From: Pseudooceanicola endophyticus
Lineage (GTDB): Bacteria; Pseudomonadota; Alphaproteobacteria; Rhodobacterales; Rhodobacteraceae
DNA: 64,000 nt
Reading direction: 5' to 3'
Assembly: GCF_018760365.1 (NCBI RefSeq)
Contig: NZ_JAHIAB010000017.1
Coordinates: forward strand, 1 to 64,000
This document shows positions 1 to 64,000 of this stretch, piece by piece (the stretch's first letter is position 1; each line of letters starts with the position of its first letter). Under the pieces are notes generated by a model. It was given only the letters and a program-made list of their open reading frames with translations. It searched no databases and was not told where the DNA came from. A program made the position numbers and the translations under genes.

Positions 1-457
1 TGCTGCCGTGATAGCCATCGACCTGGACGATGATGCCCTTCTTGTCCTTCAGGCCGCGCACGTTGTTGCGGAACTCGACAAAGCGCAGGGCCGTATCGAC
101 GGCGGTCGAGCCGCCGGTTGTGAAGAAGACGCGGTTGAGGTCCGAAGGGGTCAGGCTGGCGATCTTCTCGGCCAGGCGGATCGAAGGCGCATTGCCCATG
201 TACCAGGGCGAGGTATAGGACAGGTTCATCGCCTGCTCGGCCATCGCCACGGCGATCTCGCGGCGGTTGTAGCCGACCTGGGTGCACCACATGCCGGCGG
301 GGCCGTCGATCAGGCGATGACCGTTTTCGTCCACGACATAGATGCCCTCGGCCCGGTCAAGACGCGGCAGGGCCTTCTGGCCAAGGGTCTTGAGGCTGGC
401 AGCGGGGTCGAGCAGATGCCGGCGCGCGGCCTCTGCGAGGGGGGCTTGCTTGATCAT
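1..457 (-). CDS. Class III (omega) aminotransferase, N-terminal part
   Basis: PLP-dependent aminotransferase of the class III family, cut by the window edge; about the first 152 residues are visible. They read as the usual N-terminus: a lead segment, then DENGHRLIDGPAGMWC, the 'GYNRREIAVAMAEQ' helix, the 'YTSPWYMGNAPSIRLAEKI' stretch, and 'FFTTGGSTAVDTALRF', which forms the cofactor phosphate-binding region, ending at 'VDGYHGS'. The PLP lysine lies outside the window. The ATG at 457 is preceded by AAGGAG at good spacing; an ATG five bases upstream runs at once into a stop. It is divergent from the monooxygenase operon. The substrate cannot be read; members act on omega-amino acids, polyamines or pyruvate/amine pairs. 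Confidence 0.85.
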   Translation of the reverse strand, partial: MIKQAPLAEAARRHLLDPAASLKTLGQKALPRLDRAEGIYVVDENGHRLIDGPAGMWCTQVGYNRREIAVAMAEQAMNLSYTSPWYMGNAPSIRLAEKIASLTPSDLNRVFFTTGGSTAVDTALRFVEFRNNVRGLKDKKGIIVQVDGYHGS

Positions 458-1236
458 GTCATTCTCCTTGCAACCAAACCCGGGGGGTCGCCTGCCATCC
501 AGGCCGATGCCAAAGATGCAACATCGCAGGGCCTGCTGACCGACAGGTGCGGGTGGCTCTGCCGCATCCTAGGCGCCCATTTCCGCCCCCAGAAGGCCGG
601 ATAATCTTGGTACGGCATAACTTCAGATCATGATTTACGTTATCGGCCCGCCCCGGTGGAGCCTCCGGGGCGGGCAGGTCATCAGCTTGAGCGGCCCGCC
701 GAAGCGCTCCAGAATGGGAGCCACTGGCGTGGTCTTCAGGGGCAGTTCCTGATGTCGTTTGACACCACTGGCGGACCGCGGGCGCAAAGAGACCCAATGA
801 AGAGGCCAAGAGACACTTCCCCGCCAACAATCGCGACACGGCCCAGCCGACGCATACGATGTATTCATAGGGTGGGCGCCCGTTGAGGGCCTATTCCTGC
901 GCCAGAAATGCATGTTCAAGGAGTGACCGAGTGCATGCTTCGCAGGCGTCTGCGAAATGACAGATCTTACCTGAATCCCGCATAGCCCGGGGCGGGGGCC
1001 GAAATACGCTGGCGTAACGACCTGCAATGATTTGATATTAATTCATTATTTAAAGAACCCCGGCGGTGGCCACCTTACTCTTTCAACCGCTGTAAGAGTT
1101 TCTTTCGGCCCAGCCGGGTACCGCGAGCAATCCGAGCCTGCCTTTTATCATCCTATGCCGTGAGTCCGCAGAGGCTGATGCCTTGGCACTCAAGCGTGCA
1201 GCCAAAAGCACCTCGCATACGACCTGGAGCTCCAAG
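458..1236. other. Intergenic region between divergent genes
   Basis: About 780 bases separate the aminotransferase from the first monooxygenase. Several open frames exist on both strands but none has a recognisable protein pattern or convincing start. An AT-rich patch near 1030-1055, in otherwise GC-rich DNA, is the best place for promoter elements. No tRNA, IS or clear hairpin was seen. Confidence 0.5.
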
Positions 1237-2631
1237 ATGACAAAAACCCGCAAGATGCATTTCGGCCTGTCCGTGGCACATTTGGGGTACCACCCTGCCG
1301 CCTGGCGGATGCCCGATGTGCCAGTAGATGGCACAATGAACCTCCAGCATTATGTAAACTGCGCGAAGATCGCCGAGCGCGGAAAGCTGGACTTTCTCTT
1401 TTTCGCGGATGTCTCGGGCGTGCGGCAGTTCGGCGATGCCCGGGCACCACGACACCGCGAACAGCAGCAGTCCAAGCACGAACCCTTCACCCTCATCGCC
1501 GCCCTCGCGGCCCTGACGGAGGAGATCGGCTTCGTCGGCACCGCCTCCACCACGTTCCAGCATCCCTACAACCTGACCCGCCGCCTTGCGACGCTCGACC
1601 ACCTTTCGGGTGGGCGCGCGGCCTGGAACATGGTCACCAGCTGGAGCGAGGACGAGGCAGAAAACTTCGGCCTGGCCACGACGGGTACGTCGGATGAACG
1701 CCATGCCCGCGCCCATGAATTCGTCAGCGTCGTCAAGCGGCTGTGCGACACCTGGGAAGATGGCGCCTTCGTCCAGGACAAGGAAAGCGGCATCTTCTTC
1801 GATCGCGAAAAGCTGCATTTCCTCGATCACGAGGGCGACCAGTTCCGCATCAAGGGACCGCTCGATCTGCCCCGCCCCCCGCAGGGAGTCCCGCCGATCG
1901 CCACCGCCGGCGCGTCGGAGAATGCGCAGGAGCTGGCTGCGGCCCATGCCGACATCGTCTATGCCGGCCAGCCCAACATCGAACTGGCCCGCGCCTATTA
2001 CGCCTCGCTCAAGGCGAAGACCTGGAAATATGGCCGCACGCCGGACGACGTGAAGATCATGCCCGGAATCATGACCTTCGTGGCGCCCACTCGGGCGGAA
2101 GCCCAGGCCAAGCTCGACCGGCTCAACGCCTGCATCGACCCGGTGATGGGCTTTGGCCACATGCTGGTCTCGGGTCTGCCCGACCTCTCCGCCTGCCCGC
2201 TCGACAGCCTGGTGCCCGAGGCGGACTCCGAGCTGGTCGCCTATCCAACGGGTCAGCCCTCCGGTTTCGCGATGTCGCTCATGAAGCGGGCGCGTGCAGA
2301 CGGCAAGACCGTCCGCCAGCTGATGGAAATGGTGCTGGGCGGAGACCTCTGGCAGCTCGGCATCGTCGGCACCCCGACCGATGTCGCCGACAAGCTGGAG
2401 GAATGGTTCAGCACCGGTGCCGCCGACGGGTTCAACGTCCAGGCGGCCTATCTGCCCGGCGCGGCCGAGGACTTCGTCGAACTGGTCGTTCCCGAGCTGC
2501 AACGGCGCGGCCTGTTCCGCACCGAATACGAAGGGCGCACCCTGCGCGACCGGCTCGGCATCGCCCGACCGCAAAACAGCTTCACCCTTTCCGAAACCGC
2601 CGCGCGTGTCGGCACGCTGGCCACCCGCTGA
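1237..2631 (+). CDS. Flavin-dependent monooxygenase, NtaA/SnaA/DszA family (first copy)
   Basis: LLM-class (bacterial luciferase-like) oxygenase, 464 residues, the normal size for the NtaA/SnaA/SoxA/DszA group. These are two-component enzymes that use FMNH2 made by a separate reductase to oxidise a C-N or C-S bond. The N-terminus has the family pattern (FGLSVAHLGYHPAAWRMPD, residues 7-25). Later come 'SGGRAAWNMVTS' of the flavin pocket, 'FVQDKESGIFFDREKLHF', and the C-terminal 'GAADGFNVQAAYLPG' and 'VVPELQRRGLFRTEYEG'. I chose the ATG at 1237 because GGAG lies just upstream and homology starts there; the frame stays open 54 bases further up. Next to a paralogue and an ABC importer, it probably attacks an imported chelate, amine or organosulfur compound. 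The actual substrate is unknown. Confidence 0.9.
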   Translation: MTKTRKMHFGLSVAHLGYHPAAWRMPDVPVDGTMNLQHYVNCAKIAERGKLDFLFFADVSGVRQFGDARAPRHREQQQSKHEPFTLIAALAALTEEIGFVGTASTTFQHPYNLTRRLATLDHLSGGRAAWNMVTSWSEDEAENFGLATTGTSDERHARAHEFVSVVKRLCDTWEDGAFVQDKESGIFFDREKLHFLDHEGDQFRIKGPLDLPRPPQGVPPIATAGASENAQELAAAHADIVYAGQPNIELARAYYASLKAKTWKYGRTPDDVKIMPGIMTFVAPTRAEAQAKLDRLNACIDPVMGFGHMLVSGLPDLSACPLDSLVPEADSELVAYPTGQPSGFAMSLMKRARADGKTVRQLMEMVLGGDLWQLGIVGTPTDVADKLEEWFSTGAADGFNVQAAYLPGAAEDFVELVVPELQRRGLFRTEYEGRTLRDRLGIARPQNSFTLSETAARVGTLATR

Positions 2632-2646
2632 TCCGAGGAGCCGAAA

Positions 2647-4035
2647 ATGACCAATCCCAAGCGTCAGATGAAGATGGGCGTGTCGATGCATGTCATGGGC
2701 TATCACCCTGGCTCCTGGACCATGCCCGGCGTCAACCCGAACGGGCTGATGGAGCTCAAGCATTTCGCCCATGTCGCCCAGACCGCCGAACGCGGCCTTT
2801 TCGACATGATGTTCCTGGCCGATCACGCGGCCAGCCGCAACCTGGCCAACCTCAAGCTGGCCCGAGAGAACCACCACAACAACGTCAAACTCGAACCGCT
2901 GATGCTGCTGTCGGCGCTGGCCACGATGACCAGTCATGTCGGTCTGGTTTCGACTGTGAACGCGACCTACAATGCGCCCTACACGATTGCCCGGATCCTG
3001 GCCTCGGTCGACCATATCAGCAAGGGGCGGATGGGATGGAACTTCGTCACCGGCTTCTGCCCGGACGAGGCGCGCAACTACGGCTATGACGGGCTTCCCG
3101 ACCAGGTGCTCCGCAAGGAGCGCGGCCAGGAATTCGTCGATATCGTCCAGGCGCTGATGGACAGCTGGGAAGACGACGCGATGATCCGCGACAAGGAGAC
3201 GGGCATCTTCTTCGACCGCGACAAGGTGCATTTCATCAACTACGCGGGCGAGCACCTGAAATCGCGCGGGCCTCTGGACATCTGCCGGCCGCCGCAGGGC
3301 CAGATCCCGATGGTGATGGCGGGCGACAGCCTGTCGACGAAGACCCTGGCGGCCAAGCGCGCCGATGTCCTCTATTCCGCCAAATCCACCTTCGAACTGG
3401 CCCGCGACTACTATGCAGAGGTCAAGGGCCTCATGGCCGGCTTCGGCCGCGATCCCGAAGCGCTGAAGATTATGCCGGGCATGATGGTCTTCGTGGCCAA
3501 AACGGAATCCGAGGCGCGCGAGAAGCTGGAGCGGATCACCGCCACGACGCCGGTTCAGGTCGGGCTGTCGGAAATGCTGCCCTATTACGACGATCCCTTC
3601 GGCATGGACCTGAACGCCCCGGCGCCGGAAATCGTGCTCGACGCTGCGCAAAGCCCCAAGGGCCCGCTGCACAACTCCGGCGGCACCCATTCCGGCGCGG
3701 CGCTGCAAAGCGCGGTCGACCGCATCAATGCGGTGATCCGCGACCGCAAGCCCACGCTGGCGGAGCTTGCCCGCCTGATGCCCAGCCTCGGGGTCTGGAA
3801 GGTCGTCGTGGGCACCCCCGCACAGGTGGCGGACGAGATGGAACACTGGTTCCTGAACGGCGCCGCCGACGGCTTCAACCTGCAACCGCCCTACATGCCG
3901 GCCGGGCTGGAAGATTTCGTCGATCTCGTGGTGCCGGAACTGCAGCGCCGCGGCCTTTACCGGAGCAGCTACGAGGGCACGACGCTGCGCGACAACCTCG
4001 GCATCAAACGTCCGGCGGACCGCTGGGCCGCCTGA
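2647..4035 (+). CDS. Flavin-dependent monooxygenase, NtaA/SnaA/DszA family (second copy)
   Basis: A 462-residue paralogue of the preceding gene, 15 bases downstream with GAGGAG before the ATG. It has the same landmarks: 'GVSMHVMGYHPGSWTMPG' near the N-terminus, 'SKGRMGWNFVTGF', 'MIRDKETGIFFDRDKVHF', 'GAADGFNLQPPYMPAG' and 'VVPELQRRGLYRSSYEG'. Compared with the first copy it has extra residues near 315-345 ('APEIVLDAAQSPKGPLHNSG'), next to the active-site lid in this fold, so the two copies probably take different substrates or act in series. FMNH2 would come from the reductases at 12.2-13.3 kb. Family and cofactor are sure; the substrate is not. Confidence 0.9.
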   Translation: MTNPKRQMKMGVSMHVMGYHPGSWTMPGVNPNGLMELKHFAHVAQTAERGLFDMMFLADHAASRNLANLKLARENHHNNVKLEPLMLLSALATMTSHVGLVSTVNATYNAPYTIARILASVDHISKGRMGWNFVTGFCPDEARNYGYDGLPDQVLRKERGQEFVDIVQALMDSWEDDAMIRDKETGIFFDRDKVHFINYAGEHLKSRGPLDICRPPQGQIPMVMAGDSLSTKTLAAKRADVLYSAKSTFELARDYYAEVKGLMAGFGRDPEALKIMPGMMVFVAKTESEAREKLERITATTPVQVGLSEMLPYYDDPFGMDLNAPAPEIVLDAAQSPKGPLHNSGGTHSGAALQSAVDRINAVIRDRKPTLAELARLMPSLGVWKVVVGTPAQVADEMEHWFLNGAADGFNLQPPYMPAGLEDFVDLVVPELQRRGLYRSSYEGTTLRDNLGIKRPADRWAA

Positions 4036-4165
4036 GGCAGGAGGCCCCCGACGGGTGCCTCAGCGCAAAGCCGGATTGCGCAGAGGCGCGCCCCGGCTCC
4101 GACAATCAGAAAAACATGCGCAGCGCGTCGCAAGACCGTGCCTGCCCGACAACAGGGACCTCCAA

Positions 4166-5749
4166 ATGACTTTCGACGACAAACCTTGGATTACCCAATC
4201 CGGACATCGCTTCGACTTTTCGCGCCGCCAGTTCCTGCGCAGCGCGGCAAGTGTCGGCCTGATCGGCCTCGGGGGCGCCGCGTCGGTCTTCGGCGCGCGC
4301 CCGGCCGCCGCGCAAACCCCGGTTCGCGGAGGATCGCTGACCGTGGCCTACACCGCTCCGGTGGATTCGATGGATCCGCGCGTGGCCTATTCGGTCGCGG
4401 GCCAGCAGTTCATGGGCTCGATCTTCGACAACCTCATTTTCGACAACAACGGCCAACTTGAGCCGATGCTCGCCACCAGCTGGGCCGCCGAGAACGGCGC
4501 CCGCGAATGGGTCTTCAACCTGCGCGAAGGCGTCAAGTTCCACGATGGTTCCGACTTCACCTCGGCCGATGTCGTCGCGACCTATGAGATGGCGATGGAT
4601 AAGACCGCCGGCGGGCGCATGTACAATGCCGCGGGCCCGCTTAGCGCGGTTACTGCGGAAGGTCCCCTGCGCGTGCGACTGACCTACAGCCAGCCCTTCT
4701 CCGACGGTCCCTCCGCCGTGGCCTCGCGTTTCATGCGCATCTTGCCGGCGGGCAAGTTCGACCAGCTGACCGACCACCCTATCGGCACCGGGCCCTTCAT
4801 GTACAAGAGCTTCGAACCCGGCAGCAGCGCGACCGCCGTCAAGAACCCGAACTACTGGGATCCCGAACGCCCCTATCTCGACCAGCTGACCATCGTCGGC
4901 ATCGCCGACAGCGTGACGCAGCAGGCCGCCCTGCGGTCGGGCAACGTCGACGTGCTGAGCGGGATCCAGACCGAGACCTTCCTGAGCCTGCGCAATGTTT
5001 CGGGCCTGATCGCCCGCTCCGAGCCGGGCACGAACTACCATTGCCTGATCACCCAGATCAACATGGCCCCCTTCGACAACCTGAAGGTCCGAGAGGCGTT
5101 CCGCTATCTCATCGACCGCAACATGCTGATCGCCTCGGCGCTTCTGGGACAGGGCGGCGTGGGCACCGACAGCCCGTTCCAGGTGACGGACGCCTATTAC
5201 CCCAAGGATTTGCCACTGCGGAACCAGGACCTGCCCAGGGCGAAGAAGCTTCTTGAGGACTCCGGCGTCGGGCCGCTCAACCTCGACATCTTCACGATGA
5301 GCGAGCGCCCGCCCTCGCCCCGGATCGCCGTGGCGCTGAAGGATGCCGCGTCCAAGGTCGGCATCGGCATCAACATCAACGATGTGCCCTATACCGAATA
5401 TGCGGCCAATGTGACGCGCCAGCGCCCGCTCTACACCACCGGAACCTTCGCCACCGCGTCGAACCTCTTCACCAATCTCTTCCTGCTCTATCACAGCAAG
5501 GGCGCGGTGAACTATTCTCAGACCGAAAGCGGCCCGGGTGTCGATGCGCTGATCGAGGAGATCCTCGCGACCACGGATCAAGAGCGCAAGATCGAGATGG
5601 TCAACGAGGTCGTGAGCAAGATCGTCCTCTACAGCGAGAAGATCATTCCCTACTTCATGAACACCTCCGTGGTCATGAACGGGCGAGTGCAGGGCTATAC
5701 CTTCCCCCGCTTCGACCTGATCGACATGGGGCGCGTCTGGGTCTCCTGA
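4166..5749 (+). CDS. ABC transporter substrate-binding protein, family 5 (peptide/nickel type), Tat-exported
   Basis: A 527-residue periplasmic binding protein of SBP family 5 (DppA/OppA/NikA type). The N-terminus carries a twin-arginine signal, SRRQFLRSAASVGLIGLGG, followed by an AXA cleavage region (PAAAQTP), so it is exported folded. 'GGSLTVAYTAPVDSMDPR' and 'WVFNLREGVKFHDGSDFTSADV' are the family signature; 'YPKDLPLRNQDLPRAKKLL' lies in the second lobe. The ATG at 4166 is preceded by AGGGACC. It sits directly after the two monooxygenases and before its permeases. The layout resembles EDTA/NTA-type uptake and oxidation loci, where a family 5 importer serves a flavin monooxygenase. That is a comparison from memory, not a substrate assignment. 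Confidence 0.9.
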   Translation: MTFDDKPWITQSGHRFDFSRRQFLRSAASVGLIGLGGAASVFGARPAAAQTPVRGGSLTVAYTAPVDSMDPRVAYSVAGQQFMGSIFDNLIFDNNGQLEPMLATSWAAENGAREWVFNLREGVKFHDGSDFTSADVVATYEMAMDKTAGGRMYNAAGPLSAVTAEGPLRVRLTYSQPFSDGPSAVASRFMRILPAGKFDQLTDHPIGTGPFMYKSFEPGSSATAVKNPNYWDPERPYLDQLTIVGIADSVTQQAALRSGNVDVLSGIQTETFLSLRNVSGLIARSEPGTNYHCLITQINMAPFDNLKVREAFRYLIDRNMLIASALLGQGGVGTDSPFQVTDAYYPKDLPLRNQDLPRAKKLLEDSGVGPLNLDIFTMSERPPSPRIAVALKDAASKVGIGININDVPYTEYAANVTRQRPLYTTGTFATASNLFTNLFLLYHSKGAVNYSQTESGPGVDALIEEILATTDQERKIEMVNEVVSKIVLYSEKIIPYFMNTSVVMNGRVQGYTFPRFDLIDMGRVWVS

Positions 5750-5762
5750 TCCGACCCCGCCC

Positions 5763-5786
5763 GCCCGCTGCCTTCCGGCAGCGGGC
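5763..5786 (+). terminator. Hairpin between binding protein and permease genes
   Basis: A perfect 10-bp GC stem (GCCCGCTGCC / GGCAGCGGGC) with a TTCC loop, followed by a C/T-rich run, 14 bases after the binding-protein stop. Such hairpins often stabilise the mRNA or partly terminate it, so the binding protein is made in excess over the membrane subunits. I infer that role here. Confidence 0.75.
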
Positions 5787-5818
5787 CCCTTTCCTGTTTT
5801 GCCCTGGAGAGCAGCCCC

Positions 5819-6766
5819 ATGCCGCTTTGGCTTCTGATCACCCGTCGCATCGCCGTCATGGTGATTTCCCTCTTTTTCGTTGCGCTGTTGACCTTCCTCA
5901 TCGTCAACGTCCTGCCCGGCGACGTGGCCACGGCCATCCTCGGCGACACCGCAACGCCGGACCAGGTTGCCGCCCTGCGGGGCAGCCTGGGCCTCGACCA
6001 GCCCGTCCTGCTGCGCTTCATGAAATGGTTCTTCGACCTTCTGCAGGGTGATTTCGGCACTTCACTCACCTTTAATCGCCCGGTCGGGCCGATGATCGCG
6101 GGCCGCCTGCTGAATTCCGCGACCTTGGCGCTGATCTGCATGATCGTGGTGATCCCCGTTTCCATCCTGTTCGGCGCAATTGCCGCGGTGAAACAGGGCT
6201 CGCTCCTTGACCGCGCGATCACCGGCCTGACCACCTTCCTCTTCGGGATGCCCGAATACGTGCTGGCGCTCGGTGCAATGCTGATCTTCGCCATCTGGCT
6301 GCAATGGCTGCCCGGAGCAGCGATGATCAACCCTGGCGAAAGCCTGTTCCTGCACCTCGACACCCTGGTCCTGCCGGTCCTCGTCATCTCTCTGGGCGGC
6401 GCGACCTACATCATCCAGATGACCCGGGCGAGCATGATCGACGTGCTGGCTTCTCCCTACGTTCGCACCGCGCTGCTCAAGGGTATCCCGCGCTGGCAGG
6501 TAATCCTGAAGCATGCCCTGCCAAATGCGATGCTGCCAACTCTGGTCGAGATCGGGCTCAGCTTCGGCGCTCTCCTCGGTGGCCTGGTGATCATTGAAAC
6601 GATCTTCAACTTCGCCGGCATCGGACAGCTCATGGTGATGGCGGTCCAGAGCCGCGACGTGCCGGTGCTCCAGGCCTGCGTGCTGGTGATCGCAGCCGCC
6701 TACTCTCTCGGCAGCCTGCTGGCGGATATCGCCTCCATGCTGCTCAACCCGAAACTGCGCAACTGA
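5819..6766 (+). CDS. ABC transporter permease, DppB type
   Basis: A 315-residue inner-membrane subunit of a peptide/nickel-type importer, the usual DppB length. It starts with a transmembrane helix (ITRRIAVMVISLFFVALLTF), then the periplasmic 'PGDVATAILGDTATPDQVA' and 'LGLDQPVLLRF', typical of this subfamily. The coupling loop 'YVRTALLKGIPRWQVILKHA' (EAA motif) contacts the ATPase, and about five further hydrophobic segments follow. GGAGAG precedes the start. It pairs with the next permease, ten bases downstream. Confidence 0.92.
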   Translation: MPLWLLITRRIAVMVISLFFVALLTFLIVNVLPGDVATAILGDTATPDQVAALRGSLGLDQPVLLRFMKWFFDLLQGDFGTSLTFNRPVGPMIAGRLLNSATLALICMIVVIPVSILFGAIAAVKQGSLLDRAITGLTTFLFGMPEYVLALGAMLIFAIWLQWLPGAAMINPGESLFLHLDTLVLPVLVISLGGATYIIQMTRASMIDVLASPYVRTALLKGIPRWQVILKHALPNAMLPTLVEIGLSFGALLGGLVIIETIFNFAGIGQLMVMAVQSRDVPVLQACVLVIAAAYSLGSLLADIASMLLNPKLRN

Positions 6767-6776
6767 GGGCGATCCC

Positions 6777-7643
6777 ATGACAACCGTTGCAACGAATGCC
6801 ACAGACCGGCCGCTCGCCCGCGTCAGTCGTACCGCGCGCGCCATGTTGCGCCCTGCCGAACTTTACCTGCTGTTCCTCGTTCTCCTCATCGTCGCCGGCC
6901 CCTGGGTCGCGCCCTTTTCGGCCTATGACTTCAATGCCTCCGCATCGCTCCTCGGGCCAAGCTGGGTGCATCCCTTCGGAACCGACGAATTCGGTCGCGA
7001 CATCCTCTCCCGTGTCCTTGTAGGCGCGCGCCCCACGCTTCTGCCCGCCTTCGCCGCCGCGACCCTGGGCATCGCCGCCGGTACGGTGACCGGCCTTGTC
7101 TGCGGTCTTTTCGGGGGCCGCGTGGATGAGCTGATCATGCGCAGCATGGACATTCTGCTGTCTTTCCCCGCCCTCATCCTGGCCATGCTCATTGTCACCA
7201 TGATGGGCTCCAGCATCGTCAACCTGGTGCTGGCCATGAGCCTGATCTTCTGGCCCCGTTCGGCACGTCTTATCCGCTCGGCCGCGCTGGAAATCGGCAA
7301 GCGCGAGTTCATCGAGGCCTGCCGGGCACGTGGCGAAAGCCTCGGCTTCATCCTGTTCCGGGAGATGCTTCCGAACCTGCGCAGCGTCGTCATCATCGAC
7401 CTGGCGCTGCGGTCCTCCTACGCGATCCTTCTCAGCGCCTCTCTGGCCTACCTCGGGATGGGCGCGCAGACGCCGACACCCGCCTGGGGTCTGATGGTCA
7501 AGGAAGGTCAGCAGTTCATCCAGTTTGCCCCCTGGCTGACCGTTTTCCCCTGCCTGGTCGTGGCCGTCATCGCCACCGGAACCGTCCTCATCGGGGAAAG
7601 CGTCCGCCAGAGATTTGCGATTTCCACGAGGCTTGCCCGATGA
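6777..7643 (+). CDS. ABC transporter permease, DppC type
   Basis: The second membrane subunit, 288 residues. 'HPFGTDEFGRDILSRVLVGA' near residue 60 is the signature of DppC/OppC permeases, and 'FIEACRARGESLGFILFREM' is the EAA coupling loop. About six hydrophobic segments are visible. Its stop overlaps the start of the ATPase gene by four bases (ATGA), so the two are translationally coupled. Confidence 0.92.
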   Translation: MTTVATNATDRPLARVSRTARAMLRPAELYLLFLVLLIVAGPWVAPFSAYDFNASASLLGPSWVHPFGTDEFGRDILSRVLVGARPTLLPAFAAATLGIAAGTVTGLVCGLFGGRVDELIMRSMDILLSFPALILAMLIVTMMGSSIVNLVLAMSLIFWPRSARLIRSAALEIGKREFIEACRARGESLGFILFREMLPNLRSVVIIDLALRSSYAILLSASLAYLGMGAQTPTPAWGLMVKEGQQFIQFAPWLTVFPCLVVAVIATGTVLIGESVRQRFAISTRLAR

Positions 7644-9670
7644 TCCCCCAACGCCATGAAATTCGCCAGGCCGGCGTCGAGAACGCCGTTCTGGCCATTG
7701 AAAACCTGTCAATCACCTATGGCAAGGGCAGCGAAGCCGTCCACGCCGTGCGTGGTGTCACCCTTTCCATCGCGCCGGGGGAGGCCTACGGCCTGATCGG
7801 CGAAAGCGGCTCGGGCAAAAGTACCGTCGCCTTCTCCTGCATGGGTCATGTCGCCGGAGGCGAGATCGAGACCGGCTCGATCAAGCTCAAGGGAGAGAAT
7901 CTGCTGCGGCTTTCGCCCGCTGGCTGGCAGAGCGTGCGCGGCAACCGGGTGGCGATGGTCTACCAGGACCCGATGAACGCCCTCAACCCGGCCTTCAAGC
8001 TGGGGGCACAGGTCGCCGAGGCGCTGATCCGACATCGCAACATGACCCGTAAGGATGCCCTGGCCCGCGCAGTGGAACTGTTCCGGCAGGTCCGCCTGCC
8101 GGATCCGGAAAACCTGGCACAGCGCTATCCGCACCAGATTTCCGGCGGCCAGCAGCAACGTGTGGTGATCGCCATGGCCATCGCCTGCGAAGCCGAGCTG
8201 CTGATCATGGACGAGCCGACGACCGGGCTCGACATCACGACCGAAGCCCATATCCTCGACCTGATCGCGGATCTGCGCAAGCGCCTCGGGATGGCCATCC
8301 TGTTCATCAGCCACAACCTGCGCGTGGTGGCGCAGGTCTGTGACAGGGTCGGTGTGCTCTATGCCGGGCAGATGGTCGAAGAGGGTCCCGCATCAGAGGT
8401 CCTGCGCCGCGCCCGTCACCCCTACACCATGGGTCTCAACAATTCGCTGCTGCCCATCGACGGCGCCGTCAAACGGCTGAACCCGATCCCCGGCAGTCTG
8501 CCGGACTTGCGCAACGTTCCCGGCGGCTGCATCTTCGCCGCCCGCTGCGCCTATGCCACGCCGCAGTGCAAGGATGCAGTCCCCGCCATCCAGGTCGTCG
8601 GATCCCGCCACGTCTCGCGCTGCATCTTCAACGAGATCCTTCCCCTTGCCGAACGCGCGGCGGAGACGCGCAAGCGTTTCGGTCCCGAGGAAAGCGTCCC
8701 GCCGCAGCTTTCTGTGGTCGATCTCGATTTCAGCTATGCCCGGCCCAGCCTTGCCCTGCCCTTCCTCAACCGGAAGGAGCAGAGCAAGGCCCTGGACCGG
8801 GTCACCCTGGCGATCCGCCCGGGCGAAACTCTGGGGATCGTCGGCGAAAGCGGCTCCGGCAAATCCACGCTCGCGCGCTGCATCGCCGGGCTGCGCGCGC
8901 CCACCGGCGGCTCGGTCCGGATGGAAGGTCAGCGGCTGGAACCCCTGGCCGGCCAGCGCAGCCGCGACGCCCGCAAGCGGGTGCAGATCGTATTCCAGAA
9001 CCCCGACAGCGCGCTCAACCCGATGCGGACCGTGGGCGAAATCGTCAGCCGTCCGATCGGGCTCTACGGTAATGCCTCTGGACCCGAGGTCGCGAAACGC
9101 ACCGCGGAACTGCTGGAGATGGTGAACCTGAGCGAACGCTACCTGACCCGCTTCCCGAGGGAGCTGTCGGGGGGCGAGAAGCAGCGCGTGAACATCGCCC
9201 GCGCCCTTGCAGCCGATCCCGACATCATTATCTGCGATGAACCGACCTCGGCACTGGACATCTCGGTGCAGGCGGCGGTCCTGAACACCCTGATCGACCT
9301 GCGGGCAAAGCGCGGCGTCGCCTACATCTTCATTACCCACGACCTCGGGGTGGTGCGCTATATCGCCGACCGGGTCGCCGTGATGTACAGCGGGTCCGTG
9401 CTGGAGACAGGTCCGGTCAGGGAAGTGTTCGCAAATCCCGGACACGCCTATACCGAGATGCTGCTGTCGGCCATGCCGCGTGGGGAAAGACATGCCCGTC
9501 ATGCCCCTGAGGAAATCGTTTCACGCGCCCGTCCGGTTCAGGGCCAGGGCTGCCCCTTTGCCGACCGCTGCCTGCGGTATCTCGGACAGGAATGCGATGC
9601 CGTCACCCCGCCGCTGCGGCTGGGACGCAACGGTCACATGGTCAGTTGCCATATTCCGCTGAGGACCTGA
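7640..9670 (+). CDS. Fused double ABC ATPase (DppD-DppF type)
   Basis: A 676-residue protein joining the two ATPases of a peptide-type importer. Domain 1 (about residues 10-330) has Walker A GESGSGKST, signature SGGQQQR and Walker B LLIMDEPTTG. Domain 2 (about 350-670) has a second GESGSGKST, SGGEKQR and DIIICDEPTSALD. Each ends with the OppD/F C-terminal cysteine cluster ('GCIFAARC', 'GCPFADRC'), which may bind a metal cluster. Fusion of both ATPases in one chain is also known in GsiA-like and EDTA-type importers. It is the last gene of the 1.2-9.7 kb operon and converges on the LysR gene. Confidence 0.93.
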   Translation: MIPQRHEIRQAGVENAVLAIENLSITYGKGSEAVHAVRGVTLSIAPGEAYGLIGESGSGKSTVAFSCMGHVAGGEIETGSIKLKGENLLRLSPAGWQSVRGNRVAMVYQDPMNALNPAFKLGAQVAEALIRHRNMTRKDALARAVELFRQVRLPDPENLAQRYPHQISGGQQQRVVIAMAIACEAELLIMDEPTTGLDITTEAHILDLIADLRKRLGMAILFISHNLRVVAQVCDRVGVLYAGQMVEEGPASEVLRRARHPYTMGLNNSLLPIDGAVKRLNPIPGSLPDLRNVPGGCIFAARCAYATPQCKDAVPAIQVVGSRHVSRCIFNEILPLAERAAETRKRFGPEESVPPQLSVVDLDFSYARPSLALPFLNRKEQSKALDRVTLAIRPGETLGIVGESGSGKSTLARCIAGLRAPTGGSVRMEGQRLEPLAGQRSRDARKRVQIVFQNPDSALNPMRTVGEIVSRPIGLYGNASGPEVAKRTAELLEMVNLSERYLTRFPRELSGGEKQRVNIARALAADPDIIICDEPTSALDISVQAAVLNTLIDLRAKRGVAYIFITHDLGVVRYIADRVAVMYSGSVLETGPVREVFANPGHAYTEMLLSAMPRGERHARHAPEEIVSRARPVQGQGCPFADRCLRYLGQECDAVTPPLRLGRNGHMVSCHIPLRT

Positions 9671-9725
9671 CCACCCGTTCCGCCAGGGGCTTGCGCTTCC
9701 CTCCGGATGCGGAGGCCCCGGCGGT

Positions 9726-10706
9726 TCAGGAAGCCTCCCAGGGCGCATCGCGGAAGTAATGCGCCATGAAGTCCGCAAACGCCCTGACCTTCGGGGCCAC
9801 GTGCCGTGAATTCGGGAAGGCGACATAGATCCCGGCCTCTGGGCTCAGCTGCCAGTCGGGCAGAACCTCGACAAGCTCGCCCCTGCGCAGCTGTTCATGA
9901 CAGATGTATGTGGCGACGACACCGATACCGAATCCGTTCATCGCCGCATCAAAGATCGCCTCGGAGCTGTCCGAACGCAGCCGACCGCTGGTCTTGACAG
10001 AGATCCTCTCGTCCCCGCGCTCGAGATGCCAGAGGCTGCCCGAAGCTGCATAGCGTTCGAAGATGAGACACTCATGCTTCGCGAGGTCCTCGGGCTTGCG
10101 CGGAGCAGGGTGCTCGGCCAGGTAGCTGCGAGAGGCGACAAGCACCCGCTTGTTGGCGCCCAACCTGCGGGCGACAAGGCTGGAATCTGCCAGGATCCCG
10201 GTGCGGATCACCAGATCGTAGCCCCCTTCGATAAGGTCGACGAAGCTGTCGGAATAGTGGGCGTTCACCTCGATTTCCGGAAAATCCCGCATGAAGTCAC
10301 GAATCGCACCACTCAGATGAAGACGGCCAAGGGCAACCGGCATCGAGATCCGCAACTTGCCGCTGGGCGCGGAACTGAGCCCCTCGATCAGCTGGTTGCC
10401 GAGACTCAGATGTTCGAGAGCCTGACGGCAGTGCTCTAGGTAGAGCCTGCCCGCTTCCGTCAGGGAAACACGGCGCGTAGTGCGGTCGAACAGCCGTATC
10501 CCGAGCGTATCCTCGAGGCGGGTAATCTTGCGGCTGATTGTCGGTGACGTCTGCCCGGTTTCGGCTGCCGCATCGGCAAAGCTCAGGGTATCGGCCACTG
10601 CGACGAAGGAGGCGACAAGCCCCAGTCGGCCGACATCGGCCGCGAAAGGTTCGGAGTGGGCGCGCGAGGTGGACGGAAATGCCCGTCCTGCGTGGATCAC
10701 ATTCAT
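9726..10706 (-). CDS. LysR-family transcriptional regulator
   Basis: A LysR-type activator/repressor of about 326 residues. After a 30-residue lead, the winged helix-turn-helix reads SFADAAAETGQTSPTISRKI and 'LEDTLGIRLFDRTTRRVSLT'. The effector domain ('GKLRISMPVALGRLHLSGAI' onward) is of the CrgA/DhcR type. There are two ATG codons six bases apart; AGGAG sits one base before the upstream one (10712) but seven before the downstream one, so I take 10706. It probably controls the monooxygenase/importer operon on its left or ribB and the reductases on its right; which one is not shown. Confidence 0.9.
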   Translation of the reverse strand: MNVIHAGRAFPSTSRAHSEPFAADVGRLGLVASFVAVADTLSFADAAAETGQTSPTISRKITRLEDTLGIRLFDRTTRRVSLTEAGRLYLEHCRQALEHLSLGNQLIEGLSSAPSGKLRISMPVALGRLHLSGAIRDFMRDFPEIEVNAHYSDSFVDLIEGGYDLVIRTGILADSSLVARRLGANKRVLVASRSYLAEHPAPRKPEDLAKHECLIFERYAASGSLWHLERGDERISVKTSGRLRSDSSEAIFDAAMNGFGIGVVATYICHEQLRRGELVEVLPDWQLSPEAGIYVAFPNSRHVAPKVRAFADFMAHYFRDAPWEAS

Positions 10707-11380
10707 GATCATGCTCCTGCTGAGGTTAGAGACACAGGTGATCCCCGTAGGGATAGCCGGCGCCGCCCAAGGTCAGCCGGAAAACAGGTCGGGATCGCAG
10801 CTGCAAACGCACTCCGTGACCTGGATCCAAAATACCTCTTTTTTCTCAACGCAGAAGCAAATCAGCAGCATATCCGCCCGGCAAACGGCCAAGGCTCGCG
10901 TCAGATCTTTTTTTCAGCGTTCCAGCCGCTAAAGGATGCCGGATACAGCAAACCACCGCTCGCCCCCTGGCCTTCCCGGAGTGCCGATCTGCCCGCCGGC
11001 ATGTGCCTCGCTCTCTAAGCCCCGCGCGCGCATCGGCAAGTCGAAGGCCTCATTCCGGTGCGGTAAAAACAGGCTCTTCAGGGCGATTTCCGCATGGTCT
11101 TCACTGGGCGGTGCTTCCCGCACTTGACCTGCCGGATCGACATTGCTTTTAACCAGTCAACGTAAGCCGTTACACCTGACCGGGTCACCCAAGCCCGCAA
11201 AGCGTATCTTCCCAAAGCAACACGCCAGAAGCGGTGTGATTGTGAAGCAGGTCTTGTCGTCAAACGCCCGTCTCTCGTGTATCTCCGTGACTTTCCATGT
11301 CGCAGAGCGCCTGGCCCGGCGGTCGTGCGCCGTTACGCCTTCTTTGCTCGCCACGTCGATTTGCCTCAGGTCGATCTCGT
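10707..11380. other. Long divergent intergenic region
   Basis: Nearly 700 bases between the divergent LysR gene and the riboswitch-like leader. Short frames such as 10929-11123 (minus strand) exist, but I recognise no protein, tRNA or IS end. A T-rich patch near 10835-10860 and a second near 10908 stand out from the GC-rich surroundings and could hold promoters for LysR. Confidence 0.4.
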
Positions 11381-11495
11381 GGATGCGGTCCCAGCGGGTT
11401 GAAAACCAACCGGAACCACATCTTTCGCTTCAGGCCCACACCCAAAGCTGCGAAATGACCGGCCGCCTCTGACGGTTCGGGTCCGGCACTGCCAT
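11381..11495 (+). promoter_or_regulatory. Candidate FMN riboswitch in the ribB leader
   Basis: The leader just before ribB contains, in order, pieces that match the FMN riboswitch: GCGGGTTGAAAACC then ACCGG (11395-11413, the P2 hairpin and its conserved 3' flank), an AGGCCC segment near 11431 in the P3/P4 area, and GACGGTTCGGGTCCGG (11471-11486), close to the conserved 3' core. The closing stem P1 is not convincing by eye. Position directly upstream of ribB is the classic place in Proteobacteria, and only about 20 bases separate it from the start codon, which would suit translational control by FMN. Confidence 0.6.
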
Positions 11496-11510
11496 AACAA
11501 ACAGGTCGAC

Positions 11511-12212
11511 ATGAAAGACATCCTCGCCGAAACGATATCCTGCGGCAGCCCATCACATGGCTCCGCAATCCAAGCCGCCATCAGTCCCATAGCCGATATC
11601 ATCGCCGAAATGCGCGCCGGCAACATGGTCATTCTGGTGGACAGCGAAGAGCGCGAAAATGAAGGGGATCTGGTGATCGCCGCTGATGCGGCCGGGCCGG
11701 AAGCGATTAATTTCATGGCCACCCATGGACGTGGCCTGATCTGCCTCTGCCTGGAAGGCGCGCGGGTGGATGCGCTTGGCCTGCTACCCATGCCGAGCCG
11801 CAACGCCTCCGCCTTCGGAACGGCCTTCACCCAGTCGATCGAGGCAGCCGAAAACGTCACCACGGGCATTTCGGCCCGTGATCGTGCAGAGACGATCCGT
11901 GTGGCCTGCGACCCGTCCCGCGGCCCTGAAGCGCTCGCCTCGCCGGGGCATGTCTTTCCCCTGCGTGCCCGGGACGGCGGCGTGCTCGAGCGGCCCGGAC
12001 ATACCGAAGCCTCTGTTGACCTGGCCCGTCTCGCCGGTCGCAATCCTTCAGCGGTCATCTGCGAGATCATGCGCGACGACGGAGAAATGGCGCGCCTGCC
12101 GGACCTGATCGGCTACGCTGCACAACACGGCCTCATGATCGGCCTGATCTCTGACCTGATTGCCCTGCTGCAGAACACCGGCGCACCAGATCTCCTGCCT
12201 TCGCGGGCCTGA
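11511..12212 (+). CDS. ribB: 3,4-dihydroxy-2-butanone 4-phosphate synthase
   Basis: Makes the four-carbon precursor of riboflavin from ribulose 5-phosphate, with Mg2+. The 233-residue protein is the single-domain form, with no GTP cyclohydrolase II part. Visible motifs are the acidic loop '[15 protein letters not shown]' (residues 44-58), '[10 protein letters not shown]', '[13 protein letters not shown]', '[14 protein letters not shown]' and '[14 protein letters not shown]', covering the known metal and substrate contacts. It follows a candidate FMN riboswitch and precedes two flavin reductases. I read this as a dedicated extra supply of FMN for the neighbouring monooxygenases rather than the main riboflavin pathway. 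Confidence 0.95.
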
Positions 12213-12231
12213 CGCCAAAGGAAAGAAGGAA

Positions 12232-12810
12232 ATGATGAAAATTACCATCGTGGTCGGCAACCCCAAACCGGCCTCGCGAACCGGCAAGCTTGCGCAGAAA
12301 CTGGTGGAACGCATGTTCGGCGGCGCCGATCCGGACCTGCAGGTCATTGATCTTGTGGAACATGTGGATCAACTCTTTGTCTGGCCCTCAGAGCGCATGG
12401 CCGCTCTCAATGCGCGCGTCGCCGAGTCCGACCTCGCGGTCTTTGCCTCGCCGACCTACAAGGCGAGCTATACCGGCCTGCTGAAATCCTTCCTTGACCG
12501 CTACCCGATGAACGGGCTGAACCGTGTTCCCTCTCTGGCTTTCATGACCGGCGGGGGGCTGGCACATTCTCTGGCGCCGACCACGACCCTCGTGCCCCTC
12601 CTGCATGAGCTGGGCGCGGTGGTGCCCTATCGCGGTCTCTACTTCAACACCGAGCGTATGGATGCGGCTGACGAGATCCTCGATGATTTCGCGCGCGAGG
12701 TTCTGTTGGCGCTTGGTCGCTGCATGCCGGTGATACAGGCCACAGCGCCGCAGATCCAGGCTGCCGCCGATGCCGAAAAGATGGTCCAGCAGGAAAAAGC
12801 ACATGCCTGA
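12232..12810 (+). CDS. NAD(P)H-dependent FMN reductase (SsuE/MsuE-like)
   Basis: A flavodoxin-fold flavin reductase of about 192 residues. The N-terminus 'KITIVVGNPKPASRTGKLAQ' holds the phosphate-binding loop (GNPKPASRT), and 'FASPTYKASYTGLLKSFLDR' is the flavin-binding segment characteristic of SsuE/MsuE. Reduced FMN leaves the enzyme and feeds a two-component monooxygenase. Two adjacent ATG codons are possible, with AAGGA just upstream. It overlaps the next gene by eight bases. The setting (ribB before, a second reductase after, three monooxygenases nearby) fits FMNH2 supply. Confidence 0.9.
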   Translation: MMKITIVVGNPKPASRTGKLAQKLVERMFGGADPDLQVIDLVEHVDQLFVWPSERMAALNARVAESDLAVFASPTYKASYTGLLKSFLDRYPMNGLNRVPSLAFMTGGGLAHSLAPTTTLVPLLHELGAVVPYRGLYFNTERMDAADEILDDFAREVLLALGRCMPVIQATAPQIQAAADAEKMVQQEKAHA

Positions 12811-13324
12811 TACCTTCATCGAGACCGCAACCGCCGACGCTTTCGACCCGCGTGCCTTCCGCGATGCCCTGGGACATTACGCATCGGGAATCACAATCGT
12901 CACAGGCCGGGGCCAAACGGACGAGCCCGTTGGCTTCACCTGCCAGTCCTTCTACAGCGTCTCCCTGGAACCGCCTCTTGTCTCGTTCTGCGTGCGTCGC
13001 GAATCCAACAGCTGGCCAAAGATCCGGCCGTCCGGGCACTTTGCGGTAAATGTGCTGCATTGGGACCAAGTCGCGCTTTCCAACAGCTTTGCGCGCTCGT
13101 CCGGTGACCGTTGGGCGGGCGTCGACTGGGCTCCGAATGCCGAAGGATCCCCGATGATCCGTGATACGCTGCTGACCTTGGAATGCCGTTTCTACGCCGA
13201 ACACGAAGCCGGCGACCACCTGATCGTCATCGGCGAAGTCATGCGTTTCGTCGATGAAGCGAAGGAACACACCGCGTCGCCTCTCGTTTACTACAAGGGA
13301 CGCTACCATCAGGTTTCGGCCTGA
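12803..13324 (+). CDS. Flavin reductase-like protein (HpaC/NtaB type)
   Basis: A split-barrel flavin reductase of 173 residues. 'ALGHYASGITIVTG' (residues 14-27), 'FTCQSFYSVSLEPPLVSFCV' and the C-terminal 'AGDHLIVIGEV' with 'SPLVYYKGRYH' are the family landmarks for FMN and NADH binding. I take the ATG at 12803 because CAGGA precedes it and homology begins there. This operon therefore carries two structurally unrelated flavin reductases. The last 35 or so codons and the terminator are duplicated 21 kb away at 34697-34860, inside an IS graveyard. Confidence 0.92.
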   Translation: MPDTFIETATADAFDPRAFRDALGHYASGITIVTGRGQTDEPVGFTCQSFYSVSLEPPLVSFCVRRESNSWPKIRPSGHFAVNVLHWDQVALSNSFARSSGDRWAGVDWAPNAEGSPMIRDTLLTLECRFYAEHEAGDHLIVIGEVMRFVDEAKEHTASPLVYYKGRYHQVSA

Positions 13325-13374
13325 TCGGAAGGAAAACCGGACGGGAGAAGCTGTTGCATCTTCCGTCCGATCAG
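13321..13374 (+). terminator. Hairpin after the flavin reductase gene
   Basis: Two competing stems overlap the stop codon: CGGACGGGAG/CTTCCGTCCG (13338-13347 with 13360-13369, one mismatch) and the longer-range CTGATCGGA/TCCGATCAG (13321-13329 with 13366-13374, perfect). There is no T-run. It probably ends the ribB operon. The same structure is carried in the duplicate at 34.8 kb, minus four bases. Confidence 0.6.
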
Positions 13375-13942
13375 AAGAGCGATACGCCCCGCCATATAGC
13401 CCGGTCGGAGGAGCCCGGTTCAGGCAACGGCGATGACCGGCAGGGTTTACGCGAGACTGCGCAGACGACGTGCGTGACAAGGGCATAGGCGATCATCCAG
13501 CCGACCTTCGAGAGCTTGCGGGCATCAGGATAATCTGGCCCGCGCGGTAATTGATCACGACACACATCACGCAGCCCCCCCCGAAAACGAACAGTGACGT
13601 ACTCTAGGAACTTCCGTCTTCTGGTCTCCAGGAACGCGGGGACCACGATAGGGGGCCTCAGGACTCGTTCAGCGCTGGAAGCCGTGAAAGGCGGGCGCGC
13701 CGTGTCGGAGCTGGCCTGCCTCCCCGCTCCGTTGACAGGTCCCCCAGATCAAGCACGCGGCAGGAGGCATGGATTCACCGCCCATCCGTTGAAGCTCGGG
13801 GCTATTCAGTATGCTGGGCTGACAAGGGCAAGTCAGGGGAGACGTGCGCATGAGTTTCGCCAGCATTCTATGGAAGGTGACGAGCGCGCTCTGGTCACCG
13901 ACGTTGGCGCCCCGGATTCTGACTGGCCGCCGCATTACGCAA
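13375..13942. other. Intergenic region, no recognised gene
   Basis: About 570 bases between two converging genes. Frames at 13371-13646 (minus) and 13594-13953 (plus) have no recognisable family pattern and poor starts. A hydrophobic stretch, GWMIAYALVTHVVCAVS, on the minus strand near 13450-13500 may be the remnant of a decayed membrane-protein gene. Confidence 0.35.
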
Positions 13943-14872
13943 TCATGTGGTGAGCAATTCGTCAGAGTGAATCTTTGCCATGATGTCGACCAGATAGCGT
14001 ACTACGGCGATATCCTTCGACGATGGGCCGGTCATTGCATAGACTGTGTTTGTCAGAGGCATGCTCTTGCCGCCAGGGCAAAGTTCTTTCAGCTTCCCCG
14101 AAGCCAGCAAGGGCGCAGCGATATGACGAGGCACATAGCCGACATTGCGCCCGCTCAGGATGAGGGCGAGCTGGGCGCGCGCGCCCCTTCCGACATCTCC
14201 ACGGGCTTGCGCGTCAATCGGCGCACTGAAGAAGCTTTCGACCTTGCCGCTTGTGACATGGGCGACGGCATCTACTTCTTCGGTCCTTAAACCGTCTGAA
14301 ACGCGATTGAAAAAGGGGTGCCCGACACCACAGCACAGCATGGAACGCTCTTCGAACAGTGGCCGCACATAGAGCTGGGCCCGGGTCTCTCCCGGGATGC
14401 CAATCCCGACATGCATCAGCCCGTCCGCCACACGTCCGATCACCTGCGTGCCCAGCATGACTTCAAGGTGGAAATGCACATTGGGATGGCTGTCCTGCAG
14501 CCGCGCCAGGGCCTCTGGGATGCGGCTCTTGGGATGTTCAAGTATCGACTCTTGCACCGCAACGGACACTTCGTGCTGTGCAAGGCGGCTCAGATCCGAC
14601 GTCGAGGCACGGAAGACCTCAACCTCGGCAAAGAGCCTCTGAGCGGCCTTGTAGGTTGCCTCCCCTTCGGGAAAGAGGCGGAAGCCCTTCGGCCCCCGCT
14701 GGCACAGCGAAGCCCCAAGACGCAGCTCCAACGCCTTCACGCTTTCGCTCAACACCGATTGCGACACGCCCAAAGCTGCCTGCGCAGCGGAAAACCCGCC
14801 CTCGTCGACGATCGCACAGAAATGACGCAGCAATCTGATATCGGAATCCTGCGGGGCTTGAAGCCGGGCCAT
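13943..14872 (-). CDS. LysR-family transcriptional regulator
   Basis: A LysR protein of about 309 residues, taking the ATG at 14872 (MARLQAPQDSDIRLL); an ATG further up only adds an unlikely 18-residue tail. The HTH reads GFSAAQAALGVSQSVLSESV and 'LELRLGASLCQRGPKGFRLF'. The effector domain includes 'GRVADGLMHVGIGIPGE'. It is divergent from the third monooxygenase with 229 bases between, the standard layout for a LysR controlling its neighbour; no T-N11-A site was clear enough to mark. Confidence 0.9.
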   Translation of the reverse strand: MARLQAPQDSDIRLLRHFCAIVDEGGFSAAQAALGVSQSVLSESVKALELRLGASLCQRGPKGFRLFPEGEATYKAAQRLFAEVEVFRASTSDLSRLAQHEVSVAVQESILEHPKSRIPEALARLQDSHPNVHFHLEVMLGTQVIGRVADGLMHVGIGIPGETRAQLYVRPLFEERSMLCCGVGHPFFNRVSDGLRTEEVDAVAHVTSGKVESFFSAPIDAQARGDVGRGARAQLALILSGRNVGYVPRHIAAPLLASGKLKELCPGGKSMPLTNTVYAMTGPSSKDIAVVRYLVDIMAKIHSDELLTT

Positions 14873-15101
14873 CGGTACGCATTGTCCTGGAATGTCTGTT
14901 TTCCCGTGGGCACGGGGCAGGTGCAATCATTGCCAGCCATGGCAAAGTGTCAAGCAATCCGCCGCCGTACCGACGTTTCGGGAAATCCGGAACATGGATC
15001 GGGTATTCCATATGGTTTCACGCAGACTCCGCTTTCTATCCTGCCCCTCGAAGCCGGGCCGACGCAGCGCCCGGCACGACCACCTGACAGCAGGAGAAAC
15101 C

Positions 15102-16412
15102 ATGTCCGGACAGAAATTCCACCTTGGATGGTTCACCAACTTCGCCCTCGATGACTGGAACACGCCCCTGGCGAGCGGCGGTATGCCCTGGGACGGACAG
15201 TTCTATGTTGACATGGCGCAGATGCTGGAGCGCGCCTGCTTCGACTACATCATGCTCGAGGATACGCTGCTGATCTCGGACACCTACGGCGACAGCCGCG
15301 AGGTCTACCTCAAGCACGGGCTGATGGCACCGAAGGGCGATCCAACGCCGCTCGCCGTACTGCTGGGCTCCAAGACGAAGAACCTCGGCGTGGTCTCGAC
15401 CATGTCCACCATCAGCTACCACCCCTTCACCCTGGCGCGGCTGTGCTCGACCGTGGACAGCCTGATCGACGGCCGTTTCGGCTGGAACATCGTCACCAGC
15501 GGCGAGGATGCCGCGGCCCAGAACCTTGGCATGGACAAGCTGCCCCCCCGCCAGCTGCGCTACGACATGGCCGATGAATACGTCGCCGCCTGCCGCGCGC
15601 TCTGGAACAGCTGGGAGCCTGGCGCCGTGGTGCGCGACCGTGCCACCAGCACCTATGTCGACCATACCAAGGTGCGCGAGGTGAATTTCAAGGGGACGTA
15701 TTTTTCGACCCGCGGACCGCTGAACACTGTACCTTCGCCCCAGGTGCAGCCGACCCTGGTGCAGGCCGGTGGCTCTCCGCGCGGTCGCGAATTTGCCGCG
15801 CGCACCGCCGACAGCATCATAGCCCCCTCCTCCGGCGTGGCCGGCATCAGGGCCTACCGTGACGACATTCGCGCCCGGGCCGCAGCCGCCGGGCGCAATC
15901 CCGACGACATCAAGGTACTCTTTGTCGTCGCCCCCATCGTTGGCGCGACCGAAGAGGAAGCCAAGGCCAAGGCAAAACGCATCACCGAGGCGCCGGATTA
16001 TCTGGAAAAGGTACTGGCCTCGATCAGCCTGATCACCGACATCGACTTTTCCAAGTTCGACCCGGACCAACCGCTGCCCGATCACATGGAAACAAACGGC
16101 GAACAGGGATCTCTCGATGCCTTCGCGCAATGGGGCAGTGGAAAGACGCTGCGACAGCTGGCAGTGGAGCAGGTCTCGCGCGGGTTGCCCGGCATGGTCG
16201 GCACCCCCGAACAGGTCGCCGACAGTCTCTGCAGCGTCATGGATGAGGTCGGCGGCGACGGCTTCCTGATCACCAAGCCCTTCACCACCTTCATCGGTCG
16301 CCAGCATGTGACCGACATCTGCGAGGGCCTGGTGCCAGAGCTTCAACGCCGAGGCCGTGTGCGGACGGAATACACCGCGGACACCCTGCGCGGAACGCTG
16401 CGGGAATTCTGA
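15102..16412 (+). CDS. Flavin-dependent monooxygenase, NtaA/SnaA/DszA family (third copy)
   Basis: A 436-residue LLM-class oxygenase starting at MSGQKFHLGWFTNFALDDW, with GCAGGAG before the ATG. 'DYIMLEDTLLISDTYGDS', 'LIDGRFGWNIVTSGEDAAAQ' and 'VQAGGSPRGREFAARTADS' mark the family and the FMN pocket. It is more distant from the two copies at 1.2-4.0 kb than they are from each other, and about 25 residues shorter. It is transcribed alone, apart from a divergent LysR, so it must borrow FMNH2 from elsewhere, plausibly the reductases 2 kb upstream. Substrate unknown. Confidence 0.9.
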   Translation: MSGQKFHLGWFTNFALDDWNTPLASGGMPWDGQFYVDMAQMLERACFDYIMLEDTLLISDTYGDSREVYLKHGLMAPKGDPTPLAVLLGSKTKNLGVVSTMSTISYHPFTLARLCSTVDSLIDGRFGWNIVTSGEDAAAQNLGMDKLPPRQLRYDMADEYVAACRALWNSWEPGAVVRDRATSTYVDHTKVREVNFKGTYFSTRGPLNTVPSPQVQPTLVQAGGSPRGREFAARTADSIIAPSSGVAGIRAYRDDIRARAAAAGRNPDDIKVLFVVAPIVGATEEEAKAKAKRITEAPDYLEKVLASISLITDIDFSKFDPDQPLPDHMETNGEQGSLDAFAQWGSGKTLRQLAVEQVSRGLPGMVGTPEQVADSLCSVMDEVGGDGFLITKPFTTFIGRQHVTDICEGLVPELQRRGRVRTEYTADTLRGTLREF

Positions 16413-16436
16413 TTTTCCTGCGACGACGGCGGGTCG

Positions 16437-17366
16437 TCAGATCCTGAACACCAGCCGTCCCCGGCTGACATGCCCGGCCTCCAGCCGGGCATGTGCATAG
16501 CGGGCCTCTTCCAGCGGCACCTGCGCGGCGATCTGGGGCACCAGGCGACCAGCCGCCGCAGCATCCACAACGGTACGGAGCGTCCCGGCATGATCGTGGA
16601 TATGCGGAATGGTGAGCCTGACCCCGAAATCCGCGGACTGGTCCTCGAAAGGCTTGGCGATCAGGGCCACCATGTGACCGGCAGGCTTCAGAACCTGCCA
16701 TGAGCGATCCGCCGTCTCGCCTCCGATCAGGTCCAGAACCACATCCATGTCACGCGCAATCGCGGTGAAATCCTCTGCGTCGTAGGCGATGGCCCGATCG
16801 GCCCCCAGTGAAGTGACGTAATCACGATTTGAACTCCGGCAGGTGGTCAGCACTTCTGCTCCGACGGAAGCCGCCAGCTGCAGGGCCAGGCTGCCGATGG
16901 CGCCGGCTCCGCCATGGATCAGCACCCGGCTTCCGGCCGTGATCCGCGCCGTTTCCATCAGACAGATCCAGGCACAGACACCCGCATGCATCAGCGCTGC
17001 CCCTTCGGCGAAACCGAGGCTGTCGGGCAGGGCCACCACGGCTTCGCGTCCCAGGACCACAGCCTCGGCATGGGTTCCCTGCTGTACGTGCTGGGCGACG
17101 ACGCAGACCCGGTCGCCAATCTTGAAGTCATCGACCCCGGCCCCCAGGGCCGACACCACCCCCGCGCCATCGCGCCCCGGGATCTTCGGCAGACTGACCT
17201 GAAAGATATGCGAAAGCTTCCCCGCCCGCAGCTTGACGTCTGCCGGGATCAGGCTGGCAGCCCGGAGATCGATTCGAATTTGCCCTGGCCCGGGCTGCGG
17301 AAGGGGCATCTCTGCGTACCGAAGGACCGAAGGACCACCGAATTCGTCATAATATGTAGCTTTCAT
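16437..17366 (-). CDS. Zinc-free quinone oxidoreductase-type MDR protein
   Basis: A 309-residue medium-chain dehydrogenase/reductase of the quinone oxidoreductase group. 'MKATYYDEFGGPSVLRYAEM' opens the GroES-like domain; 'PGRDGAGVVSALGAGVDDFK' and the Rossmann motif 'VLIHGGAGAIGSLALQLAAS' (NADPH) follow. No catalytic or structural zinc cysteines are present, as expected for this subfamily. The ATG at 17366 fits homology; the frame stays open 96 bases upstream. It is convergent with the third monooxygenase. It could reduce an enone or quinone product, but this is not shown. Confidence 0.85.
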   Translation of the reverse strand: MKATYYDEFGGPSVLRYAEMPLPQPGPGQIRIDLRAASLIPADVKLRAGKLSHIFQVSLPKIPGRDGAGVVSALGAGVDDFKIGDRVCVVAQHVQQGTHAEAVVLGREAVVALPDSLGFAEGAALMHAGVCAWICLMETARITAGSRVLIHGGAGAIGSLALQLAASVGAEVLTTCRSSNRDYVTSLGADRAIAYDAEDFTAIARDMDVVLDLIGGETADRSWQVLKPAGHMVALIAKPFEDQSADFGVRLTIPHIHDHAGTLRTVVDAAAAGRLVPQIAAQVPLEEARYAHARLEAGHVSRGRLVFRI

Positions 17367-17464
17367 GCCTAGTTTTCCATCAGCTGTCTCTGGGCCTGGC
17401 TTTTTCCCGGGAGCCCCACCGTCGCAGCACCGCTGCGAACCACGAAATTTCTTGTACCTCAACC

Positions 17465-17480
17465 ATGTGAGATTTCACAT
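17465..17480. promoter_or_regulatory. Palindromic operator, copy 1
   Basis: ATGTGAGATTTCACAT, a 16-bp dyad with a single central mismatch, about 200 bases upstream of the amino acid importer operon. It is identical at 15 of 16 positions to the perfect palindrome at 33122-33137 in front of the second hydantoinase operon. The shared MarR regulator at 26930 or another local regulator is the likely binder. Confidence 0.65.
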
Positions 17481-17681
17481 AAAATTCGAAATCCATTTGT
17501 TTCGTCCCCAAGGGAGACCCGCCATCGAGCGGAAATAAAAGGGAAAAGCGTTCGAAAAAAAGCAGTTGTCTCGCCTCGTGGCGTGGCCTGTCATGAGCTG
17601 GCGACCACGATTGCACCCAATGCGTTGGAATACCCTCAACGAAGCAACCCCTCCCGGACAGGCCAACAGGACACCCCCTAG

Positions 17682-18509
17682 ATGAACGCAAAATTCTCTC
17701 GCTTCCGGCTTCTTGCCCTGACTGCCGCCGCCGCTTGCAGCCTCTCCACCGTGGCTTCGGCCGAGACCCTGAGGCTAGGCAATGAAGGCACGAATCCGCC
17801 CTTCTCGATCATGTCCGGCGACGGCACGCTGAGCGGGCTTGAACCCGACCTCGCCCGGGAAGTCTGCAAGCGGATCGGCGCGGATTGCAAACTTGTCGTA
17901 ATGGATTTCAGGGCCCTCGTTCCCTCGCTGCTGGAGGGCAAGTTCGACCTGCTCGTCGGCAACATGACCCCTTCCGAGAAGCGTCGGGAAAAGCTGGATT
18001 TCACCCGGCCGGTGTTGTCCAATCCGGTAAGCTTCGTCGTCCCCAAGGACAGCGACTGGACCCTGACGCCAGAGGGTCTCAGGGGCAAGAACGTCACCGT
18101 CGGATTGCAGCGGGGCGACATGAATGCGGCTTACTTGAAGACCCTCTTCGGGGATTCCGTCAAGTACCGCGACTATGACAACCCGGATCAGACGATCCTC
18201 GACCTGACTGCCGGGCGCATCAACATGCTTTTCATGCCCAAGCTGACGGCAGCTGTGAAGCTGATCGACACGCCAAAGGGCAGTGACTGGAAATTCGCCG
18301 GAGAGCCTTATTACTCCGGACAGGAGGACCTTCCGGCGGATCAGCGCGGCAATGCCTGGCCCGTGCGCAAGGGGGACACGGCTCTGCTCGACAGGGTCAA
18401 CGGAGCCCTGAACGCGATGCTTGCAGACTGCACCTATACCAAGATCCGCGAGAAATACATCAGCACCCCGCTGCTGCCCGAAGATGCGGCCTGCGCCGCC
18501 AAGAAATAG
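17682..18509 (+). CDS. Polar amino acid ABC transporter, substrate-binding protein
   Basis: Periplasmic SBP family 3 protein of 275 residues. It begins with a Sec signal peptide (LLALTAAAACSLSTVASA, cleaved near residue 27). 'LRLGNEGTNPPFSIMSGDG', 'GLEPDLAREVCKRIGADCK' and 'LLEGKFDLLVGNMTPSEKRR' form the standard amino-acid binding cleft with the arginine that holds the alpha-carboxylate. It heads the operon running to the class V aminotransferase at 26866. The ligand is probably an amino acid, N-carbamoyl or cyclic derivative, judging by the downstream amidohydrolases. Confidence 0.92.
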   Translation: MNAKFSRFRLLALTAAAACSLSTVASAETLRLGNEGTNPPFSIMSGDGTLSGLEPDLAREVCKRIGADCKLVVMDFRALVPSLLEGKFDLLVGNMTPSEKRREKLDFTRPVLSNPVSFVVPKDSDWTLTPEGLRGKNVTVGLQRGDMNAAYLKTLFGDSVKYRDYDNPDQTILDLTAGRINMLFMPKLTAAVKLIDTPKGSDWKFAGEPYYSGQEDLPADQRGNAWPVRKGDTALLDRVNGALNAMLADCTYTKIREKYISTPLLPEDAACAAKK

Positions 18510-18523
18510 CTCCGGCTGGGCCC

Positions 18524-18551
18524 CCCAGCCCCGCGATGCTGCGGGGCTGGG
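18524..18551 (+). terminator. Hairpin between binding protein and permease genes
   Basis: An 11-bp perfect GC stem (CCCAGCCCCGC / GCGGGGCTGGG) with a six-base loop, 15 bases after the stop. As in the 5.7 kb importer operon, it lies just after the binding-protein gene and likely gives partial termination or mRNA protection. Confidence 0.75.
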
Positions 18552-18592
18552 TTCCAGGACACCAGAAAGCCCGTCAAAGGTAAGATGACCCC

Positions 18593-19288
18593 ATGCCCAC
18601 CAGCGTCGATTATTCCGGCTACTTCCAGCAGATGCTCGGAGGCGTTTCGATCACAGTGCAGATGCTGCTCTGGAGCTTTGTGATCTCTCTGGCCATCGGA
18701 ACCGTTTTCGGGATCCTGCGCACGGGCGCCTCCGGGGTCGTGCAGATTCCGCTGACGATCTACATCTCGATCATGACGGGCGTCCCCTCGCTGCTGATCC
18801 TCTTCATTATCTATTATGGCGGCTCTGGCGTGCTAACCGCGCTGCTGGGCTACGACCGGAGCTTCGATGTCTCGCCCTTCTCCTCCGGCGTGGCAGCCAT
18901 CGCCATGGTCAATGCCGCCTATGTCTGCGATCTGGTCCACGGAGCGATCCGGAACCTGCCGAAAGGCCAGTTCGAGGCCTGCACCGTGCTTGGCCTGCCA
19001 AGGTTCCACGCCTGGCGCCTGATCCTGCTGCCGCAGGTCTTCCGGCTCGCGCTTCCAGGCCTTGTCAATATTTGGATCATCATCCTGAAAGAGACATCGC
19101 TCGTTTCCCTCGTCGGGCTCAGCGATCTTGTCACCGTCGCCAAGACCGCAGGAGGGGCTACCTCCGAACCCTTCGTGTTCCTGATCGTCGCATCGTTCTT
19201 CTACATCGCCATGAGCACCCTGACCGTGCCCCTGGCCAACCGGCTGGAGCGGCGACTGAACCGGGGTCAGACCCCTGTGGGAGCATAA
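18593..19288 (+). CDS. Polar amino acid ABC transporter permease (HisQ/ArtQ type)
   Basis: A 231-residue inner-membrane subunit. 'GGVSITVQMLLWSFVISLAI' is the first membrane helix; 'MTGVPSLLILFIIYYGG' and the coupling loop 'GQFEACTVLGLPRFHAWRLI' with 'LPQVFRLALPGLVN' are diagnostic for the His/Glu/Gln/Arg family. The end of the protein is basic and cytoplasmic. It is followed after three bases by its partner permease. Confidence 0.93.
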   Translation: MPTSVDYSGYFQQMLGGVSITVQMLLWSFVISLAIGTVFGILRTGASGVVQIPLTIYISIMTGVPSLLILFIIYYGGSGVLTALLGYDRSFDVSPFSSGVAAIAMVNAAYVCDLVHGAIRNLPKGQFEACTVLGLPRFHAWRLILLPQVFRLALPGLVNIWIIILKETSLVSLVGLSDLVTVAKTAGGATSEPFVFLIVASFFYIAMSTLTVPLANRLERRLNRGQTPVGA

Positions 19289-19291
19289 ACG

Positions 19292-20023
19292 ATGCATTTC
19301 GATCTCTCTCTTGCCATCGCGAGCCTTCCTGCCCTGTTCCACGGGCTGATGATGACGATCTGCCTGTCGATTTTCGTATTGCTGCTCGGTATCGTCTTCT
19401 CTGTTCCCATGGCGCTTGCCCGGATGTCGAAGCGGCGCAGCCTGGCCTGGCCTGCCCTGGTCTTCGTGATCTTCTTTCGCGGCACGCCCGTTCTCGTGCT
19501 GCTCTACATCCTCTATTTCGGCATCGCCCAGTTCGCCTGGGTCCGGGAGAGCTTTTTCTGGCCGCTGTTTGCGGATCCCTTCGGCTGCGCCGTGATCGGC
19601 CTCGCCCTCAACCATGTCGCCTACATGACCGATGTCGTACGCGGCTCCCTGCTCTCGGTGCCTAGGGGCATCGCCGAGGCCTCGCTCGCCCTCGGGATCC
19701 CGGAGCGGAAGGTCTTCCTCTGGGTCCGGCTGCCCCTGGCCCTGCGCTACGGGATCCGGGCCTACCAAAACGAGGTTGTAGGATTCATCAAGGGCACCGC
19801 GATCGTCTCGGTCGTCACCATCAACGATCTGACTGCGGTGGCCAACGGCATCTTCCAGGAAACCTACGATCCGCTGACCCCGATGATCACCGCCGCGGTG
19901 ATGTACTGGATCGTCGTCAACCTGGTCCGGCTGGGCTTTGCCGGTCTTGACCGCTGGCTGAACCGGCACCACGCCCCGGAGCCCGCCAGCAGGACCCGGA
20001 CACGAAAGGCGGCTGTCGCATGA
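19292..20023 (+). CDS. Polar amino acid ABC transporter permease (HisM type)
   Basis: The second membrane subunit, 243 residues. 'ALFHGLMMTICLSIFVLLLG' is the first helix, 'FFRGTPVLVLLYILYFG' the second family motif and 'GIAEASLALGIPERKVFLWV' the EAA loop. GGGAG precedes the ATG. Its stop overlaps the start of the amidohydrolase gene by four bases, coupling transport to hydrolysis. Confidence 0.93.
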   Translation: MHFDLSLAIASLPALFHGLMMTICLSIFVLLLGIVFSVPMALARMSKRRSLAWPALVFVIFFRGTPVLVLLYILYFGIAQFAWVRESFFWPLFADPFGCAVIGLALNHVAYMTDVVRGSLLSVPRGIAEASLALGIPERKVFLWVRLPLALRYGIRAYQNEVVGFIKGTAIVSVVTINDLTAVANGIFQETYDPLTPMITAAVMYWIVVNLVRLGFAGLDRWLNRHHAPEPASRTRTRKAAVA

Positions 20024-21201
20024 AGAGCCTACTTGACGGGATCCGCGCCCTCGACACGGAGATGCGCACGATCCGCCACGATCTCCATGCCCACCCAGAG
20101 CTTGGCCTTGAGACCCATCGCACCTCTGCCGTGGTTGCCGATTTCCTGGAAGGGCTGGGCATCGAGACCCATCGCGGGGTCGGCGGCACCGGCGTGGTTG
20201 GCGTGCTGCGTGGCCGGCGTTCGAACCGCTCCGTGGGCCTTCGCGCCGACATGGACGCCCTGGCGATCGCCGAGGCCACCGGCCTGCCCTATGCCTCCCG
20301 CACGCCCGGGCTGATGCATGGCTGCGGCCATGACGGACACACGGCCATGCTGCTTGGCGCCGCGAAATACCTTGCACAGCATCGCGATTTCGAAGGCACG
20401 GTGAACCTGATCTTCCAGCCCGGAGAGGAAGGCTATGACGGAGCCCGCGAAATGATCCGCGACGGATTGTTCGAAAGGTTTCCCTGCGACGCCGTCTTCG
20501 GCATGCATAACGAACCCGGGCTGCCCCTGGGACAGATGCGGACCGGCTTCGGCACAATCGCGGCCGGGGGCGGCAATTTCGACATCACCGTGCAGGGGCG
20601 CGGCGCGCATGGCGCCGAGCCCGACCGCGGCATCGATCCGGTGCTGGCCGCCTGCCACGTGGTCACCGCCCTGCAATCCATCGTCGCCCGCAACGTGCCC
20701 CCGCTGGCCTCCGTCGTCGTCAGCGCCACCCGGATCGAGGGCGGCAGCGCCTACAACGTCATCCCGGAAAGCGCGACGATTTCCGGCACCGCGCGCTATT
20801 TCGACGTGGCCCTCGGCGAAACGGTGCAGGCCCGCATCGCCGCGCTCGCCAGCGGCATTGCCGAGGGGTTCGGCGCAACCGCGGAGACCGATTTCCGGGT
20901 GATGTTCGCCCCCCATGTGAACGATCCCGAAAAGACCGCCCTGATGGTCGCCTGCGCCCGAAGCATCCTGGACCCCGAAGCGGTCAGTACCGAGATGGAG
21001 CCCTCGCTCGGCTCGGAGGACTTCTCTTTCATGCTGGAGGCCGTCACGGGCGCCTACATGATGATCGGCAACGGGTCCGGCCACCCCCTGCACCACCCCG
21101 AATACGATTTCTGCGACGACGCCCTGGTGCATGGCGCCGCGCTCTACGTGCGGCTCGCCCAGGAAGCCACGCGTGCGCCCGAAGAACAGGATCCGACATG
21201 A
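20020..21201 (+). CDS. M20 family amidohydrolase (hippurate hydrolase/IAA-amino acid hydrolase type)
   Basis: A 393-residue metallo-aminoacylase that cleaves N-acyl amino acids. The metal site is complete: 'HAHPELGLETHRTS' near residue 22, 'HGCGHDGHTAMLLGAAKYL' near 97, 'PGEEGYDGAREM' near 138 and 'HNEPGLPLGQM' near 163, then the dimerisation domain from 'GGGNFDITVQGRGAHGAEPD'. It lies inside an amino acid importer operon, overlapping the permease before it and the ATPase after it, so its substrate is probably what the importer brings in. Confidence 0.92.
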   Translation: MKSLLDGIRALDTEMRTIRHDLHAHPELGLETHRTSAVVADFLEGLGIETHRGVGGTGVVGVLRGRRSNRSVGLRADMDALAIAEATGLPYASRTPGLMHGCGHDGHTAMLLGAAKYLAQHRDFEGTVNLIFQPGEEGYDGAREMIRDGLFERFPCDAVFGMHNEPGLPLGQMRTGFGTIAAGGGNFDITVQGRGAHGAEPDRGIDPVLAACHVVTALQSIVARNVPPLASVVVSATRIEGGSAYNVIPESATISGTARYFDVALGETVQARIAALASGIAEGFGATAETDFRVMFAPHVNDPEKTALMVACARSILDPEAVSTEMEPSLGSEDFSFMLEAVTGAYMMIGNGSGHPLHHPEYDFCDDALVHGAALYVRLAQEATRAPEEQDPT

Positions 21202-21968
21202 GAGATATCTCCACACCTCAGACGATCGACGTCTCACTGAGGGATGTCGTCAAGCATTACGGCCCCTTCCAGGCCCTAAAGGGCGTCAGCCTGGAGGTTG
21301 CCAAGGGCGAGACGATCGTGATCTGCGGCCCCTCCGGGTCGGGCAAGTCCACGCTGATCCGCTGCATCAACCAGCTCGAAACCCACGATTCCGGCGACAT
21401 CGTCGTGCGCGGCATCACCGTCGACGGCACGCCGGCCAACACCCGCGACGTGCGCATCGAGGTCGGCATGGTGTTCCAGCAGTTCAACCTGTTCCCGCAT
21501 ATCACGGTGCTGCAAAACTGCACCCTCGCGCTGCGCCTGCTGAACAAGGGCACGAAAAGGCTCAACGAGGAAAAGGCGATGTACTACCTCGAACGGGTGC
21601 GCATCGCCGAGCAGGCACACAAGTATCCCGCGCAGCTTTCCGGCGGTCAGCAGCAGCGCGTTGCCATCGCCCGCGCCCTCTGCATGGAGCCCCCGGTAAT
21701 GCTCTTCGACGAGCCCACCTCCGCGCTCGACCCGGAAATGATCAACGAGGTGCTCCAGGTCATGGAGGACCTGGCGCGCGGCGGCATGACCATGATCTGC
21801 GTGACCCACGAGATGGGCTTCGCGCGGCGTGTCGCCGACCGCTGCGTGTTCATGGCCGATGGCGAGATCCACGAGATCGCCCCCGCAGAAGCCTTTTTCG
21901 ATGCCCCGGAAAGCCCGCGCCTGCGGGGCTTCCTCGACCGCATCCTCCCCTCGACTGCCCATAGTTGA
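21198..21968 (+). CDS. Polar amino acid ABC transporter ATPase
   Basis: A 256-residue ATPase of the GlnQ/HisP type. Walker A GPSGSGKST (near residue 47), Q-loop 'VFQQFNLFPHITVL', signature LSGGQQQRVAIARAL, Walker B 'VMLFDEPTSALDPEM' and the switch histidine in 'CVTHEMGFA' are all present. It overlaps the amidohydrolase by four bases and completes the importer begun at 17682. Confidence 0.95.
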   Translation: MRDISTPQTIDVSLRDVVKHYGPFQALKGVSLEVAKGETIVICGPSGSGKSTLIRCINQLETHDSGDIVVRGITVDGTPANTRDVRIEVGMVFQQFNLFPHITVLQNCTLALRLLNKGTKRLNEEKAMYYLERVRIAEQAHKYPAQLSGGQQQRVAIARALCMEPPVMLFDEPTSALDPEMINEVLQVMEDLARGGMTMICVTHEMGFARRVADRCVFMADGEIHEIAPAEAFFDAPESPRLRGFLDRILPSTAHS

Positions 21969-21990
21969 AGACAAGAAAGACAACAGAACC

Positions 21991-24102
21991 ATGGCGCAAG
22001 ACACCCACGCCCCGCTCCGCCTCGCCGTCGACATCGGCGGCACATTCACCGACGTCGTCCTGGAACGCGGAGCGCTGCGGATCACCCGCAAGCTGCTCAC
22101 CACCCATGACGCCCCCGAGCGCGCGGTGCTCGACGGGATGAAGATCGTGCTGGACGAGGCGGGCTACGGCTTCGAAGAGATTTCGGTCTTTGTCCACGGC
22201 ACCACGCTGGCGACCAACGCGATCATCGAACGACGCGGCGCGCGGACCGCACTGTTGACCACCGAGGGCTTCCGCGACGTGCTTGAGATCGGCACCGAGA
22301 GCCGTTTCGACCAGTACGACCTGTTCCTGGAGAAGCCCGCGCCGCTGGTGCCCCGCGCGCTGCGCTTCGGCGTGCCCGAACGCATCGACGTGGACGGCAA
22401 TGTTGTCACCCCGCTAGACGAGGCGGCCGTCCGTGCCCTTGCGCCGAAGCTGGAGAGCGCCGGCGTCGAAGCCCTCGCCATCGCCTTCCTGCATGCCTAT
22501 CGCAACCCCGCGCACGAGCGCCGCGCCGCCGCCATCCTGCGCGAGGAACTGCCCGGGGTCGAGATCACCATGGCCGGCGAGGTGGCGCCGGAGATCCGCG
22601 AATACGAACGCACCTCCACCGCCGTCGCCAATGCCTATGTCCAGCCGCTGATGGCCTCCTACCTGACCCGGATGGAAGCCGCGCTGGCCGAGGCGGGCTT
22701 TGCCGGGATCACCTATCTGGTGACCTCCGGCGGCGGGCTGACGGCGATCGAGACCGCCCGGCGCTTCCCCGTGCGGCTGGTCGAATCCGGGCCCGCGGGC
22801 GGGGCGATCTTTGCCGCGCAATTCGCCCGGCGGCTCGGGGTCAGTGACCTGCTCTCCTTCGACATGGGCGGCACCACGGCCAAGATCTGCCTGATCGAGG
22901 ATGCCGAACCTGCCACCTCGCGCTTCTTCGAGGTCGACCGCGCCGCGCGCTTCCTCAAGGGCTCGGGCCTGCCGCTGCGCATCCCCGTGATCGAGATGGT
23001 CGAGATCGGCGCCGGCGGTGGCTCCATCGCCCAGGTCGACACGCTGAAGCGTGTGACCGTCGGCCCGGAGAGCGCCTCCTCCACCCCCGGCCCGGCCTGC
23101 TACGGGCGCGGCGGCGACCGCCCGACCGTGACCGATGCCGACGTGGCCCTCGGCCTCATTGACCCGAACGGCTTTGCCGGCGGGCGCATGACCCTCGACA
23201 AGGCCGCCTCCGAGGCCGCGCTCTCGCGCGACGTGGGCGTGCCGCTCGGGCTCAGCGCCTCCCATGCCGCCTATGCCGTGCACGAGATTGTATGCGAGAA
23301 CATGGCCTCCGCCGCCCGTGTCCATGCGGTGGAACAGGGCGCCGATCTCGGCACCCATGCGATGATCGCCTTCGGCGGCGCCGCACCGCTGCATGCCGCC
23401 CGCGTGGCGCAGAAGCTCGCGATGGACCGCGTGATCATCCCACCGAACGCCGGCGTGGGCTCTGCCGTCGGCTTCCTCTCGGCCGCCGTGGCCTTCGAGG
23501 TGCTGCGCAGCCGGCACGTCACGATCGGGCGCCACGACGCCGGAGAGATCTCGGCCATGCTCGACGACATGGCCGCCGAGGCACGCGCCCTTGTCGAGCC
23601 CGGCGCCCTTGGCGCCCCGCTGGTGGAAACCCGCACCGCCTACATGCGTTACGTCGGTCAGGGCCACGAGATCGCGGTCACGCTCGCCCCGGGACAGAGC
23701 GCGCTCGAGGATGCCTCCGCACTGCGCGACGCCTACGAACAGGCCTATGCCGGCATGTTCAACCGCGTCATTCCCCAGGCCGAGATCGAGGTCATGACCT
23801 GGTCCGTGCTGGTCTCCACCGTGCCGGCCAGCCCCGCGCGCCTGCCCGAGGCCGCACCGGCCCCCGTCCCCGCCCCGATCGGGCGCCGTCGCGTCTCGCT
23901 CGGCGAGAGCGAGCTCGACGTGCCCGTCTACGACCGCACCGCCCTGACACCGGGCGCCCGGGTCAGCGGCCCGGCCATCATCACCGAAGACGAGACCGCC
24001 TCCTTCGTGCCCGGAGAGTTCGATCTTCACCTCGACATCACGGGATGCCTCGTGATGGACCGCCGCACGGCGCGCAGCGCAACCAAAGGAGAAGCGGCAT
24101 GA
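21991..24102 (+). CDS. hyuA: Hydantoinase/5-oxoprolinase subunit A (first set)
   Basis: The ATP-binding subunit of an N-methylhydantoinase or 5-oxoprolinase-type enzyme, 703 residues, of normal length. The N-terminal actin-like ATPase signature 'LAVDIGGTFTDVVLERG' starts at residue 10; 'VFVHGTTLATNAIIERRGA', 'DMGGTTAKICLIEDAE' and 'VGPESASSTPGPACYGRGG' follow. I set the start at 21991 (MAQDTHAPLR) because the frame upstream is only the shadow of the ATPase gene. It overlaps subunit B by four bases. Together they open a lactam or cyclic imide ring with ATP. Which ring (hydantoin, 5-oxoproline, a pyrrolidinone) cannot be read. Confidence 0.92.
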   Translation: MAQDTHAPLRLAVDIGGTFTDVVLERGALRITRKLLTTHDAPERAVLDGMKIVLDEAGYGFEEISVFVHGTTLATNAIIERRGARTALLTTEGFRDVLEIGTESRFDQYDLFLEKPAPLVPRALRFGVPERIDVDGNVVTPLDEAAVRALAPKLESAGVEALAIAFLHAYRNPAHERRAAAILREELPGVEITMAGEVAPEIREYERTSTAVANAYVQPLMASYLTRMEAALAEAGFAGITYLVTSGGGLTAIETARRFPVRLVESGPAGGAIFAAQFARRLGVSDLLSFDMGGTTAKICLIEDAEPATSRFFEVDRAARFLKGSGLPLRIPVIEMVEIGAGGGSIAQVDTLKRVTVGPESASSTPGPACYGRGGDRPTVTDADVALGLIDPNGFAGGRMTLDKAASEAALSRDVGVPLGLSASHAAYAVHEIVCENMASAARVHAVEQGADLGTHAMIAFGGAAPLHAARVAQKLAMDRVIIPPNAGVGSAVGFLSAAVAFEVLRSRHVTIGRHDAGEISAMLDDMAAEARALVEPGALGAPLVETRTAYMRYVGQGHEIAVTLAPGQSALEDASALRDAYEQAYAGMFNRVIPQAEIEVMTWSVLVSTVPASPARLPEAAPAPVPAPIGRRRVSLGESELDVPVYDRTALTPGARVSGPAIITEDETASFVPGEFDLHLDITGCLVMDRRTARSATKGEAA

Positions 24103-25721
24103 GCAAGAGCCCGAGCGTGATCGAATTCCAGGTGATGTGGGACCGGCTGATCGCCATTGCCGAGGAACAGGGGCAGGTGCTGATCCGCACCGCCTTCTCT
24201 CCCGTGGTGCGGGAATGCGGCGACATCTCGGCCGGGATCTTCGACCCGCAGGGCCGGATGCTGGCCCAGGGGATCACCGGCACCCCCGGCCACGTCAACA
24301 CGATGGCGGAATCCGTGGGCCATTTCCTCGCCGCCTTCCCGACCCAGACGATGAAGCCCGGCGATACCTACATCTGCAACGACCCCTGGAAGGGGACCGG
24401 GCACCTGAACGACTTCGTCGTCACCACGCCGGTCTTCAAGGACAGCAAACTGGTCGCGCTGTTCTCCTGCACCAGCCACATCGTCGATATTGGCGGCGTC
24501 CATGGCCTTGATGGCACCGACATGTTCATGGAGGGCCTCCAGATCCCGATGCTGAAGCTTGTTGACCAGGGCAAGGTCAACGAGACCCTGATGGCGATGA
24601 TCCGTCAGAACTCGCGCCTGCCCGAGGAGAGCGAGGGGGATGTCTATGCCCTTGCCTCCTGCAACGAGGTCGCCAGCCGGCGGCTGGTCGAGATGATGGA
24701 GGAATTCGGCCTCGGCACGCTCGACGCTCTCAGCGCCCATATCATCGAGCGCTCCCGCGAGGCGGTGCTGGGAGAAATCCGCAAGCTGCCGAAGGGAAGC
24801 TGGACCTACGAGATGACCGCAGACGGCGATGACACCCCGGTCACGCTGAAGGCCCGGCTGACGATTTCGGACGATGGCATTGATGTCGATTATGCCGGCT
24901 CCTCCGGTCCGGCACGGCGCGGGCTGAACGTGCCCCTGCCCTATGCGCGGGCCTATACCTCCTTCGGGATCGGCTGTGTCGTGGCCGGACACATCCCCAA
25001 CAATGCCGGCTCTCTAGATCCGATCCGGGTGAGCGCGCCCAAGGGATGCATCCTGAATGCCCAGCCCCCCGTCGCCGTGCATTCGCGCCATGCCTACGGG
25101 CAGCTGCTGCCCGACATGGTCTTCGGCTGCCTGCGCCAGGCGGTCCCCGATATGATCCCCGCCGAGAGCACCTCGGGGCTCTGGATCATGGCCCTGCACG
25201 GGCGTCGGCGCAGTGGTCCCAGGGACAAGGCGGCCTTCGGCCTCGCCATGACGCTCTCGGGCGGCACCGGGGCACGGCCGGGCAAGGACGGCCTTTCCGC
25301 CACCGCCTATCCCTCGGGCGTCATGGGGACCCCGATCGAGATCGCCGAGACCCAGTCGCCGCTGATCTTCCTGCGCAAGGAACTGCGCGAGGGCAGCGGT
25401 GGGGCCGGTTCTTATCGCGGCGGCCTGGGCCAGGTGGTCGAGGTGGCCAGCCGCGAGGACGCGCCCTTCTCCTTCGCGGCGACGATGGAGCGGGTGAAAT
25501 TCCCGGCGCGGGGATGCGAGGGCGGCGAGAACGGTGCCCCCGGCTGGATCGGGCTCGGCAGTGGCGAAGTGCTCGATTCTAAGGGTCAGCACGAAATTGC
25601 CCCCGGGCAGTCGCTGGTGCTGAAGACCCCGGGCGGGGCCGGGCTGGGCGGCGCGGCTTCCCGCGATCCCGTCCTTGAAGACAGTGACCGGTGCAACGGC
25701 CTGACCGGAGTGCAAGCATGA
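24099..25721 (+). CDS. hyuB: Hydantoinase/5-oxoprolinase subunit B (first set)
   Basis: The partner subunit, 540 residues. 'IEFQVMWDRLIAIAEEQGQV' opens it, and 'TAFSPVVRECGDISAGIFDP', 'YICNDPWKGTGHLNDFVVTT' and 'GGVHGLDGTDMFMEGLQIP' are the hallmark segments. Near the C-terminus 'GSYRGGLGQVVEV' is typical. Its start sits in the ATGA overlap with subunit A and its stop in another ATGA with the aminotransferase, so three genes are translationally coupled. Confidence 0.92.
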   Translation: MSKSPSVIEFQVMWDRLIAIAEEQGQVLIRTAFSPVVRECGDISAGIFDPQGRMLAQGITGTPGHVNTMAESVGHFLAAFPTQTMKPGDTYICNDPWKGTGHLNDFVVTTPVFKDSKLVALFSCTSHIVDIGGVHGLDGTDMFMEGLQIPMLKLVDQGKVNETLMAMIRQNSRLPEESEGDVYALASCNEVASRRLVEMMEEFGLGTLDALSAHIIERSREAVLGEIRKLPKGSWTYEMTADGDDTPVTLKARLTISDDGIDVDYAGSSGPARRGLNVPLPYARAYTSFGIGCVVAGHIPNNAGSLDPIRVSAPKGCILNAQPPVAVHSRHAYGQLLPDMVFGCLRQAVPDMIPAESTSGLWIMALHGRRRSGPRDKAAFGLAMTLSGGTGARPGKDGLSATAYPSGVMGTPIEIAETQSPLIFLRKELREGSGGAGSYRGGLGQVVEVASREDAPFSFAATMERVKFPARGCEGGENGAPGWIGLGSGEVLDSKGQHEIAPGQSLVLKTPGGAGLGGAASRDPVLEDSDRCNGLTGVQA

Positions 25722-26866
25722 GCGGCATGCTTAAAACCCCAACCGAGGTCACCACCTTCCGATCCCGCTTTCCGATCTTCCGCGACAAGGTGCACTTGGC
25801 CAGCAATTCCATGGGCGCCGTCAGCGACGTTGTCCTGGAGGCGGCCGAAGCCTGCATGCGCGAACGTCTGGAGCGCGGCACCACCTGGCCGCTGGCGATG
25901 CAGCGCCACGACGCGCTGCGCGAGACCTTCGCACGGCTGATCGGCGCCCGGATCGGCGAGGTGGCGATCTGCTGCTCCGCCACCCAGGCCATGGGCGCAA
26001 TCGCCTCTTCCCTTTCATGGGAACGCCGCCCCAAGGTCCTATTCGACGCCTATTCCTTTCCCTCGATGGCCTACCTCTGGCGCGCTCAGGCGATGCGGGG
26101 CGCCGAAGCCGTGATGGTGCCGGCGGGAAATGACGCCCGCCTACGCCCCGAGGCCTTCGATCCCTATCTGGACAGCAGCGTGCAAATCGTCTGCGTCTCC
26201 TCGCTCTGCTACAAGAACGGGCATCGGCTGGACATCCGTGCGTTGTCCGAACGCGTCCATGCCGTCGGAGCGATCCTAGCGGTCGACGATTACCAGAGCT
26301 TTGGCACCCGCGCGATGGACATGGAGGCCCTCGGCATCGACATCCTGGTCACGGGCACGGCGAAATACATGCTGGGCGCGCCCGGGCTTGGTTTGCTCTA
26401 CGTCCGCGAAGCGCTGCTGGATCGGCTGCACCCCACTCTGACGGGCTGGTTTGGTCAGCAGGACATGCTGGAATTTCAGATCGATCAGCACGACGAGGCC
26501 GGCGATGCACGCCGCTTTCAGACCGGAACCCCCGCAATGGGTGCCATGTACGAGAGCCTCGCCGCCGCGCGCCTGCTGGAAGAGATCGGCCTGGAGCATA
26601 TCGGGGCATGGGTCACGCAGCTTACCGGCCATGCCATTGACCGGCTGACGGCAGCGGGTCACACCGTCATCACCCCGCGCGATGACGCGGCCCGCGGCCC
26701 GCAGGTCACGCTGGCGGTCTCCGACGCTCCAACGGCCGTCGCGGCGCTCGCCGAACGCGGCGTGATCTGCTCGACGCGAGATGGCAAGATCCGTACAGCT
26801 TGGCATTATTATAACACCGCCGACGACATCACCGTGCTTGAGGAGGCCCTGAGTGGGGTGGCGTGA
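25718..26866 (+). CDS. Class V aminotransferase / selenocysteine lyase-like PLP enzyme
   Basis: A fold-type I PLP enzyme of 382 residues. 'DKVHLASNSMGAVSDVV' near the N-terminus, 'AVDDYQSFGTRAMDMEALGI' with the aspartate that holds the PLP ring, and 'LVTGTAKYMLGAPGLGLLYV', whose lysine should carry PLP, are all visible. Members include kynureninase-, isopenicillin epimerase- and serine-pyruvate aminotransferase-like proteins; this one is not close enough to any to name. As the last gene of the operon it probably handles the amino acid released by the hydantoinase. Confidence 0.85.
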   Translation: MSGMLKTPTEVTTFRSRFPIFRDKVHLASNSMGAVSDVVLEAAEACMRERLERGTTWPLAMQRHDALRETFARLIGARIGEVAICCSATQAMGAIASSLSWERRPKVLFDAYSFPSMAYLWRAQAMRGAEAVMVPAGNDARLRPEAFDPYLDSSVQIVCVSSLCYKNGHRLDIRALSERVHAVGAILAVDDYQSFGTRAMDMEALGIDILVTGTAKYMLGAPGLGLLYVREALLDRLHPTLTGWFGQQDMLEFQIDQHDEAGDARRFQTGTPAMGAMYESLAAARLLEEIGLEHIGAWVTQLTGHAIDRLTAAGHTVITPRDDAARGPQVTLAVSDAPTAVAALAERGVICSTRDGKIRTAWHYYNTADDITVLEEALSGVA

Positions 26867-26929
26867 TCCCGGTCTCGCCTCCGGACTGACGAATTGCTAT
26901 TGCACACCAGATTTGAAAAAGGAGGGGTC

Positions 26930-27427
26930 ATGGCCCAGGTAGAAGAGGAATCGTTTCGCACATCCATCCTCTACTGGCTGCGTGTCTTCGAGGAACGTTC
27001 CAATACGGAATTCGTTCGGGTCATGGGGGGGGGCAAATCCCTTGTGGCGCGCTGGCGTACCCTGTCGATCCTGGCAGAGCTTTCCGGCCTCACGATCAAC
27101 GATCTGACCCGGCACACCCAGATCGAGCGGACGGCCCTCAGCCACCTGCTGACGCAGATGGAAAAGGAAGAGCTGATCCGGCGCGAACCCTATCCAAACG
27201 ACCGCCGGATCATCGGCGTCCATCTGACGGAGGCCGGTCACACGATGTTCGAGCACATGCTGCCGGTCCGCCGCCACATTTTCCGCGAAGCCGCTGAAGG
27301 CATCCCCGAGGAAGACTTGGAGGCCATGCTGAAGATCACGCGGAAACTGGTCGACAACCTTGATCGGATTGCCGGCATGCCTCCGAAGCGCGACGCGGAG
27401 ACACCGGAGGATCAGGCCAACGCCTGA
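26930..27427 (+). CDS. MarR-family transcriptional regulator
   Basis: A winged-helix regulator of 165 residues, starting at MAQVEEESF after a strong AAAGGAGG. 'NDLTRHTQIERTALSHLLTQ' is the recognition HTH and 'EKEELIRREPYPNDRRIIGV' the wing, with the conserved D-R-R. It lies between the two hydantoinase operons and ends 16 bases inside the RidA gene on the other strand. MarR proteins bind 16-20 bp palindromes, so it is my first candidate for the dyads at 17465 and 33122. No dyad of that type was seen in front of marR itself. Confidence 0.9.
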   Translation: MAQVEEESFRTSILYWLRVFEERSNTEFVRVMGGGKSLVARWRTLSILAELSGLTINDLTRHTQIERTALSHLLTQMEKEELIRREPYPNDRRIIGVHLTEAGHTMFEHMLPVRRHIFREAAEGIPEEDLEAMLKITRKLVDNLDRIAGMPPKRDAETPEDQANA

Positions 27428-27810
27428 ACCTCGATCTCCACATCGAATTCCATCGGCCAGGACCCCACGGTGACAAAGGTCCGCGTCGGGAAATGATCCG
27501 AGAAATATGCTGCATAGACTTCGTTGATCATTCGGAAATGCGCCGCGTTCGCAGCATAGACCGTCACCTTGACGACCTTTTCGCGGTCCGTTCCAGCCGC
27601 CTTCAGCACCCTGTCGATATAGCGGAAGATCACCTCTGTCTGGGCTCTCACATCTCCCTTCGCCAGCTCTCCGGTATCCGGGTCGATGGGCGGAGCCCCT
27701 GAAACGAAGACGAAGCCGCCCGCTCTGATCGCAGGCGAGATCGGCACCTTGTTGCGTTCCAGGAATTCCGAGATGTTCGGAACGTAAATGGTCTCGACTT
27801 GGGAAGGCAT
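27412..27810 (-). CDS. RidA/YjgF-family protein
   Basis: A 132-residue Rid protein, which normally hydrolyses reactive enamine/imine intermediates released by PLP or FAD enzymes. 'GFVFVSGAPPIDPDTGEL' and 'VVKVTVYAANAAHFRMINEV' match the family. The usual terminal arginine motif 'PTRTFVTVGSWP' (Arg contacting the substrate carboxylate) is present. The ATG at 27810 has GGAGA upstream. It lies just downstream of the DadA-like oxidase on the same strand, which would make exactly such imines. Confidence 0.9.
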   Translation of the reverse strand: MPSQVETIYVPNISEFLERNKVPISPAIRAGGFVFVSGAPPIDPDTGELAKGDVRAQTEVIFRYIDRVLKAAGTDREKVVKVTVYAANAAHFRMINEVYAAYFSDHFPTRTFVTVGSWPMEFDVEIEVQALA

Positions 27811-27824
27811 GTGGTCTCCTTTGT

Positions 27825-29108
27825 TCAGGTCTTGGCCGGTCGCCGCGCAAACCGTGCCGGGCGAAAGCCCTCCAGCGCAGCAAGCGCCCGGGACTCTCCC
27901 GCCATTCCGGCCGCAATCAGTTCGCCACTGCGGGCGGCCAGGGTCAGCCCCAGCATGCCGTGCCCTGCAGAGATCCAGATCGGATCCGAAGCCTCTGTCG
28001 CCGGGCCCATGAGCGGCAGACTGTCGGGCGTGCCCGGCCGCTCTCCGGCCCATTCCTGGGCAATGCGGGCGCGGGCCAGGCCCGGTAACATCCGCTGAGC
28101 CAGAGGCAGCAGAATCCGGGCGCGTTTCCAATCGGGGGCGCGGCGGAAGCCGGCGAATTCCAGCGTGCCGGCAACCCGCGGGCCACCCTGCATCGGAGTC
28201 ACGGCAATGTTCATCTCCGCCTCGATCACCGGCCCGTTCAGGGCCAGCTCTTCCGTATCGGCCAGGGTCACATTGTAGCCGCGCATCGGCTCCAGCATCA
28301 GGCGCAGGCCGATGCCCCGCGCCAGCCTGCCCGAAAGCGTCCCGGCGGCGATCACCAGCCGCGACGCGCCAAGCTGGGCGCCGTCCGCGCAATGCAGTAC
28401 GGCGCCCTCTCCCCCCCGTGAAACCCGGGTGACATTGCGGATTTCACCCTGCCCCCCCTCGGTCAGGAACAGCGCGTACAGACATTCGCAAAGCGCCCTG
28501 GGGTTTACCACATAGCTGCTTTCCGGCAGGTAGAGCCCGAAGGCGTAATCCTCGGCCAGCGCCGGCTCCATCTTCCGCAACGCGCCGCGCTCGATCAGGT
28601 CCGCCGCGATGCCGTTGCCGGCGCAGACGGCGGCCTTGTGCTTCAGCTCTTCGGCCACCGCGGGATTGCGGGTCACGTAGAGCTCGCCGCGCGGACGGAA
28701 GAGATCGGCCGCCGGCGAACGGGCGCGCAGGCGCTCCCAGGCTGGCGTCGCACCCGAAAGCAGCCAGGCCAGGTGCCGCTCGCCCGCCGCCGCCGCCTCT
28801 GGCCGTGACGCCCGCAACAGGTGTCGTGCCCAGGGCAGCATCGCCGGAATGCGCGCAGGGCGCAGCACCAGTGCTCCTTCTGGATTGCTCAGCATCCCCG
28901 GCACCTGCCGCAGGATGCCCGGCTGAGCCAGCGGCAGGGACGACCCGGTCTGGATCATCCCGCCGTTGCCCGCAGAACACGCCGCACCCGGCCCCGTGGC
29001 TTCGACCAGGGTGACCTGTGCCCCGCGCCGCAGCAGCGTCAGGGCCAGCGAAACCCCGACGACCCCGGCCCCGAGCACGAGGATGCTCTGCCCCGAGAGG
29101 TCTGCCAT
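27825..29108 (-). CDS. FAD-dependent D-amino acid dehydrogenase/oxidase (DadA-like)
   Basis: A DAO-family flavoenzyme of 427 residues. The N-terminal Rossmann motif is 'ILVLGAGVVGVSLALTLLRR' (residues 9-28), with 'EATGPGAACSAGNGGMI' after it; the C-terminal 'PIWISAGHGMLGLTLAARSG' is the second FAD contact. It sits between the second hydantoinase set and RidA, all on the minus strand with gaps of 3 and 14 bases. The likely role is oxidation of a D- or N-substituted amino acid formed by ring opening. Confidence 0.9.
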   Translation of the reverse strand: MADLSGQSILVLGAGVVGVSLALTLLRRGAQVTLVEATGPGAACSAGNGGMIQTGSSLPLAQPGILRQVPGMLSNPEGALVLRPARIPAMLPWARHLLRASRPEAAAAGERHLAWLLSGATPAWERLRARSPAADLFRPRGELYVTRNPAVAEELKHKAAVCAGNGIAADLIERGALRKMEPALAEDYAFGLYLPESSYVVNPRALCECLYALFLTEGGQGEIRNVTRVSRGGEGAVLHCADGAQLGASRLVIAAGTLSGRLARGIGLRLMLEPMRGYNVTLADTEELALNGPVIEAEMNIAVTPMQGGPRVAGTLEFAGFRRAPDWKRARILLPLAQRMLPGLARARIAQEWAGERPGTPDSLPLMGPATEASDPIWISAGHGMLGLTLAARSGELIAAGMAGESRALAALEGFRPARFARRPAKT

Positions 29109-29111
29109 GGC

Positions 29112-30965
29112 CTACTCCGCGGCCAGCCGCGGCATCGGCGCGCAGGAGAACAGACGTTCCTCCTCGATCCGCGGCGCAGTCAGGTTGAGCGGTGCGAGGT
29201 AGTGACGCAGGTAGGTCGTATCGACCCCCTCGCCACGCTCGGCCCGCAGCCTGCTCCGCTGTGTCTCGGTCGCCGCCGGATCGGGCTGCCCGTCCTCGCC
29301 CAGCACCACGCCGTAGACGTCGCGCGCGTAATCCGGCGTGATCAGCTCCAGCAGCAGATCCTGCGCCACCAGCGCCGGATCGCGCTCCAGCGCATCACCG
29401 TTGCCGGCACCGCCCGCCGAGATGTGGCAGAAGATGTCGCCCGCCTTCATCTGCACCTGTTCCATCGGCATCACCGGCAGCACGACCTGGTTTTCGCCCG
29501 GGTTCAGGATGTTGTAGCAGGGCGTGCCCGGGGCGCCGCCATCGACGCCATAGGGCAGATGATGGCGCCGGTCCGAACGCATGATCAGCCCGGCCTCGGG
29601 CGCCAGCAGCTGGTATTCCCGCACGAAGGCCGGAGCTCCGCGGAATTTTCCCGGACCGCCGGAGTTCGGCACCAGACCGTAGCGCGTCATCCGCACCGGG
29701 AACTGGGCCTCGATCATCTCGACCGGCTGGTTGGTGCCGTTGCCGCCGGGGTTGGGGATGCCATGCTCGCCATCGCGCCACGGGAAGGCCCCGCCTGAGC
29801 CCGCCAGCGTCTCGGTGCAGACGAAGGCTTCGCCGTTTATCCGTCCGGCGATCACCGGGAAGGTGACCCCGCCCTCGCCAGCCGCAGGCACCCGTTCGGG
29901 CAGGATCTGGCCCAGGGCACCAAACAACGTGTCCAGCATCCGCCAGCCCATCAGCGCCCGGGCGGCACAGGCCGCCGGCGGGCGCGGATTGACGATGCAG
30001 CCCTCGGGCGCAACCGTCCTGATCGGGTAGGTGAAACCCTCGAAATTCGGGATGTCCGCGTCGGTGACGCATTTCACCGCCAGATAGCCCGCCGCCTTGG
30101 TGAACGGGATCGGGCAGTTAATCGCCCCGCGCACCTCGTCCGAGCTGCCGGTCCAGTCGATGATGATCTCGTCGCCGGCCACGGTGATCGCCAGCTCCAG
30201 GCGGATTTCCTCGGGGGTCTCGCCCAGCCCGTCGACGTAATCGGTGAACCGGTAGGTGCCGTCGGGCAGCGCGCGGATCTCCTCGCGCATCATCTCCTCG
30301 GAACGTGCATGCATCTCTTCGATGAAATCGCGGAACACCTGCGCGCCATAGCGCATCACCAGAGCTTCGAAGGCTCGTGCCGCCGAAGTGACCGCTGCAA
30401 TCTGCGACTGCATATCGCCGATCACCATCTCCGGCAGGCGCGTGTTCAGCGCCATCATCTTGAAGAAGGTATCGTTCGCCACGCCGCGGTCGAACAGCTT
30501 CAGGATCGGGATGCGGACCCCTTCCTGATAGATCTCCTTGGCATAGACAGCGGTCGATCCCGGGGCCAGCCCACCCATGTCGGTCTGGTGGACCAGCGTG
30601 CAGGCATATCCTTCCAGTTGATCTTTCACGAAGACCGGCTTGACGATGTACACATCGGGCAGATGCATGCCCCCCGCCACATAGGGGTCGTTGAAGACGA
30701 AGACATCGCCGGGGTTCGTGTCATCCGCCGTGGCGGCAACCAGCTTCTGCATCGCGTCGGGGAACGAGCCGAGATGCAGCGCCATGGTCATGCCATGGGC
30801 GATGATCCGGCCCTTCCGGTCGCAGAGACCGGTGGAATAATCCATGGAATCCCGCACGATGGCCGAATGCGCCGTGCGCATGATGACCAGGGCCATCTCG
30901 TCAGAGATAGAGGACAGGGCATTGCGGATCACCTGAGCGGTGATGGCATCGGTGCGCTGTTTCAT
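29112..30965 (-). CDS. hyuB: Hydantoinase/5-oxoprolinase subunit B (second set)
   Basis: A 617-residue subunit B, about 77 residues longer than the copy at 24.1 kb, the difference lying mainly at the C-terminal end. 'TAHSAIVRDSMDYSTGLCDR', 'FVFNDPYVAGGMHLPDVYIV' and 'LVHQTDMGGLAPGSTAVYAK' correspond to the family landmarks. Its start overlaps the end of subunit A by four bases. The two B subunits differ clearly in sequence, so this is not a recent duplication; the two systems probably have different substrates. Confidence 0.92.
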   Translation of the reverse strand: MKQRTDAITAQVIRNALSSISDEMALVIMRTAHSAIVRDSMDYSTGLCDRKGRIIAHGMTMALHLGSFPDAMQKLVAATADDTNPGDVFVFNDPYVAGGMHLPDVYIVKPVFVKDQLEGYACTLVHQTDMGGLAPGSTAVYAKEIYQEGVRIPILKLFDRGVANDTFFKMMALNTRLPEMVIGDMQSQIAAVTSAARAFEALVMRYGAQVFRDFIEEMHARSEEMMREEIRALPDGTYRFTDYVDGLGETPEEIRLELAITVAGDEIIIDWTGSSDEVRGAINCPIPFTKAAGYLAVKCVTDADIPNFEGFTYPIRTVAPEGCIVNPRPPAACAARALMGWRMLDTLFGALGQILPERVPAAGEGGVTFPVIAGRINGEAFVCTETLAGSGGAFPWRDGEHGIPNPGGNGTNQPVEMIEAQFPVRMTRYGLVPNSGGPGKFRGAPAFVREYQLLAPEAGLIMRSDRRHHLPYGVDGGAPGTPCYNILNPGENQVVLPVMPMEQVQMKAGDIFCHISAGGAGNGDALERDPALVAQDLLLELITPDYARDVYGVVLGEDGQPDPAATETQRSRLRAERGEGVDTTYLRHYLAPLNLTAPRIEEERLFSCAPMPRLAAE

Positions 30966-33076
30966 TGCTGTGCCTCCTTGCGGGTCAGGACGATATTGCC
31001 GCCGGCATCGCAGGCTGCGGCCCAGTTCGGCGGAACCACACAGGTCGTGTCGTATTCCTCGATGATCAGCGGCCCGTCGCTCGGGGCCTCGCCCAGCGAG
31101 GCGCGGCGCAGGATCGGAGTTTCATGGAAGCCATGCGTGGCCCCGAAATAGACCCGCCGCGGGGCCGGAAGCGCGCCATCGTGGCGCAACGCGCCGCCCA
31201 TGTCGATCTGTGCGGCCTGATCCAGCGGCACTGTGCCGACGACGCGCAGGTTCACGCTCTGGATCTGCGAATTCTCGATGGCATGGCCATAGGTCTGCCG
31301 GTGCTCTGCATGGAAGGCCGCCCGCATCGCGTCGATGTCGACCTGCCCGTCGGGCTGGGTCGTCACCGGCACGCTCAGCTCGTGCGCCTGGCCGATGTAG
31401 CGCAGGTCGGCCTGGCGGGACAGGACGACGGTCTCCGCCGGGCAGCCCTCCTCGGCCATCAGCTCCAGCAGCTCCGCTTCCAGCCGACCATAGACCGCGT
31501 TCAGCATATCGGCCCCTTCGGCATCGACAGCGCCCAAGCAGGATTGCGCCATTTCCTGCTCGATCGGCGTCCGCAGCAGACCATAGGCCGAAAAAACGCC
31601 GGGATTGAGCGGGATGACCACGCGTTTCATCTCCAGCGCCTCGGCGATCTCGGCGGCCAGCACCGGGCCGTTACCACCGATCGCAAACAGGCTGAAGTCG
31701 CGCGGGTCGCGCCCCCGGAAGGTCGAGACCGCCTTGACCGCGCGCACCATCGTGCCAGCCGAAATCTGGAAGATCCCATGTGCGGCCTCCTCAAGCGAGG
31801 TACCGACCACGTCAATGACCTTGTCGCGCATGACCTCCTCGGCCAGGGCGCTGTTGAGCTTCAGCGCACCACCGACAAGATAGTCCGGGTTGATGAACCC
31901 AAGCAGGATCATCGCGTCGGTCAGGGTGGGGTTCTCGCCGCCCGCGTCATAGGCCACAGGCCCCGGATCCGCTCCGGCACTCTGCGGGCCGACGGTCATG
32001 GCTCCGGCCCGGTCGAACCCCACGATCGAGCCGCCGCCGGCACCGATCTCGGAAATGTCGATCACAGGAAGCTTCAGCGCGTGCCCGCCGCCCATCACCA
32101 GGCGCGAGGAGAGGTTGATGCCCGCGCCTACCTCGTAATCCGAAGTCTTGGAGACTTTTCCGCCTTCGACCATCGCGGCCTTGGCCGTGGTACCGCCCAT
32201 GTCCAGCGTGATGAGGTCCGGCAGGTTCTTGGAACGCGCCAGATCAGCCGCCCCGATAACCCCGGCAGAGGGGCCGGATTCAACGATGTAGGCCGGCTTG
32301 AGCGACGCCGCCTGCACTGACATGACCCCACCGTCGGATTTCATCACCTGCACAGGAGAAACCACTCCGATGCCGCGCAGCGACGCTGTGAGGCTGTCGA
32401 AATAGCGCGTCAGCACCGGCCCGAGATAGGCGTTGACCACCGTGGTCGAAGTCCGCTCATATTCGCGGATCTCAGGCAGCAGGTCCGCCGAGGCGGTGAT
32501 GAAGACGTCGGGCAGCCTTTCCCGCAGACGCTCGGTCACAGCGATCTCATGAGTCTTGTTTGCATAGGAATTGATCAGGCAGATGGCGACGGCCTCCACC
32601 CCTTCGCACGCCAGGCGCACTGCCAGGGCATCGACCTCGCCGAGCGAGAGCGGCGTCACCACCTCGCCGGCCCCCGACAAACGTTCGTCCAGCTCGAAAC
32701 GCAGGTTCCTTGGCACCAGGGGCTCGGGACGCTTGAAGCTGAGCGTATACATCTGCGGGATGCGCAACCGGCGGAATTCCAGCACGTCCCGGAACCCCTT
32801 GGTGGTGATCAGAGCGGCCTTTGCTCCGCGGCCTTCCAGGATCGTGTTGGTTGCAACCGTCGTCGCATGAACGACGCTCTCGACGCGATCTGCGGCGATG
32901 CCTTCGTCCGTCAGCACCGCTGCGATGCCACCCACAATACCCCGACCGTATTCCGATGGGGTGGTCGGGACTTTCCGGGTCAGCAGGGATCCAGCGCTCC
33001 CGGCAAAGACCAAATCGGTAAACGTCCCTCCGACATCAATGCCGATACGAAAGGTTTCATCACTTGAGGCGTGCAT
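30962..33076 (-). CDS. hyuA: Hydantoinase/5-oxoprolinase subunit A (second set)
   Basis: A 704-residue ATPase subunit. 'FRIGIDVGGTFTDLVFAGSA' opens the protein, 'VVHATTVATNTILEGRGAK' and 'TLDMGGTTAKAAMVEGGKV' follow, and 'VGPQSAGADPGPVAYDAGG' completes the nucleotide site. It heads the leftward operon hyuA-hyuB-dadA-ridA. Directly upstream lies the perfect palindrome ATGTGAAATTTCACAT, so the operon probably shares a regulator with the importer operon at 17.6 kb. Confidence 0.92.
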   Translation of the reverse strand: MHASSDETFRIGIDVGGTFTDLVFAGSAGSLLTRKVPTTPSEYGRGIVGGIAAVLTDEGIAADRVESVVHATTVATNTILEGRGAKAALITTKGFRDVLEFRRLRIPQMYTLSFKRPEPLVPRNLRFELDERLSGAGEVVTPLSLGEVDALAVRLACEGVEAVAICLINSYANKTHEIAVTERLRERLPDVFITASADLLPEIREYERTSTTVVNAYLGPVLTRYFDSLTASLRGIGVVSPVQVMKSDGGVMSVQAASLKPAYIVESGPSAGVIGAADLARSKNLPDLITLDMGGTTAKAAMVEGGKVSKTSDYEVGAGINLSSRLVMGGGHALKLPVIDISEIGAGGGSIVGFDRAGAMTVGPQSAGADPGPVAYDAGGENPTLTDAMILLGFINPDYLVGGALKLNSALAEEVMRDKVIDVVGTSLEEAAHGIFQISAGTMVRAVKAVSTFRGRDPRDFSLFAIGGNGPVLAAEIAEALEMKRVVIPLNPGVFSAYGLLRTPIEQEMAQSCLGAVDAEGADMLNAVYGRLEAELLELMAEEGCPAETVVLSRQADLRYIGQAHELSVPVTTQPDGQVDIDAMRAAFHAEHRQTYGHAIENSQIQSVNLRVVGTVPLDQAAQIDMGGALRHDGALPAPRRVYFGATHGFHETPILRRASLGEAPSDGPLIIEEYDTTCVVPPNWAAACDAGGNIVLTRKEAQQ

Positions 33077-33516
33077 TGCAGAGCCGTCCTAACTGTCCCA
33101 ATTCCTCGTGCTTGGTATAGTATGTGAAATTTCACATGCAAACGTGAAACCATGCTTCAGCCGCCTTGCCGCACGTTTTCCCAACGAATTTTCCATGCCG
33201 AGGGGGTGGCGAAAGGGGGCTCCGTCAGCCCATTTCCCATCGACACTCTTTCAAAAACAAATTATATCAGTAGGTTGAAATGCCCGCAGCGGTAGGCATC
33301 TCCTCCAACCTTCTCAGCGCCCAAATTTTGGGCCAGCGCCGACAGGCAGACCCGTTCAAAGCCGCCTCCGGGCCCCTCCGGAACGGGACCACCACGTCTT
33401 CACGGCCATGCGCTTTTACTTGTTCTGTCAGGCAAACGGATGACGTCCGCGGATGTGGTGTAGCTTACGGCCGCCATCGGGTTTCCCGGTAGGGTCGGGT
33501 TGAGAGAACCAACCCC
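33077..33516. other. Intergenic region upstream of second hydantoinase operon
   Basis: About 440 bases holding the promoter and operator of the leftward operon at its left end, an AT-rich patch near 33245-33280, and then the left flank of the IS256 remnant. No gene is recognised. I could not identify a clean IS256 terminal inverted repeat. Confidence 0.5.
33122..33137. promoter_or_regulatory. Palindromic operator, copy 2
   Basis: ATGTGAAATTTCACAT is a perfect 16-bp palindrome, 46 bases upstream of the second hyuA start codon, where a repressor would block transcription. It matches the dyad at 17465-17480 at 15 of 16 bases. Confidence 0.75.
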
Positions 33517-33813
33517 ATGATGGAGCTGCGTGCGCTTGTCGAAAAGAGTGCAGATGTCGATCTTCTGCGCGAGATGATCGGCTTCGCGGCCGAGCGAGTG
33601 ATTGAACTTGAGCTCGGCAAGAAGACCGGCGCCGACTACGGCGAGAAGAGCAGCGACCGGCTGGCGCAACGCAATGGCTACCCGGATCGGGACTGGCAGA
33701 CCCGTGCGGGCAGCGTCGAGCTGCGTATCCCGCGGCTGCGTACCGGGTTGTACTTCCCGTCTTTCCGCGAGCCACGGCGGTCCGCCGAAAAGGCCCTGAC
33801 CGCCGTGATCCAA

Positions 33814-33864
33814 GGTGAGGAGGATCAGGAAACAGCGTGGGGCGCTGTTTCCCCGACGAACGAT
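33814..33864. repeat. Palindromic mini-element (type B) inside IS256 remnant, copy 1
   Basis: A 51-base stretch not found in normal IS256 transposases. It has a perfect 10-bp stem, GGAAACAGCG (33828-33837) with CGCTGTTTCC (33843-33852), flanked by TGAGGAGGATCA before and CCGACGAACG after. The flanks match those of the second copy although the stems differ. It adds 14 codons in frame with no stop. Confidence 0.7.
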
Positions 33865-33915
33865 GTTCACGGCGTATCGACCCGCTCCATGGATGATCTC
33901 ATGCAGGCGATGGGA

Positions 33916-33959
33916 TGAGGAAGATCAGATGACCGTCCGGGGGACAGTCATCCCTACGA
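33916..33959. repeat. Palindromic mini-element (type B) inside IS256 remnant, copy 2
   Basis: A 44-base stretch with an 11-bp stem (GATGACCGTCC at 33928-33938 with GGACAGTCATC at 33942-33952, one mismatch). It starts TGAGGAAGATCAG and ends CCCTACGA, the same flanks as copy 1. It adds 14 codons net, but its first codon in the transposase frame is TGA. Confidence 0.7.
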
Positions 33960-34386
33960 ATGCGGCATCTCGAAGAGCCAGGTCAGCCGCTTGTGCGAGG
34001 AAATCGACGACCGTGTCGATGCCTTTCTGACCAAGCCCACCGAGGGAGAATGGCCTTGCCAGTGGATCGATGCGACGTATCTGAAAGTGCGCCAAGGCGG
34101 TGTTCGGGGCAGCCCTCGGACCATTTATGGATGGCTCCCGCGTGGCAAGGGCTTTTCGTTGAAATCTGGCGGCTGGTCGGCTGCGGTCATTTATTCGGCG
34201 TCTGGATTGCAGCACGATGGCTGCGCGCCCTGATGAAAGTCCGCGTGGCTGCCGCTGGTCCCGATTAATGGCGCGCGCTCGAAGCGCTCTGGTCCGAACA
34301 GGGTATCCCGGCAGCTTGTCCGTCAGATGGCCATCATCCCACCTTGCACCTCACCATCTCGTTCGGGGCGGACAGCCCCGGATGTC

Positions 34387-34696
34387 TCAGGCGGCGCGCG
34401 CCGTGTCGTAGCTGGTTCCGTTTCTCAGCAGGGCCCAGACGGTTCTCGCCATGCGGTTCGCCAGGGCGATCGCAGCCTGCTTTACGGTCTTGCGCTGCAG
34501 GCATTTCCACAGCCAGTCGTCACCGGGCTGCCCGCGCCGCCGGGCGGCAATCACCCCCGTCACGCCGGAGGCGTGCCTCTGGCACGACGCCCCGAGATAG
34601 AGCAGCCGCAGCAGCAGCAGGTCGCGGTTGCCCATCTCGGAAATCCGCCCGAGCTTCTCCTTGCCGCCGCTCGAATGCGGCTTCGGCGTCAGCCCC
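34387..34696 (-). pseudogene. IS110-family transposase, C-terminal remnant
   Basis: The minus strand reads 'GLTPKPHSSGGKEKLGRISE' followed by 'MGNRDLLLLRLLYLGASC' and 'AAIALANRMARTVWALLRNG', which is the transposase_20 C-terminal domain of IS110/IS1111 elements with the Ser-rich 'SSGGKE' active-site motif. The N-terminal RuvC-like half is missing: upstream the frame runs straight into a scrap of a flavin reductase gene near 34697. Confidence 0.75.
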
Positions 34697-34860
34697 ACCT
34701 GATCGTCTTCGGCGAAGTCATGCGCTTCGTTGATGAAGCGAAGGAACACACCGCGTCGCCTCTCGTTTACTACAAGGGATGCTACCATCAGGTTTCGGCC
34801 TGATCGGAAAACCGGACGGGAGAAGCTGTTGCATCTTCCGTCCGATCAGAAGAGCGATGC
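34697..34860 (+). pseudogene. Duplicated 3' end of the flavin reductase gene
   Basis: This segment repeats 13217-13383 almost base for base: the last 35 codons of the flavin reductase (reading 'GEVMRFVDEAKEHTASPLV' then 'YYKGCYHQVSA'), its stop and the downstream hairpin. A four-base deletion follows the stop, and a few substitutions include Arg to Cys. It is fused at its left to an IS110 remnant and has no start or promoter. Confidence 0.9.
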
Positions 34861-35162
34861 CTGAAGGTCAGGGCACTGATGGGCCTCGACGTGTGTCCTT
34901 CCGCTGTACGCCGCATGCGCGCGCTCGGTATTGTAGACAGTCATCCTCTTGCCGATGCCTTCCCCCCGAGCTGCTGATAGCTAACTTCTTCGATTTGGAG
35001 AACGACAGGGCGGGGAAGGAGCCTTTCCAGCAAGGTCGTCGAACCAGGCCATCTCTGCGGTGGCCAATCGGAACGGCCTGCTCTTCGTCAGCTTTCGCAA
35101 CCACTGCTGGCCCTGCCCAGTCGCCCCCCACCTGTATGGTGTGGGAAATCATGCGGCTGATC
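34861..35162 (-). pseudogene. Probable IS3-type integrase tail plus unassigned DNA
   Basis: On the minus strand near 34865-34945, 'RMTVYNTERAHAAYSGRTH' resembles the C-terminal end of IS3-family OrfB integrases (compare the usual 'YNxERPHxALGGxTP'). The rest of this stretch, up to the MetR-like gene, has no recognisable coding pattern. It looks like another decayed element in the 33.5-35.2 kb graveyard. Confidence 0.35.
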
Positions 35163-36065
35163 TCAGGTCGCCCCTTGCCTGCGATTGACCGACAGGGCGA
35201 TCTCGATCAGGCCCTGAATGTAGTCCAGTCCGCCGTCCTGCTTGCGGATCCCGAAGTTCAGCTGCTTCATTAGCCCGTTGGGCCCGATGCGCAGGCTTCG
35301 GACCGGCAGGTCGCACCCCTCTTCCTGGATCAGCCAGTCCGGAATGACACTGACCCCCCGCTGTGCCGCCACCAGGTGCAGCATCAGTTCCGTCGTCTCG
35401 ATCAGGGTGCGCGCGCGCGGCCGGCACTGCGCGGGGATCAGGAAATGCGTGTAGAAATCCAGAAGTTCGGTCGCGACGGGCAGCGTGATCAGGGTCTCCT
35501 CCAGAATGTCACGCGGCTGCACGAAGGGCACCTCTGCCAGCGGATGATCCTCGGGCACGACGAGGCGCAACTCGTAGTCGAAGACCGGATGGAAGCTCAG
35601 CGCAGCATTCTCTTCCGGGTCCGGGGTGATCAGCACGTCGATCTCGCGGGATTCCAGCGCGGTGATGCCGTCGAAACGGAAACCGCTGCGAATGTTGAAA
35701 TCGACCTCCGGCCAAGCCGCCAGATAGGGCCGGGTCAGGCGCATCATGAACTTGTGACAGGGATGGCAGGCCATGGCGATCCGCAACGTGCCCTTGCGTC
35801 CGCTGGCAAACTGGCGCAGCACGCGCTCGGCGTGCTCGATTTCGGGCACAAAGCGCTCGGCGATCTCAAGAAGATATTCCCCGGCCTGAGTCAGATGCAG
35901 GTTGCGCCCCTTGCGCAGCCACAATTGCAGGCCGAAACGCCCCTCCAGCTTGGACATGGCGTGACTGAGCGCAGACTGCGTTAAATTCAGTTGCTTAGCG
36001 GCAGCCGTGACGCTGCCGGTGCGGCTGACCGCCAGGAGGATCGCCAGGTGCTGCCGTTCAATCAT
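35163..36065 (-). CDS. LysR-family regulator, MetR-like
   Basis: About 300 residues from the ATG at 36065 (MIERQHLAIL), chosen by alignment with the related gene at 45966 and with MetR; two in-frame ATG codons lie upstream. The HTH is 'SVTAAAKQLNLTQSALSHAM', followed by 'SKLEGRFGLQLWLRKGRNLH'. 'GTLRIAMACHPCHKFMMRLT' matches the MetR effector domain (E. coli MetR has 'RIAIECHSC'). MetR proteins respond to homocysteine. It diverges from a MalY-type lyase gene, which makes homocysteine, and likely controls it. Confidence 0.85.
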   Translation of the reverse strand: MIERQHLAILLAVSRTGSVTAAAKQLNLTQSALSHAMSKLEGRFGLQLWLRKGRNLHLTQAGEYLLEIAERFVPEIEHAERVLRQFASGRKGTLRIAMACHPCHKFMMRLTRPYLAAWPEVDFNIRSGFRFDGITALESREIDVLITPDPEENAALSFHPVFDYELRLVVPEDHPLAEVPFVQPRDILEETLITLPVATELLDFYTHFLIPAQCRPRARTLIETTELMLHLVAAQRGVSVIPDWLIQEEGCDLPVRSLRIGPNGLMKQLNFGIRKQDGGLDYIQGLIEIALSVNRRQGAT

Positions 36066-36073
36066 ATGAAGCT

Positions 36074-36116
36074 CGCTCATGCAGACATGAAGTAATGCCA
36101 TTAGTGTTCATAATTT
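36074..36116. promoter_or_regulatory. Candidate operator between MetR-like and MalY-like genes
   Basis: The divergent region contains CATGAAGTAATG and CATTAGTGTTCATAA, an imperfect dyad of TGAA and TTCA ends in an AT-rich stretch. MetR sites are usually TGAA-N5-TTCA; here the spacing is longer (about 15), so this is only a candidate. Confidence 0.35.
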
Positions 36117-36188
36117 ATCGTGGCTATCAGTCAAGGCACCGCCCGAGAGCGCAATCTTCGGGCCGTCCTCCAACCAGCAAGGCTGACC

Positions 36189-37448
36189 ATGTCCCAAGCT
36201 TTCTCGCGCCCCCTTCCGACGGTTTTCGACGAACGGATCGAGAGGCAGTCGCACAACTCCGCCAAATGGTCCCTGGCCCGCAAGCTCCTCCCGCCCGAGG
36301 CCGCTGCGGCTGATCCGCTGCCGATGTGGGTGGCCGACATGGATTTCCGCGCGCCCGCTCCGGTGCTGGAGGCACTGCATGCCGCCGTCGATCACGGGGT
36401 CTTCGGCTATCCCGGCGGAGCCAGCGCCTCTTACCTTGAAGCCGTTACCGGGTGGCAGGCCCGCCGCTTCGGCTGGCAGGTCGACCCCGACTGGGTGGTC
36501 CCTGCCTCCAGCGTCATCACGCTGCTGAAGACCTGCCTCCAGGCCTTCAGTGCGCCGGGCGATTCCGTCCTGATCCAGCCGCCGGTCTACAGCCACTTCC
36601 ACGATGACGTGCTGCTGAACGGACGCCAGCTTGCCTTGGCCCCGCTGGAGCGCACGGAAACCGGCTACCGCTTCGACCCGCAGGCCTTCGAGGCCGCCAT
36701 TCGCCCTAACACCCGCCTTTTCATCCTCAGCAACCCGCACAATCCGACCGGCAATGTCTGGTCCGCCGAGGAACTGCGCCAGATGGGCGAGATCTGCGCC
36801 GCCCATGACATCTTGGTCATTTCGGACGAGATTCACCAGGATCTGATCATGGATCCCGCCCGCCGGCACGTACCCTTCGCCTCGCTCGGAGAGGGGCTTG
36901 CCCACAACAGCGTGACCTGCACCGCCCCCAGCAAGACCTTCAATCTGCCGGGCCTGCAATGTGCCAATGCCTTCGTGCCCGATGCCCGCCGCCGCGCCGA
37001 GATGCTGCGCCAGCAGGAACGCAACATGGTGCCGCTGAACAACAGCCTGGGGCTGGTGGCCTGCGAGGTCGCCTACCGCCATGGCGAACCCTGGCTTGAA
37101 GCGTTGCTGGACTATCTTCGCGCCAACCATCGCCTGCTGCGCGAGGGCCTTGCCGCCTATAGCGACCGGATCAAGATCCTTCCGGCGCCCGCGCTCTACC
37201 TGGCCTGGCTGGATTGCCGAAGCCTCGGGATGACGCCTGACGCGCTTGAGCATTTCCTGCTGACCCGCGCCCGGCTCTGGCTGGATCGCGGGCCGAAATT
37301 CGGCACCGAGGGGCATGGCTACATGCGCATCAACCTCGGCTGCCCCCGTTCGGTGGTCGAAGAGGCCCTGACGCGCCTCGGCGCGGCTCTGGAAACGCTG
37401 GATAGGCCCGGCGTCGCAGAGGCCGGACGTCACCGCATCGACGCCTGA
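36189..37448 (+). CDS. MalY/PatB-type C-S lyase (cystathionine beta-lyase), aminotransferase class I/II fold
   Basis: A 419-residue PLP enzyme that cleaves C-S bonds, for example cystathionine to homocysteine, pyruvate and ammonia. 'MWVADMDFRAPAPVLEAL' near residue 45 is the MalY/PatB signature, 'NPHNPTGNVWSAEELRQM' holds the PLP aspargine, and 'VTCTAPSKTFNLPGLQ' carries the PLP lysine (SKTFN). I take the ATG at 36189, where homology starts. Divergent from a MetR-like regulator and upstream of an amino acid permease, it fits sulfur amino acid recycling. Confidence 0.9.
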   Translation: MSQAFSRPLPTVFDERIERQSHNSAKWSLARKLLPPEAAAADPLPMWVADMDFRAPAPVLEALHAAVDHGVFGYPGGASASYLEAVTGWQARRFGWQVDPDWVVPASSVITLLKTCLQAFSAPGDSVLIQPPVYSHFHDDVLLNGRQLALAPLERTETGYRFDPQAFEAAIRPNTRLFILSNPHNPTGNVWSAEELRQMGEICAAHDILVISDEIHQDLIMDPARRHVPFASLGEGLAHNSVTCTAPSKTFNLPGLQCANAFVPDARRRAEMLRQQERNMVPLNNSLGLVACEVAYRHGEPWLEALLDYLRANHRLLREGLAAYSDRIKILPAPALYLAWLDCRSLGMTPDALEHFLLTRARLWLDRGPKFGTEGHGYMRINLGCPRSVVEEALTRLGAALETLDRPGVAEAGRHRIDA

Positions 37449-37466
37449 TTTGTGTTGCCGCTGCCT

Positions 37467-37485
37467 GGCCCGCATGACGCGGGCC
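37467..37485 (+). terminator. Hairpin between lyase and permease genes
   Basis: A 7-bp GC stem (GGCCCGC / GCGGGCC) around ATGAC, 18 bases after the lyase stop, with no T-run. It could attenuate read-through into the permease gene, which starts 110 bases later. Confidence 0.45.
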
Positions 37486-37595
37486 GGGCCTGATCTGCCT
37501 GACCGCCTCTGGCGGCCGGCCAATAAAGATGGGTCGGAGGCGCAGACAATGCGTCCGGGAAACGCCATCGCCTCAACCACAGTGGAGTTTGGACT

Positions 37596-38993
37596 TTGCG
37601 AACCGATATCGCACTTGAAGAGTATGAACAGGAAGACCTGAAACGAAACCTGCGGCCCCGCCACATCCAGATGATCGCCATCGGCGGCGCCATCGGAACG
37701 GGGCTGTTCTACGGATCGGGATGGGCCATCAAGACCGCCGGCCCGGCGATCCTTCTGACCTATCTGATCGGTGCGGTCGCGATCTACTTCGTGATGCGCG
37801 CGCTTGGGGAAATGGCCGTGGAAGAGCCGGTCTCGGGCTCCTACATCTCCTACTCCAGCCGCTACATCCACCGCTTCGTCGGCTTCCTGAACGGCTGGAA
37901 CGCCTTCGTCTTCCTGCTCGCGGGCACCTCGGCCGAGTTCAACGCCCTGGGCCATTACGCACAGTTCTGGTTCCCTGACTTGCCGATCTGGGTCACCGCG
38001 CTCTGCGCCGTTTCGGTTATCTTCGTGGTCAACATTTTCGGTGTCGCGCTCTATGGCGAGGCCGAGTTCTGGTTCTCGATGATCAAGGTCACGGCCATCG
38101 TCGTGATGATCCTGATCGGCATCGGCATGATCGCCTTCGGCCTGGGCAATGGCGGAACCCCGGTGGGCCTGACAAACCTGACCAGCCATGGCGGCTTCTT
38201 CCCCATGGGGCTGAGCGGCACGGTCCTGTCGCTGGTGATGGTCGCCTTCTCCTTTGGCGGGGTCGAGAACCTGGGCCTGGCCGCCGGCGAGGCGCGTGAC
38301 GTGAAGAAGACGATGCCCCGGGCGGTCAACGCGACCTTCTGGCGTCTGCTGATCTTCTATGTCGGCGCGATTGCCGTGCTGGTCATCGTCTTCCCCTGGG
38401 ATCAGGTCAGCGCCAATGGCAGCCCCTTCGTAGCGATCTTCGAGCGGGTCGGCATTCCGGGCGCAGCAGGTCTGGTCAATCTGGTGGTGATGACCGCGGT
38501 GATTTCGGCGGTGAACGCCGGTGTCTTCACCAACAGCCGCACCTTCTACAACCTGTCGCTGCAGAAGAACGCCCCCGCCTTCCTGGGTAAGGTCAACAGC
38601 CGCAAGGTGCCCTCGCGCGCGGTCCTGCTGGTCTTCGCCACGATGTTCTGCGGCGTGGTGCTGAACTTCTTCATGCCCGAAGACGCCTTCTCGGTGTTCT
38701 CCTCGATCACGGTCTTCGGCCTGGTCTGCGCCTGGACGACGATCCTGGTCTCCCATCTGCGCTTCCGCCGCGTGCGCATTGCTAATGGTCAGGCCGAGGC
38801 GATCAGCTACAAGATGCCGTTCTTCCCCTATGGCAACTACATCGCGCTGGCCTTCATGGCGACGGTCATCCTGTGCATGGCCATCCTGCCCGACATGCGG
38901 CTGCCTCTCGGGGTCTCGATCGGGTGGGTCGCCTTTGTCTTCGTCATGTACCAATTCTACACCGCACGCGAGCGGCGTCAGGTCTTGGCCTAA
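37596..38993 (+). CDS. Amino acid permease (APC superfamily, AAT family)
   Basis: A 465-residue secondary transporter with twelve predicted membrane helices. 'RHIQMIAIGGAIGTGLFYGS' at residues 22-41 is the AAT signature, 'RALGEMAVEEPVSGSYISYS' and 'VAFSFGGVENLGLAAGEARD' are the following family motifs, and 'NAGVFTNSRTFYNLS' lies in helix 8. The start is TTG with AGTGGAG seven bases upstream; the first ATG would remove 25 residues. Its position after a C-S lyase suggests methionine, cysteine or a related amino acid, but the substrate is not proven. Confidence 0.9.
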   Translation: MRTDIALEEYEQEDLKRNLRPRHIQMIAIGGAIGTGLFYGSGWAIKTAGPAILLTYLIGAVAIYFVMRALGEMAVEEPVSGSYISYSSRYIHRFVGFLNGWNAFVFLLAGTSAEFNALGHYAQFWFPDLPIWVTALCAVSVIFVVNIFGVALYGEAEFWFSMIKVTAIVVMILIGIGMIAFGLGNGGTPVGLTNLTSHGGFFPMGLSGTVLSLVMVAFSFGGVENLGLAAGEARDVKKTMPRAVNATFWRLLIFYVGAIAVLVIVFPWDQVSANGSPFVAIFERVGIPGAAGLVNLVVMTAVISAVNAGVFTNSRTFYNLSLQKNAPAFLGKVNSRKVPSRAVLLVFATMFCGVVLNFFMPEDAFSVFSSITVFGLVCAWTTILVSHLRFRRVRIANGQAEAISYKMPFFPYGNYIALAFMATVILCMAILPDMRLPLGVSIGWVAFVFVMYQFYTARERRQVLA

Positions 38994-39019
38994 CCTAAGG
39001 ATATCCCGAAGTGAACTTT

Positions 39020-39047
39020 CCAAGGGCCGGCCTTCCCCGGCCCTTGG
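39020..39047 (+). terminator. Terminator after amino acid permease
   Basis: An 11-bp perfect stem, CCAAGGGCCGG / CCGGCCCTTGG, with a six-base loop, 27 bases after the permease stop. No T-tract, but stable and well placed. Confidence 0.75.
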
Positions 39048-39451
39048 TGCAGGAAAACCCGGTCAGGAGCGCTATCGCACAACAAGAATACGCAAGATGC
39101 CAGGGTCGTCCGAACTGGACCGATTATGGGGTCTAGTAGGATGATTAACGTTGGACATCGGCACCGATGCTTCCAGAAAATCCGAGCACCCTGGCGGGCC
39201 ACTTCCTTCAGGATACCGTGCAGTATGGTAGCCCGGCTGCACAGGTCCAGCATTAAACTTTGAAGCGTACCAGCTATTCGCACAGCTTGTCCAAGATCTC
39301 GAATTCCCCATGAAGGAGCTTCCGCTGCGCACGGCGCACGGCTACAGAAGGACTGGTCCAGGCAACAACCGTTCCTGCCGCGCCAGATAGGCGCCCAAAT
39401 CGAGAAGATCGTTGCCCATCAGAACTTCAGAAGGGCAACCGACCAGCCGGA
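39048..39451. other. Unassigned region
   Basis: About 400 bases of lower-GC DNA. On the minus strand near 39310-39470 a fragment reads 'LVGCPSEVLMGNDLLDLGAY' and then stops. This may be a tail left by a frameshift in the neighbouring hypothetical gene. Nothing else is recognisable. Confidence 0.3.
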
Positions 39452-39880
39452 TTACGTGGTAGACCTGCACCGCGACTGATCATCCGACCCCGGGCACTTG
39501 GCCTCTTGGAGCGCATGGCGGGCATGGCAACGCGCACGCCACAACAGCGCGTTGACACTGGTCGGAGGGGAGAGTTTCTCTAGGATCTCACGTGGACAGT
39601 CCATTTGATCGGGAAGCTCGCTTTCGAACAGCACATCGGCCAGAACGATTTCCCAATCCGGGCCGGAGGACGCTTGGACAATCGCTGCCGTGGTCTGTTT
39701 CTGCCCGTTGGAATCGGAGAGCGCGACCGCGCAGTAAAAGGTGGCCTCCAGAAAGCGATCTGCACGCTTGACTGCCAGGGCTGTCGCCTCCAGCGTCTCC
39801 TGTAGACCCAGCCCGGCCACCGCCTCCTTCAGAGCTGACACGCAAAACCCCGCCAACGCCGAAACGTCCAAATCCCGCAT
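39452..39880 (-). CDS. Hypothetical protein
   Basis: An open frame for 142 residues that I do not recognise. The first 105 residues look protein-like ('MRDLDVSALAGFCVSALKEA', 'FLEATFYCAVALSDSNGQ', 'WEIVLADVLFESELPDQM'), acidic and without membrane segments. The end is basic and less convincing, so a frameshift near the 3' end is possible. TAAGGA is close to the ATG; GGAG lies ten bases upstream. It diverges from a LuxR gene. Confidence 0.5.
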   Translation of the reverse strand: MRDLDVSALAGFCVSALKEAVAGLGLQETLEATALAVKRADRFLEATFYCAVALSDSNGQKQTTAAIVQASSGPDWEIVLADVLFESELPDQMDCPREILEKLSPPTSVNALLWRARCHARHALQEAKCPGSDDQSRCRSTT

Positions 39881-40039
39881 ATTCCTTACGCTCCACCAAC
39901 AGTTCCGATGTCCTGACGCGACCTTACAAAAAGCTCACGGATCGGTGAAGTCTTGTAATGGTTCGTAACAAAAAGGCGACATTCGTTAAATTCCACGTAT
40001 TTAGCCCCAAGTCTCAGATCACGTGGCAAAGGGTTAGCC

Positions 40040-40717
40040 GTGCCAATTCTCGCCAGCGCAAGCGCCATGAGGCGCCGCTTCAAAGACTTTTCCGAATGGA
40101 ACGCCACGGCAATGCGGCTGGCACCGGCAGGGTATTATCTCTCGATACACCGCCGGACCTTCTGTTCGGCAGAAGCGGCCTATTCCTCGCTCAGCGCGGA
40201 ATGGCTGCGATATTACACCGATCACATGTTCGCCCTGCGCGACCCCCTGCTGCATTGGGGCCTGATCAACGAAGGCACGAGCCGCTGGACCAACGTCGAT
40301 CTGAGCTCGATCCTCCAGGAGGCCTACACGGATCGCGTGGTTGAAAAGGCACGGGATTGCGGCATGACCTTCGGCGCGGTCTCCTTCCTGAGGAGCGACG
40401 TGGCGTCACCGATCAAGAGTTGCCTGATTGTCGCGCGCAACGACCGGGAATTGACGGGCACAGAGCTGGAGGAAACCGATGCCCTGCTCCACCGCATCGT
40501 TGCCTCAGTCCCCCTCCAGTCGGGGCTGAGCAAGGGCGAGATAGAGCTACTGCGCCTGCTCGCGCGCGGCATGACCCAGGCCGAAGCCAGCCAGGCCCTC
40601 GGGCTGTCGTCACCGGCTACGAAAAAGCGATTGGAACGCGCGCGTGCTTCGCTTGGAGCCAGAACCACAACGAACGCCGTTGCCCTCGCCATGGAGCGCG
40701 GAATTCTGCAAATCTGA
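40040..40717 (+). CDS. LuxR-family transcriptional regulator (solo)
   Basis: A 225-residue quorum-sensing-type regulator. Residues about 15-150 match the autoinducer-binding domain ('EWLRYYTDHMFALRDPLLHW' holds the conserved Tyr and Asp-Pro). The C-terminal HTH is 'LSKGEIELLRLLARGMTQAE' with 'ALGLSSPATKKRLERARASL', somewhat unlike the usual LuxR helix. GTG at 40040 has AAAGGG upstream; an ATG nine codons later is possible. No luxI lies within the window, so it may listen to a signal made elsewhere. Confidence 0.88.
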   Translation: MPILASASAMRRRFKDFSEWNATAMRLAPAGYYLSIHRRTFCSAEAAYSSLSAEWLRYYTDHMFALRDPLLHWGLINEGTSRWTNVDLSSILQEAYTDRVVEKARDCGMTFGAVSFLRSDVASPIKSCLIVARNDRELTGTELEETDALLHRIVASVPLQSGLSKGEIELLRLLARGMTQAEASQALGLSSPATKKRLERARASLGARTTTNAVALAMERGILQI

Positions 40718-40859
40718 GGACTGATCCCAAGGATCATCCATACTTTAATATACTGTTTTAAGACCCATTTTCCGTTGACGAAGGCACAGTCCCTGAACAA
40801 GATCGAGATCAGAACTCGGCGCCTCGACGGCGCGTTTCAGACGGCTAAGGAGCCCCCCC

Positions 40860-41138
40860 ATGCATCATGATCCCAAGCGCCTCTCCACCGCGTCCCTTGC
40901 GCCTGTTCAGGCGACGCCCAATTCCCTGAACGACAGGGAACTCGCGACCATCCTTGCGGCCCTGCGCTACTGGCAGCGCACGGCGCTACTCAGCACCTGG
41001 GGCACCGACAGCCCCGAGCACGGCTATCTGGCAGGCCAACCGACCTGCCCCGAAGGGGACATCGCCACGGAGGGCGGGCTCCTGGCCCCGATGGATCAGG
41101 ACGAGATCGACCGCCTTATCGAGCGGATCAACGGCTGA
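40860..41138 (+). CDS. Small hypothetical protein
   Basis: A 92-residue acidic protein I cannot assign. The middle, 'NSLNDRELATILAALRYWQR', looks like an amphipathic helix seen in small plasmid and integrative-element proteins, and the C-terminal 'MDQDEIDRLIERING' is also helical. It is followed by a strong terminator, so it is a single transcription unit. It lies at the start of a stretch of mobile-element-like genes. Confidence 0.6.
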   Translation: MHHDPKRLSTASLAPVQATPNSLNDRELATILAALRYWQRTALLSTWGTDSPEHGYLAGQPTCPEGDIATEGGLLAPMDQDEIDRLIERING

Positions 41139-41189
41139 CGACTGCCGCCGGAACCCTCCCCAAGGATCCCATCCACGTTGTCGAACCAG

Positions 41190-41218
41190 AACAGGCGCGC
41201 CCCCCGGTCGCGCCTGTT
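41190..41218 (+). terminator. Rho-independent terminator
   Basis: Perfect 10-bp stem AACAGGCGCG / CGCGCCTGTT with a nine-base C-rich loop, followed by TTC. It lies 51 bases after the small hypothetical gene. Confidence 0.85.
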
Positions 41219-41487
41219 TCGCGTGTGCCAACCGGGTTCCCAAGCAAGAGAAAGGAGGAGGCTCGCGCTTCAAAATCGCCGGAGACAGTCCAATATCTTC
41301 CGGCGAAAAATTTGGATCATTCATTATTTAAAACATTGGAAACACGTCTGATTTTTGCTTGCCCGAACCGGCAATGCTGTTACCTTCAATGCATCGGGAC
41401 CGGCACGCAGAAGAGCACAGCCGGTTGTCTAAAGAGCATCCCGAAACCCATGTCTTGAATTGCAGTTGTTGTTGAAAGGAGGAAGCC

Positions 41488-42057
41488 GTGGCTGGATCTC
41501 TCAATCGAGTCATTCTGATCGGAAATCTCGGGCACGACCCGGAAGTGCGCACCTTCCAGAACGGAAGCAAGGTGGTCAATCTTCGGATTGCGACCTCCGA
41601 GAACTGGACGGACCGCACCACCCAGGAACGGCGCGAGCGCACCGAATGGCACAACGTGTCCCTCTATGCGGATCGTGACATCGACGCGGCCCAACGCTTC
41701 CTGCGCAAGGGGTCCAAGGTGGCGATCGAGGGGGCGCTGGAAACCCGGAAGTGGCAAGACCAGAACGGTCAGGACCGCTACGCCACCGAAATCACGGTCC
41801 GCACCTACCGCGGCGCGCTGACCCTTCTCGATGCCGCGCCGGGGCAGCACCAGGGCCAGCCGGCCTCTCGTGGTCAGGAGCGGCAGGGTTCCTCGTCCTC
41901 CGGCCCGCGCCAGGAACGGGACCGCCGTGACGATGGATATTCCTCCCAGGGCGAACGTGGGCAGGAACAGCCCCGGCGCGATACCGGCGCCTCCCAGGGC
42001 CGGTACGGCAGCTATCAGCGCGACAACTCCAGCTCCCACCACCGCACGCCCTACTGA
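41488..42057 (+). CDS. ssb: Single-stranded DNA-binding protein, mobile-element type
   Basis: A 189-residue SSB. The OB fold fills residues 1-110: '[20 protein letters not shown]', '[20 protein letters not shown]', '[12 protein letters not shown]', and '[20 protein letters not shown]'. The tail is rich in Gln, Arg, Gly and Ser and ends HHRTPY, so it lacks the acidic DDxPF tip that recruits partner proteins. This is more usual for plasmid or integrative-element SSBs than for the chromosomal one. It starts at GTG after AAAGGAGG. The neighbours are small unknown proteins, which supports a mobile origin. Confidence 0.93.
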
Positions 42058-42158
42058 CGGCAGCGCGCTTCTGGCCCCCTCCCTGCGGCCCCCTGAGGGC
42101 CGCTCCCTTCCCCGACAGGCCCCCAGATGGCCTCTGCCCCCTCACAGGACAAAATCCA

Positions 42159-42420
42159 ATGCAACCGACCACCATTACAACCGTCGACGAGAACGGGCCC
42201 GACGTGCGTCTGGTCCTGCACCAGGGGGCACTCGATGCGGTCCTCCTCGATCACTTCAGAACCGCATGGATCAGCAATGGCGCCGTGGGCGAGTGCCCGG
42301 CGACCTGGCACGAGATCCTGGAGGAGCTGAAGTCGCAGGACCTCCTCTATGACCGCGATGTTGCCCACTTTCACGTGCACGACCTGTTCGCCGACCCCAT
42401 CATCTGGCCCCTATCCGCGC
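42159..42420 (+). pseudogene. Hypothetical protein, N-terminal part, interrupted
   Basis: About 87 residues ('TTVDENGPDVRLVLHQGAL', 'EILEELKSQDLLYDRDVAHF') of an unrecognised protein. The frame runs into a TnpB remnant at about 42420. After that remnant, 42926-42996 reads 'VPYHSLFASIEIASPDGASY' and a stop. I infer that this is the same gene's C-terminal end and that the element split it. Confidence 0.5.
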
Positions 42421-42877
42421 CCATTGGCAGCATCAGGCCAGTCGCAAGATTGCGGACAGTTTCGGAACGGTCGTGGTCGAGAAACTTCGGGCCAAGAACA
42501 TGACGCGCAGCGCCAAGGGCACGGTCGAGGCCCCCGGCGTGAACGTGAAGGCCAAGGCCGGATTGAACAGATCCATTCTGAATGTGGGCTGGTTCGGCTT
42601 TGAAGCCAAGCTGGCCTACAAGCTGGCGGAACGCGGCGGGCAACTTGCCCACGTCAACCCAGCCTATACCTCGCAGACCTGTTCGGCTTGCGGAGCCGTG
42701 GACAGCAGAGGACGCGAAAGCCAAGCGTCCTTCGTCTGTCCGTGTTGCGGATTCCGCTCCAATGCCGACCTGAACGCTGCAATCAATATCGAACGGCGGT
42801 GGAACACACCGTTGCTGTCCGTGGAGGCTGGCGATAGCGCGGCCCATGAAGCGGAAACTCTCCCTGTGGTGGCCTAG
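42421..42877 (+). pseudogene. tnpB: TnpB (IS200/IS605 OrfB) C-terminal remnant
   Basis: About 150 codons of the C-terminal part of TnpB, the RNA-guided nuclease of IS605-type elements. The frame reads 'RKIADSFGTVVVEKLRAKNM' (RuvC II area, with its Glu), 'LAHVNPAYTSQTCSACGAVD' and 'CPCCGFRSNADLNAAINIER', holding the CxxC...CxxC zinc ribbon and the last RuvC Asp. The N-terminal two-thirds are missing, so it is inactive. Its 3' end keeps the element's hairpin at 42896. Confidence 0.85.
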
Positions 42878-42895
42878 CGGCCCTCTTGGAAATCT

Positions 42896-42911
42896 CCGGC
42901 CTTTAGGCCGG
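42896..42911 (+). repeat. IS605-type right-end hairpin
   Basis: CCGGCCTTTAGGCCGG, a 6-bp stem with a TTTA loop, 18 bases after the tnpB stop and followed by GGAAG. This is the classic right end of IS200/IS605 elements, which is recognised by TnpA and forms part of the guide RNA scaffold. Confidence 0.75.
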
Positions 42912-43059
42912 GGAAGATGTTAAGGGCGTGCCCTATCACTCGCTGTTCGCCTCCATCGAGATCGCCTCCCCCGACGGCGCATCCTATCGCCTCTAAGCAC
43001 AGGAGCGCCGACAGGTCCGCTGCGCCTTCTGGGCAGCAGCGGGCCGGGCGAATGACCAG

Positions 43060-43742
43060 ATGACCAACAACAGCTCAAACCAGGGCTACGTCGCCCTCTA
43101 TGTCGCCAGAAACGCGCTTGGCACGGCAGAGCAGATCAGCTTCCTCAATCGGGACGCCGGATATGGCCGTCTTTGCGATGCGACGGTCTACACCGCGCCA
43201 GGGCCTCAGCTGGGACCGGAACAACACTGGACGTCGCTTCCCGACGTGCTCCCCACGCTTCTGGCGATCCTGAAGGATCGCGGGGATCTGGCGATCGTCG
43301 CAGATTTCCAGGATCTGAAGCTGGACAAGGACGACCTGCCGGCGGTGCTCCTGCACAGCTGCACAGCTGCACCTGCCGGGCCTGCGGGCATCAGTGGCAG
43401 GACATGCTGGGCCGGTCGGCCACGACAGCGGCCTGTCCCAGATGTCGTGCCACCGTCGAGATCGTGCCGCAGATAATCCAGTGGGCCGGCCCCCGGCATC
43501 CGATCATGCACCAGGTCTGGCAGCTGCTGCCTTCCCCGGCCGAGACCTCTCACCCCGCGCCCGGCGGCCTGCGGACCGCGCCGCTGAAGGCAGGACTGGT
43601 AATCACCGATCCCGCCGGAAACCAGGTCGCGATCCGCCGCGGCGCGGGCGGTCTCGACATTGCGCTGTTCCCTGCGCATGGGCGCTCCAGGGCCTTCACT
43701 CTGGCCCAGGCCGGCGTGACCGATCGGGGCCCCGCAGCGTGA
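43060..43742 (+). pseudogene. Zinc-ribbon-containing hypothetical protein, frameshifted
   Basis: Two frames make one protein. The first (43060 to about 43360) reads 'NQGYVALYVARNALGTAEQI' and 'AIVADFQDLKLDKDDLPAVL'. The second continues 'SCTCRACGHQWQDMLGRSA' and 'CPRCRATVEIVP', a four-cysteine zinc ribbon, and ends at 43742. At the junction, AGCTGCAC is present twice in tandem (43357-43364 and 43365-43372); removing one copy joins the frames exactly. The function is unknown. As written the first frame stops at 43476 without the ribbon. Confidence 0.7.
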
Positions 43743-43807
43743 AACCGAAAAAATCCCCCGGTTCAGTCGCGCCGGCGAACCTGCTACTCCCGGAAGGACC
43801 AGGACCA

Positions 43808-44248
43808 ATGAACGGACAAGAGACCATGCAACTCGGCTGCCCCCTCGACCTCAGCGGTCTGCGCACCGCCCTTGCCATCGAGGAGGCCGGGCAATGGCAC
43901 CTCTACGATCCCGAGCGGGATCCGGCGCCGTCGGATGCGCAGGTCGAAGCCGTCTACCAGGAGATCATGGCCTTCAATTCGAAGCACGTGCCCCTCCCGG
44001 ACACCCGGTATCTGCGTCTCATGGTCGACGCCGCGGCGGCCCTGCACGGGCACAATGCCCGGCGGTGGGGCTGGAGTGTCATTGGGGTCAACCCGACCTC
44101 CGGGCGCCGCATTCTGGGCGAAGAGGACCACACGAAGGTGTCTTGGCAGCTCTGGTTCACCGCAATGAGCTTCGGGCTGGGCTTCGCCCGCTATGAGACC
44201 GAGGCGGAATACCTCGCGCCTCAGGATCTGGAGCGGAGGAAGACGTGA
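43808..44248 (+). CDS. Hypothetical protein
   Basis: A 146-residue protein I do not recognise. 'DAQVEAVYQEIMAFNSKHVP' and 'RRILGEEDHTKVSWQLWFTA' look like a compact alpha/beta protein without membrane segments or metal motifs. GGAAGGACCAGGA upstream gives a good ribosome site. It follows the frameshifted zinc-ribbon gene and probably belongs to the same mobile-element cargo as the SSB. Confidence 0.6.
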   Translation: MNGQETMQLGCPLDLSGLRTALAIEEAGQWHLYDPERDPAPSDAQVEAVYQEIMAFNSKHVPLPDTRYLRLMVDAAAALHGHNARRWGWSVIGVNPTSGRRILGEEDHTKVSWQLWFTAMSFGLGFARYETEAEYLAPQDLERRKT

Positions 44249-44539
44249 AGGTCGTTTGCAATGGCCGGACAACACTCGCAGCGGCATAGCTAACCCTCCC
44301 AAGGTGCAGGATTAGATATTCGGCCTCTTATGGTCACACGATGCAAATACGTCACGGCTGGGTCCGTCAATGACGCTCTAATAGCCGTTCCGGGAGCGCG
44401 AGATTTACAACCTTAGGTATTATCAAAATATATAATTTCCCCTATTATTGCGTAAATATCCCTGTTGGGCGAAAGCCCGGGTAGAGACTTGCGCAGCGCT
44501 TGCAGCACAAACCTGCGCCACGCGCCTTTGGAGGTGGCA

Positions 44540-45519
44540 ATGCCCTATTCGAAGGCGATTACAGTACGCCAAATGGAAGTCCTGAACGCCGTTGCTGCGG
44601 CGGGATCAATGCGCCAGGCCGCGAAACTTCTGGGGGTATCGCAGCCGACCATATCGGCGCAGCTGGCCAAGCTCGAAGAAGCAGTGGGCGCTGAACTGGT
44701 GCACCGTGATCGGCAACGTCTCGATGTGCTGACGGCGGCCGGGGAACTCTGGGCCCGCACAGCCCGCGCCGTGCTCTTCGAGCTTGAGGGCGGTCGCATC
44801 GCCACCAGAAGCTATTCGGCCAGCATCGCTACCGTATCCGCTTTGCGACCATGGCCTCGCATTCGGGCCCCGTGGTAGGCTATGCCGCTTCCGAGGCCCG
44901 GAACGACCCGACGATCTCCGAATTCTTGGCAAGCTGGGCGCCCTCGAGCTCCATGCTGATGGAGTATCTCGAAATCCGCAAAGCCAATATGGCCCTCATG
45001 GCTATGACCAGCGCTCTCGCGGACTCGCCAACGTTCCATAGTGAAGTGCTTTACGAAGACCGCATCCTCTGGGCAGTACCCAAGAGCGTCGATCCCACAT
45101 TGGTTCGAAGCATTATCAACGGGGCCACGCCGTCGGTGGTGCAACCGCCGGCGCTGAGCAACCGGGTGGTGGTGGATGCGCCCCATGAATGGCGCGCGAC
45201 CAGCGACATCTGGTTTGCGGCGCACCTGCCCGGCGCGGTGCCATTCTACGTCAGCGACCTGCATCTTGGTGCGACCGAGATCGTGGCGGCCGGATTGGGT
45301 ACCTGCCATGTCTCATTCACATTGCATAGCAACCTTTCGGAGCGCATCCGGTCCCAAGTGAACTTCTACGACATAGGTCGCCCCGCACAGCAGATGGTGC
45401 TGGCGACGCCGCGACACCTGATGACGGTGCCCGCCTATGGCAAATACTTCTCTCGACTGACCCGGGTGCTACGGACCCATTACTCCCAACATCTGGCGGA
45501 TCATCTATCGGAACAATAG
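44540..45519 (+). pseudogene. LysR-family regulator, frameshifted
   Basis: The first 90 residues are a normal LysR HTH ('ITVRQMEVLNAVAAAGSMRQ', 'LLGVSQPTISAQLAKLEEAV'). Near 44805-44815 the frame breaks: the effector domain continues in another frame from 'HRYRIRFATMASHSGPVVGY' to the stop at 45519 ('VSDLHLGATEIVAAGLGTCH'). One indel would restore a full-length regulator of about 325 residues. It is either a recent pseudogene or a sequencing error. Upstream, 44249-44539 is AT-rich and holds its promoter. Confidence 0.75.
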
Positions 45520-45965
45520 CACCAAGAGACCCATTCCTTCGTGAATGGCGGTCCCAGCCCACACAGCTGTGGCACTCTTGCATTGCGAGTGTAAGACCGC
45601 ATGTCTTTTCCACCAGCCGGGCCCCGCTGGATCAGCTTGTATGCTGGACGCGGGGCGACCGGTGTCGTCCGTTTGCTCGAAGGATCAATGGGGTAAGATC
45701 ACCCTGCCATGTCAGCACATCCAGCACCCGTACGCTCCCGAGGGGATATCCATCGGCGACAGTCAGACTTTAGCAGAGGCTGCATTGCTCGTGCGGCCTA
45801 GTCGAAGACGTTAACATGGCCAACGTTCATGACACATCGTTTAACTTTCGCCGCCAGCCAAATTCGCCTGAGCGAAATCTCCTGCCAGACTTGTTGAAGC
45901 AATCCTCTTGTCCATGACATTTGGCCTAGGCTAGGGATCAACTGAATGAACATAGGTCAATACCC
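45520..45965. other. Intergenic region, no recognised gene
   Basis: About 450 bases. A frame at 45545-45814 has no family pattern and odd composition (many Cys and Pro), so I leave it out. The last 40 bases contain TGAACATAGGTCA, an imperfect TGA-TCA dyad just before the MetR-like gene, which may be an autoregulatory site. Confidence 0.4.
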
Positions 45966-46838
45966 ATGATCGACATCCAGCCCCTCGCAATCCTTCGCGA
46001 AATTGACCGGACCGGCAGCCTGACCGATGCCGCCGACCGGATGAACTTGACCCAATCGGCCGTCAGCCACGCCATCCGGCGCTTCGAGGAGCGGCACGGC
46101 GTCAAACTCTGGGAACGCGAGGGACGCAAGCTTCGCCTCACGCCGACGGGAGAGTACCTGCTGGGGTTGGCCGCCCGGGTCTTGCCGCAGCTGGAATACG
46201 GCGCCTCGGTGCTAGAGGATTACGCCCGCGGACGGCGTGGAGCAATCAGGGTCGGAATGGAGTGCCATCCCTGTCAGCACTGGCTGATGCGGGTCGTCGA
46301 TCCGTTTCTCGCAGCCTGGCCGGATGTCGATCTCGACGTGACTTCGGCATTTCAATTCGGGGGACTTGCCGCGCTGATTGGGCACGAGATCGATTTGCTT
46401 GTCACGCCCGACCCCATCGACCGCCCCGGTCTCAAGTACCGGCCCGTGTTCAACTACGAACTGGTTCTGGCGGTCGCCGACGATCACCCGCTGGCCCGAA
46501 AACGGCAGGTCACAGCCCCCGAGATAGCGTTCGAGACGCTCATCACCTATCCCGTCGCGCGAGAGAGGCTGGATATCTACACGCAGTTCCTCGTGCCCGC
46601 CCAAGCCCTTCCGCGCCGGCACCGCACGGTGGAGACGACCGACCTCATGCTGAGGCTCGTCGCGTCGGGCCGCGCGGTCAGCGCCACGCCCGACTGGCTG
46701 CTGCGGGGCGTAAAGGGCGTTACGGGCGTGCGCATCGGCTCCGGCATCCCGAAATCCATACATCTGGGCTACCGAGCGGGACCAATGCCGGGCTATCTCG
46801 AAGGCTTCATGCAACTGGCGGAATCTGTCGAGATCTGA
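45966..46838 (+). CDS. LysR-family regulator, MetR-like
   Basis: A 290-residue MetR-type regulator. HTH 'SLTDAADRMNLTQSAVSHAI' with 'RRFEERHGVKLWEREGRKLR'; the effector domain has 'GAIRVGMECHPCQHWLMRVV', equivalent to the homocysteine-sensing region of MetR. It is clearly related to the regulator at 35163. It lies upstream of and parallel to the mesX-mesD operon, separated by 184 bases, and is the natural candidate to activate it. Confidence 0.88.
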   Translation: MIDIQPLAILREIDRTGSLTDAADRMNLTQSAVSHAIRRFEERHGVKLWEREGRKLRLTPTGEYLLGLAARVLPQLEYGASVLEDYARGRRGAIRVGMECHPCQHWLMRVVDPFLAAWPDVDLDVTSAFQFGGLAALIGHEIDLLVTPDPIDRPGLKYRPVFNYELVLAVADDHPLARKRQVTAPEIAFETLITYPVARERLDIYTQFLVPAQALPRRHRTVETTDLMLRLVASGRAVSATPDWLLRGVKGVTGVRIGSGIPKSIHLGYRAGPMPGYLEGFMQLAESVEI

Positions 46839-46895
46839 GGGTTGGGCCCAGGCATGGAAGCGGTGGCGCGCCCAGAATGACATGACACAGGATCA

Positions 46896-46940
46896 TGTAT
46901 CCCAGATGAGAAGTCATTTTTGTTCATGTCTTATCTAAGG
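46896..46940 (+). promoter_or_regulatory. Candidate MetR-type operator and promoter for mesX
   Basis: The 184-base gap before mesX contains GATGAGAAGTCATTTTTG and then TTCATGTC, giving TGA/TCA and TGA/TTCA pairings like those of MetR sites, in the only AT-rich part of the gap. I mark it as a likely regulator-binding and promoter area without fixing the -35/-10. Confidence 0.35.
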
Positions 46941-47022
46941 CAGTAAGAGGCATCGCCACAGTCATCGGGCCATCCGTCCGACGTCACAGGCATCATGACC
47001 ACTGACAGGAGACCGGACCGCC

Positions 47023-48000
47023 ATGACCGAGCCCTTCGCCTTCCAGATCAAGCGCCTTCGGTTTGACAAGGATTACACCCCTGAGAGCAGCACTCGGCTG
47101 ACGACGAATTTCGCAAACCTTGCGCGTGGCGCGCACCGGCAGCAGAACCTCGAAAATGCGCTGCGGATGATCGACAACCGGTTCAACGATCTGGCCAGCT
47201 GGGACAACCCGCAGGCCGACCGCTATGCGGTCGAGTTGGACATCGTCTCGGTTGATCTGGATTTCGATGGCAGCGGCAAGGCCTTTCCGGCGATCGAGGT
47301 GCTTCAGACCACGATCCTCGACCGCAGGAACGGCCGCCGCGCACCGGGCCTGGTCGGCAACAACTTCTCCTCCTACGTCCGCGACTACGATTTCAGCGTG
47401 GTGCTGCCCGAGCACAACAAGGACCGCGAAAGCTTTTCCCTGCCCGACGACTTCGGAGAGCTACATGGCCGCATCTTCAAGGCCTTCGTCGCCTCGGAGG
47501 CCTACAAGGCGCAGTTCCGCAAGCCGCCGGTCATCTGCCTGAGCATCTCGGAAACCAAGAGCTACGAGCGCACCGCGAACAGCCACCCCGTGCTGGGTGT
47601 CGAATATGTCCCCAGTGGCGCGTCCTTGACCGAGACGTACTTTGCCAAGATGGGCCTCAAGGTGCGGTATTTCATGCCGCCGGGCAGCGTCGCGCCACTG
47701 GCCTTCTATCACGCGGGCGACCTGCTGAACGACTACACCAACCTCGAACTGATCGGCACGATCAGCACGATGGAAGCCTTCCAGAAGATCTATCGCCCCG
47801 AGATCTACAACGCCAATGCCGGCGCCGGTCAGACCTACCGGCCCAGTCTGAACCATCAGGATTTCTCGCCGACCCGCGTGGTCTATGACCGCGAGGAACG
47901 CGCGCGTCTAGCGACCGAGCAAGGCAGGTTTGCCGAAGAAGCCCTGATCAAGCCCTATCGCGCGCGGTTGGCCGAATGGTCTGCCCAGTTCGCCGCCTGA
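47023..48000 (+). CDS. mesX: DUF1852 protein, MesX
   Basis: A 325-residue DUF1852 protein. It starts 'TEPFAFQIKRLRFDKDYTPE' and includes 'RGAHRQQNLENALRMIDNRF', typical of the family. DUF1852 (MesX) is known as the obligate partner of MesD, a folate-independent methionine synthase that needs oxygen. Its biochemical role is still unclear. AGGAGA precedes the ATG. The pair is followed by a flavin reductase, which may supply reduced flavin to the system. Confidence 0.88.
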   Translation: MTEPFAFQIKRLRFDKDYTPESSTRLTTNFANLARGAHRQQNLENALRMIDNRFNDLASWDNPQADRYAVELDIVSVDLDFDGSGKAFPAIEVLQTTILDRRNGRRAPGLVGNNFSSYVRDYDFSVVLPEHNKDRESFSLPDDFGELHGRIFKAFVASEAYKAQFRKPPVICLSISETKSYERTANSHPVLGVEYVPSGASLTETYFAKMGLKVRYFMPPGSVAPLAFYHAGDLLNDYTNLELIGTISTMEAFQKIYRPEIYNANAGAGQTYRPSLNHQDFSPTRVVYDREERARLATEQGRFAEEALIKPYRARLAEWSAQFAA

Positions 48001-48025
48001 TCCAGAACCGATGAGAGACATAACC

Positions 48026-49066
48026 ATGACCAAATTGCTTCCCACCTCCACCGCCGGCAGCCTGCCGAAACCCGCCTGGCTGGCCGAGCCTGAGAAACTC
48101 TGGTCGCCGTGGAAAATGGACGGCGCGGCGCTGGCACAGGCCAAGCAGGATGCCCTGCGCGTGACTTTGGCCGAACAGCGCGACGCCGGCATCGACATCG
48201 TCAGCGACGGCGAGCAGACACGCCAACATTTCGTCACCACCTTTATCGAGGGGCTGGAGGGCGTCGACTTCGAACAGCGCGAGACGGTGCGCATCCGGGA
48301 TCGCTATGACGCCAGCGTGCCGACGGTGGTCGGTGCCGTGGCCCGCCCCCGCTCGATCTTCGTCGAGGATGCGAAATTCCTGCGCGGCCTCACCGATGCC
48401 CCGATCAAATGGGCCTTGCCCGGGCCGATGACCATGATCGACACGCTCTATGACGCGCATTACCGCAGCCGCGAAAAGCTGGCCTGGGAATTCGCCAAAC
48501 TTCTGAACGAAGAGGCGAAAGAGCTGGAAGCCGCCGGGATCGACATTATCCAGTTTGACGAACCCGCCTTCAACGTCTTCTTTGAAGAGGTGAACGACTG
48601 GGGCATGGCAGCGCTGGAACGCGCCATGGAAGGCTTGGATTGCCAGAAGGCCGTTCACGTCTGCTATGGCTATGGCATCAAGGCCAACACCGACTGGAAA
48701 GCGACGCTCGGCTCGGAATGGCGGCAGTACGAGATGATCTTTCCCGCCATTCAGAAATCCAGCGTCGATCTGGTCTCGCTCGAATGCCACAACAGCCACG
48801 TTCCGCTGGACCTGATCGAGATGCTGCGCGGCAAAAAGGTTATGGTGGGCGCCATCGACGTGGCAACCAACACGATCGAGACGCCCGAAGAGGTTGCCGC
48901 GACCCTGCGCAAGGCACTGCAATTCGTGGATGTGGACAAGCTTTATCCCTGCACCAACTGCGGGATGACACCCCTGTCACGGCAGGTCGCGCGCGGCAAA
49001 CTTGCGGCGCTGAGCGCGGGAGCCGAGATCATCCGCCGCGAGCTGGGGGTGTCTGCGGCAGCATGA
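48026..49066 (+). CDS. mesD: Core-MetE methionine synthase, MesD
   Basis: A 346-residue protein equal to the C-terminal catalytic half of MetE, with no N-terminal folate-binding domain. The zinc and homocysteine ligands are visible: His211 and Cys213 in 'VHVCYGYG', Glu253 in 'SLECHNSH', and Cys312 in 'CTNCGMTPLS'. 'QFDEPAFNVFFEE' is the conserved strand seen in MetE. The ATG at 48026 fits homology; an ATG five codons upstream is in frame. With MesX next door this is MesD rather than an archaeal-type core MetE; the methyl donor is not settled. Confidence 0.9.
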   Translation: MTKLLPTSTAGSLPKPAWLAEPEKLWSPWKMDGAALAQAKQDALRVTLAEQRDAGIDIVSDGEQTRQHFVTTFIEGLEGVDFEQRETVRIRDRYDASVPTVVGAVARPRSIFVEDAKFLRGLTDAPIKWALPGPMTMIDTLYDAHYRSREKLAWEFAKLLNEEAKELEAAGIDIIQFDEPAFNVFFEEVNDWGMAALERAMEGLDCQKAVHVCYGYGIKANTDWKATLGSEWRQYEMIFPAIQKSSVDLVSLECHNSHVPLDLIEMLRGKKVMVGAIDVATNTIETPEEVAATLRKALQFVDVDKLYPCTNCGMTPLSRQVARGKLAALSAGAEIIRRELGVSAAA

Positions 49067-49557
49067 CCCTCGCAACGGTAGACATTGACCCCCAGGCGCT
49101 GCGCGCATGCTGCGGTCGTTTCGCCACCGGCGTGACGGTCGTGACCACCCGCACGCCTGAGGGCGATCACGGCATGACCATCAGCGCCTTCATGTCGGTC
49201 TCGCTCGATCCGCCGCTGGTGTGCATTTCCGTCGGGACCGGGGCGCGGATGCTGCCCAAACTGCGCACCTCGAACCGCTATGCGGTCAACATCCTGGCCG
49301 AGAACATGCGCGCCCATGCGCTGCACTTTGCCGGACGGCCCGATGCGGGCTTGCGCTATCTGTTCGAAGACCGGCACGGCCTGCCTGTCCTGCGCGGGGC
49401 GGCGGCGGTTCTGGTGACGGATGTGGTCCAGACCATCGAGGCCGGGGACCATGTCCTTGTGATTGGCCAGGTTACACACCTGGAGCAGTGCTCCACGGCC
49501 CGGCCGCTGCTGCATCACGCTGGCCGGTTCGGCGGCGTCAGTGCTCACGCAGCGTAA
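49063..49557 (+). CDS. Flavin reductase family protein in the mes operon
   Basis: A split-barrel flavin reductase of 164 residues. 'CCGRFATGVTVVTTRTPEGD' and 'GMTISAFMSVSLDPPLVCIS' bind flavin; 'EAGDHVLVIGQVTHLEQ' and 'PLLHHAGRFGGV' are the C-terminal landmarks. It overlaps mesD by ATGA. Oxygen-dependent MesD systems often sit near flavin reductases, so reduced flavin may be needed for the MesX/MesD reaction; that is inference. Confidence 0.9.
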   Translation: MTLATVDIDPQALRACCGRFATGVTVVTTRTPEGDHGMTISAFMSVSLDPPLVCISVGTGARMLPKLRTSNRYAVNILAENMRAHALHFAGRPDAGLRYLFEDRHGLPVLRGAAAVLVTDVVQTIEAGDHVLVIGQVTHLEQCSTARPLLHHAGRFGGVSAHAA

Positions 49558-49589
49558 AGCCCGACATAAGTAAGCAGAATTGGATGTCG

Positions 49590-49611
49590 TGGCCTGCCAA
49601 AGCGCAGGCCA
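49590..49611 (+). terminator. Hairpin after the mes operon
   Basis: An 8-bp stem, TGGCCTGC / GCAGGCCA, with a six-base loop, 33 bases after the flavin reductase stop. A second GC hairpin at 49685-49705 (GCCCGCG / CGCGGGC) lies between the converging operons and may serve the alcohol dehydrogenase. Confidence 0.65.
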
Positions 49612-49749
49612 TGATGCGCTTTTCCGGTGCCAGGCGGTTTCCGGGCGACCGAACCGCGAATACTTCGGTCCGCGCCTTGAAAGTGCCCGCGATGGCGGCG
49701 CGGGCCCCTTCTGCTCAAGTCTCGGACATGAACATCCTGAAAGGTGCGA

Positions 49750-50913
49750 TCATGCGGGCACGATCACGCCCGGCAGATCGTTCTTCACCATTGTCTCGCT
49801 CGGCTGGAAATGGATCACCGAGCGGATCGACTTTCCCGCATGCAGCAGATCAAACGCTGTATTTATCTGTTCATGGGTCATGTTGTGGGTGATGTAGGGG
49901 TCGACGTCGAAATCACCCCGCAGCCATTCATCCACCATGCCCGGCAACTGGCTGCGCCCCAAAACGCCACCAAAGGCCGATCCGCGCCAGACACGGCCCG
50001 TGACCAGCTGGAAGGGGCGCGTGGCAATTTCCTCACCCGCGCCAGCCACGCCGATGACGGTGCATTCACCCCATCCCTTGTGGCAGCATTCCAGGGCCGA
50101 ACGCATGACGTTCACATTGCCGATGCACTCGAAACTATAGTCGACACCGCCATTCGTCATCTCGACGATGATGTCCTGGATCGGTTGTGAGAAATCGGCG
50201 GGGTTGATGCATTCGGTCGCGCCGAGTTGCCGCGCCAGGGCGAACTTCTCGGGATTGGTATCGATGCCGATGATGCGCGATGCGCCCTGCATCTTGGCGC
50301 CCTGGGTAACCGCCATGCCGACGGCGCCCAGGCCAAAGACGGCAACCGTTGCGCCGATTTCGACCTTGGCCGTGTTACGCACAGCGCCCATGCCGGTCGG
50401 GATCGCGCAGCCCATGACACTTGCCTTGGAGAGCGGCGCCTCCTTGCTGATCTTGGCCACGGCGATCTCGGGCAGCACAGTGTATTCCGCGAAAGTCGAG
50501 GTGCCCATGTAGTGATGGATCTTCTTGCCCTTGTAGCTGAAGCGCGAGGTGCCATCGGGCATCACGCCCTGCCCTTGGGTCTTGCGTATGGTCTGGCAGA
50601 GGTTCGTCTTGCCGGACTTGATGTAGGGGCAGTTCGGATCCTCCGGGGTGTAGAGCGGGATCACGTGATCGCCCGGCTTGACCGAGGTCACACCGGCACC
50701 CAGCTCCTCGACGATACCGACGGCCTCGTGACCGAGGACGGCGGGGAACAGCCCTTCGGGGTCAGCACCCGAAAGGGTGAACATGTCGGTATGGCACAGG
50801 CTGGTCGTGACGATACGGATCAGGACCTCACCTTCCTTGGGACCATCAAGGTCGATTTCCTCGATTTCGAGGGGGCGGTTCGGCTCCCAGGCAACGGCGG
50901 CGCGGATCTTCAT
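49750..50913 (-). CDS. Class III alcohol dehydrogenase family protein with altered structural-zinc site
   Basis: A 387-residue zinc-type dehydrogenase close to S-(hydroxymethyl)glutathione dehydrogenase. The catalytic zinc ligands are present: Cys in '[19 protein letters not shown]', His in '[17 protein letters not shown]', and Cys in '[13 protein letters not shown]'; '[17 protein letters not shown]' binds NAD. The lobe that normally holds the structural zinc with four cysteines (CxxCxxC then C) reads [17 protein letters not shown], keeping only two of the four. The ATG has AAGGAA upstream. It diverges from a GlxA/AraC regulator. Formaldehyde or another aldehyde/alcohol is the likely substrate. 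Confidence 0.9.
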
Positions 50914-50945
50914 GGTGGGTTTCCTTGTTGTCCTACTGGTCGCAA

Positions 50946-50962
50946 GTGTTACACCGTAACAC
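50946..50962. promoter_or_regulatory. Inverted repeat between dehydrogenase and AraC-type regulator
   Basis: GTGTTAC-ACC-GTAACAC, a perfect 7-bp dyad with a three-base spacer, 33 bases upstream of the dehydrogenase start. It is probably an operator for that gene; the regulator is not proven. Confidence 0.6.
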
Positions 50963-51034
50963 CCCCGACACGAGCGAACTGACCCACGCCATCTGGCCAG
51001 TCAACGCGCCATACTGGCCACCGCAGGACCAAGC

Positions 51035-52057
51035 ATGCCAAGAGAGCACGAACGGACCGAGACATCGGATCAGCGACGCCAGGTCACGCTGATCATCTAC
51101 CCCGGCTTCAAGACGCTGGAAGCAACCGGCCCCCTGAGTGTGCTGGGCTATGCCTCCCAGCAACTCGCTGCTACGGGGCGTCCGGGCGGCTATGATGTGA
51201 CCATAGCCGCACCGCAATCCGGGCCCGTTCCATCCGACACGCTGATATCGATCGAGGCCAGCGTGGCGTTGAAGGATCTGGCTGCCCGCGACACTGTGCT
51301 GATTGCCGGCTCCGCCCGGATCGAAGAGGCCCTGGCGCGCGAAACGGCTCTGGTAGCTTGGTGCCGGGAACACGGCCCTGCGGTGCTCCGCTGCGCGGCG
51401 CTCTGCACGGGGTCATTCTTTCTGGCTGAGGCCGGTCTGCTGGAAGGTAAGCGGGCGGCGACCCACTGGAAATACGCGGACCAGTTGCGCCAACGCTTTG
51501 CCGAGGTCGAGGTGGATGCCGACGCGATCTTCGTGCAGGAGGGCAGTTTCTGGACTTCGGCCGGGGTGACAGCCGCAATCGATCTTACACTGGCCTTCGT
51601 CGAACAGGACTATGGCCGCGACATTGCTCTGGCCGTGGCACGGGACATGGTGATGTACCTTAAACGGCCCGGCGGCCAGTCTCAGTTCAGCACCCTACTA
51701 ACCGGCCAGACGTCCAACCCGGCCGGCATGCGAGACGTTCTCACCTGGATGAACGAGCGGCTTGATCAGCCTTTGACACTGGAAGAGATTGCCTCACAAC
51801 AGGGCATGAGCGTGCGCAGCCTCACCCGCGCCTTCACGGCCGAAATCGGTGCATCCCCGATAGCAACGTTGGAGCGCCTGCGCTGCGACCGGGCAAAGGC
51901 GCTGCTGCTCGATACCGACTTGCCGCTAAAGGCCGTGGCCTACAGGGCGGGGTTTCGCACGGACGAACAGATGCGCAAGACCTTTCAGCGCCGGTTCTCT
52001 CTGTCGCCGCGCGACTACCGGGCGCGCTTTGCGACCTCGGGCACGCGGGCGGAGTGA
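51035..52057 (+). CDS. GlxA-type AraC-family regulator with DJ-1/PfpI domain
   Basis: A 340-residue regulator. Residues 15-185 are a DJ-1/PfpI (class I glutamine amidotransferase-like) sensor: 'QVTLIIYPGFKTLEATGPLS', 'LRCAALCTGSFFLAEAGLLE' with the nucleophile-elbow Cys, and 'WTSAGVTAAIDLTLAF'. Residues 235-330 are the AraC double HTH ('TLEEIASQQGMSVRSLTRAF', 'LPLKAVAYRAGFRTDEQMRK'). It is divergent from the alcohol dehydrogenase and likely controls it; GlxA-like proteins often regulate choline, carnitine, arginine or aldehyde use. Confidence 0.9.
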   Translation: MPREHERTETSDQRRQVTLIIYPGFKTLEATGPLSVLGYASQQLAATGRPGGYDVTIAAPQSGPVPSDTLISIEASVALKDLAARDTVLIAGSARIEEALARETALVAWCREHGPAVLRCAALCTGSFFLAEAGLLEGKRAATHWKYADQLRQRFAEVEVDADAIFVQEGSFWTSAGVTAAIDLTLAFVEQDYGRDIALAVARDMVMYLKRPGGQSQFSTLLTGQTSNPAGMRDVLTWMNERLDQPLTLEEIASQQGMSVRSLTRAFTAEIGASPIATLERLRCDRAKALLLDTDLPLKAVAYRAGFRTDEQMRKTFQRRFSLSPRDYRARFATSGTRAE

Positions 52058-52107
52058 TGCCTTGCGATCCTTGCCCCCGGAAACACGAAGCCTCGGGGGC
52101 GCGGCGC

Positions 52108-52746
52108 TCAGTGGAGGTACGCAACCTCGCTTGCCTGCGCGGGGTCTTCGACCGGATCGAGCACTAGCAGCAGTCGTGTTTCCCCGGTTCCGGCGATCGG
52201 CGGCGAGCGATGCAAAAGACCGGAGAGCGGGGCTTCCGGCCACCGTGTCCCACGCAGGATGACGGGCGACCCGGTCGGGACGGTCATGACCTTGGTGGGA
52301 TCACTTCCATCGCCGGAGATCCCGTATTGCGTCCCCGTTCCCCGATAGGTGCAGATCAGCCGGGCCGTCACCGCGTCAACATGAAACTTCCGGCAGGCGT
52401 TGGTCTGCACAACGTCGAGGCGCAGCTGCAGGTAGGGGCAATTCATGACGTCGGAAAAGATCAGTGCCAGCGCCGAGGCATCCTCGATCAGCATGTTGTT
52501 CTCCGGTCCCTCTGGGGTTCCGCAGAAGCGGGTGATCTCGATCAGCGCGTCGCACACCGCTTTGGGCCTCAGGATGACGCGGGCGCGCGGCAACTGCTCT
52601 GGCGGCAGCGAGTCGATCCAGTGTTGGAAACGGCTAAGCGGGCTTCGCTCCCAGAGTGCGGCGGCAGCACCTGGCCGGTGAATTGCCGCGAGAGCTTCGG
52701 GACTGGATCCAACGGCGATGCATCGCTTCAACTCTTCTGGGACCAT
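52108..52746 (-). CDS. DUF1826 protein
   Basis: A 212-residue DUF1826 protein. 'RKFHVDAVTARLICTYRGTG' and 'GDGSDPTKVMTVPTGSPVIL' are the conserved core, and 'DASALALIFSDVMNCPYLQL' precedes it. DUF1826 genes are known to occur in zinc-regulated loci, often beside COG0523 metal-chaperone genes, but their function is not established. The ATG overlaps the stop of the gene before it (TGATG). It is the last gene of the folE2 operon. No COG0523 gene is in the window. Confidence 0.85.
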   Translation of the reverse strand: MVPEELKRCIAVGSSPEALAAIHRPGAAAALWERSPLSRFQHWIDSLPPEQLPRARVILRPKAVCDALIEITRFCGTPEGPENNMLIEDASALALIFSDVMNCPYLQLRLDVVQTNACRKFHVDAVTARLICTYRGTGTQYGISGDGSDPTKVMTVPTGSPVILRGTRWPEAPLSGLLHRSPPIAGTGETRLLLVLDPVEDPAQASEVAYLH

Positions 52747-53231
52747 CAGCTTGGCTCCGGCGGCCGGTAAGGCAGCGACGAGTGATGCAGGACGATGCGC
52801 AGCGTGCCGGTCTCGTCCTTCTTGTAGCCGAAGCTCTTGTCGACCGTGGTCACGGAGCCGTCCCTGTTGGTGAGCTTGATCCAGCCCATCCACATCGCGA
52901 TATCGCCCTGGATGAACGTGGTGGAGGTGATGTTCTCGGTCGCACGCCAGCCCATGATCGCGAAACCGTTGTCGAGCGGATATTCCTCGGAATGGCCACA
53001 GAAATAGGCCAGGGCGCCGGCCTTTGTCGGGCGGAAGGTCTGTTCGCCGCTCGACATGGTCGGTTTGAACAGCACGGGTCCGAGGTTGTACCCATAGTAG
53101 CTGTCCAGATTGGCCGACGCGACCTTGCGAGCGGCCTCGATGCCGCCCTCCTCGAAGGCCTTCGAGATGGCGATCTTACCATTGCCCCATGTCACCAGGG
53201 CCTGTTCGATCTCTTCTTGCGTGATCTGCAT
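52746..53231 (-). CDS. Iota-type carbonic anhydrase-like protein (NTF2/CaMKII-AD fold)
   Basis: A 161-residue SnoaL/NTF2-like protein. Its pattern matches the COG4337 proteins that include metal-free iota carbonic anhydrases: 'EEIEQALVTWGNGKIAISKA', 'YYGYNLGPVLFKPT', 'FRPTKAGALAYFCG', 'VDKSFGYKKDETGTLRI' and the hallmark 'LHHSSLPY' near the C-terminus. The usual 'YTFGY' reads KSFGY here, so activity needs testing. It follows the DUF35 gene with no gap and overlaps the DUF1826 gene. A carbonic anhydrase without zinc would be a sensible back-up in this zinc-starvation operon. The family is recalled from sequence pattern, not from a search. It may also be a partner of the thiolase/DUF35 pair. 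Confidence 0.65.
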   Translation of the reverse strand: MQITQEEIEQALVTWGNGKIAISKAFEEGGIEAARKVASANLDSYYGYNLGPVLFKPTMSSGEQTFRPTKAGALAYFCGHSEEYPLDNGFAIMGWRATENITSTTFIQGDIAMWMGWIKLTNRDGSVTTVDKSFGYKKDETGTLRIVLHHSSLPYRPPEPS

Positions 53232-53717
53232 CTATTTTCCTTCCGTCTGTCTTTTGTCCAGAAACCGCGCCGTGGCTGGGCCTTGGTGCCCCAGGCCTGC
53301 ACCGCCTCGTCCAGATTGTCCCTCGTTGCTGATCAGCGTGAACATCGGCAACAGCTGGCCGCTGGCACTTGGAACAAAGGTCACCTTTACAGGCTCCCCA
53401 ATTTGAACACTGCTGACATCACACTCTGTCAGAGCGCTCAAAATGATCGGGCCCTCGGCCAGCTTGACATAGGCGATGCAGTGGGGCGCGCCGCAGCGCT
53501 GTGTAATGCTGAAGGCATAGATCTTCCCTGCCCCGCTGGCCTCGAACCATTCCGTTTCCGGACGCCCGGTAAAGGGGCTGATCCGCCGCGGGGGATGAAA
53601 GGCACGTCCCGAACCCAGGCAGCGCTTCAGCAGCAGACGACCTTCGTTGGCCGCATCCCAGAACTCGGCGGTTTCCGACGTCGGCTCCGGGGCGATTGGA
53701 AGCGTGGTTCCGCTCAT
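53232..53717 (-). CDS. DUF35 OB-fold protein with eroded zinc ribbon
   Basis: A 161-residue member of the OB-fold acyl-CoA-associated proteins that normally pair with SCP2-type thiolases. In the usual family an N-terminal rubredoxin-like ribbon has four cysteines (CxxC and CxxC). Here the same stretch reads 'LLLKRCLGSGRAFHPPRRIS' then 'PFTGR': only the first Cys remains, the others being Ser, Ser and Thr. The OB domain ('AGKIYAFSITQRCGAPHCIA', 'LAEGPIILSALTECDVSSV') is intact. The ATG at 53717 follows the thiolase stop by one base. Loss of the zinc site fits its place among zinc-sparing genes. Confidence 0.85.
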   Translation of the reverse strand: MSGTTLPIAPEPTSETAEFWDAANEGRLLLKRCLGSGRAFHPPRRISPFTGRPETEWFEASGAGKIYAFSITQRCGAPHCIAYVKLAEGPIILSALTECDVSSVQIGEPVKVTFVPSASGQLLPMFTLISNEGQSGRGGAGLGHQGPATARFLDKRQTEGK

Positions 53718-53718
53718 T

Positions 53719-54903
53719 TCAAACCCTTTCAAGAATGAGAGTTGCGCTGCCGTGCCGGGACGCGAGCTGTCCCCCGGTGCCATGCACAAGAGCCAAGCCG
53801 CAATCGGGCACCTGCACTGCCGGATGCGCCTCGCCGCGGAGCTGCCGCACCGCCTCGATCAGCTTCGTCATGCCCCCTCGATTGCCGGGATGATTGCTGC
53901 AAAGGCCGCCGCCATCCGTGTTGATCGCAAGTCGGCCAACCCCGGCAATCAGGTTTCCGTCTGCCACGAACCGACCGCCCTGGCCGACCGGACAGAACCC
54001 GAGGTTTTCGAGTTGAACGAGCACGGTGATCGTGAAGCTGTCGTAGATCGACGCATAACGAATGTCCTCTGGCCTCACACCTGCTTCGGCGAAAGCCTCT
54101 GCGCCCGATTTCACGCCACCGGATTCGAGAATGTCGAAATAGCCTCCGTTCAGATGCTTGACCGTGAATCCCGCTCCTGTTGGGGTGATCATCGGTCGGT
54201 CGAGCGCCCGGGCCACGTCCGGGTGGACAATGACCAGAGCCCCTCCGCCGTCGCTGATGACGCAGCAATCCAACCGGTGCAAAGGGGTTGCGACCATCGG
54301 CGAGGCGAGGACATCCTCCACCGTCACGACCTGGCGAAGCATCGCATTGGGATTGTGCTGCGCGTGGTGTGACGCGGCAACCTTGATCCAGGCAAGTTGT
54401 TCTGGCGTGGTCCCATGTTCGTACATGTGCCGAGCAGCCACCATCCCATACATGTTGGTGACAACCGGGCCATAAGGCAGTTCAAACTGCGCTTCATGCG
54501 CCGATTGTGTCTGCTCTGCATGCATGCGCTCGGGCGAGAGGCGCTCAGCCCGGGGACGACCCGCTTGGGTGATCAGCGCGACCCGGCACTTGCCCGCCAC
54601 GATGGCCTGAACGGCATGGGAGACATGGTTGATATAGGCCGATCCCCAGCTTTCCGTGGTGTCCAGATGCCGGAGATCCAGCCCGAGGTATTCAACCATC
54701 GAAAATGGGCCACAGCCCGGCGCGTCCCAGCCCGCCACGTCGCCCGCACAGAAGTATCCATCAACATCGCTGAGGGTGAGCCCTGCATCGGCCAGGGCGC
54801 CGACGGCAACTTCGGCATGCAATTGCGCGAGCGGAATGCGCGTCGCGTCACGGGTAGGATGCTCGTAGGCGCCGACGACAAATGCCTGGTTCCTCAGGGT
54901 CAT
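53719..54903 (-). CDS. Thiolase-like protein (SCP2/lipid-transfer type)
   Basis: A 394-residue thiolase-fold protein. '[20 protein letters not shown]' opens it; '[20 protein letters not shown]' and the C-terminal '[20 protein letters not shown]' are family features. At the site where true thiolases carry the nucleophilic Cys it reads '[13 protein letters not shown]', with Ser; this is common in the DUF35-linked subgroup, some of which act as aldolases. It overlaps folE2 by ATGA and is followed after one base by the DUF35 partner. Why a thiolase belongs to a folate/zinc operon is unknown. Confidence 0.87.
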
Positions 54904-55838
54904 GGCGCCCCTCCCAGACCCTCTGCCAAGCTCCCCGCCGCGTCCGGTTCGGCCCAGGCGACAGCGTCATGGGGATGAAGGCTCTCGATATGGCGCACAT
55001 GGACCTTCGGCGCATGGAACCCGTCCAAGGCACAGGCGATACGCCGCGCAGCATCTTCGACAAACATCAGGTTGCGCCCATTGAGCACCGCAAAGGCCTG
55101 CTCATCTGCGCGCTTCACGCCTGTCTGTACCGGGGTCTGTACGGCCGCTTCGATCTGATCAATAAGGGCGACCAACCCGAGCCGATCCTCTCGTTCAGGA
55201 TCTTGGGAGACCGAAACCCGGGCCTCACTGCGCTGACTATGGGGCGTCGCCGCAGTTGCGTGTATGTTAAGCCATGCCGCGATCTCATCCGGGCTTACCT
55301 CTTTGCGACCCGCACACGCCTCCCGAAAGGCCTCTGCGACCACCTGTCGCGAAAGCGCGGCCGAGCAGGGACAGGTCGAGGAGTAAACAACGCAGACCTC
55401 GGTCCGGCAGGAAAACCGCCCCTTGATCAGGCTTGCATCGATCTGCACCGGATAGGACTTCCAACCGGCCAGACCATCGGTCACCAAGGCGGGCCGGCGG
55501 ATCAGCAGGTTGAACTCTATGCGCAGCCGCGCATTGCCGCTGCCACAATCGGCATGGCTGTCGAGCATGCGATGAAGAAGCCCCTTGAGAGCGCCAGGGG
55601 ACACGGCGGTGTCTGCACCGAACGCATCGAGCAGTCGATAGAGCCGCGACATGTGGATGCCTTTGGCCTCCGGGCGCGGAAGGTCGACCTGCATATCGAC
55701 ACGGGCATGCAAATTGGCCGGGCAATCGGGCTCCGAGACTTGCAAGGGCAAGTCAATGCCCTGCATGCCCACCCAGCCAAGAGGAAGCCGGGCGGAGGCC
55801 GTCTCGGAAAGCGAAATATCGGGAAGTTCGGCGTTCAT
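54900..55838 (-). CDS. folE2: GTP cyclohydrolase IB (zinc-independent)
   Basis: A 312-residue FolE2, which converts GTP to dihydroneopterin triphosphate for folate without the zinc needed by FolE. '[20 protein letters not shown]' holds the metal-binding Cys of the type IB active site and '[13 protein letters not shown]' the conserved His-Ser-Gln-Arg region; the N-terminal '[13 protein letters not shown]' is typical. FolE2 is a well-known member of zinc-starvation (Zur) regulons. It starts the operon folE2-thiolase-DUF35-carbonic anhydrase-like-DUF1826, 123 bases downstream of zur on the same strand. Confidence 0.95.
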
Positions 55839-55859
55839 ATCCAGGTAAACCTGCTCTTT

Positions 55860-55870
55860 GATACAGTATC
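55860..55870. promoter_or_regulatory. Short palindrome upstream of folE2
   Basis: GATACAGTATC, an 11-base dyad with a free centre, 22 bases before the folE2 start. It is shorter than the dyad at 60009 and not obviously a Zur box; a weak or different operator is possible. Confidence 0.35.
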
Positions 55871-55961
55871 GACTGGCGGGCGGTCCGATGCCGCCACGCC
55901 GCTGGCCGCGCAGTTGGCAGCGGACAGCAAACAGCCTCCAGCTTGGGGGGCATCGGATCAG

Positions 55962-56393
55962 CTATTGCGGAGAGCCTCCGGCCCCTACCCCCTCCGGCGC
56001 AGGCATGCGCGCGTTGCAGGCCGCACAGATGCCATGAACCTCGATGACATGGTGTTGCGAGCTGAATCCGGTTTCGGCAACGACGTGGGAGACAGCCTCC
56101 ACTACCTCGCCTGCGAGGTGCTCCTCGACGTACCCGCAGCTCTCGCAGATCGACAGGATGGAAGCGCTCGCATGCACCTTGCTCTGACAGGCGACATAGG
56201 CCTTCAGTGACTCGACCCGATGGGCCTGGCCCTTGCTCGTCAGCGAGGAAAGCGCCCGATAGACGGCCGGCGGCGCAATCTTCGGATGGGCGTCCCGCAA
56301 CGCCTCCAGCACCTTATAGGCTGACAGGGCCACATTGCGGCGGCGCAATATGGCAAGCACGTCCGCCTGCATCTGTTCCCCAGGCGTCGTCAT
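55962..56393 (-). CDS. zur: Zinc uptake regulator, Fur family
   Basis: A 143-residue Zur protein. 'RRRNVALSAYKVLEALRDAH' leads into the winged helix ('PPAVYRALSSLTSKGQAHRV'), 'ESLKAYVAC' is the Zur-type hinge, and 'ICESCGYVEEH' and 'GICAACNARM' form the structural Cys4 zinc site, with His residues in 'SSQHHVIEVHG' for sensing. The ATG at 56393 overlaps the thrS stop (TGATG). As the last gene of cysS-yidD-thrS-zur it would be autoregulated from the dyad at 60009. It is repressing when zinc is plentiful. Confidence 0.93.
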   Translation of the reverse strand: MTTPGEQMQADVLAILRRRNVALSAYKVLEALRDAHPKIAPPAVYRALSSLTSKGQAHRVESLKAYVACQSKVHASASILSICESCGYVEEHLAGEVVEAVSHVVAETGFSSQHHVIEVHGICAACNARMPAPEGVGAGGSPQ

Positions 56394-58315
56394 CAGCCCA
56401 GCTCCCGGGGGGGACGCGCCTGCCGTGCCAGACAATCAACGGCCTCCCCAAGATCCAGCGTCCGCGTCCCCTCGGTGCCGTGGCGGCGGATCGTGACAGT
56501 TCCCTGCTCGGCCTCCCGAGCACCGAGGGCGATCTGAACAGGCACCTTCCTCAGCGCATGTTCACGCACCTTGTAGCCGATCTTCTCGTTGCGCAGATCG
56601 GTCTCGACACGCAACCCGGATGCCCGAAGCACCTTCGCCACCTCGGTCGCCCATCCATCGGCAGCCTCGGTGACGGTCGCGACCACGACCTGGATGGGCG
56701 CTAGCCAGAGCGGCAGGTGACCGGCATGGTGTTCGATCAGGATGCCGGTGAAGCGCTCCAGCGACCCGAACAGTGCCCGGTGCAGCATGACCGGCGCCAG
56801 CTTTTCCCCCGAGGGCGCGACATAGGTCGAGCCAAAACGCTCGGGCAGATTGAAATCGACCTGCAGCGTTCCGCATTGCCAGTCCCGTCCGATGGCATCC
56901 CGCAGAACGTATTCCAGCTTGGGGCCGTAGAAGGCCCCCTCCCCTTCGAAGATCGTATAGGGATGCCCGGCCTGGTCGAGAGCCTCGCGCAATGCCCCCT
57001 CGGAGCGATCCCAGCTTTCCTCGCTTCCGATTCGGTTTTCGGGCCGGGTGGAGAGCTTGATACGCACGTCCCCGAAGCCGAAATCGCGATAGATCGACAT
57101 CACCAGGTCGTTGACCTTCAGGCATTCCTCGGTCAGCTGCCCGGGGGTGCAATAGATATGCGCATCGTCCTGGGTGAAGCTGCGCACCCTGAGCAACCCG
57201 TGCAGCGCGCCCGATGGCTCATATCGATGCACCTTGCCGAATTCGGCCAGCTTCAGCGGCAGATCACGATAGCTCTTGGTGCCCTGCCCGTAGATCAGCA
57301 TGTGACCGGGGCAGTTCATCGGCTTCAGCGCATAGTCGCGGTCATCCTGGGTTTTGGCCAGGAACATGTTTTCACGGTAATTCTGCCAGTGACCAGAGGT
57401 CTCCCACAGGCTGCGGTCCATGATGTCGGGCGAATTCACCTCGACATAGCCGGCCTCTTCCTGACGCGCGCGCATGTAGCCGATCAGCGTCTGGAACAGC
57501 CGCCAGCCATTCGGGTGCCAGAAGACAGATCCCGGGGCGACCTCCTCGAAATGAAACAGGTTCATCTCGCGGCCAAGCCGCCGGTGGTCGCGCTTTTCGG
57601 CCTCGGCCATCATGGTCATATGGGCCTCGAGCGCCACCTTATCCGCGAAGGCCACGCCATAGATCCGACTGAGCATCTTGTTGTTCGCATCGCCCCGCCA
57701 ATAGGCCCCGGCAACACGCGTCAGCCTGAAAGCCGTCCCGGCATCGCCCGTCGTGCGCATATGGGGGCCACGACACAGGTCCAGCCAGTCGCCCTGCCGA
57801 TAGATCGTGACCGGCTCTCCCTTGGGGATCGCGTCAAGCAGCGCGATCTTGTAGGGCTCGCCCGCGGCCTCGAAATGGGCGCGGGCTTCCTCCCGCCCCC
57901 ATTCCTCGCAGGTGAAGGGGGTGCGGGCGGCGATGATTTCGCGCATCTTCTTCTCGATGACCGGCAGGTCTTCGGGCGTGAAGGGCGTTTCGCGGTCGAA
58001 ATCGTAGTAGAAGCCATGTTCGATGGCCGGGCCGATCGCCGTGCGCGTCCCGGGCCAAAGGGCCTGCACCGCTTCGGCCAGCACATGGGCCAGGTCGTGG
58101 CGGATCAGGTCAAGCGCGCGGGGGTCATCGCGCGCAACCAGCTCCACCGCCGCGCCATCGGGCAGCGGCGCGGACAGGTCGCTCAGCCGCCCGTCCACAA
58201 TCGCGGCCACCGTGCGTTTGGCAAGGCTCGGCCCGATGGAGGCCGCCAGATCGGCGGCGGTGCTGGACGCGGACAGGGCGCGACTGGCCCCGTCGGGAAG
58301 ACGGATGTGGATCAT
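56393..58315 (-). CDS. thrS: Threonyl-tRNA synthetase, probable zinc-responsive paralogue
   Basis: A 640-residue ThrRS with all domains: TGS (residues 1-62), editing domain ('[20 protein letters not shown]'), class II core and anticodon-binding domain. The zinc ligands are kept: Cys in '[13 protein letters not shown]', His in '[11 protein letters not shown]' and His in '[14 protein letters not shown]'. Second ThrRS genes under Zur control are known in several bacteria. The ATG at 58315 overlaps the yidD stop (ATGA); the first upstream codons belong to yidD. It is probably induced when zinc is scarce, to offset loss of activity of the main enzyme. Confidence 0.93.
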
Positions 58316-58560
58316 TTCGTGGCCTTTCGGTTCGGGACGGGCGGCACCGGGTCGTATCCTGACCCGCCCCATGGATTGCATCGCGCTACGCGGCAGATCG
58401 TCAGCCACAGCCCACGCAGGGGCCCGTGGGCTTCCAGCACCTCGATGGCATAGGCAGAACAGGTCGGCTGAAACCGGCAGGCATGGCCCAGCCAGGGCGA
58501 CAGGAACAGCCGGTAGCCCCGGAACGGCAGGACCAGAAGCCAGACAATCGCCGCCCTCAT
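58312..58560 (-). CDS. yidD: Membrane protein insertion efficiency factor YidD
   Basis: A small YidD of 82 residues. '[20 protein letters not shown]', '[16 protein letters not shown]' and '[18 protein letters not shown]' are the complete signature with its conserved cysteines. It is coupled to both neighbours by ATGA overlaps. YidD normally sits with rnpA and yidC; its place between cysS and thrS is unusual, and this is probably a second copy under zinc control. Confidence 0.93.
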
Positions 58561-59897
58561 GCCCTCACCCGCCAACGGCTTTCACCGTCAGCGTCCTCGA
58601 TCTCGACCCCCATAGCGGTCAGCTTGTCGCGCAGCGCATCCGCACGGGCCCAGTCGTGCGCGGCACGGGCGCAGGCGCGTTCGGCGATGAGCGCTTCAAT
58701 CCGGGCTACATCGGCCGCACCGGCCTGGCTCCAGGCGGTCGGGTCCTGCTCCAGCAACCCCAGAAGCCCGCCCGCTTGCCGCAAGGCCGCCGCAAGCTCG
58801 GCCCGCCGGGCTGGATCGGTGGCGGCGTGGATTTGCCCCGCAAGCGCATGAAGCGCAGCCAGCGCTGCTGGCGCGTTCAGATCGTCATCGAGCGCGGCGC
58901 GCACCGGCGCCATGTCCTCATCCTGCGCCTCGGCGGGTGGCTGATCGCGCAGCGCTCCGTAAAGTCGGTCAAGCGCCGCCCGCGCGGCGTGCGGCGTCTC
59001 GTCCGTCCAGTCCAGAGGCTGGCGGTACTGCGCGGACAAAAGCGCATAGCGGATCGCCTCGCCCGGCATGTCCGCCAGCAGATCCCGCACCAGAAGGACA
59101 TTGCCGAGAGACTTCGACATCTTGGCCCCCGACACGGTGACATGGCCGTTATGGACCCAGAACCGCGCATCGGTACCCTGGGCGATCTCGTTCTCATGAT
59201 GCGGAAAGCGCAGGTCGATCCCGCCGCCATGGATGTCGATGTGATCCCCCAGATGGGTGCGGATCATGGCCGTGCATTCGATATGCCACCCAGGGCGGCC
59301 AAAGCCCCAGGGGCTGTCCCACCCCGGCTGCCCGGCCTGTGAAGGTTTCCAGAGCACGAAATCACGCGGGTCGCGCTTCCAGGGCGCAACCTCGACCCGG
59401 GCACCGGCACGTATTTCATCGGGATTTGCACCTGATAGGCGGCCATAGGCGGCAAAACTCGGGACATGGAACAGCGCGTGGCCTTCGGCGGCATAGGCGT
59501 GACCTGCGGCGATCAGCTCTTCGATGATCGCGATCATCTGTGAAATGTGGTCCGTCGCGCGCGGCTCGACATCCGGCGGCAGGACGCCCAGGGCGGCAAG
59601 GTCAGCGTGATAGGCGGCGGTGAAACGGGCCGAAATCGCGTCACAGGGGACACCGGCAGCGGCGGCCGCTGCGATGATCTTGTCATCCACATCGGTGATG
59701 TTGCGCGCATAGGTCAGCCGCGGGAACCGGGCGCGCAGCACCCGTGTCAGAACGTCGAATACGACCGCGGGCCGCGCGTTGCCGATATGGGCATAGGAAT
59801 AGACCGTCGGCCCGCAGACGTACATGCGCAGCTGTCCGGGATCCCGCGGAACGAAAGGTTCAACCCTGCGCCCCATAGAGTTGAAAAGACGTAACAT
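58557..59897 (-). CDS. cysS: Cysteinyl-tRNA synthetase, probable zinc-responsive paralogue
   Basis: A 446-residue class I synthetase. Zinc ligands are Cys in '[19 protein letters not shown]', Cys in '[16 protein letters not shown]' and His in '[18 protein letters not shown]'; the HIGH motif is AHIGN and the KMSKS loop is [11 protein letters not shown] take the ATG at 59897; a TTG two codons upstream is in frame. It is the first gene of the leftward operon and faces hisI across the candidate Zur box. CysRS paralogues are recurrent members of zinc-starvation loci. Confidence 0.93.
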
Positions 59898-60008
59898 CTT
59901 CAACTAACCGCCTCAAAGAACAACGTGATTTCAATTCCTTGAACGCTCTCGGATACCCTTGGCTGCGCCATCTCTTTACTTCTCCAACCTGATCGGCCAA
60001 ACAGGAGT

Positions 60009-60025
60009 ATGTTACATTATAACAT
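60009..60025. promoter_or_regulatory. Candidate Zur box between cysS and hisI
   Basis: ATGTTACATTATAACAT, a 17-bp dyad (14 of 16 arm bases pair), in the 148-base gap between the divergent cysS and hisI genes. It matches the general GTTATA/TATAAC style of Zur sites in Gram-negative bacteria and is the only strong AT-rich palindrome here. It would control both operons. Confidence 0.75.
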
Positions 60026-60045
60026 TACACAAGAGACCAAACGCA

Positions 60046-60522
60046 GTGACGACAAATCTGACATTCCAACCGCGAACCTCTGTCGAACAGGTCGAGGAAG
60101 GGACTGACCTCTCACCCAAGTTTGGATCGGATGGCCTGCTGCCCTGCATCACCACCGATGCCCGTAGCGGCGAGGTCCTGATGCTGGGCTGGATGAACGA
60201 CGAAGCGCTGCGCCTGACAATCACCACCGGCGAGGCGCATTACTTCAGCCGATCGCGGCAAAGCGTCTGGCACAAGGGTGCCACATCCGGCCTGCTGCAG
60301 AAGGTGGTCGAAGCGCGTATCGACGACGATCAGGATGCGATCTGGCTCAGCGTGAAGGTCACCGGTTCGGGCGCGTCCTGCCATGTCGGCTATCGCTCCT
60401 GTTTCTATCGCGCCCTGCCTGTCGGGACCGACGCGGGCAAACCGCTGGCATTTGTCGAGGATCGGAAAACCTTTGACCCACTCAAGGTCTATGGCGATGC
60501 CCCCAATCCGACCCAGCTGTGA
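60046..60522 (+). CDS. hisI: Phosphoribosyl-AMP cyclohydrolase
   Basis: Histidine biosynthesis enzyme, 158 residues from a GTG at 60046 (upstream frame is open but covers the operator). '[19 protein letters not shown]' and '[18 protein letters not shown]' are the core, the latter with two of the zinc cysteines. The third zinc Cys, normally in a D-C-D motif, is replaced: it reads '[11 protein letters not shown]'. Alphaproteobacterial enzymes may often have this variant, so it is not proof of zinc independence. HisI paralogues are known in Zur regulons. Confidence 0.9.
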
Positions 60523-60534
60523 CACCTGCACTGG

Positions 60535-61212
60535 ATGCAACATGCGCTGACCCTGGCCGCAGGGATGCGCGGGCATGTCTGGCCGAACCCGCCCGTTGGC
60601 TGTGTCATAGCCCGCAACGATGACCTGATCGCCGAGGCGGCCACGGATCCGGGCGGTCGCCCTCATGCAGAACGCAAGGCACTGGAACTTGCCGGTTCCG
60701 CTGCGGCGGGGGCCACGCTTTATGTCACGCTGGAGCCCTGCTGCCATTGGGGAAGAACGCCTCCCTGTGCCGATGCCATCATTGCGGCCCGCGTTTCGCG
60801 GGTCGTCTGCGCCATTCAGGATCCAGATCCGAGGGTGAACGGTGGTGGCGTTGCCAGGTTGCGGGCGGCAGGTGTCGATGTAGAGGTCGGCCTTGGCGCC
60901 GAAGAGGCGAGGACACTGATGTCGGGCTTCTTCCATCGCGTAGAGACCGGCACGCCGGAAGTCATTGTACTGGAACGGCCCCCGGTCGCGATACCCGCGG
61001 GGATAGATGCGGTCATCCGCTCTGACGGGGATCGCGCAACCCTCATCACGCGCAACGAAACGAGGGCCGAGCGTTTCCGCCTTGCGGAACCGCCAGGCCA
61101 TGGGTTGCCTTCGCGCCTGGGAGAAATGGGGCTGACCTCGGTCGCCGTGGCGATCGATGATCCGATTGCACCCCAACTGCTTGCCACCCCGTTCCCGGGG
61201 AGGAGGGTCTAG
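60535..61212 (+). CDS. RibD-like deaminase lacking the reductase domain
   Basis: A 225-residue protein with the deaminase half of RibD: 'MRGHVWPNPPVGCVIA', 'GGRPHAERKALELAGSA' (zinc His and catalytic Glu) and 'YVTLEPCCHWGRTPPCADAI' (zinc cysteines). After residue 150 only about 75 residues remain ('RATLITRNETRAERFRLAEP'), too short for the NADPH reductase domain. It therefore could deaminate the pyrimidine intermediate but not reduce it, or it uses another substrate. It keeps its zinc ligands, unlike other genes here. It lies 12 bases after hisI and has no clear ribosome site, which suggests coupled translation. Confidence 0.8.
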   Translation: MQHALTLAAGMRGHVWPNPPVGCVIARNDDLIAEAATDPGGRPHAERKALELAGSAAAGATLYVTLEPCCHWGRTPPCADAIIAARVSRVVCAIQDPDPRVNGGGVARLRAAGVDVEVGLGAEEARTLMSGFFHRVETGTPEVIVLERPPVAIPAGIDAVIRSDGDRATLITRNETRAERFRLAEPPGHGLPSRLGEMGLTSVAVAIDDPIAPQLLATPFPGRRV

Positions 61213-61293
61213 GCGCCCCTCACAGTCCGATCACACAGGACCGCCCCGCAGGAAGGCGCGCGTGACCTGAAAGAGAACAGGAAAGCTACGATC

Positions 61294-62622
61294 ATGGCCC
61301 ACTATGATACCCTTTTCAGAAACGGCACGATTGCCAATCAGGACGGTGTCAGCTCCGCTGACATCGGGGTGCGCGCCGGGCGCATCGCCGCGCTTGGCTG
61401 CCTGAGCGGTGATACTGCGACACATGTGGAAGACTGCACTGGCCTGCACATCCTGCCGGGTGTCATCGACACGCAGGTCCATTTCCGCGACCCCGGCCTG
61501 ACCCACAAGGAAGATCTTGAAACCGGCTCTCTCGGGGCCGTCATGGGCGGCGTGACCGGGGTCTTCGAGATGCCCAACACGGATCCCCTGACGACAACGC
61601 AGGAGGCTTTCGAGGCCAAGATCGCCTCGGCCACAGGCCGGATGCATTGCGATTTCGCCTTTTACATCGGCGGCACCCACGACAACATTTCCGAGCTTGC
61701 GATGCTGGAAAAGCTGCCCGGTTGCGCCGGGATCAAAGTCTTCATGGGCTCATCGACTGGCGCGCTTCTGGTGCAGGACGACGCGGGGATCGAGGCGATC
61801 CTCTCCGCGCTCTCGCGCCGAGCCGCCTTTCATAGCGAAGACGAATACATGCTGGAACAGCGCAAGCCCCTGCGGGTGCCGGGTGATCCTTCCAGCCACC
61901 CCGTCTGGCGCTCTCCCGAGGTTGCGCTGAGTTCGACCAGACGGCTGGTCGCCCTGGCTAAGAAGACAGGCAAGCGCATCCATGTCCTGCACGTTTCGAC
62001 CGGCGAGGAGATGGAGTTCCTGGCCGACCACAAGGACGTGGCCAGCGTCGAGGTCACGCCGCATCACCTGACGCTGGATGACACCGCCTATGCCCGCCTT
62101 GGCAATTACGCGCAGATGAATCCTCCGATCCGCGACGGGGTGCAGCGCAGGCGGATCTGGCAAGGCGTGGAGAACGGGGTCGCCGATATCCTTGGCTCCG
62201 ACCATGCGCCACACACACGGGCGGAAAAGGACCTGCCCTATCCACAAAGCCATTCCGGAATGACCGGCGTCCAGACGCTGGTGCCGACAATGCTGGACCA
62301 TGTCAACGCGGGCCGGATGAGCCTTGCCCGCTTCGTCGACATGACCAGTGCCGGGGCCAACCGTCTGTTCGGAATCGCGGGAAAGGGACGCATCGCCGTA
62401 GGGTACGACGCCGATCTGACGATCGTGGACCTGAAGCGCCGCGAGACGATTACAAATGACTGGATTGCCTCGCGGGCGGGCTGGACGCCCTATGATGGCG
62501 TGACGGTCACCGGCTGGCCGGTGGGCACCGTGGTTCGCGGGCATCGGGTGATGTGGCAGGGAGAGCTGCTGACGCCAGCCAAAGGGCAGCCCATGCGGTT
62601 TCTCGAGGCATTGCCGCACTGA
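61294..62622 (+). CDS. pyrC: Dihydroorotase
   Basis: A 442-residue amidohydrolase of pyrimidine synthesis. 'LHILPGVIDTQVHFRDPGLT' starts the barrel: the usual HxH ligand pair reads QVH, with Gln in the first place, as in many Rhodobacterales copies from memory. 'KVFMGSSTGALLV' carries the carboxylated-lysine region, and 'AFHSEDEYML', 'RIHVLHVSTGEE' and 'DILGSDHAPHTRAEK' hold further ligands. AGGAAAG precedes the ATG. PyrC paralogues are known in Zur regulons, and the gene continues the hisI direction. Confidence 0.9.
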   Translation: MAHYDTLFRNGTIANQDGVSSADIGVRAGRIAALGCLSGDTATHVEDCTGLHILPGVIDTQVHFRDPGLTHKEDLETGSLGAVMGGVTGVFEMPNTDPLTTTQEAFEAKIASATGRMHCDFAFYIGGTHDNISELAMLEKLPGCAGIKVFMGSSTGALLVQDDAGIEAILSALSRRAAFHSEDEYMLEQRKPLRVPGDPSSHPVWRSPEVALSSTRRLVALAKKTGKRIHVLHVSTGEEMEFLADHKDVASVEVTPHHLTLDDTAYARLGNYAQMNPPIRDGVQRRRIWQGVENGVADILGSDHAPHTRAEKDLPYPQSHSGMTGVQTLVPTMLDHVNAGRMSLARFVDMTSAGANRLFGIAGKGRIAVGYDADLTIVDLKRRETITNDWIASRAGWTPYDGVTVTGWPVGTVVRGHRVMWQGELLTPAKGQPMRFLEALPH

Positions 62623-62971
62623 CGCGCTCCGGACACGGACCGCTAAACTCCCGTGATGAAGGGATGGTTTCCTGCCCCGTGCACATGCATCCTCTCAGAA
62701 TATCTTTTCGTAAAGCCGCCAGCTTCGTACGCCTCCGGGGAGGACCGTCTGACGGGGATGTGGCTTGAGTGCTAGGTCATGTTGACAAATGGCGGATCCA
62801 GGGACGGATCGACGTGATGTCAATGAAGCCGAGGAAGCTTTCCGCCGTCTTGTCGTAGCGGGTCGCGACACGCCTGGCGTTCTTGAGTTTGTTGAAGCAG
62901 CGCTCGACCAGATTCCGCAGGCGATACAGCGAGCGATCGACACCAGTCCGCTTCTTGCGGGACTTGCGCAT

Positions 62972-63011
62972 CCCTTGCCCGGCAGGGCATTGCACAGCGA
63001 TGTCCCGAGAG
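62972..63011. repeat. Palindromic mini-element (type A), copy in IS5
   Basis: A 40-base insert containing, on the minus strand, CTCGGGACATCGC then GCAATGCCCTGCCGGGCA. It matches the type A copy at 63322-63367 but in the opposite orientation. The normal transposase passes from MIP to MRKSR at this point without it. Confidence 0.7.
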
Positions 63012-63221
63012 GGGTATCATGGGCAGAACGTTGCGCGCCTCCATGCCGTCTCTGATCTTGTCTGCATCGTAGCCGCGATCCGCGAGCAGCACGCTCGGGC
63101 GGGGCAGATTATCCGCCATCACCAGATCGAAACCGAGATAGTCCGACGTCTGGCCTGGCGTGATCTCTGTCCTCATGGGACGCCCGTGTGCATTGACGAG
63201 GAGGTGGATCTTGGTCGTAAA

Positions 63222-63272
63222 GTGGGAGGTGGTCCAGAAAACGATCCTGCGGATCGTTTTCCCACCGGACGT
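63222..63272. repeat. Palindromic mini-element (type B-like), copy in IS5
   Basis: A 51-base insert with a perfect stem, GAAAACGATC (63237-63246) and GATCGTTTTC (63252-63261), around CTGCG. The flanks GTGGGAGGTGGTCCA and CCACCGGACGT resemble those of the two copies in the IS256 remnant. It replaces about six bases of the transposase and adds 15 codons net without a stop in the original frame. Confidence 0.7.
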
Positions 63273-63321
63273 TCGAGAAAGGCCGAAACCCTGTCGTGGA
63301 GTCCCCCTTTAGCGCCCGCTG

Positions 63322-63367
63322 TCTCCCTATCGGGACATTGCTCGCGCAATGCCCTGTCGGGCAGTGG
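63322..63367. repeat. Palindromic mini-element (type A), second copy in IS5
   Basis: A 46-base insert containing CTATCGGGACATTGC and GCGCAATGCCCTGTCGGG, which fold on GGGACATTGC/GCAATGCCC. It splits the transposase after 'TVIRAHH', adds 14 codons net and leaves the frame open. Its mate is at 62972-63011. Confidence 0.7.
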
Positions 63368-63751
63368 ATGGTGGGCGCGGATCACCGTGATGTCGATCAT
63401 CTGCAGGGCGCTTGGCACGGCTCCGCTCTGGTTCAGTGCCTCCGTGATGTCCTCCCAGAGCCCGGCCAACCTCCAGCGCCGGAATTGCCGATAGACGCTC
63501 GACCATTTGCCGAACTCCCCGGGAAGATCGCGCCATGGCGCCCCGGTTCGGGCAATCCAGAAAATCCCATCAAGAACGAGGCGGTGGTTGGTGGGTTTGC
63601 GCCCGTTCTGGGCGCGGACGGCGAGGATGAAGTGCTCAAAGAACGCCCATTCCTCGTCCGACATAAGGTCTCGTGCCAAGCTGGTCTCCATCGCAGATGC
63701 CAGCTTGAATCATGCTCAAAGCCTGATGTGAATCCCTTTTGTCAACACGAC

Positions 63752-64000
63752 CTAGGGCGTGATCCGCGACACCAGGTCTTCCATCATGGCGGCGTTCTGC
63801 ATCCGCAGGATCGCCTCTGCGGTGGCCATGTCGTGCTTGCGCAGGGCCTTTATCAGCAGGCGCATTTCCTCGGCCATGATGCTGCGGCGCCCGGCGCCGT
63901 AGCCGAAGTTCCGCCGGAAAGCAAAGATCGTGTCCCAGCCGCGCAGGAAGATCCGCAATGCCTCGCGGTTGCCGCCGAATTCCACCAGTCGGGCATCGAA
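63752..64000 (-). CDS. GntR-family regulator, C-terminal FCD domain (partial)
   Basis: The last 82 residues of a regulator with the all-helical FCD effector domain: 'RRSIMAEEMRLLIKALRKHD' (with the His-Asp pattern), then 'MATAEAILRMQNAAMMEDLV'. The HTH part lies beyond the window. Its stop TAG is the right-hand copy of the CTAG target site duplicated by the IS5 element, so the insertion left the protein unchanged but removed whatever followed it. Confidence 0.75.
   Translation of the reverse strand, partial: FDARLVEFGGNREALRIFLRGWDTIFAFRRNFGYGAGRRSIMAEEMRLLIKALRKHDMATAEAILRMQNAAMMEDLVSRITP

Follow-up and report, generated by a model that had tools for sequence, protein, structure and literature searches.

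A candidate metal-free carbonic anhydrase of the iota class in a putative Zur-controlled gene run of Rhodobacterales

We analysed a window of 64,000 nt, that is, the whole stretch from position 1 to 64,000 of contig NZ_JAHIAB010000017.1 of Pseudooceanicola endophyticus. A minus-strand run of genes in this window has the order cysS, yidD, thrS, zur, folE2, thiolase, DUF35, iota carbonic anhydrase (CA) and DUF1826, with hisI, ribD and pyrC lying divergently on the plus strand (Table 1). Beyond the pyrC-like gene lies a minus-strand gene matching a transposase family of the IS4/5 type. The frames were taken from a crude ORF caller, the lists of which contain some spurious frames, and the GTG start of HisI is a presumed one of our own choice. 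The score of the Zur-like protein against the Zur profile was 107.4 bits, under the cut-off of 167. DUF1826 is named in a figure legend on Zur-regulated COG0523 clusters (Haas et al. 2009, PMC2770081).

Table 1. Positions of the genes and of the candidate Zur-type box in the window
Feature	Position	Strand	Remarks
DUF1826 protein	52108..52770	-	PF08856, E 4e-54
Iota-CA ORF	52746..53231	-	161 aa; ATG at 53231, stop end 52746
DUF35/ChsH2 OB-fold protein	53232..53789	-	PF01796, E 1.3e-12; PF12172, E 3.4e-5
Thiolase-like protein, DUF35 partner	53719..54903	-	NF006010, 679.9 bits, cut-off of 462 exceeded
FolE2 GTP cyclohydrolase	54900..55838	-	NF010200, 295.5 bits, above cut-off of 215
Zur-like Fur-family repressor	55962..56435	-	NF008646 (Zur), E 6e-31; PF01475
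Threonyl-tRNA synthetase	56393..58408	-	TIGR00418
YidD	58312..58575	-	PF01809, E 2.7e-27
Cysteinyl-tRNA synthetase, first in run	58557..59903	-	TIGR00435
Zur-type box, TGTTACATTATAACA	60010..60024	.	between divergent hisI and cysS; 1 mismatch to TGTTATNNNATAACA
HisI, phosphoribosyl-AMP cyclohydrolase	60046..60522	+	PF01502, E 6e-30
RibD-like deaminase	60535..61212	+	PF00383, E 1.6e-14
PyrC-like amidohydrolase	61294..62622	+	PF01979, E 4.9e-22

As called, the neighbours within the run overlap or abut, and the sole gap is one of 123 nt between zur and folE2. The CA gene overlaps the downstream DUF1826 gene by 25 nt (52746-52770), and the upstream DUF35 ORF abuts it, ending at 53232. An earlier note on this DNA had described the CA gene as locked by overlapping codons into an operon headed by folE2. 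The overlap exists on the DUF1826 side and the abutment on the DUF35 side comes near enough to it; folE2, however, does not head the run, which starts on the same strand with cysS at 59903. We infer that the genes are co-transcribed from cysS through to the CA gene.

Next, we considered the identity of the putative CA. The four motifs quoted for it in the earlier note (LFKPT, FRPT, FGY and HHSSLPY) are all present in its translation. It matched the NCBIfam profile NF047901 (metal-independent carbonic anhydrase) with an E-value of 2.1e-52 over profile positions 51-204 of 205, at a score of 177.5 bits, which lies below the curated cut-off of 350; a SulP-linked relative (L176) scored 203, likewise below this cut-off. 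In the PDB sequence search, two iota-CAs came out on top: 7c5x, with three repeats (E 4.7e-63), and the Anabaena enzyme 7c5v (E 1.2e-41). A Pfam search at E 0.001 matched no family. Because the E-values reach 1e-41 against 7c5v and 2e-52 against NF047901, chance as the source of this family assignment is excluded at the sequence level.

The AlphaFold model of the window CA (mean pLDDT 92.6) has the cone-shaped alpha+beta barrel of 7c5v, and this predicted structure aligned with 7c5v at an rmsd of 1.1 A, a TM score of 0.93 and a Foldseek E-value of 5.2e-19. The first Foldseek match not labelled as an iota-CA was a putative ketosteroid isomerase (E 4.9e-5, TM 0.52). We rejected an identity as a SnoaL-type protein or ketosteroid isomerase, given the Pfam result and Foldseek E-values no better than 4.9e-5 for chains of this kind, as set against that for 7c5v, a comparison of similarity only; a best match of the SnoaL type, which the earlier note had named as speaking against its proposal, was not found. 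The profile, sequence and structure searches all choose the metal-independent iota-CAs, and by these criteria the product of 52746..53231 is a relative of the COG4337-type (metal-independent iota) CAs. It resembles the characterized members (Anabaena all2909 and Bigelowiella Bn86287; PDB 7c5v and 7c5x) in sequence, predicted fold and essential residues, and differs from them by its location in a zinc-response gene cluster. The COG4875 iota-CAs of the CaMKII-AD type (3h51) share the NTF2-type fold and are distant from the window CA (Foldseek E 8e-5, TM 0.58). They also have an HHSS motif and, unlike the COG4337 type, are reported to be metal enzymes (PMC8132391).

In all2909, activity was abolished by Ala at Thr106, Tyr124, His197 or Ser199, and Lys180 was dispensable (Hirakawa et al. 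2021, PMC8132391). From the alignment with 7c5v, where by our own reckoning the chain numbering is offset by 27, these four essential residues correspond to T58, Y76, H149 and S151 of the window CA, and F138 corresponds to F90. All five were invariant in sets of 24 and of 65 aligned sequences, and also in 81 of 81 sequences made up of the window CA and its 80 best-scoring named relatives. The active-site residues claimed earlier for this protein are thus retained. The activity of the all2909 type persists after metal removal, six metals checked by ICP were found not to be bound to all2909, and the crystal was also metal-free; CO2 hydration was reported for the COG4337 type with no obvious dehydration (PMC8132391), which would fit a supply of bicarbonate to carboxylases. 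By these likenesses, the window CA is predicted to contain no metal and may hydrate CO2 without one.

Most bacterial COG4337 proteins have a predicted signal peptide (PMC8132391), whereas by-eye reading of the window CA revealed none, its N-terminus starting directly at the domain. Close relatives, as read by eye, likewise start at the domain, and several of the more distant ones (38-50% identical; L065-L069 as read) have N-termini that by eye resemble signal peptides. The window CA is probably cytoplasmic.

We then scanned the window with TGTTATNNNATAACA, a pattern that we take to represent the Zur palindrome. The single match at 1 mismatch was TGTTACATTATAACA, which 6.8 kb separate from the CA gene. 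Allowing up to 2 mismatches gave 2 matches against 0.19 expected, and 2 of 100 shuffles were as high; within the window alone this count is suggestive only. The 123 nt that separate zur from folE2 contain no Zur-like box at up to 3 mismatches. The window box is very like GTTACGATATAACAT, the site upstream of znuA in Paracoccus denitrificans, a member of the same order, Rhodobacterales. The Zur sites of that organism come from promoters amplified for Zur gel shifts, and zinc-dependent binding of its Zur to the motif is stated (PMC5387054). The main text of this regulon paper mentions neither carbonic anhydrase nor threonyl nor hisI. We expect that Zur binds the candidate box at 60010-60024.

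The same pattern gave a modest excess in the own genome, with 18 sites at no more than 2 mismatches where the reversed control pattern had 11. At up to 1 mismatch, the genome has 7 boxes, the window's included. One of these directly precedes a gene that by-eye reading suggests to be ZnuA, another precedes an ABC ATPase gene taken for zinc-type, and a further one is ~50 nt away from a match to the COG0523 domain (the names 'ZnuA', for L091, and 'zinc-type ABC', for L085, are by-eye readings); three of the seven (one on contig C5 and two on C34) adjoin no recognised zinc gene. The repeat TGTTACACCGTAACA at 50947-50961, with 2 mismatches, was rejected as a Zur box. It is a palindrome flanked by an ADH gene and the gene of a GlxA/AraC-type regulator, and L104, L106, L109 and L121 have similar repeats in the corresponding position, ~2.25 kb downstream from the start of the CA and between the GlxA-type and ADH genes. 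It is perhaps the own site of the GlxA/AraC-type regulator.

Matches to the CA were obtained in 28 of 295 genomes of the same family and in 15 of 398 genomes of a phylum sample, the own genome counted in each; the gene is therefore sporadic. A scan of named genomes yielded 467 relatives, of which we analysed the best-scoring 80, hence those nearest to the window. A locus was scored as zinc-linked when a gene for COG0523, DUF1826, FolE2, Zur, ThrRS or CysRS lay no more than 4.5 kb away on the same strand. Among these 80, 29 loci were zinc-linked, 6 had a SulP gene, 3 had an ABC/FtsX pair and 42 had none of these. The neighbours near the CA were COG0523 (24 of the 80), DUF1826 (21), ThrRS (17), FolE2 (3), Zur (3) and CysRS (2), and a divergent hisI was present in 21, every one of them zinc-linked. 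Some scores need a remark. L136 was scored as zinc-linked with FolE2 as its single zinc mark. One of the two COG0523 proteins of L158 scores 588 against the cut-off of 600 for ZigA, the zinc metallochaperone. L127 was scored as unlinked; the ORF upstream of its L047 counterpart (the same gene) looks by eye like a CobW C-terminus.

The boxes followed the same division. A box with at most 1 mismatch within 7 kb upstream was observed in 22 of the 29 zinc-linked loci versus none of the 51 others, with an upstream flank of less than 7 kb in 4 of the 29 and 12 of the 51; in the remaining 7 zinc-linked loci the box was absent at up to 1 mismatch. Over the 80 loci, the pattern gave 32 boxes at this threshold versus 1 and 2 for two control patterns. 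In Pseudodonghicola xiamenensis (L104), the CA is 97% identical and is accompanied by the full gene order of the window and by a perfect box. In Salipiger bermudensis (L105), a box precedes the CA start by 243 nt, the interval containing only short plus-strand ORFs of 30-34 codons, and DUF1826 comes next after the CA. The zinc-starvation setting proposed in the earlier note is supported by these Zur-type boxes and by the way in which COG0523, DUF1826, ThrRS and a divergent hisI recur in linkage with the CA elsewhere. Clustering with zinc-response genes is conserved in 29 of the 80 best-scoring relatives. The zinc context of the window CA, which takes in the run from cysS to DUF1826, the divergent hisI, ribD and pyrC and the Zur-type box, is real and wider than was stated there.

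The same survey bears on the possibility that the protein is an accessory NTF2-like member of a thiolase/DUF35 acyl-CoA or steroid-type pathway. NTF2-like proteins do occur in such pathways, and in the window the CA gene abuts the DUF35 and thiolase genes. However, the two genes stand beside the CA in just 5 of the 80 relatives, and the fold search returned 5e-19 for the iota-CA against 5e-5 or worse for ketosteroid isomerase and SnoaL-type chains. We rejected this pathway partnership on the linkage count and regard the explanation as very improbable.

To place the zinc linkage on the tree of the family, we used 80 relatives, the window and 4 outgroup rows, with the zinc label on 30 rows. The label required 11 changes as compared with 24.9 when shuffled, and 0 of 500 shuffles were as low; such counts are blind to gain versus loss, and near-copies inflate the clustering. 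One clade of 40 rows (support 100/99) holds 28 of the 30 zinc rows. Twelve rows of this clade are unlinked as scored, L122 and L127 among them being near a contig end. The outgroup branches are long, as the tree program warned, and the rooting is unsure. The plainest reading would be one early recruitment in Rhodobacterales followed by losses, with Pelagimonas (L158) as a further, separate case and L136 as a doubtful one.

In 6 of the 80 relatives (L142, L167, L168, L176, L179 and L181), the CA gene has a LysR gene and a SulP gene as neighbours. The SulP protein of L176, the single one examined, had as its nearest PDB entry 6ki1 (E 8.7e-108), which is listed as a low-affinity sulfate transporter and which we take to be BicA. 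Against NF050096 (bicarbonate transporter BicA) it gave E 1.7e-157 and 525 bits, with a cut-off of 880. The SulP loci offer an independent hint of a role of the CA relatives in CO2/bicarbonate metabolism.

It is conceivable that the protein is a genuine iota-CA of general or low-CO2 function that hitch-hikes in the zinc clusters of some lineages. This CO2/bicarbonate setting of six relatives would agree with it, and so would the 42 of 80 relatives that have neither a zinc, SulP or ABC neighbour as scored nor a box; because of these 42, the enzyme as such is not tied to zinc starvation. Against hitch-hiking, the zinc linkage recurs with changing partners (COG0523, DUF1826, ThrRS and Zur-FolE2), boxes stand upstream in most of the zinc-linked loci and most of the zinc rows fall within one clade. 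We consider this explanation unlikely, and favour the recruitment of the CA into a zinc response in Rhodobacterales.

The own genome has two full copies of ThrRS and two of CysRS; the other copies, at C1:522909 and C42:50448, are 56% and 50% identical, respectively, to those of the run. On our reading of the sequences, the HisI, CysRS and ThrRS of the run appear to be extra copies that retain the usual metal ligands. Duplicated CysRS and ThrRS are a feature that the window's genome has in common with the Zur regulons of Haas et al. 2009 (PMC2770081). The case of folE2 is different. The earlier note had leaned on it as the zinc-independent back-up, and this argument turned out to be weak. The genome has two FolE2 copies, the other one at C2:125428 being 34% identical to that of the run, and a search of the genome for FolE1 gave no match; the folE2 of the run is therefore no substitute for a zinc FolE. 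As folE2 is not swapping for FolE1 here and lies near the CA in just 3 of the 80 relatives, we rejected it as a key argument.

When we searched the own genome for CAs of the beta class, one match was obtained. Its sequence has CxDSR and HxxC, the expected zinc ligands of a beta-CA. Among the zinc-linked loci, 28 of the 29 were taken into this survey (L136 was left out), and a beta-CA match was present in 26 of these 28 genomes and absent from L131 and L158. These results suggest that the window CA has a back-up role for the usual zinc enzyme.

A back-up for zinc shortage could also be a CA that in vivo carries zinc or a different metal, serving as an extra or alternative-metal enzyme. The HisI, CysRS and ThrRS of the run, with their apparent metal ligands, would be precedents within the same gene cluster for an extra copy of this kind. 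The metal enzymes reported among the COG4875-type iota-CAs (PMC8132391) point the same way, and iron was proposed for gamma-CAs under zinc shortage by Haas et al. 2009 (PMC2770081). Nevertheless, the cavity residues of the window CA are those of all2909, which is metal-free in the crystal and by ICP (PMC8132391), and we hold a metal-bound window CA to be improbable.

Taken together, we favour, with a probability of roughly three in four, the reading that the gene encodes a cytoplasmic, metal-free COG4337 (iota) CA which the Zur regulon of Rhodobacterales has recruited. In zinc-replete cells, zinc-bound Zur would occupy the box in the hisI-cysS interval and repress the run. As zinc falls, the run would be expressed and the CA supplied, which may then convert CO2 to bicarbonate through Thr58, Tyr76, His149 and Ser151 without a metal. 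This metal-free CA would take the place of the zinc beta-CA, the gene of which lies elsewhere in the genome, and the formation of bicarbonate would be maintained. Such a zinc-sparing swap in Rhodobacterales, in which a cytoplasmic and truly metal-free CA controlled by Zur replaces a zinc beta-CA, is the less certain part, and we lean towards it with some reserve. The interpretation put forward in the earlier note is on the whole supported by the genomic evidence.

CAs in Zur regulons are already known, and for those described in PMC2770081 and PMC6103462 the class, where given, is gamma. In P. aeruginosa, PA5540 encodes a gamma-class CA and adjoins folE2 and pyrQ (PMC13261364). These Zur-regulated clusters (PMC2770081, PMC13261364, PMC6103462) resemble the window, with its putatively Zur-controlled CA, in combining a CA under Zur with FolE2 and PyrC, and elsewhere with COG0523, HisI, CysRS and ThrRS. 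They differ from it in that their CAs are gamma-class metal enzymes, whereas in the window this slot would be filled by an unrelated, metal-free class. Metal-free CAs have been proposed to help in metal-poor seas (PMC8132391). The main text of a paper on the Zur exoproteome of Anabaena (PMC10957091) contains neither all2909 nor carbonic anhydrase. In the open-licence literature searched, for the most part at the level of listed records, we recognised no link of an iota or metal-free CA to zinc control, and papers with both 'iota-carbonic anhydrase' and 'zur' name iota-CAs in a reference only. If the proposal is true, this would be, as far as we searched, the first CA deployed by a cell for needing no metal, a new enzyme class would be added to Zur regulons, and the swap would explain why metal-free CAs are retained in evolution. 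The finding offers a direct genetic test of why metal-free CAs exist, and it names a promoter and culturable relatives.

We also made several minor observations on the relatives. Four distant COG4337-like proteins (L081-L084, 34-36% identical) were left out of the counts; they form another COG4337-like clade with the C-terminus HHSSLTW. L081 and L082 are near tRNA-synthetase or zinc genes, and in L082-L084 the CA-like gene adjoins what by eye is an iron-type alcohol dehydrogenase or maleylacetate reductase. The CAs of L118, a MAG named Kangiellaceae, and of Celeribacter sp. HF31 (L117) are identical and stand in the same gene order; the L118 contig is possibly mis-binned, and both were counted. 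In L161, L062, L138 and L143, an ABC ATPase and an FtsX-like permease are encoded upstream of the CA, together with DUF3299 in L161 and L062; Pfam confirms the ABC ATPase, FtsX/MacB and DUF3299 for L161 alone. PA4064-PA4066 of P. aeruginosa are zinc-responsive, and the ABC genes of these four loci presumably resemble them.

Within the window itself, the DUF35 protein (53232-53789) apparently lacks the usual zinc-ribbon cysteines (CLGSG...SPFTG), as do its counterparts in L104 and L114; it could be a zinc-free version within the run, or this could be a trait of its subfamily. In the PyrC-like protein (61294-62622), the usual HxH metal motif has its first His substituted (DTQVH), which recalls the Zur-regulated PyrC paralogues without zinc ligands described by Haas et al. 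2009 (PMC2770081). Finally, a MesX gene and one for the core of a cobalamin-independent methionine synthase form a pair at 47023-49066, and this pair is also found near the zinc cluster in L104, L109, L117 and L118.
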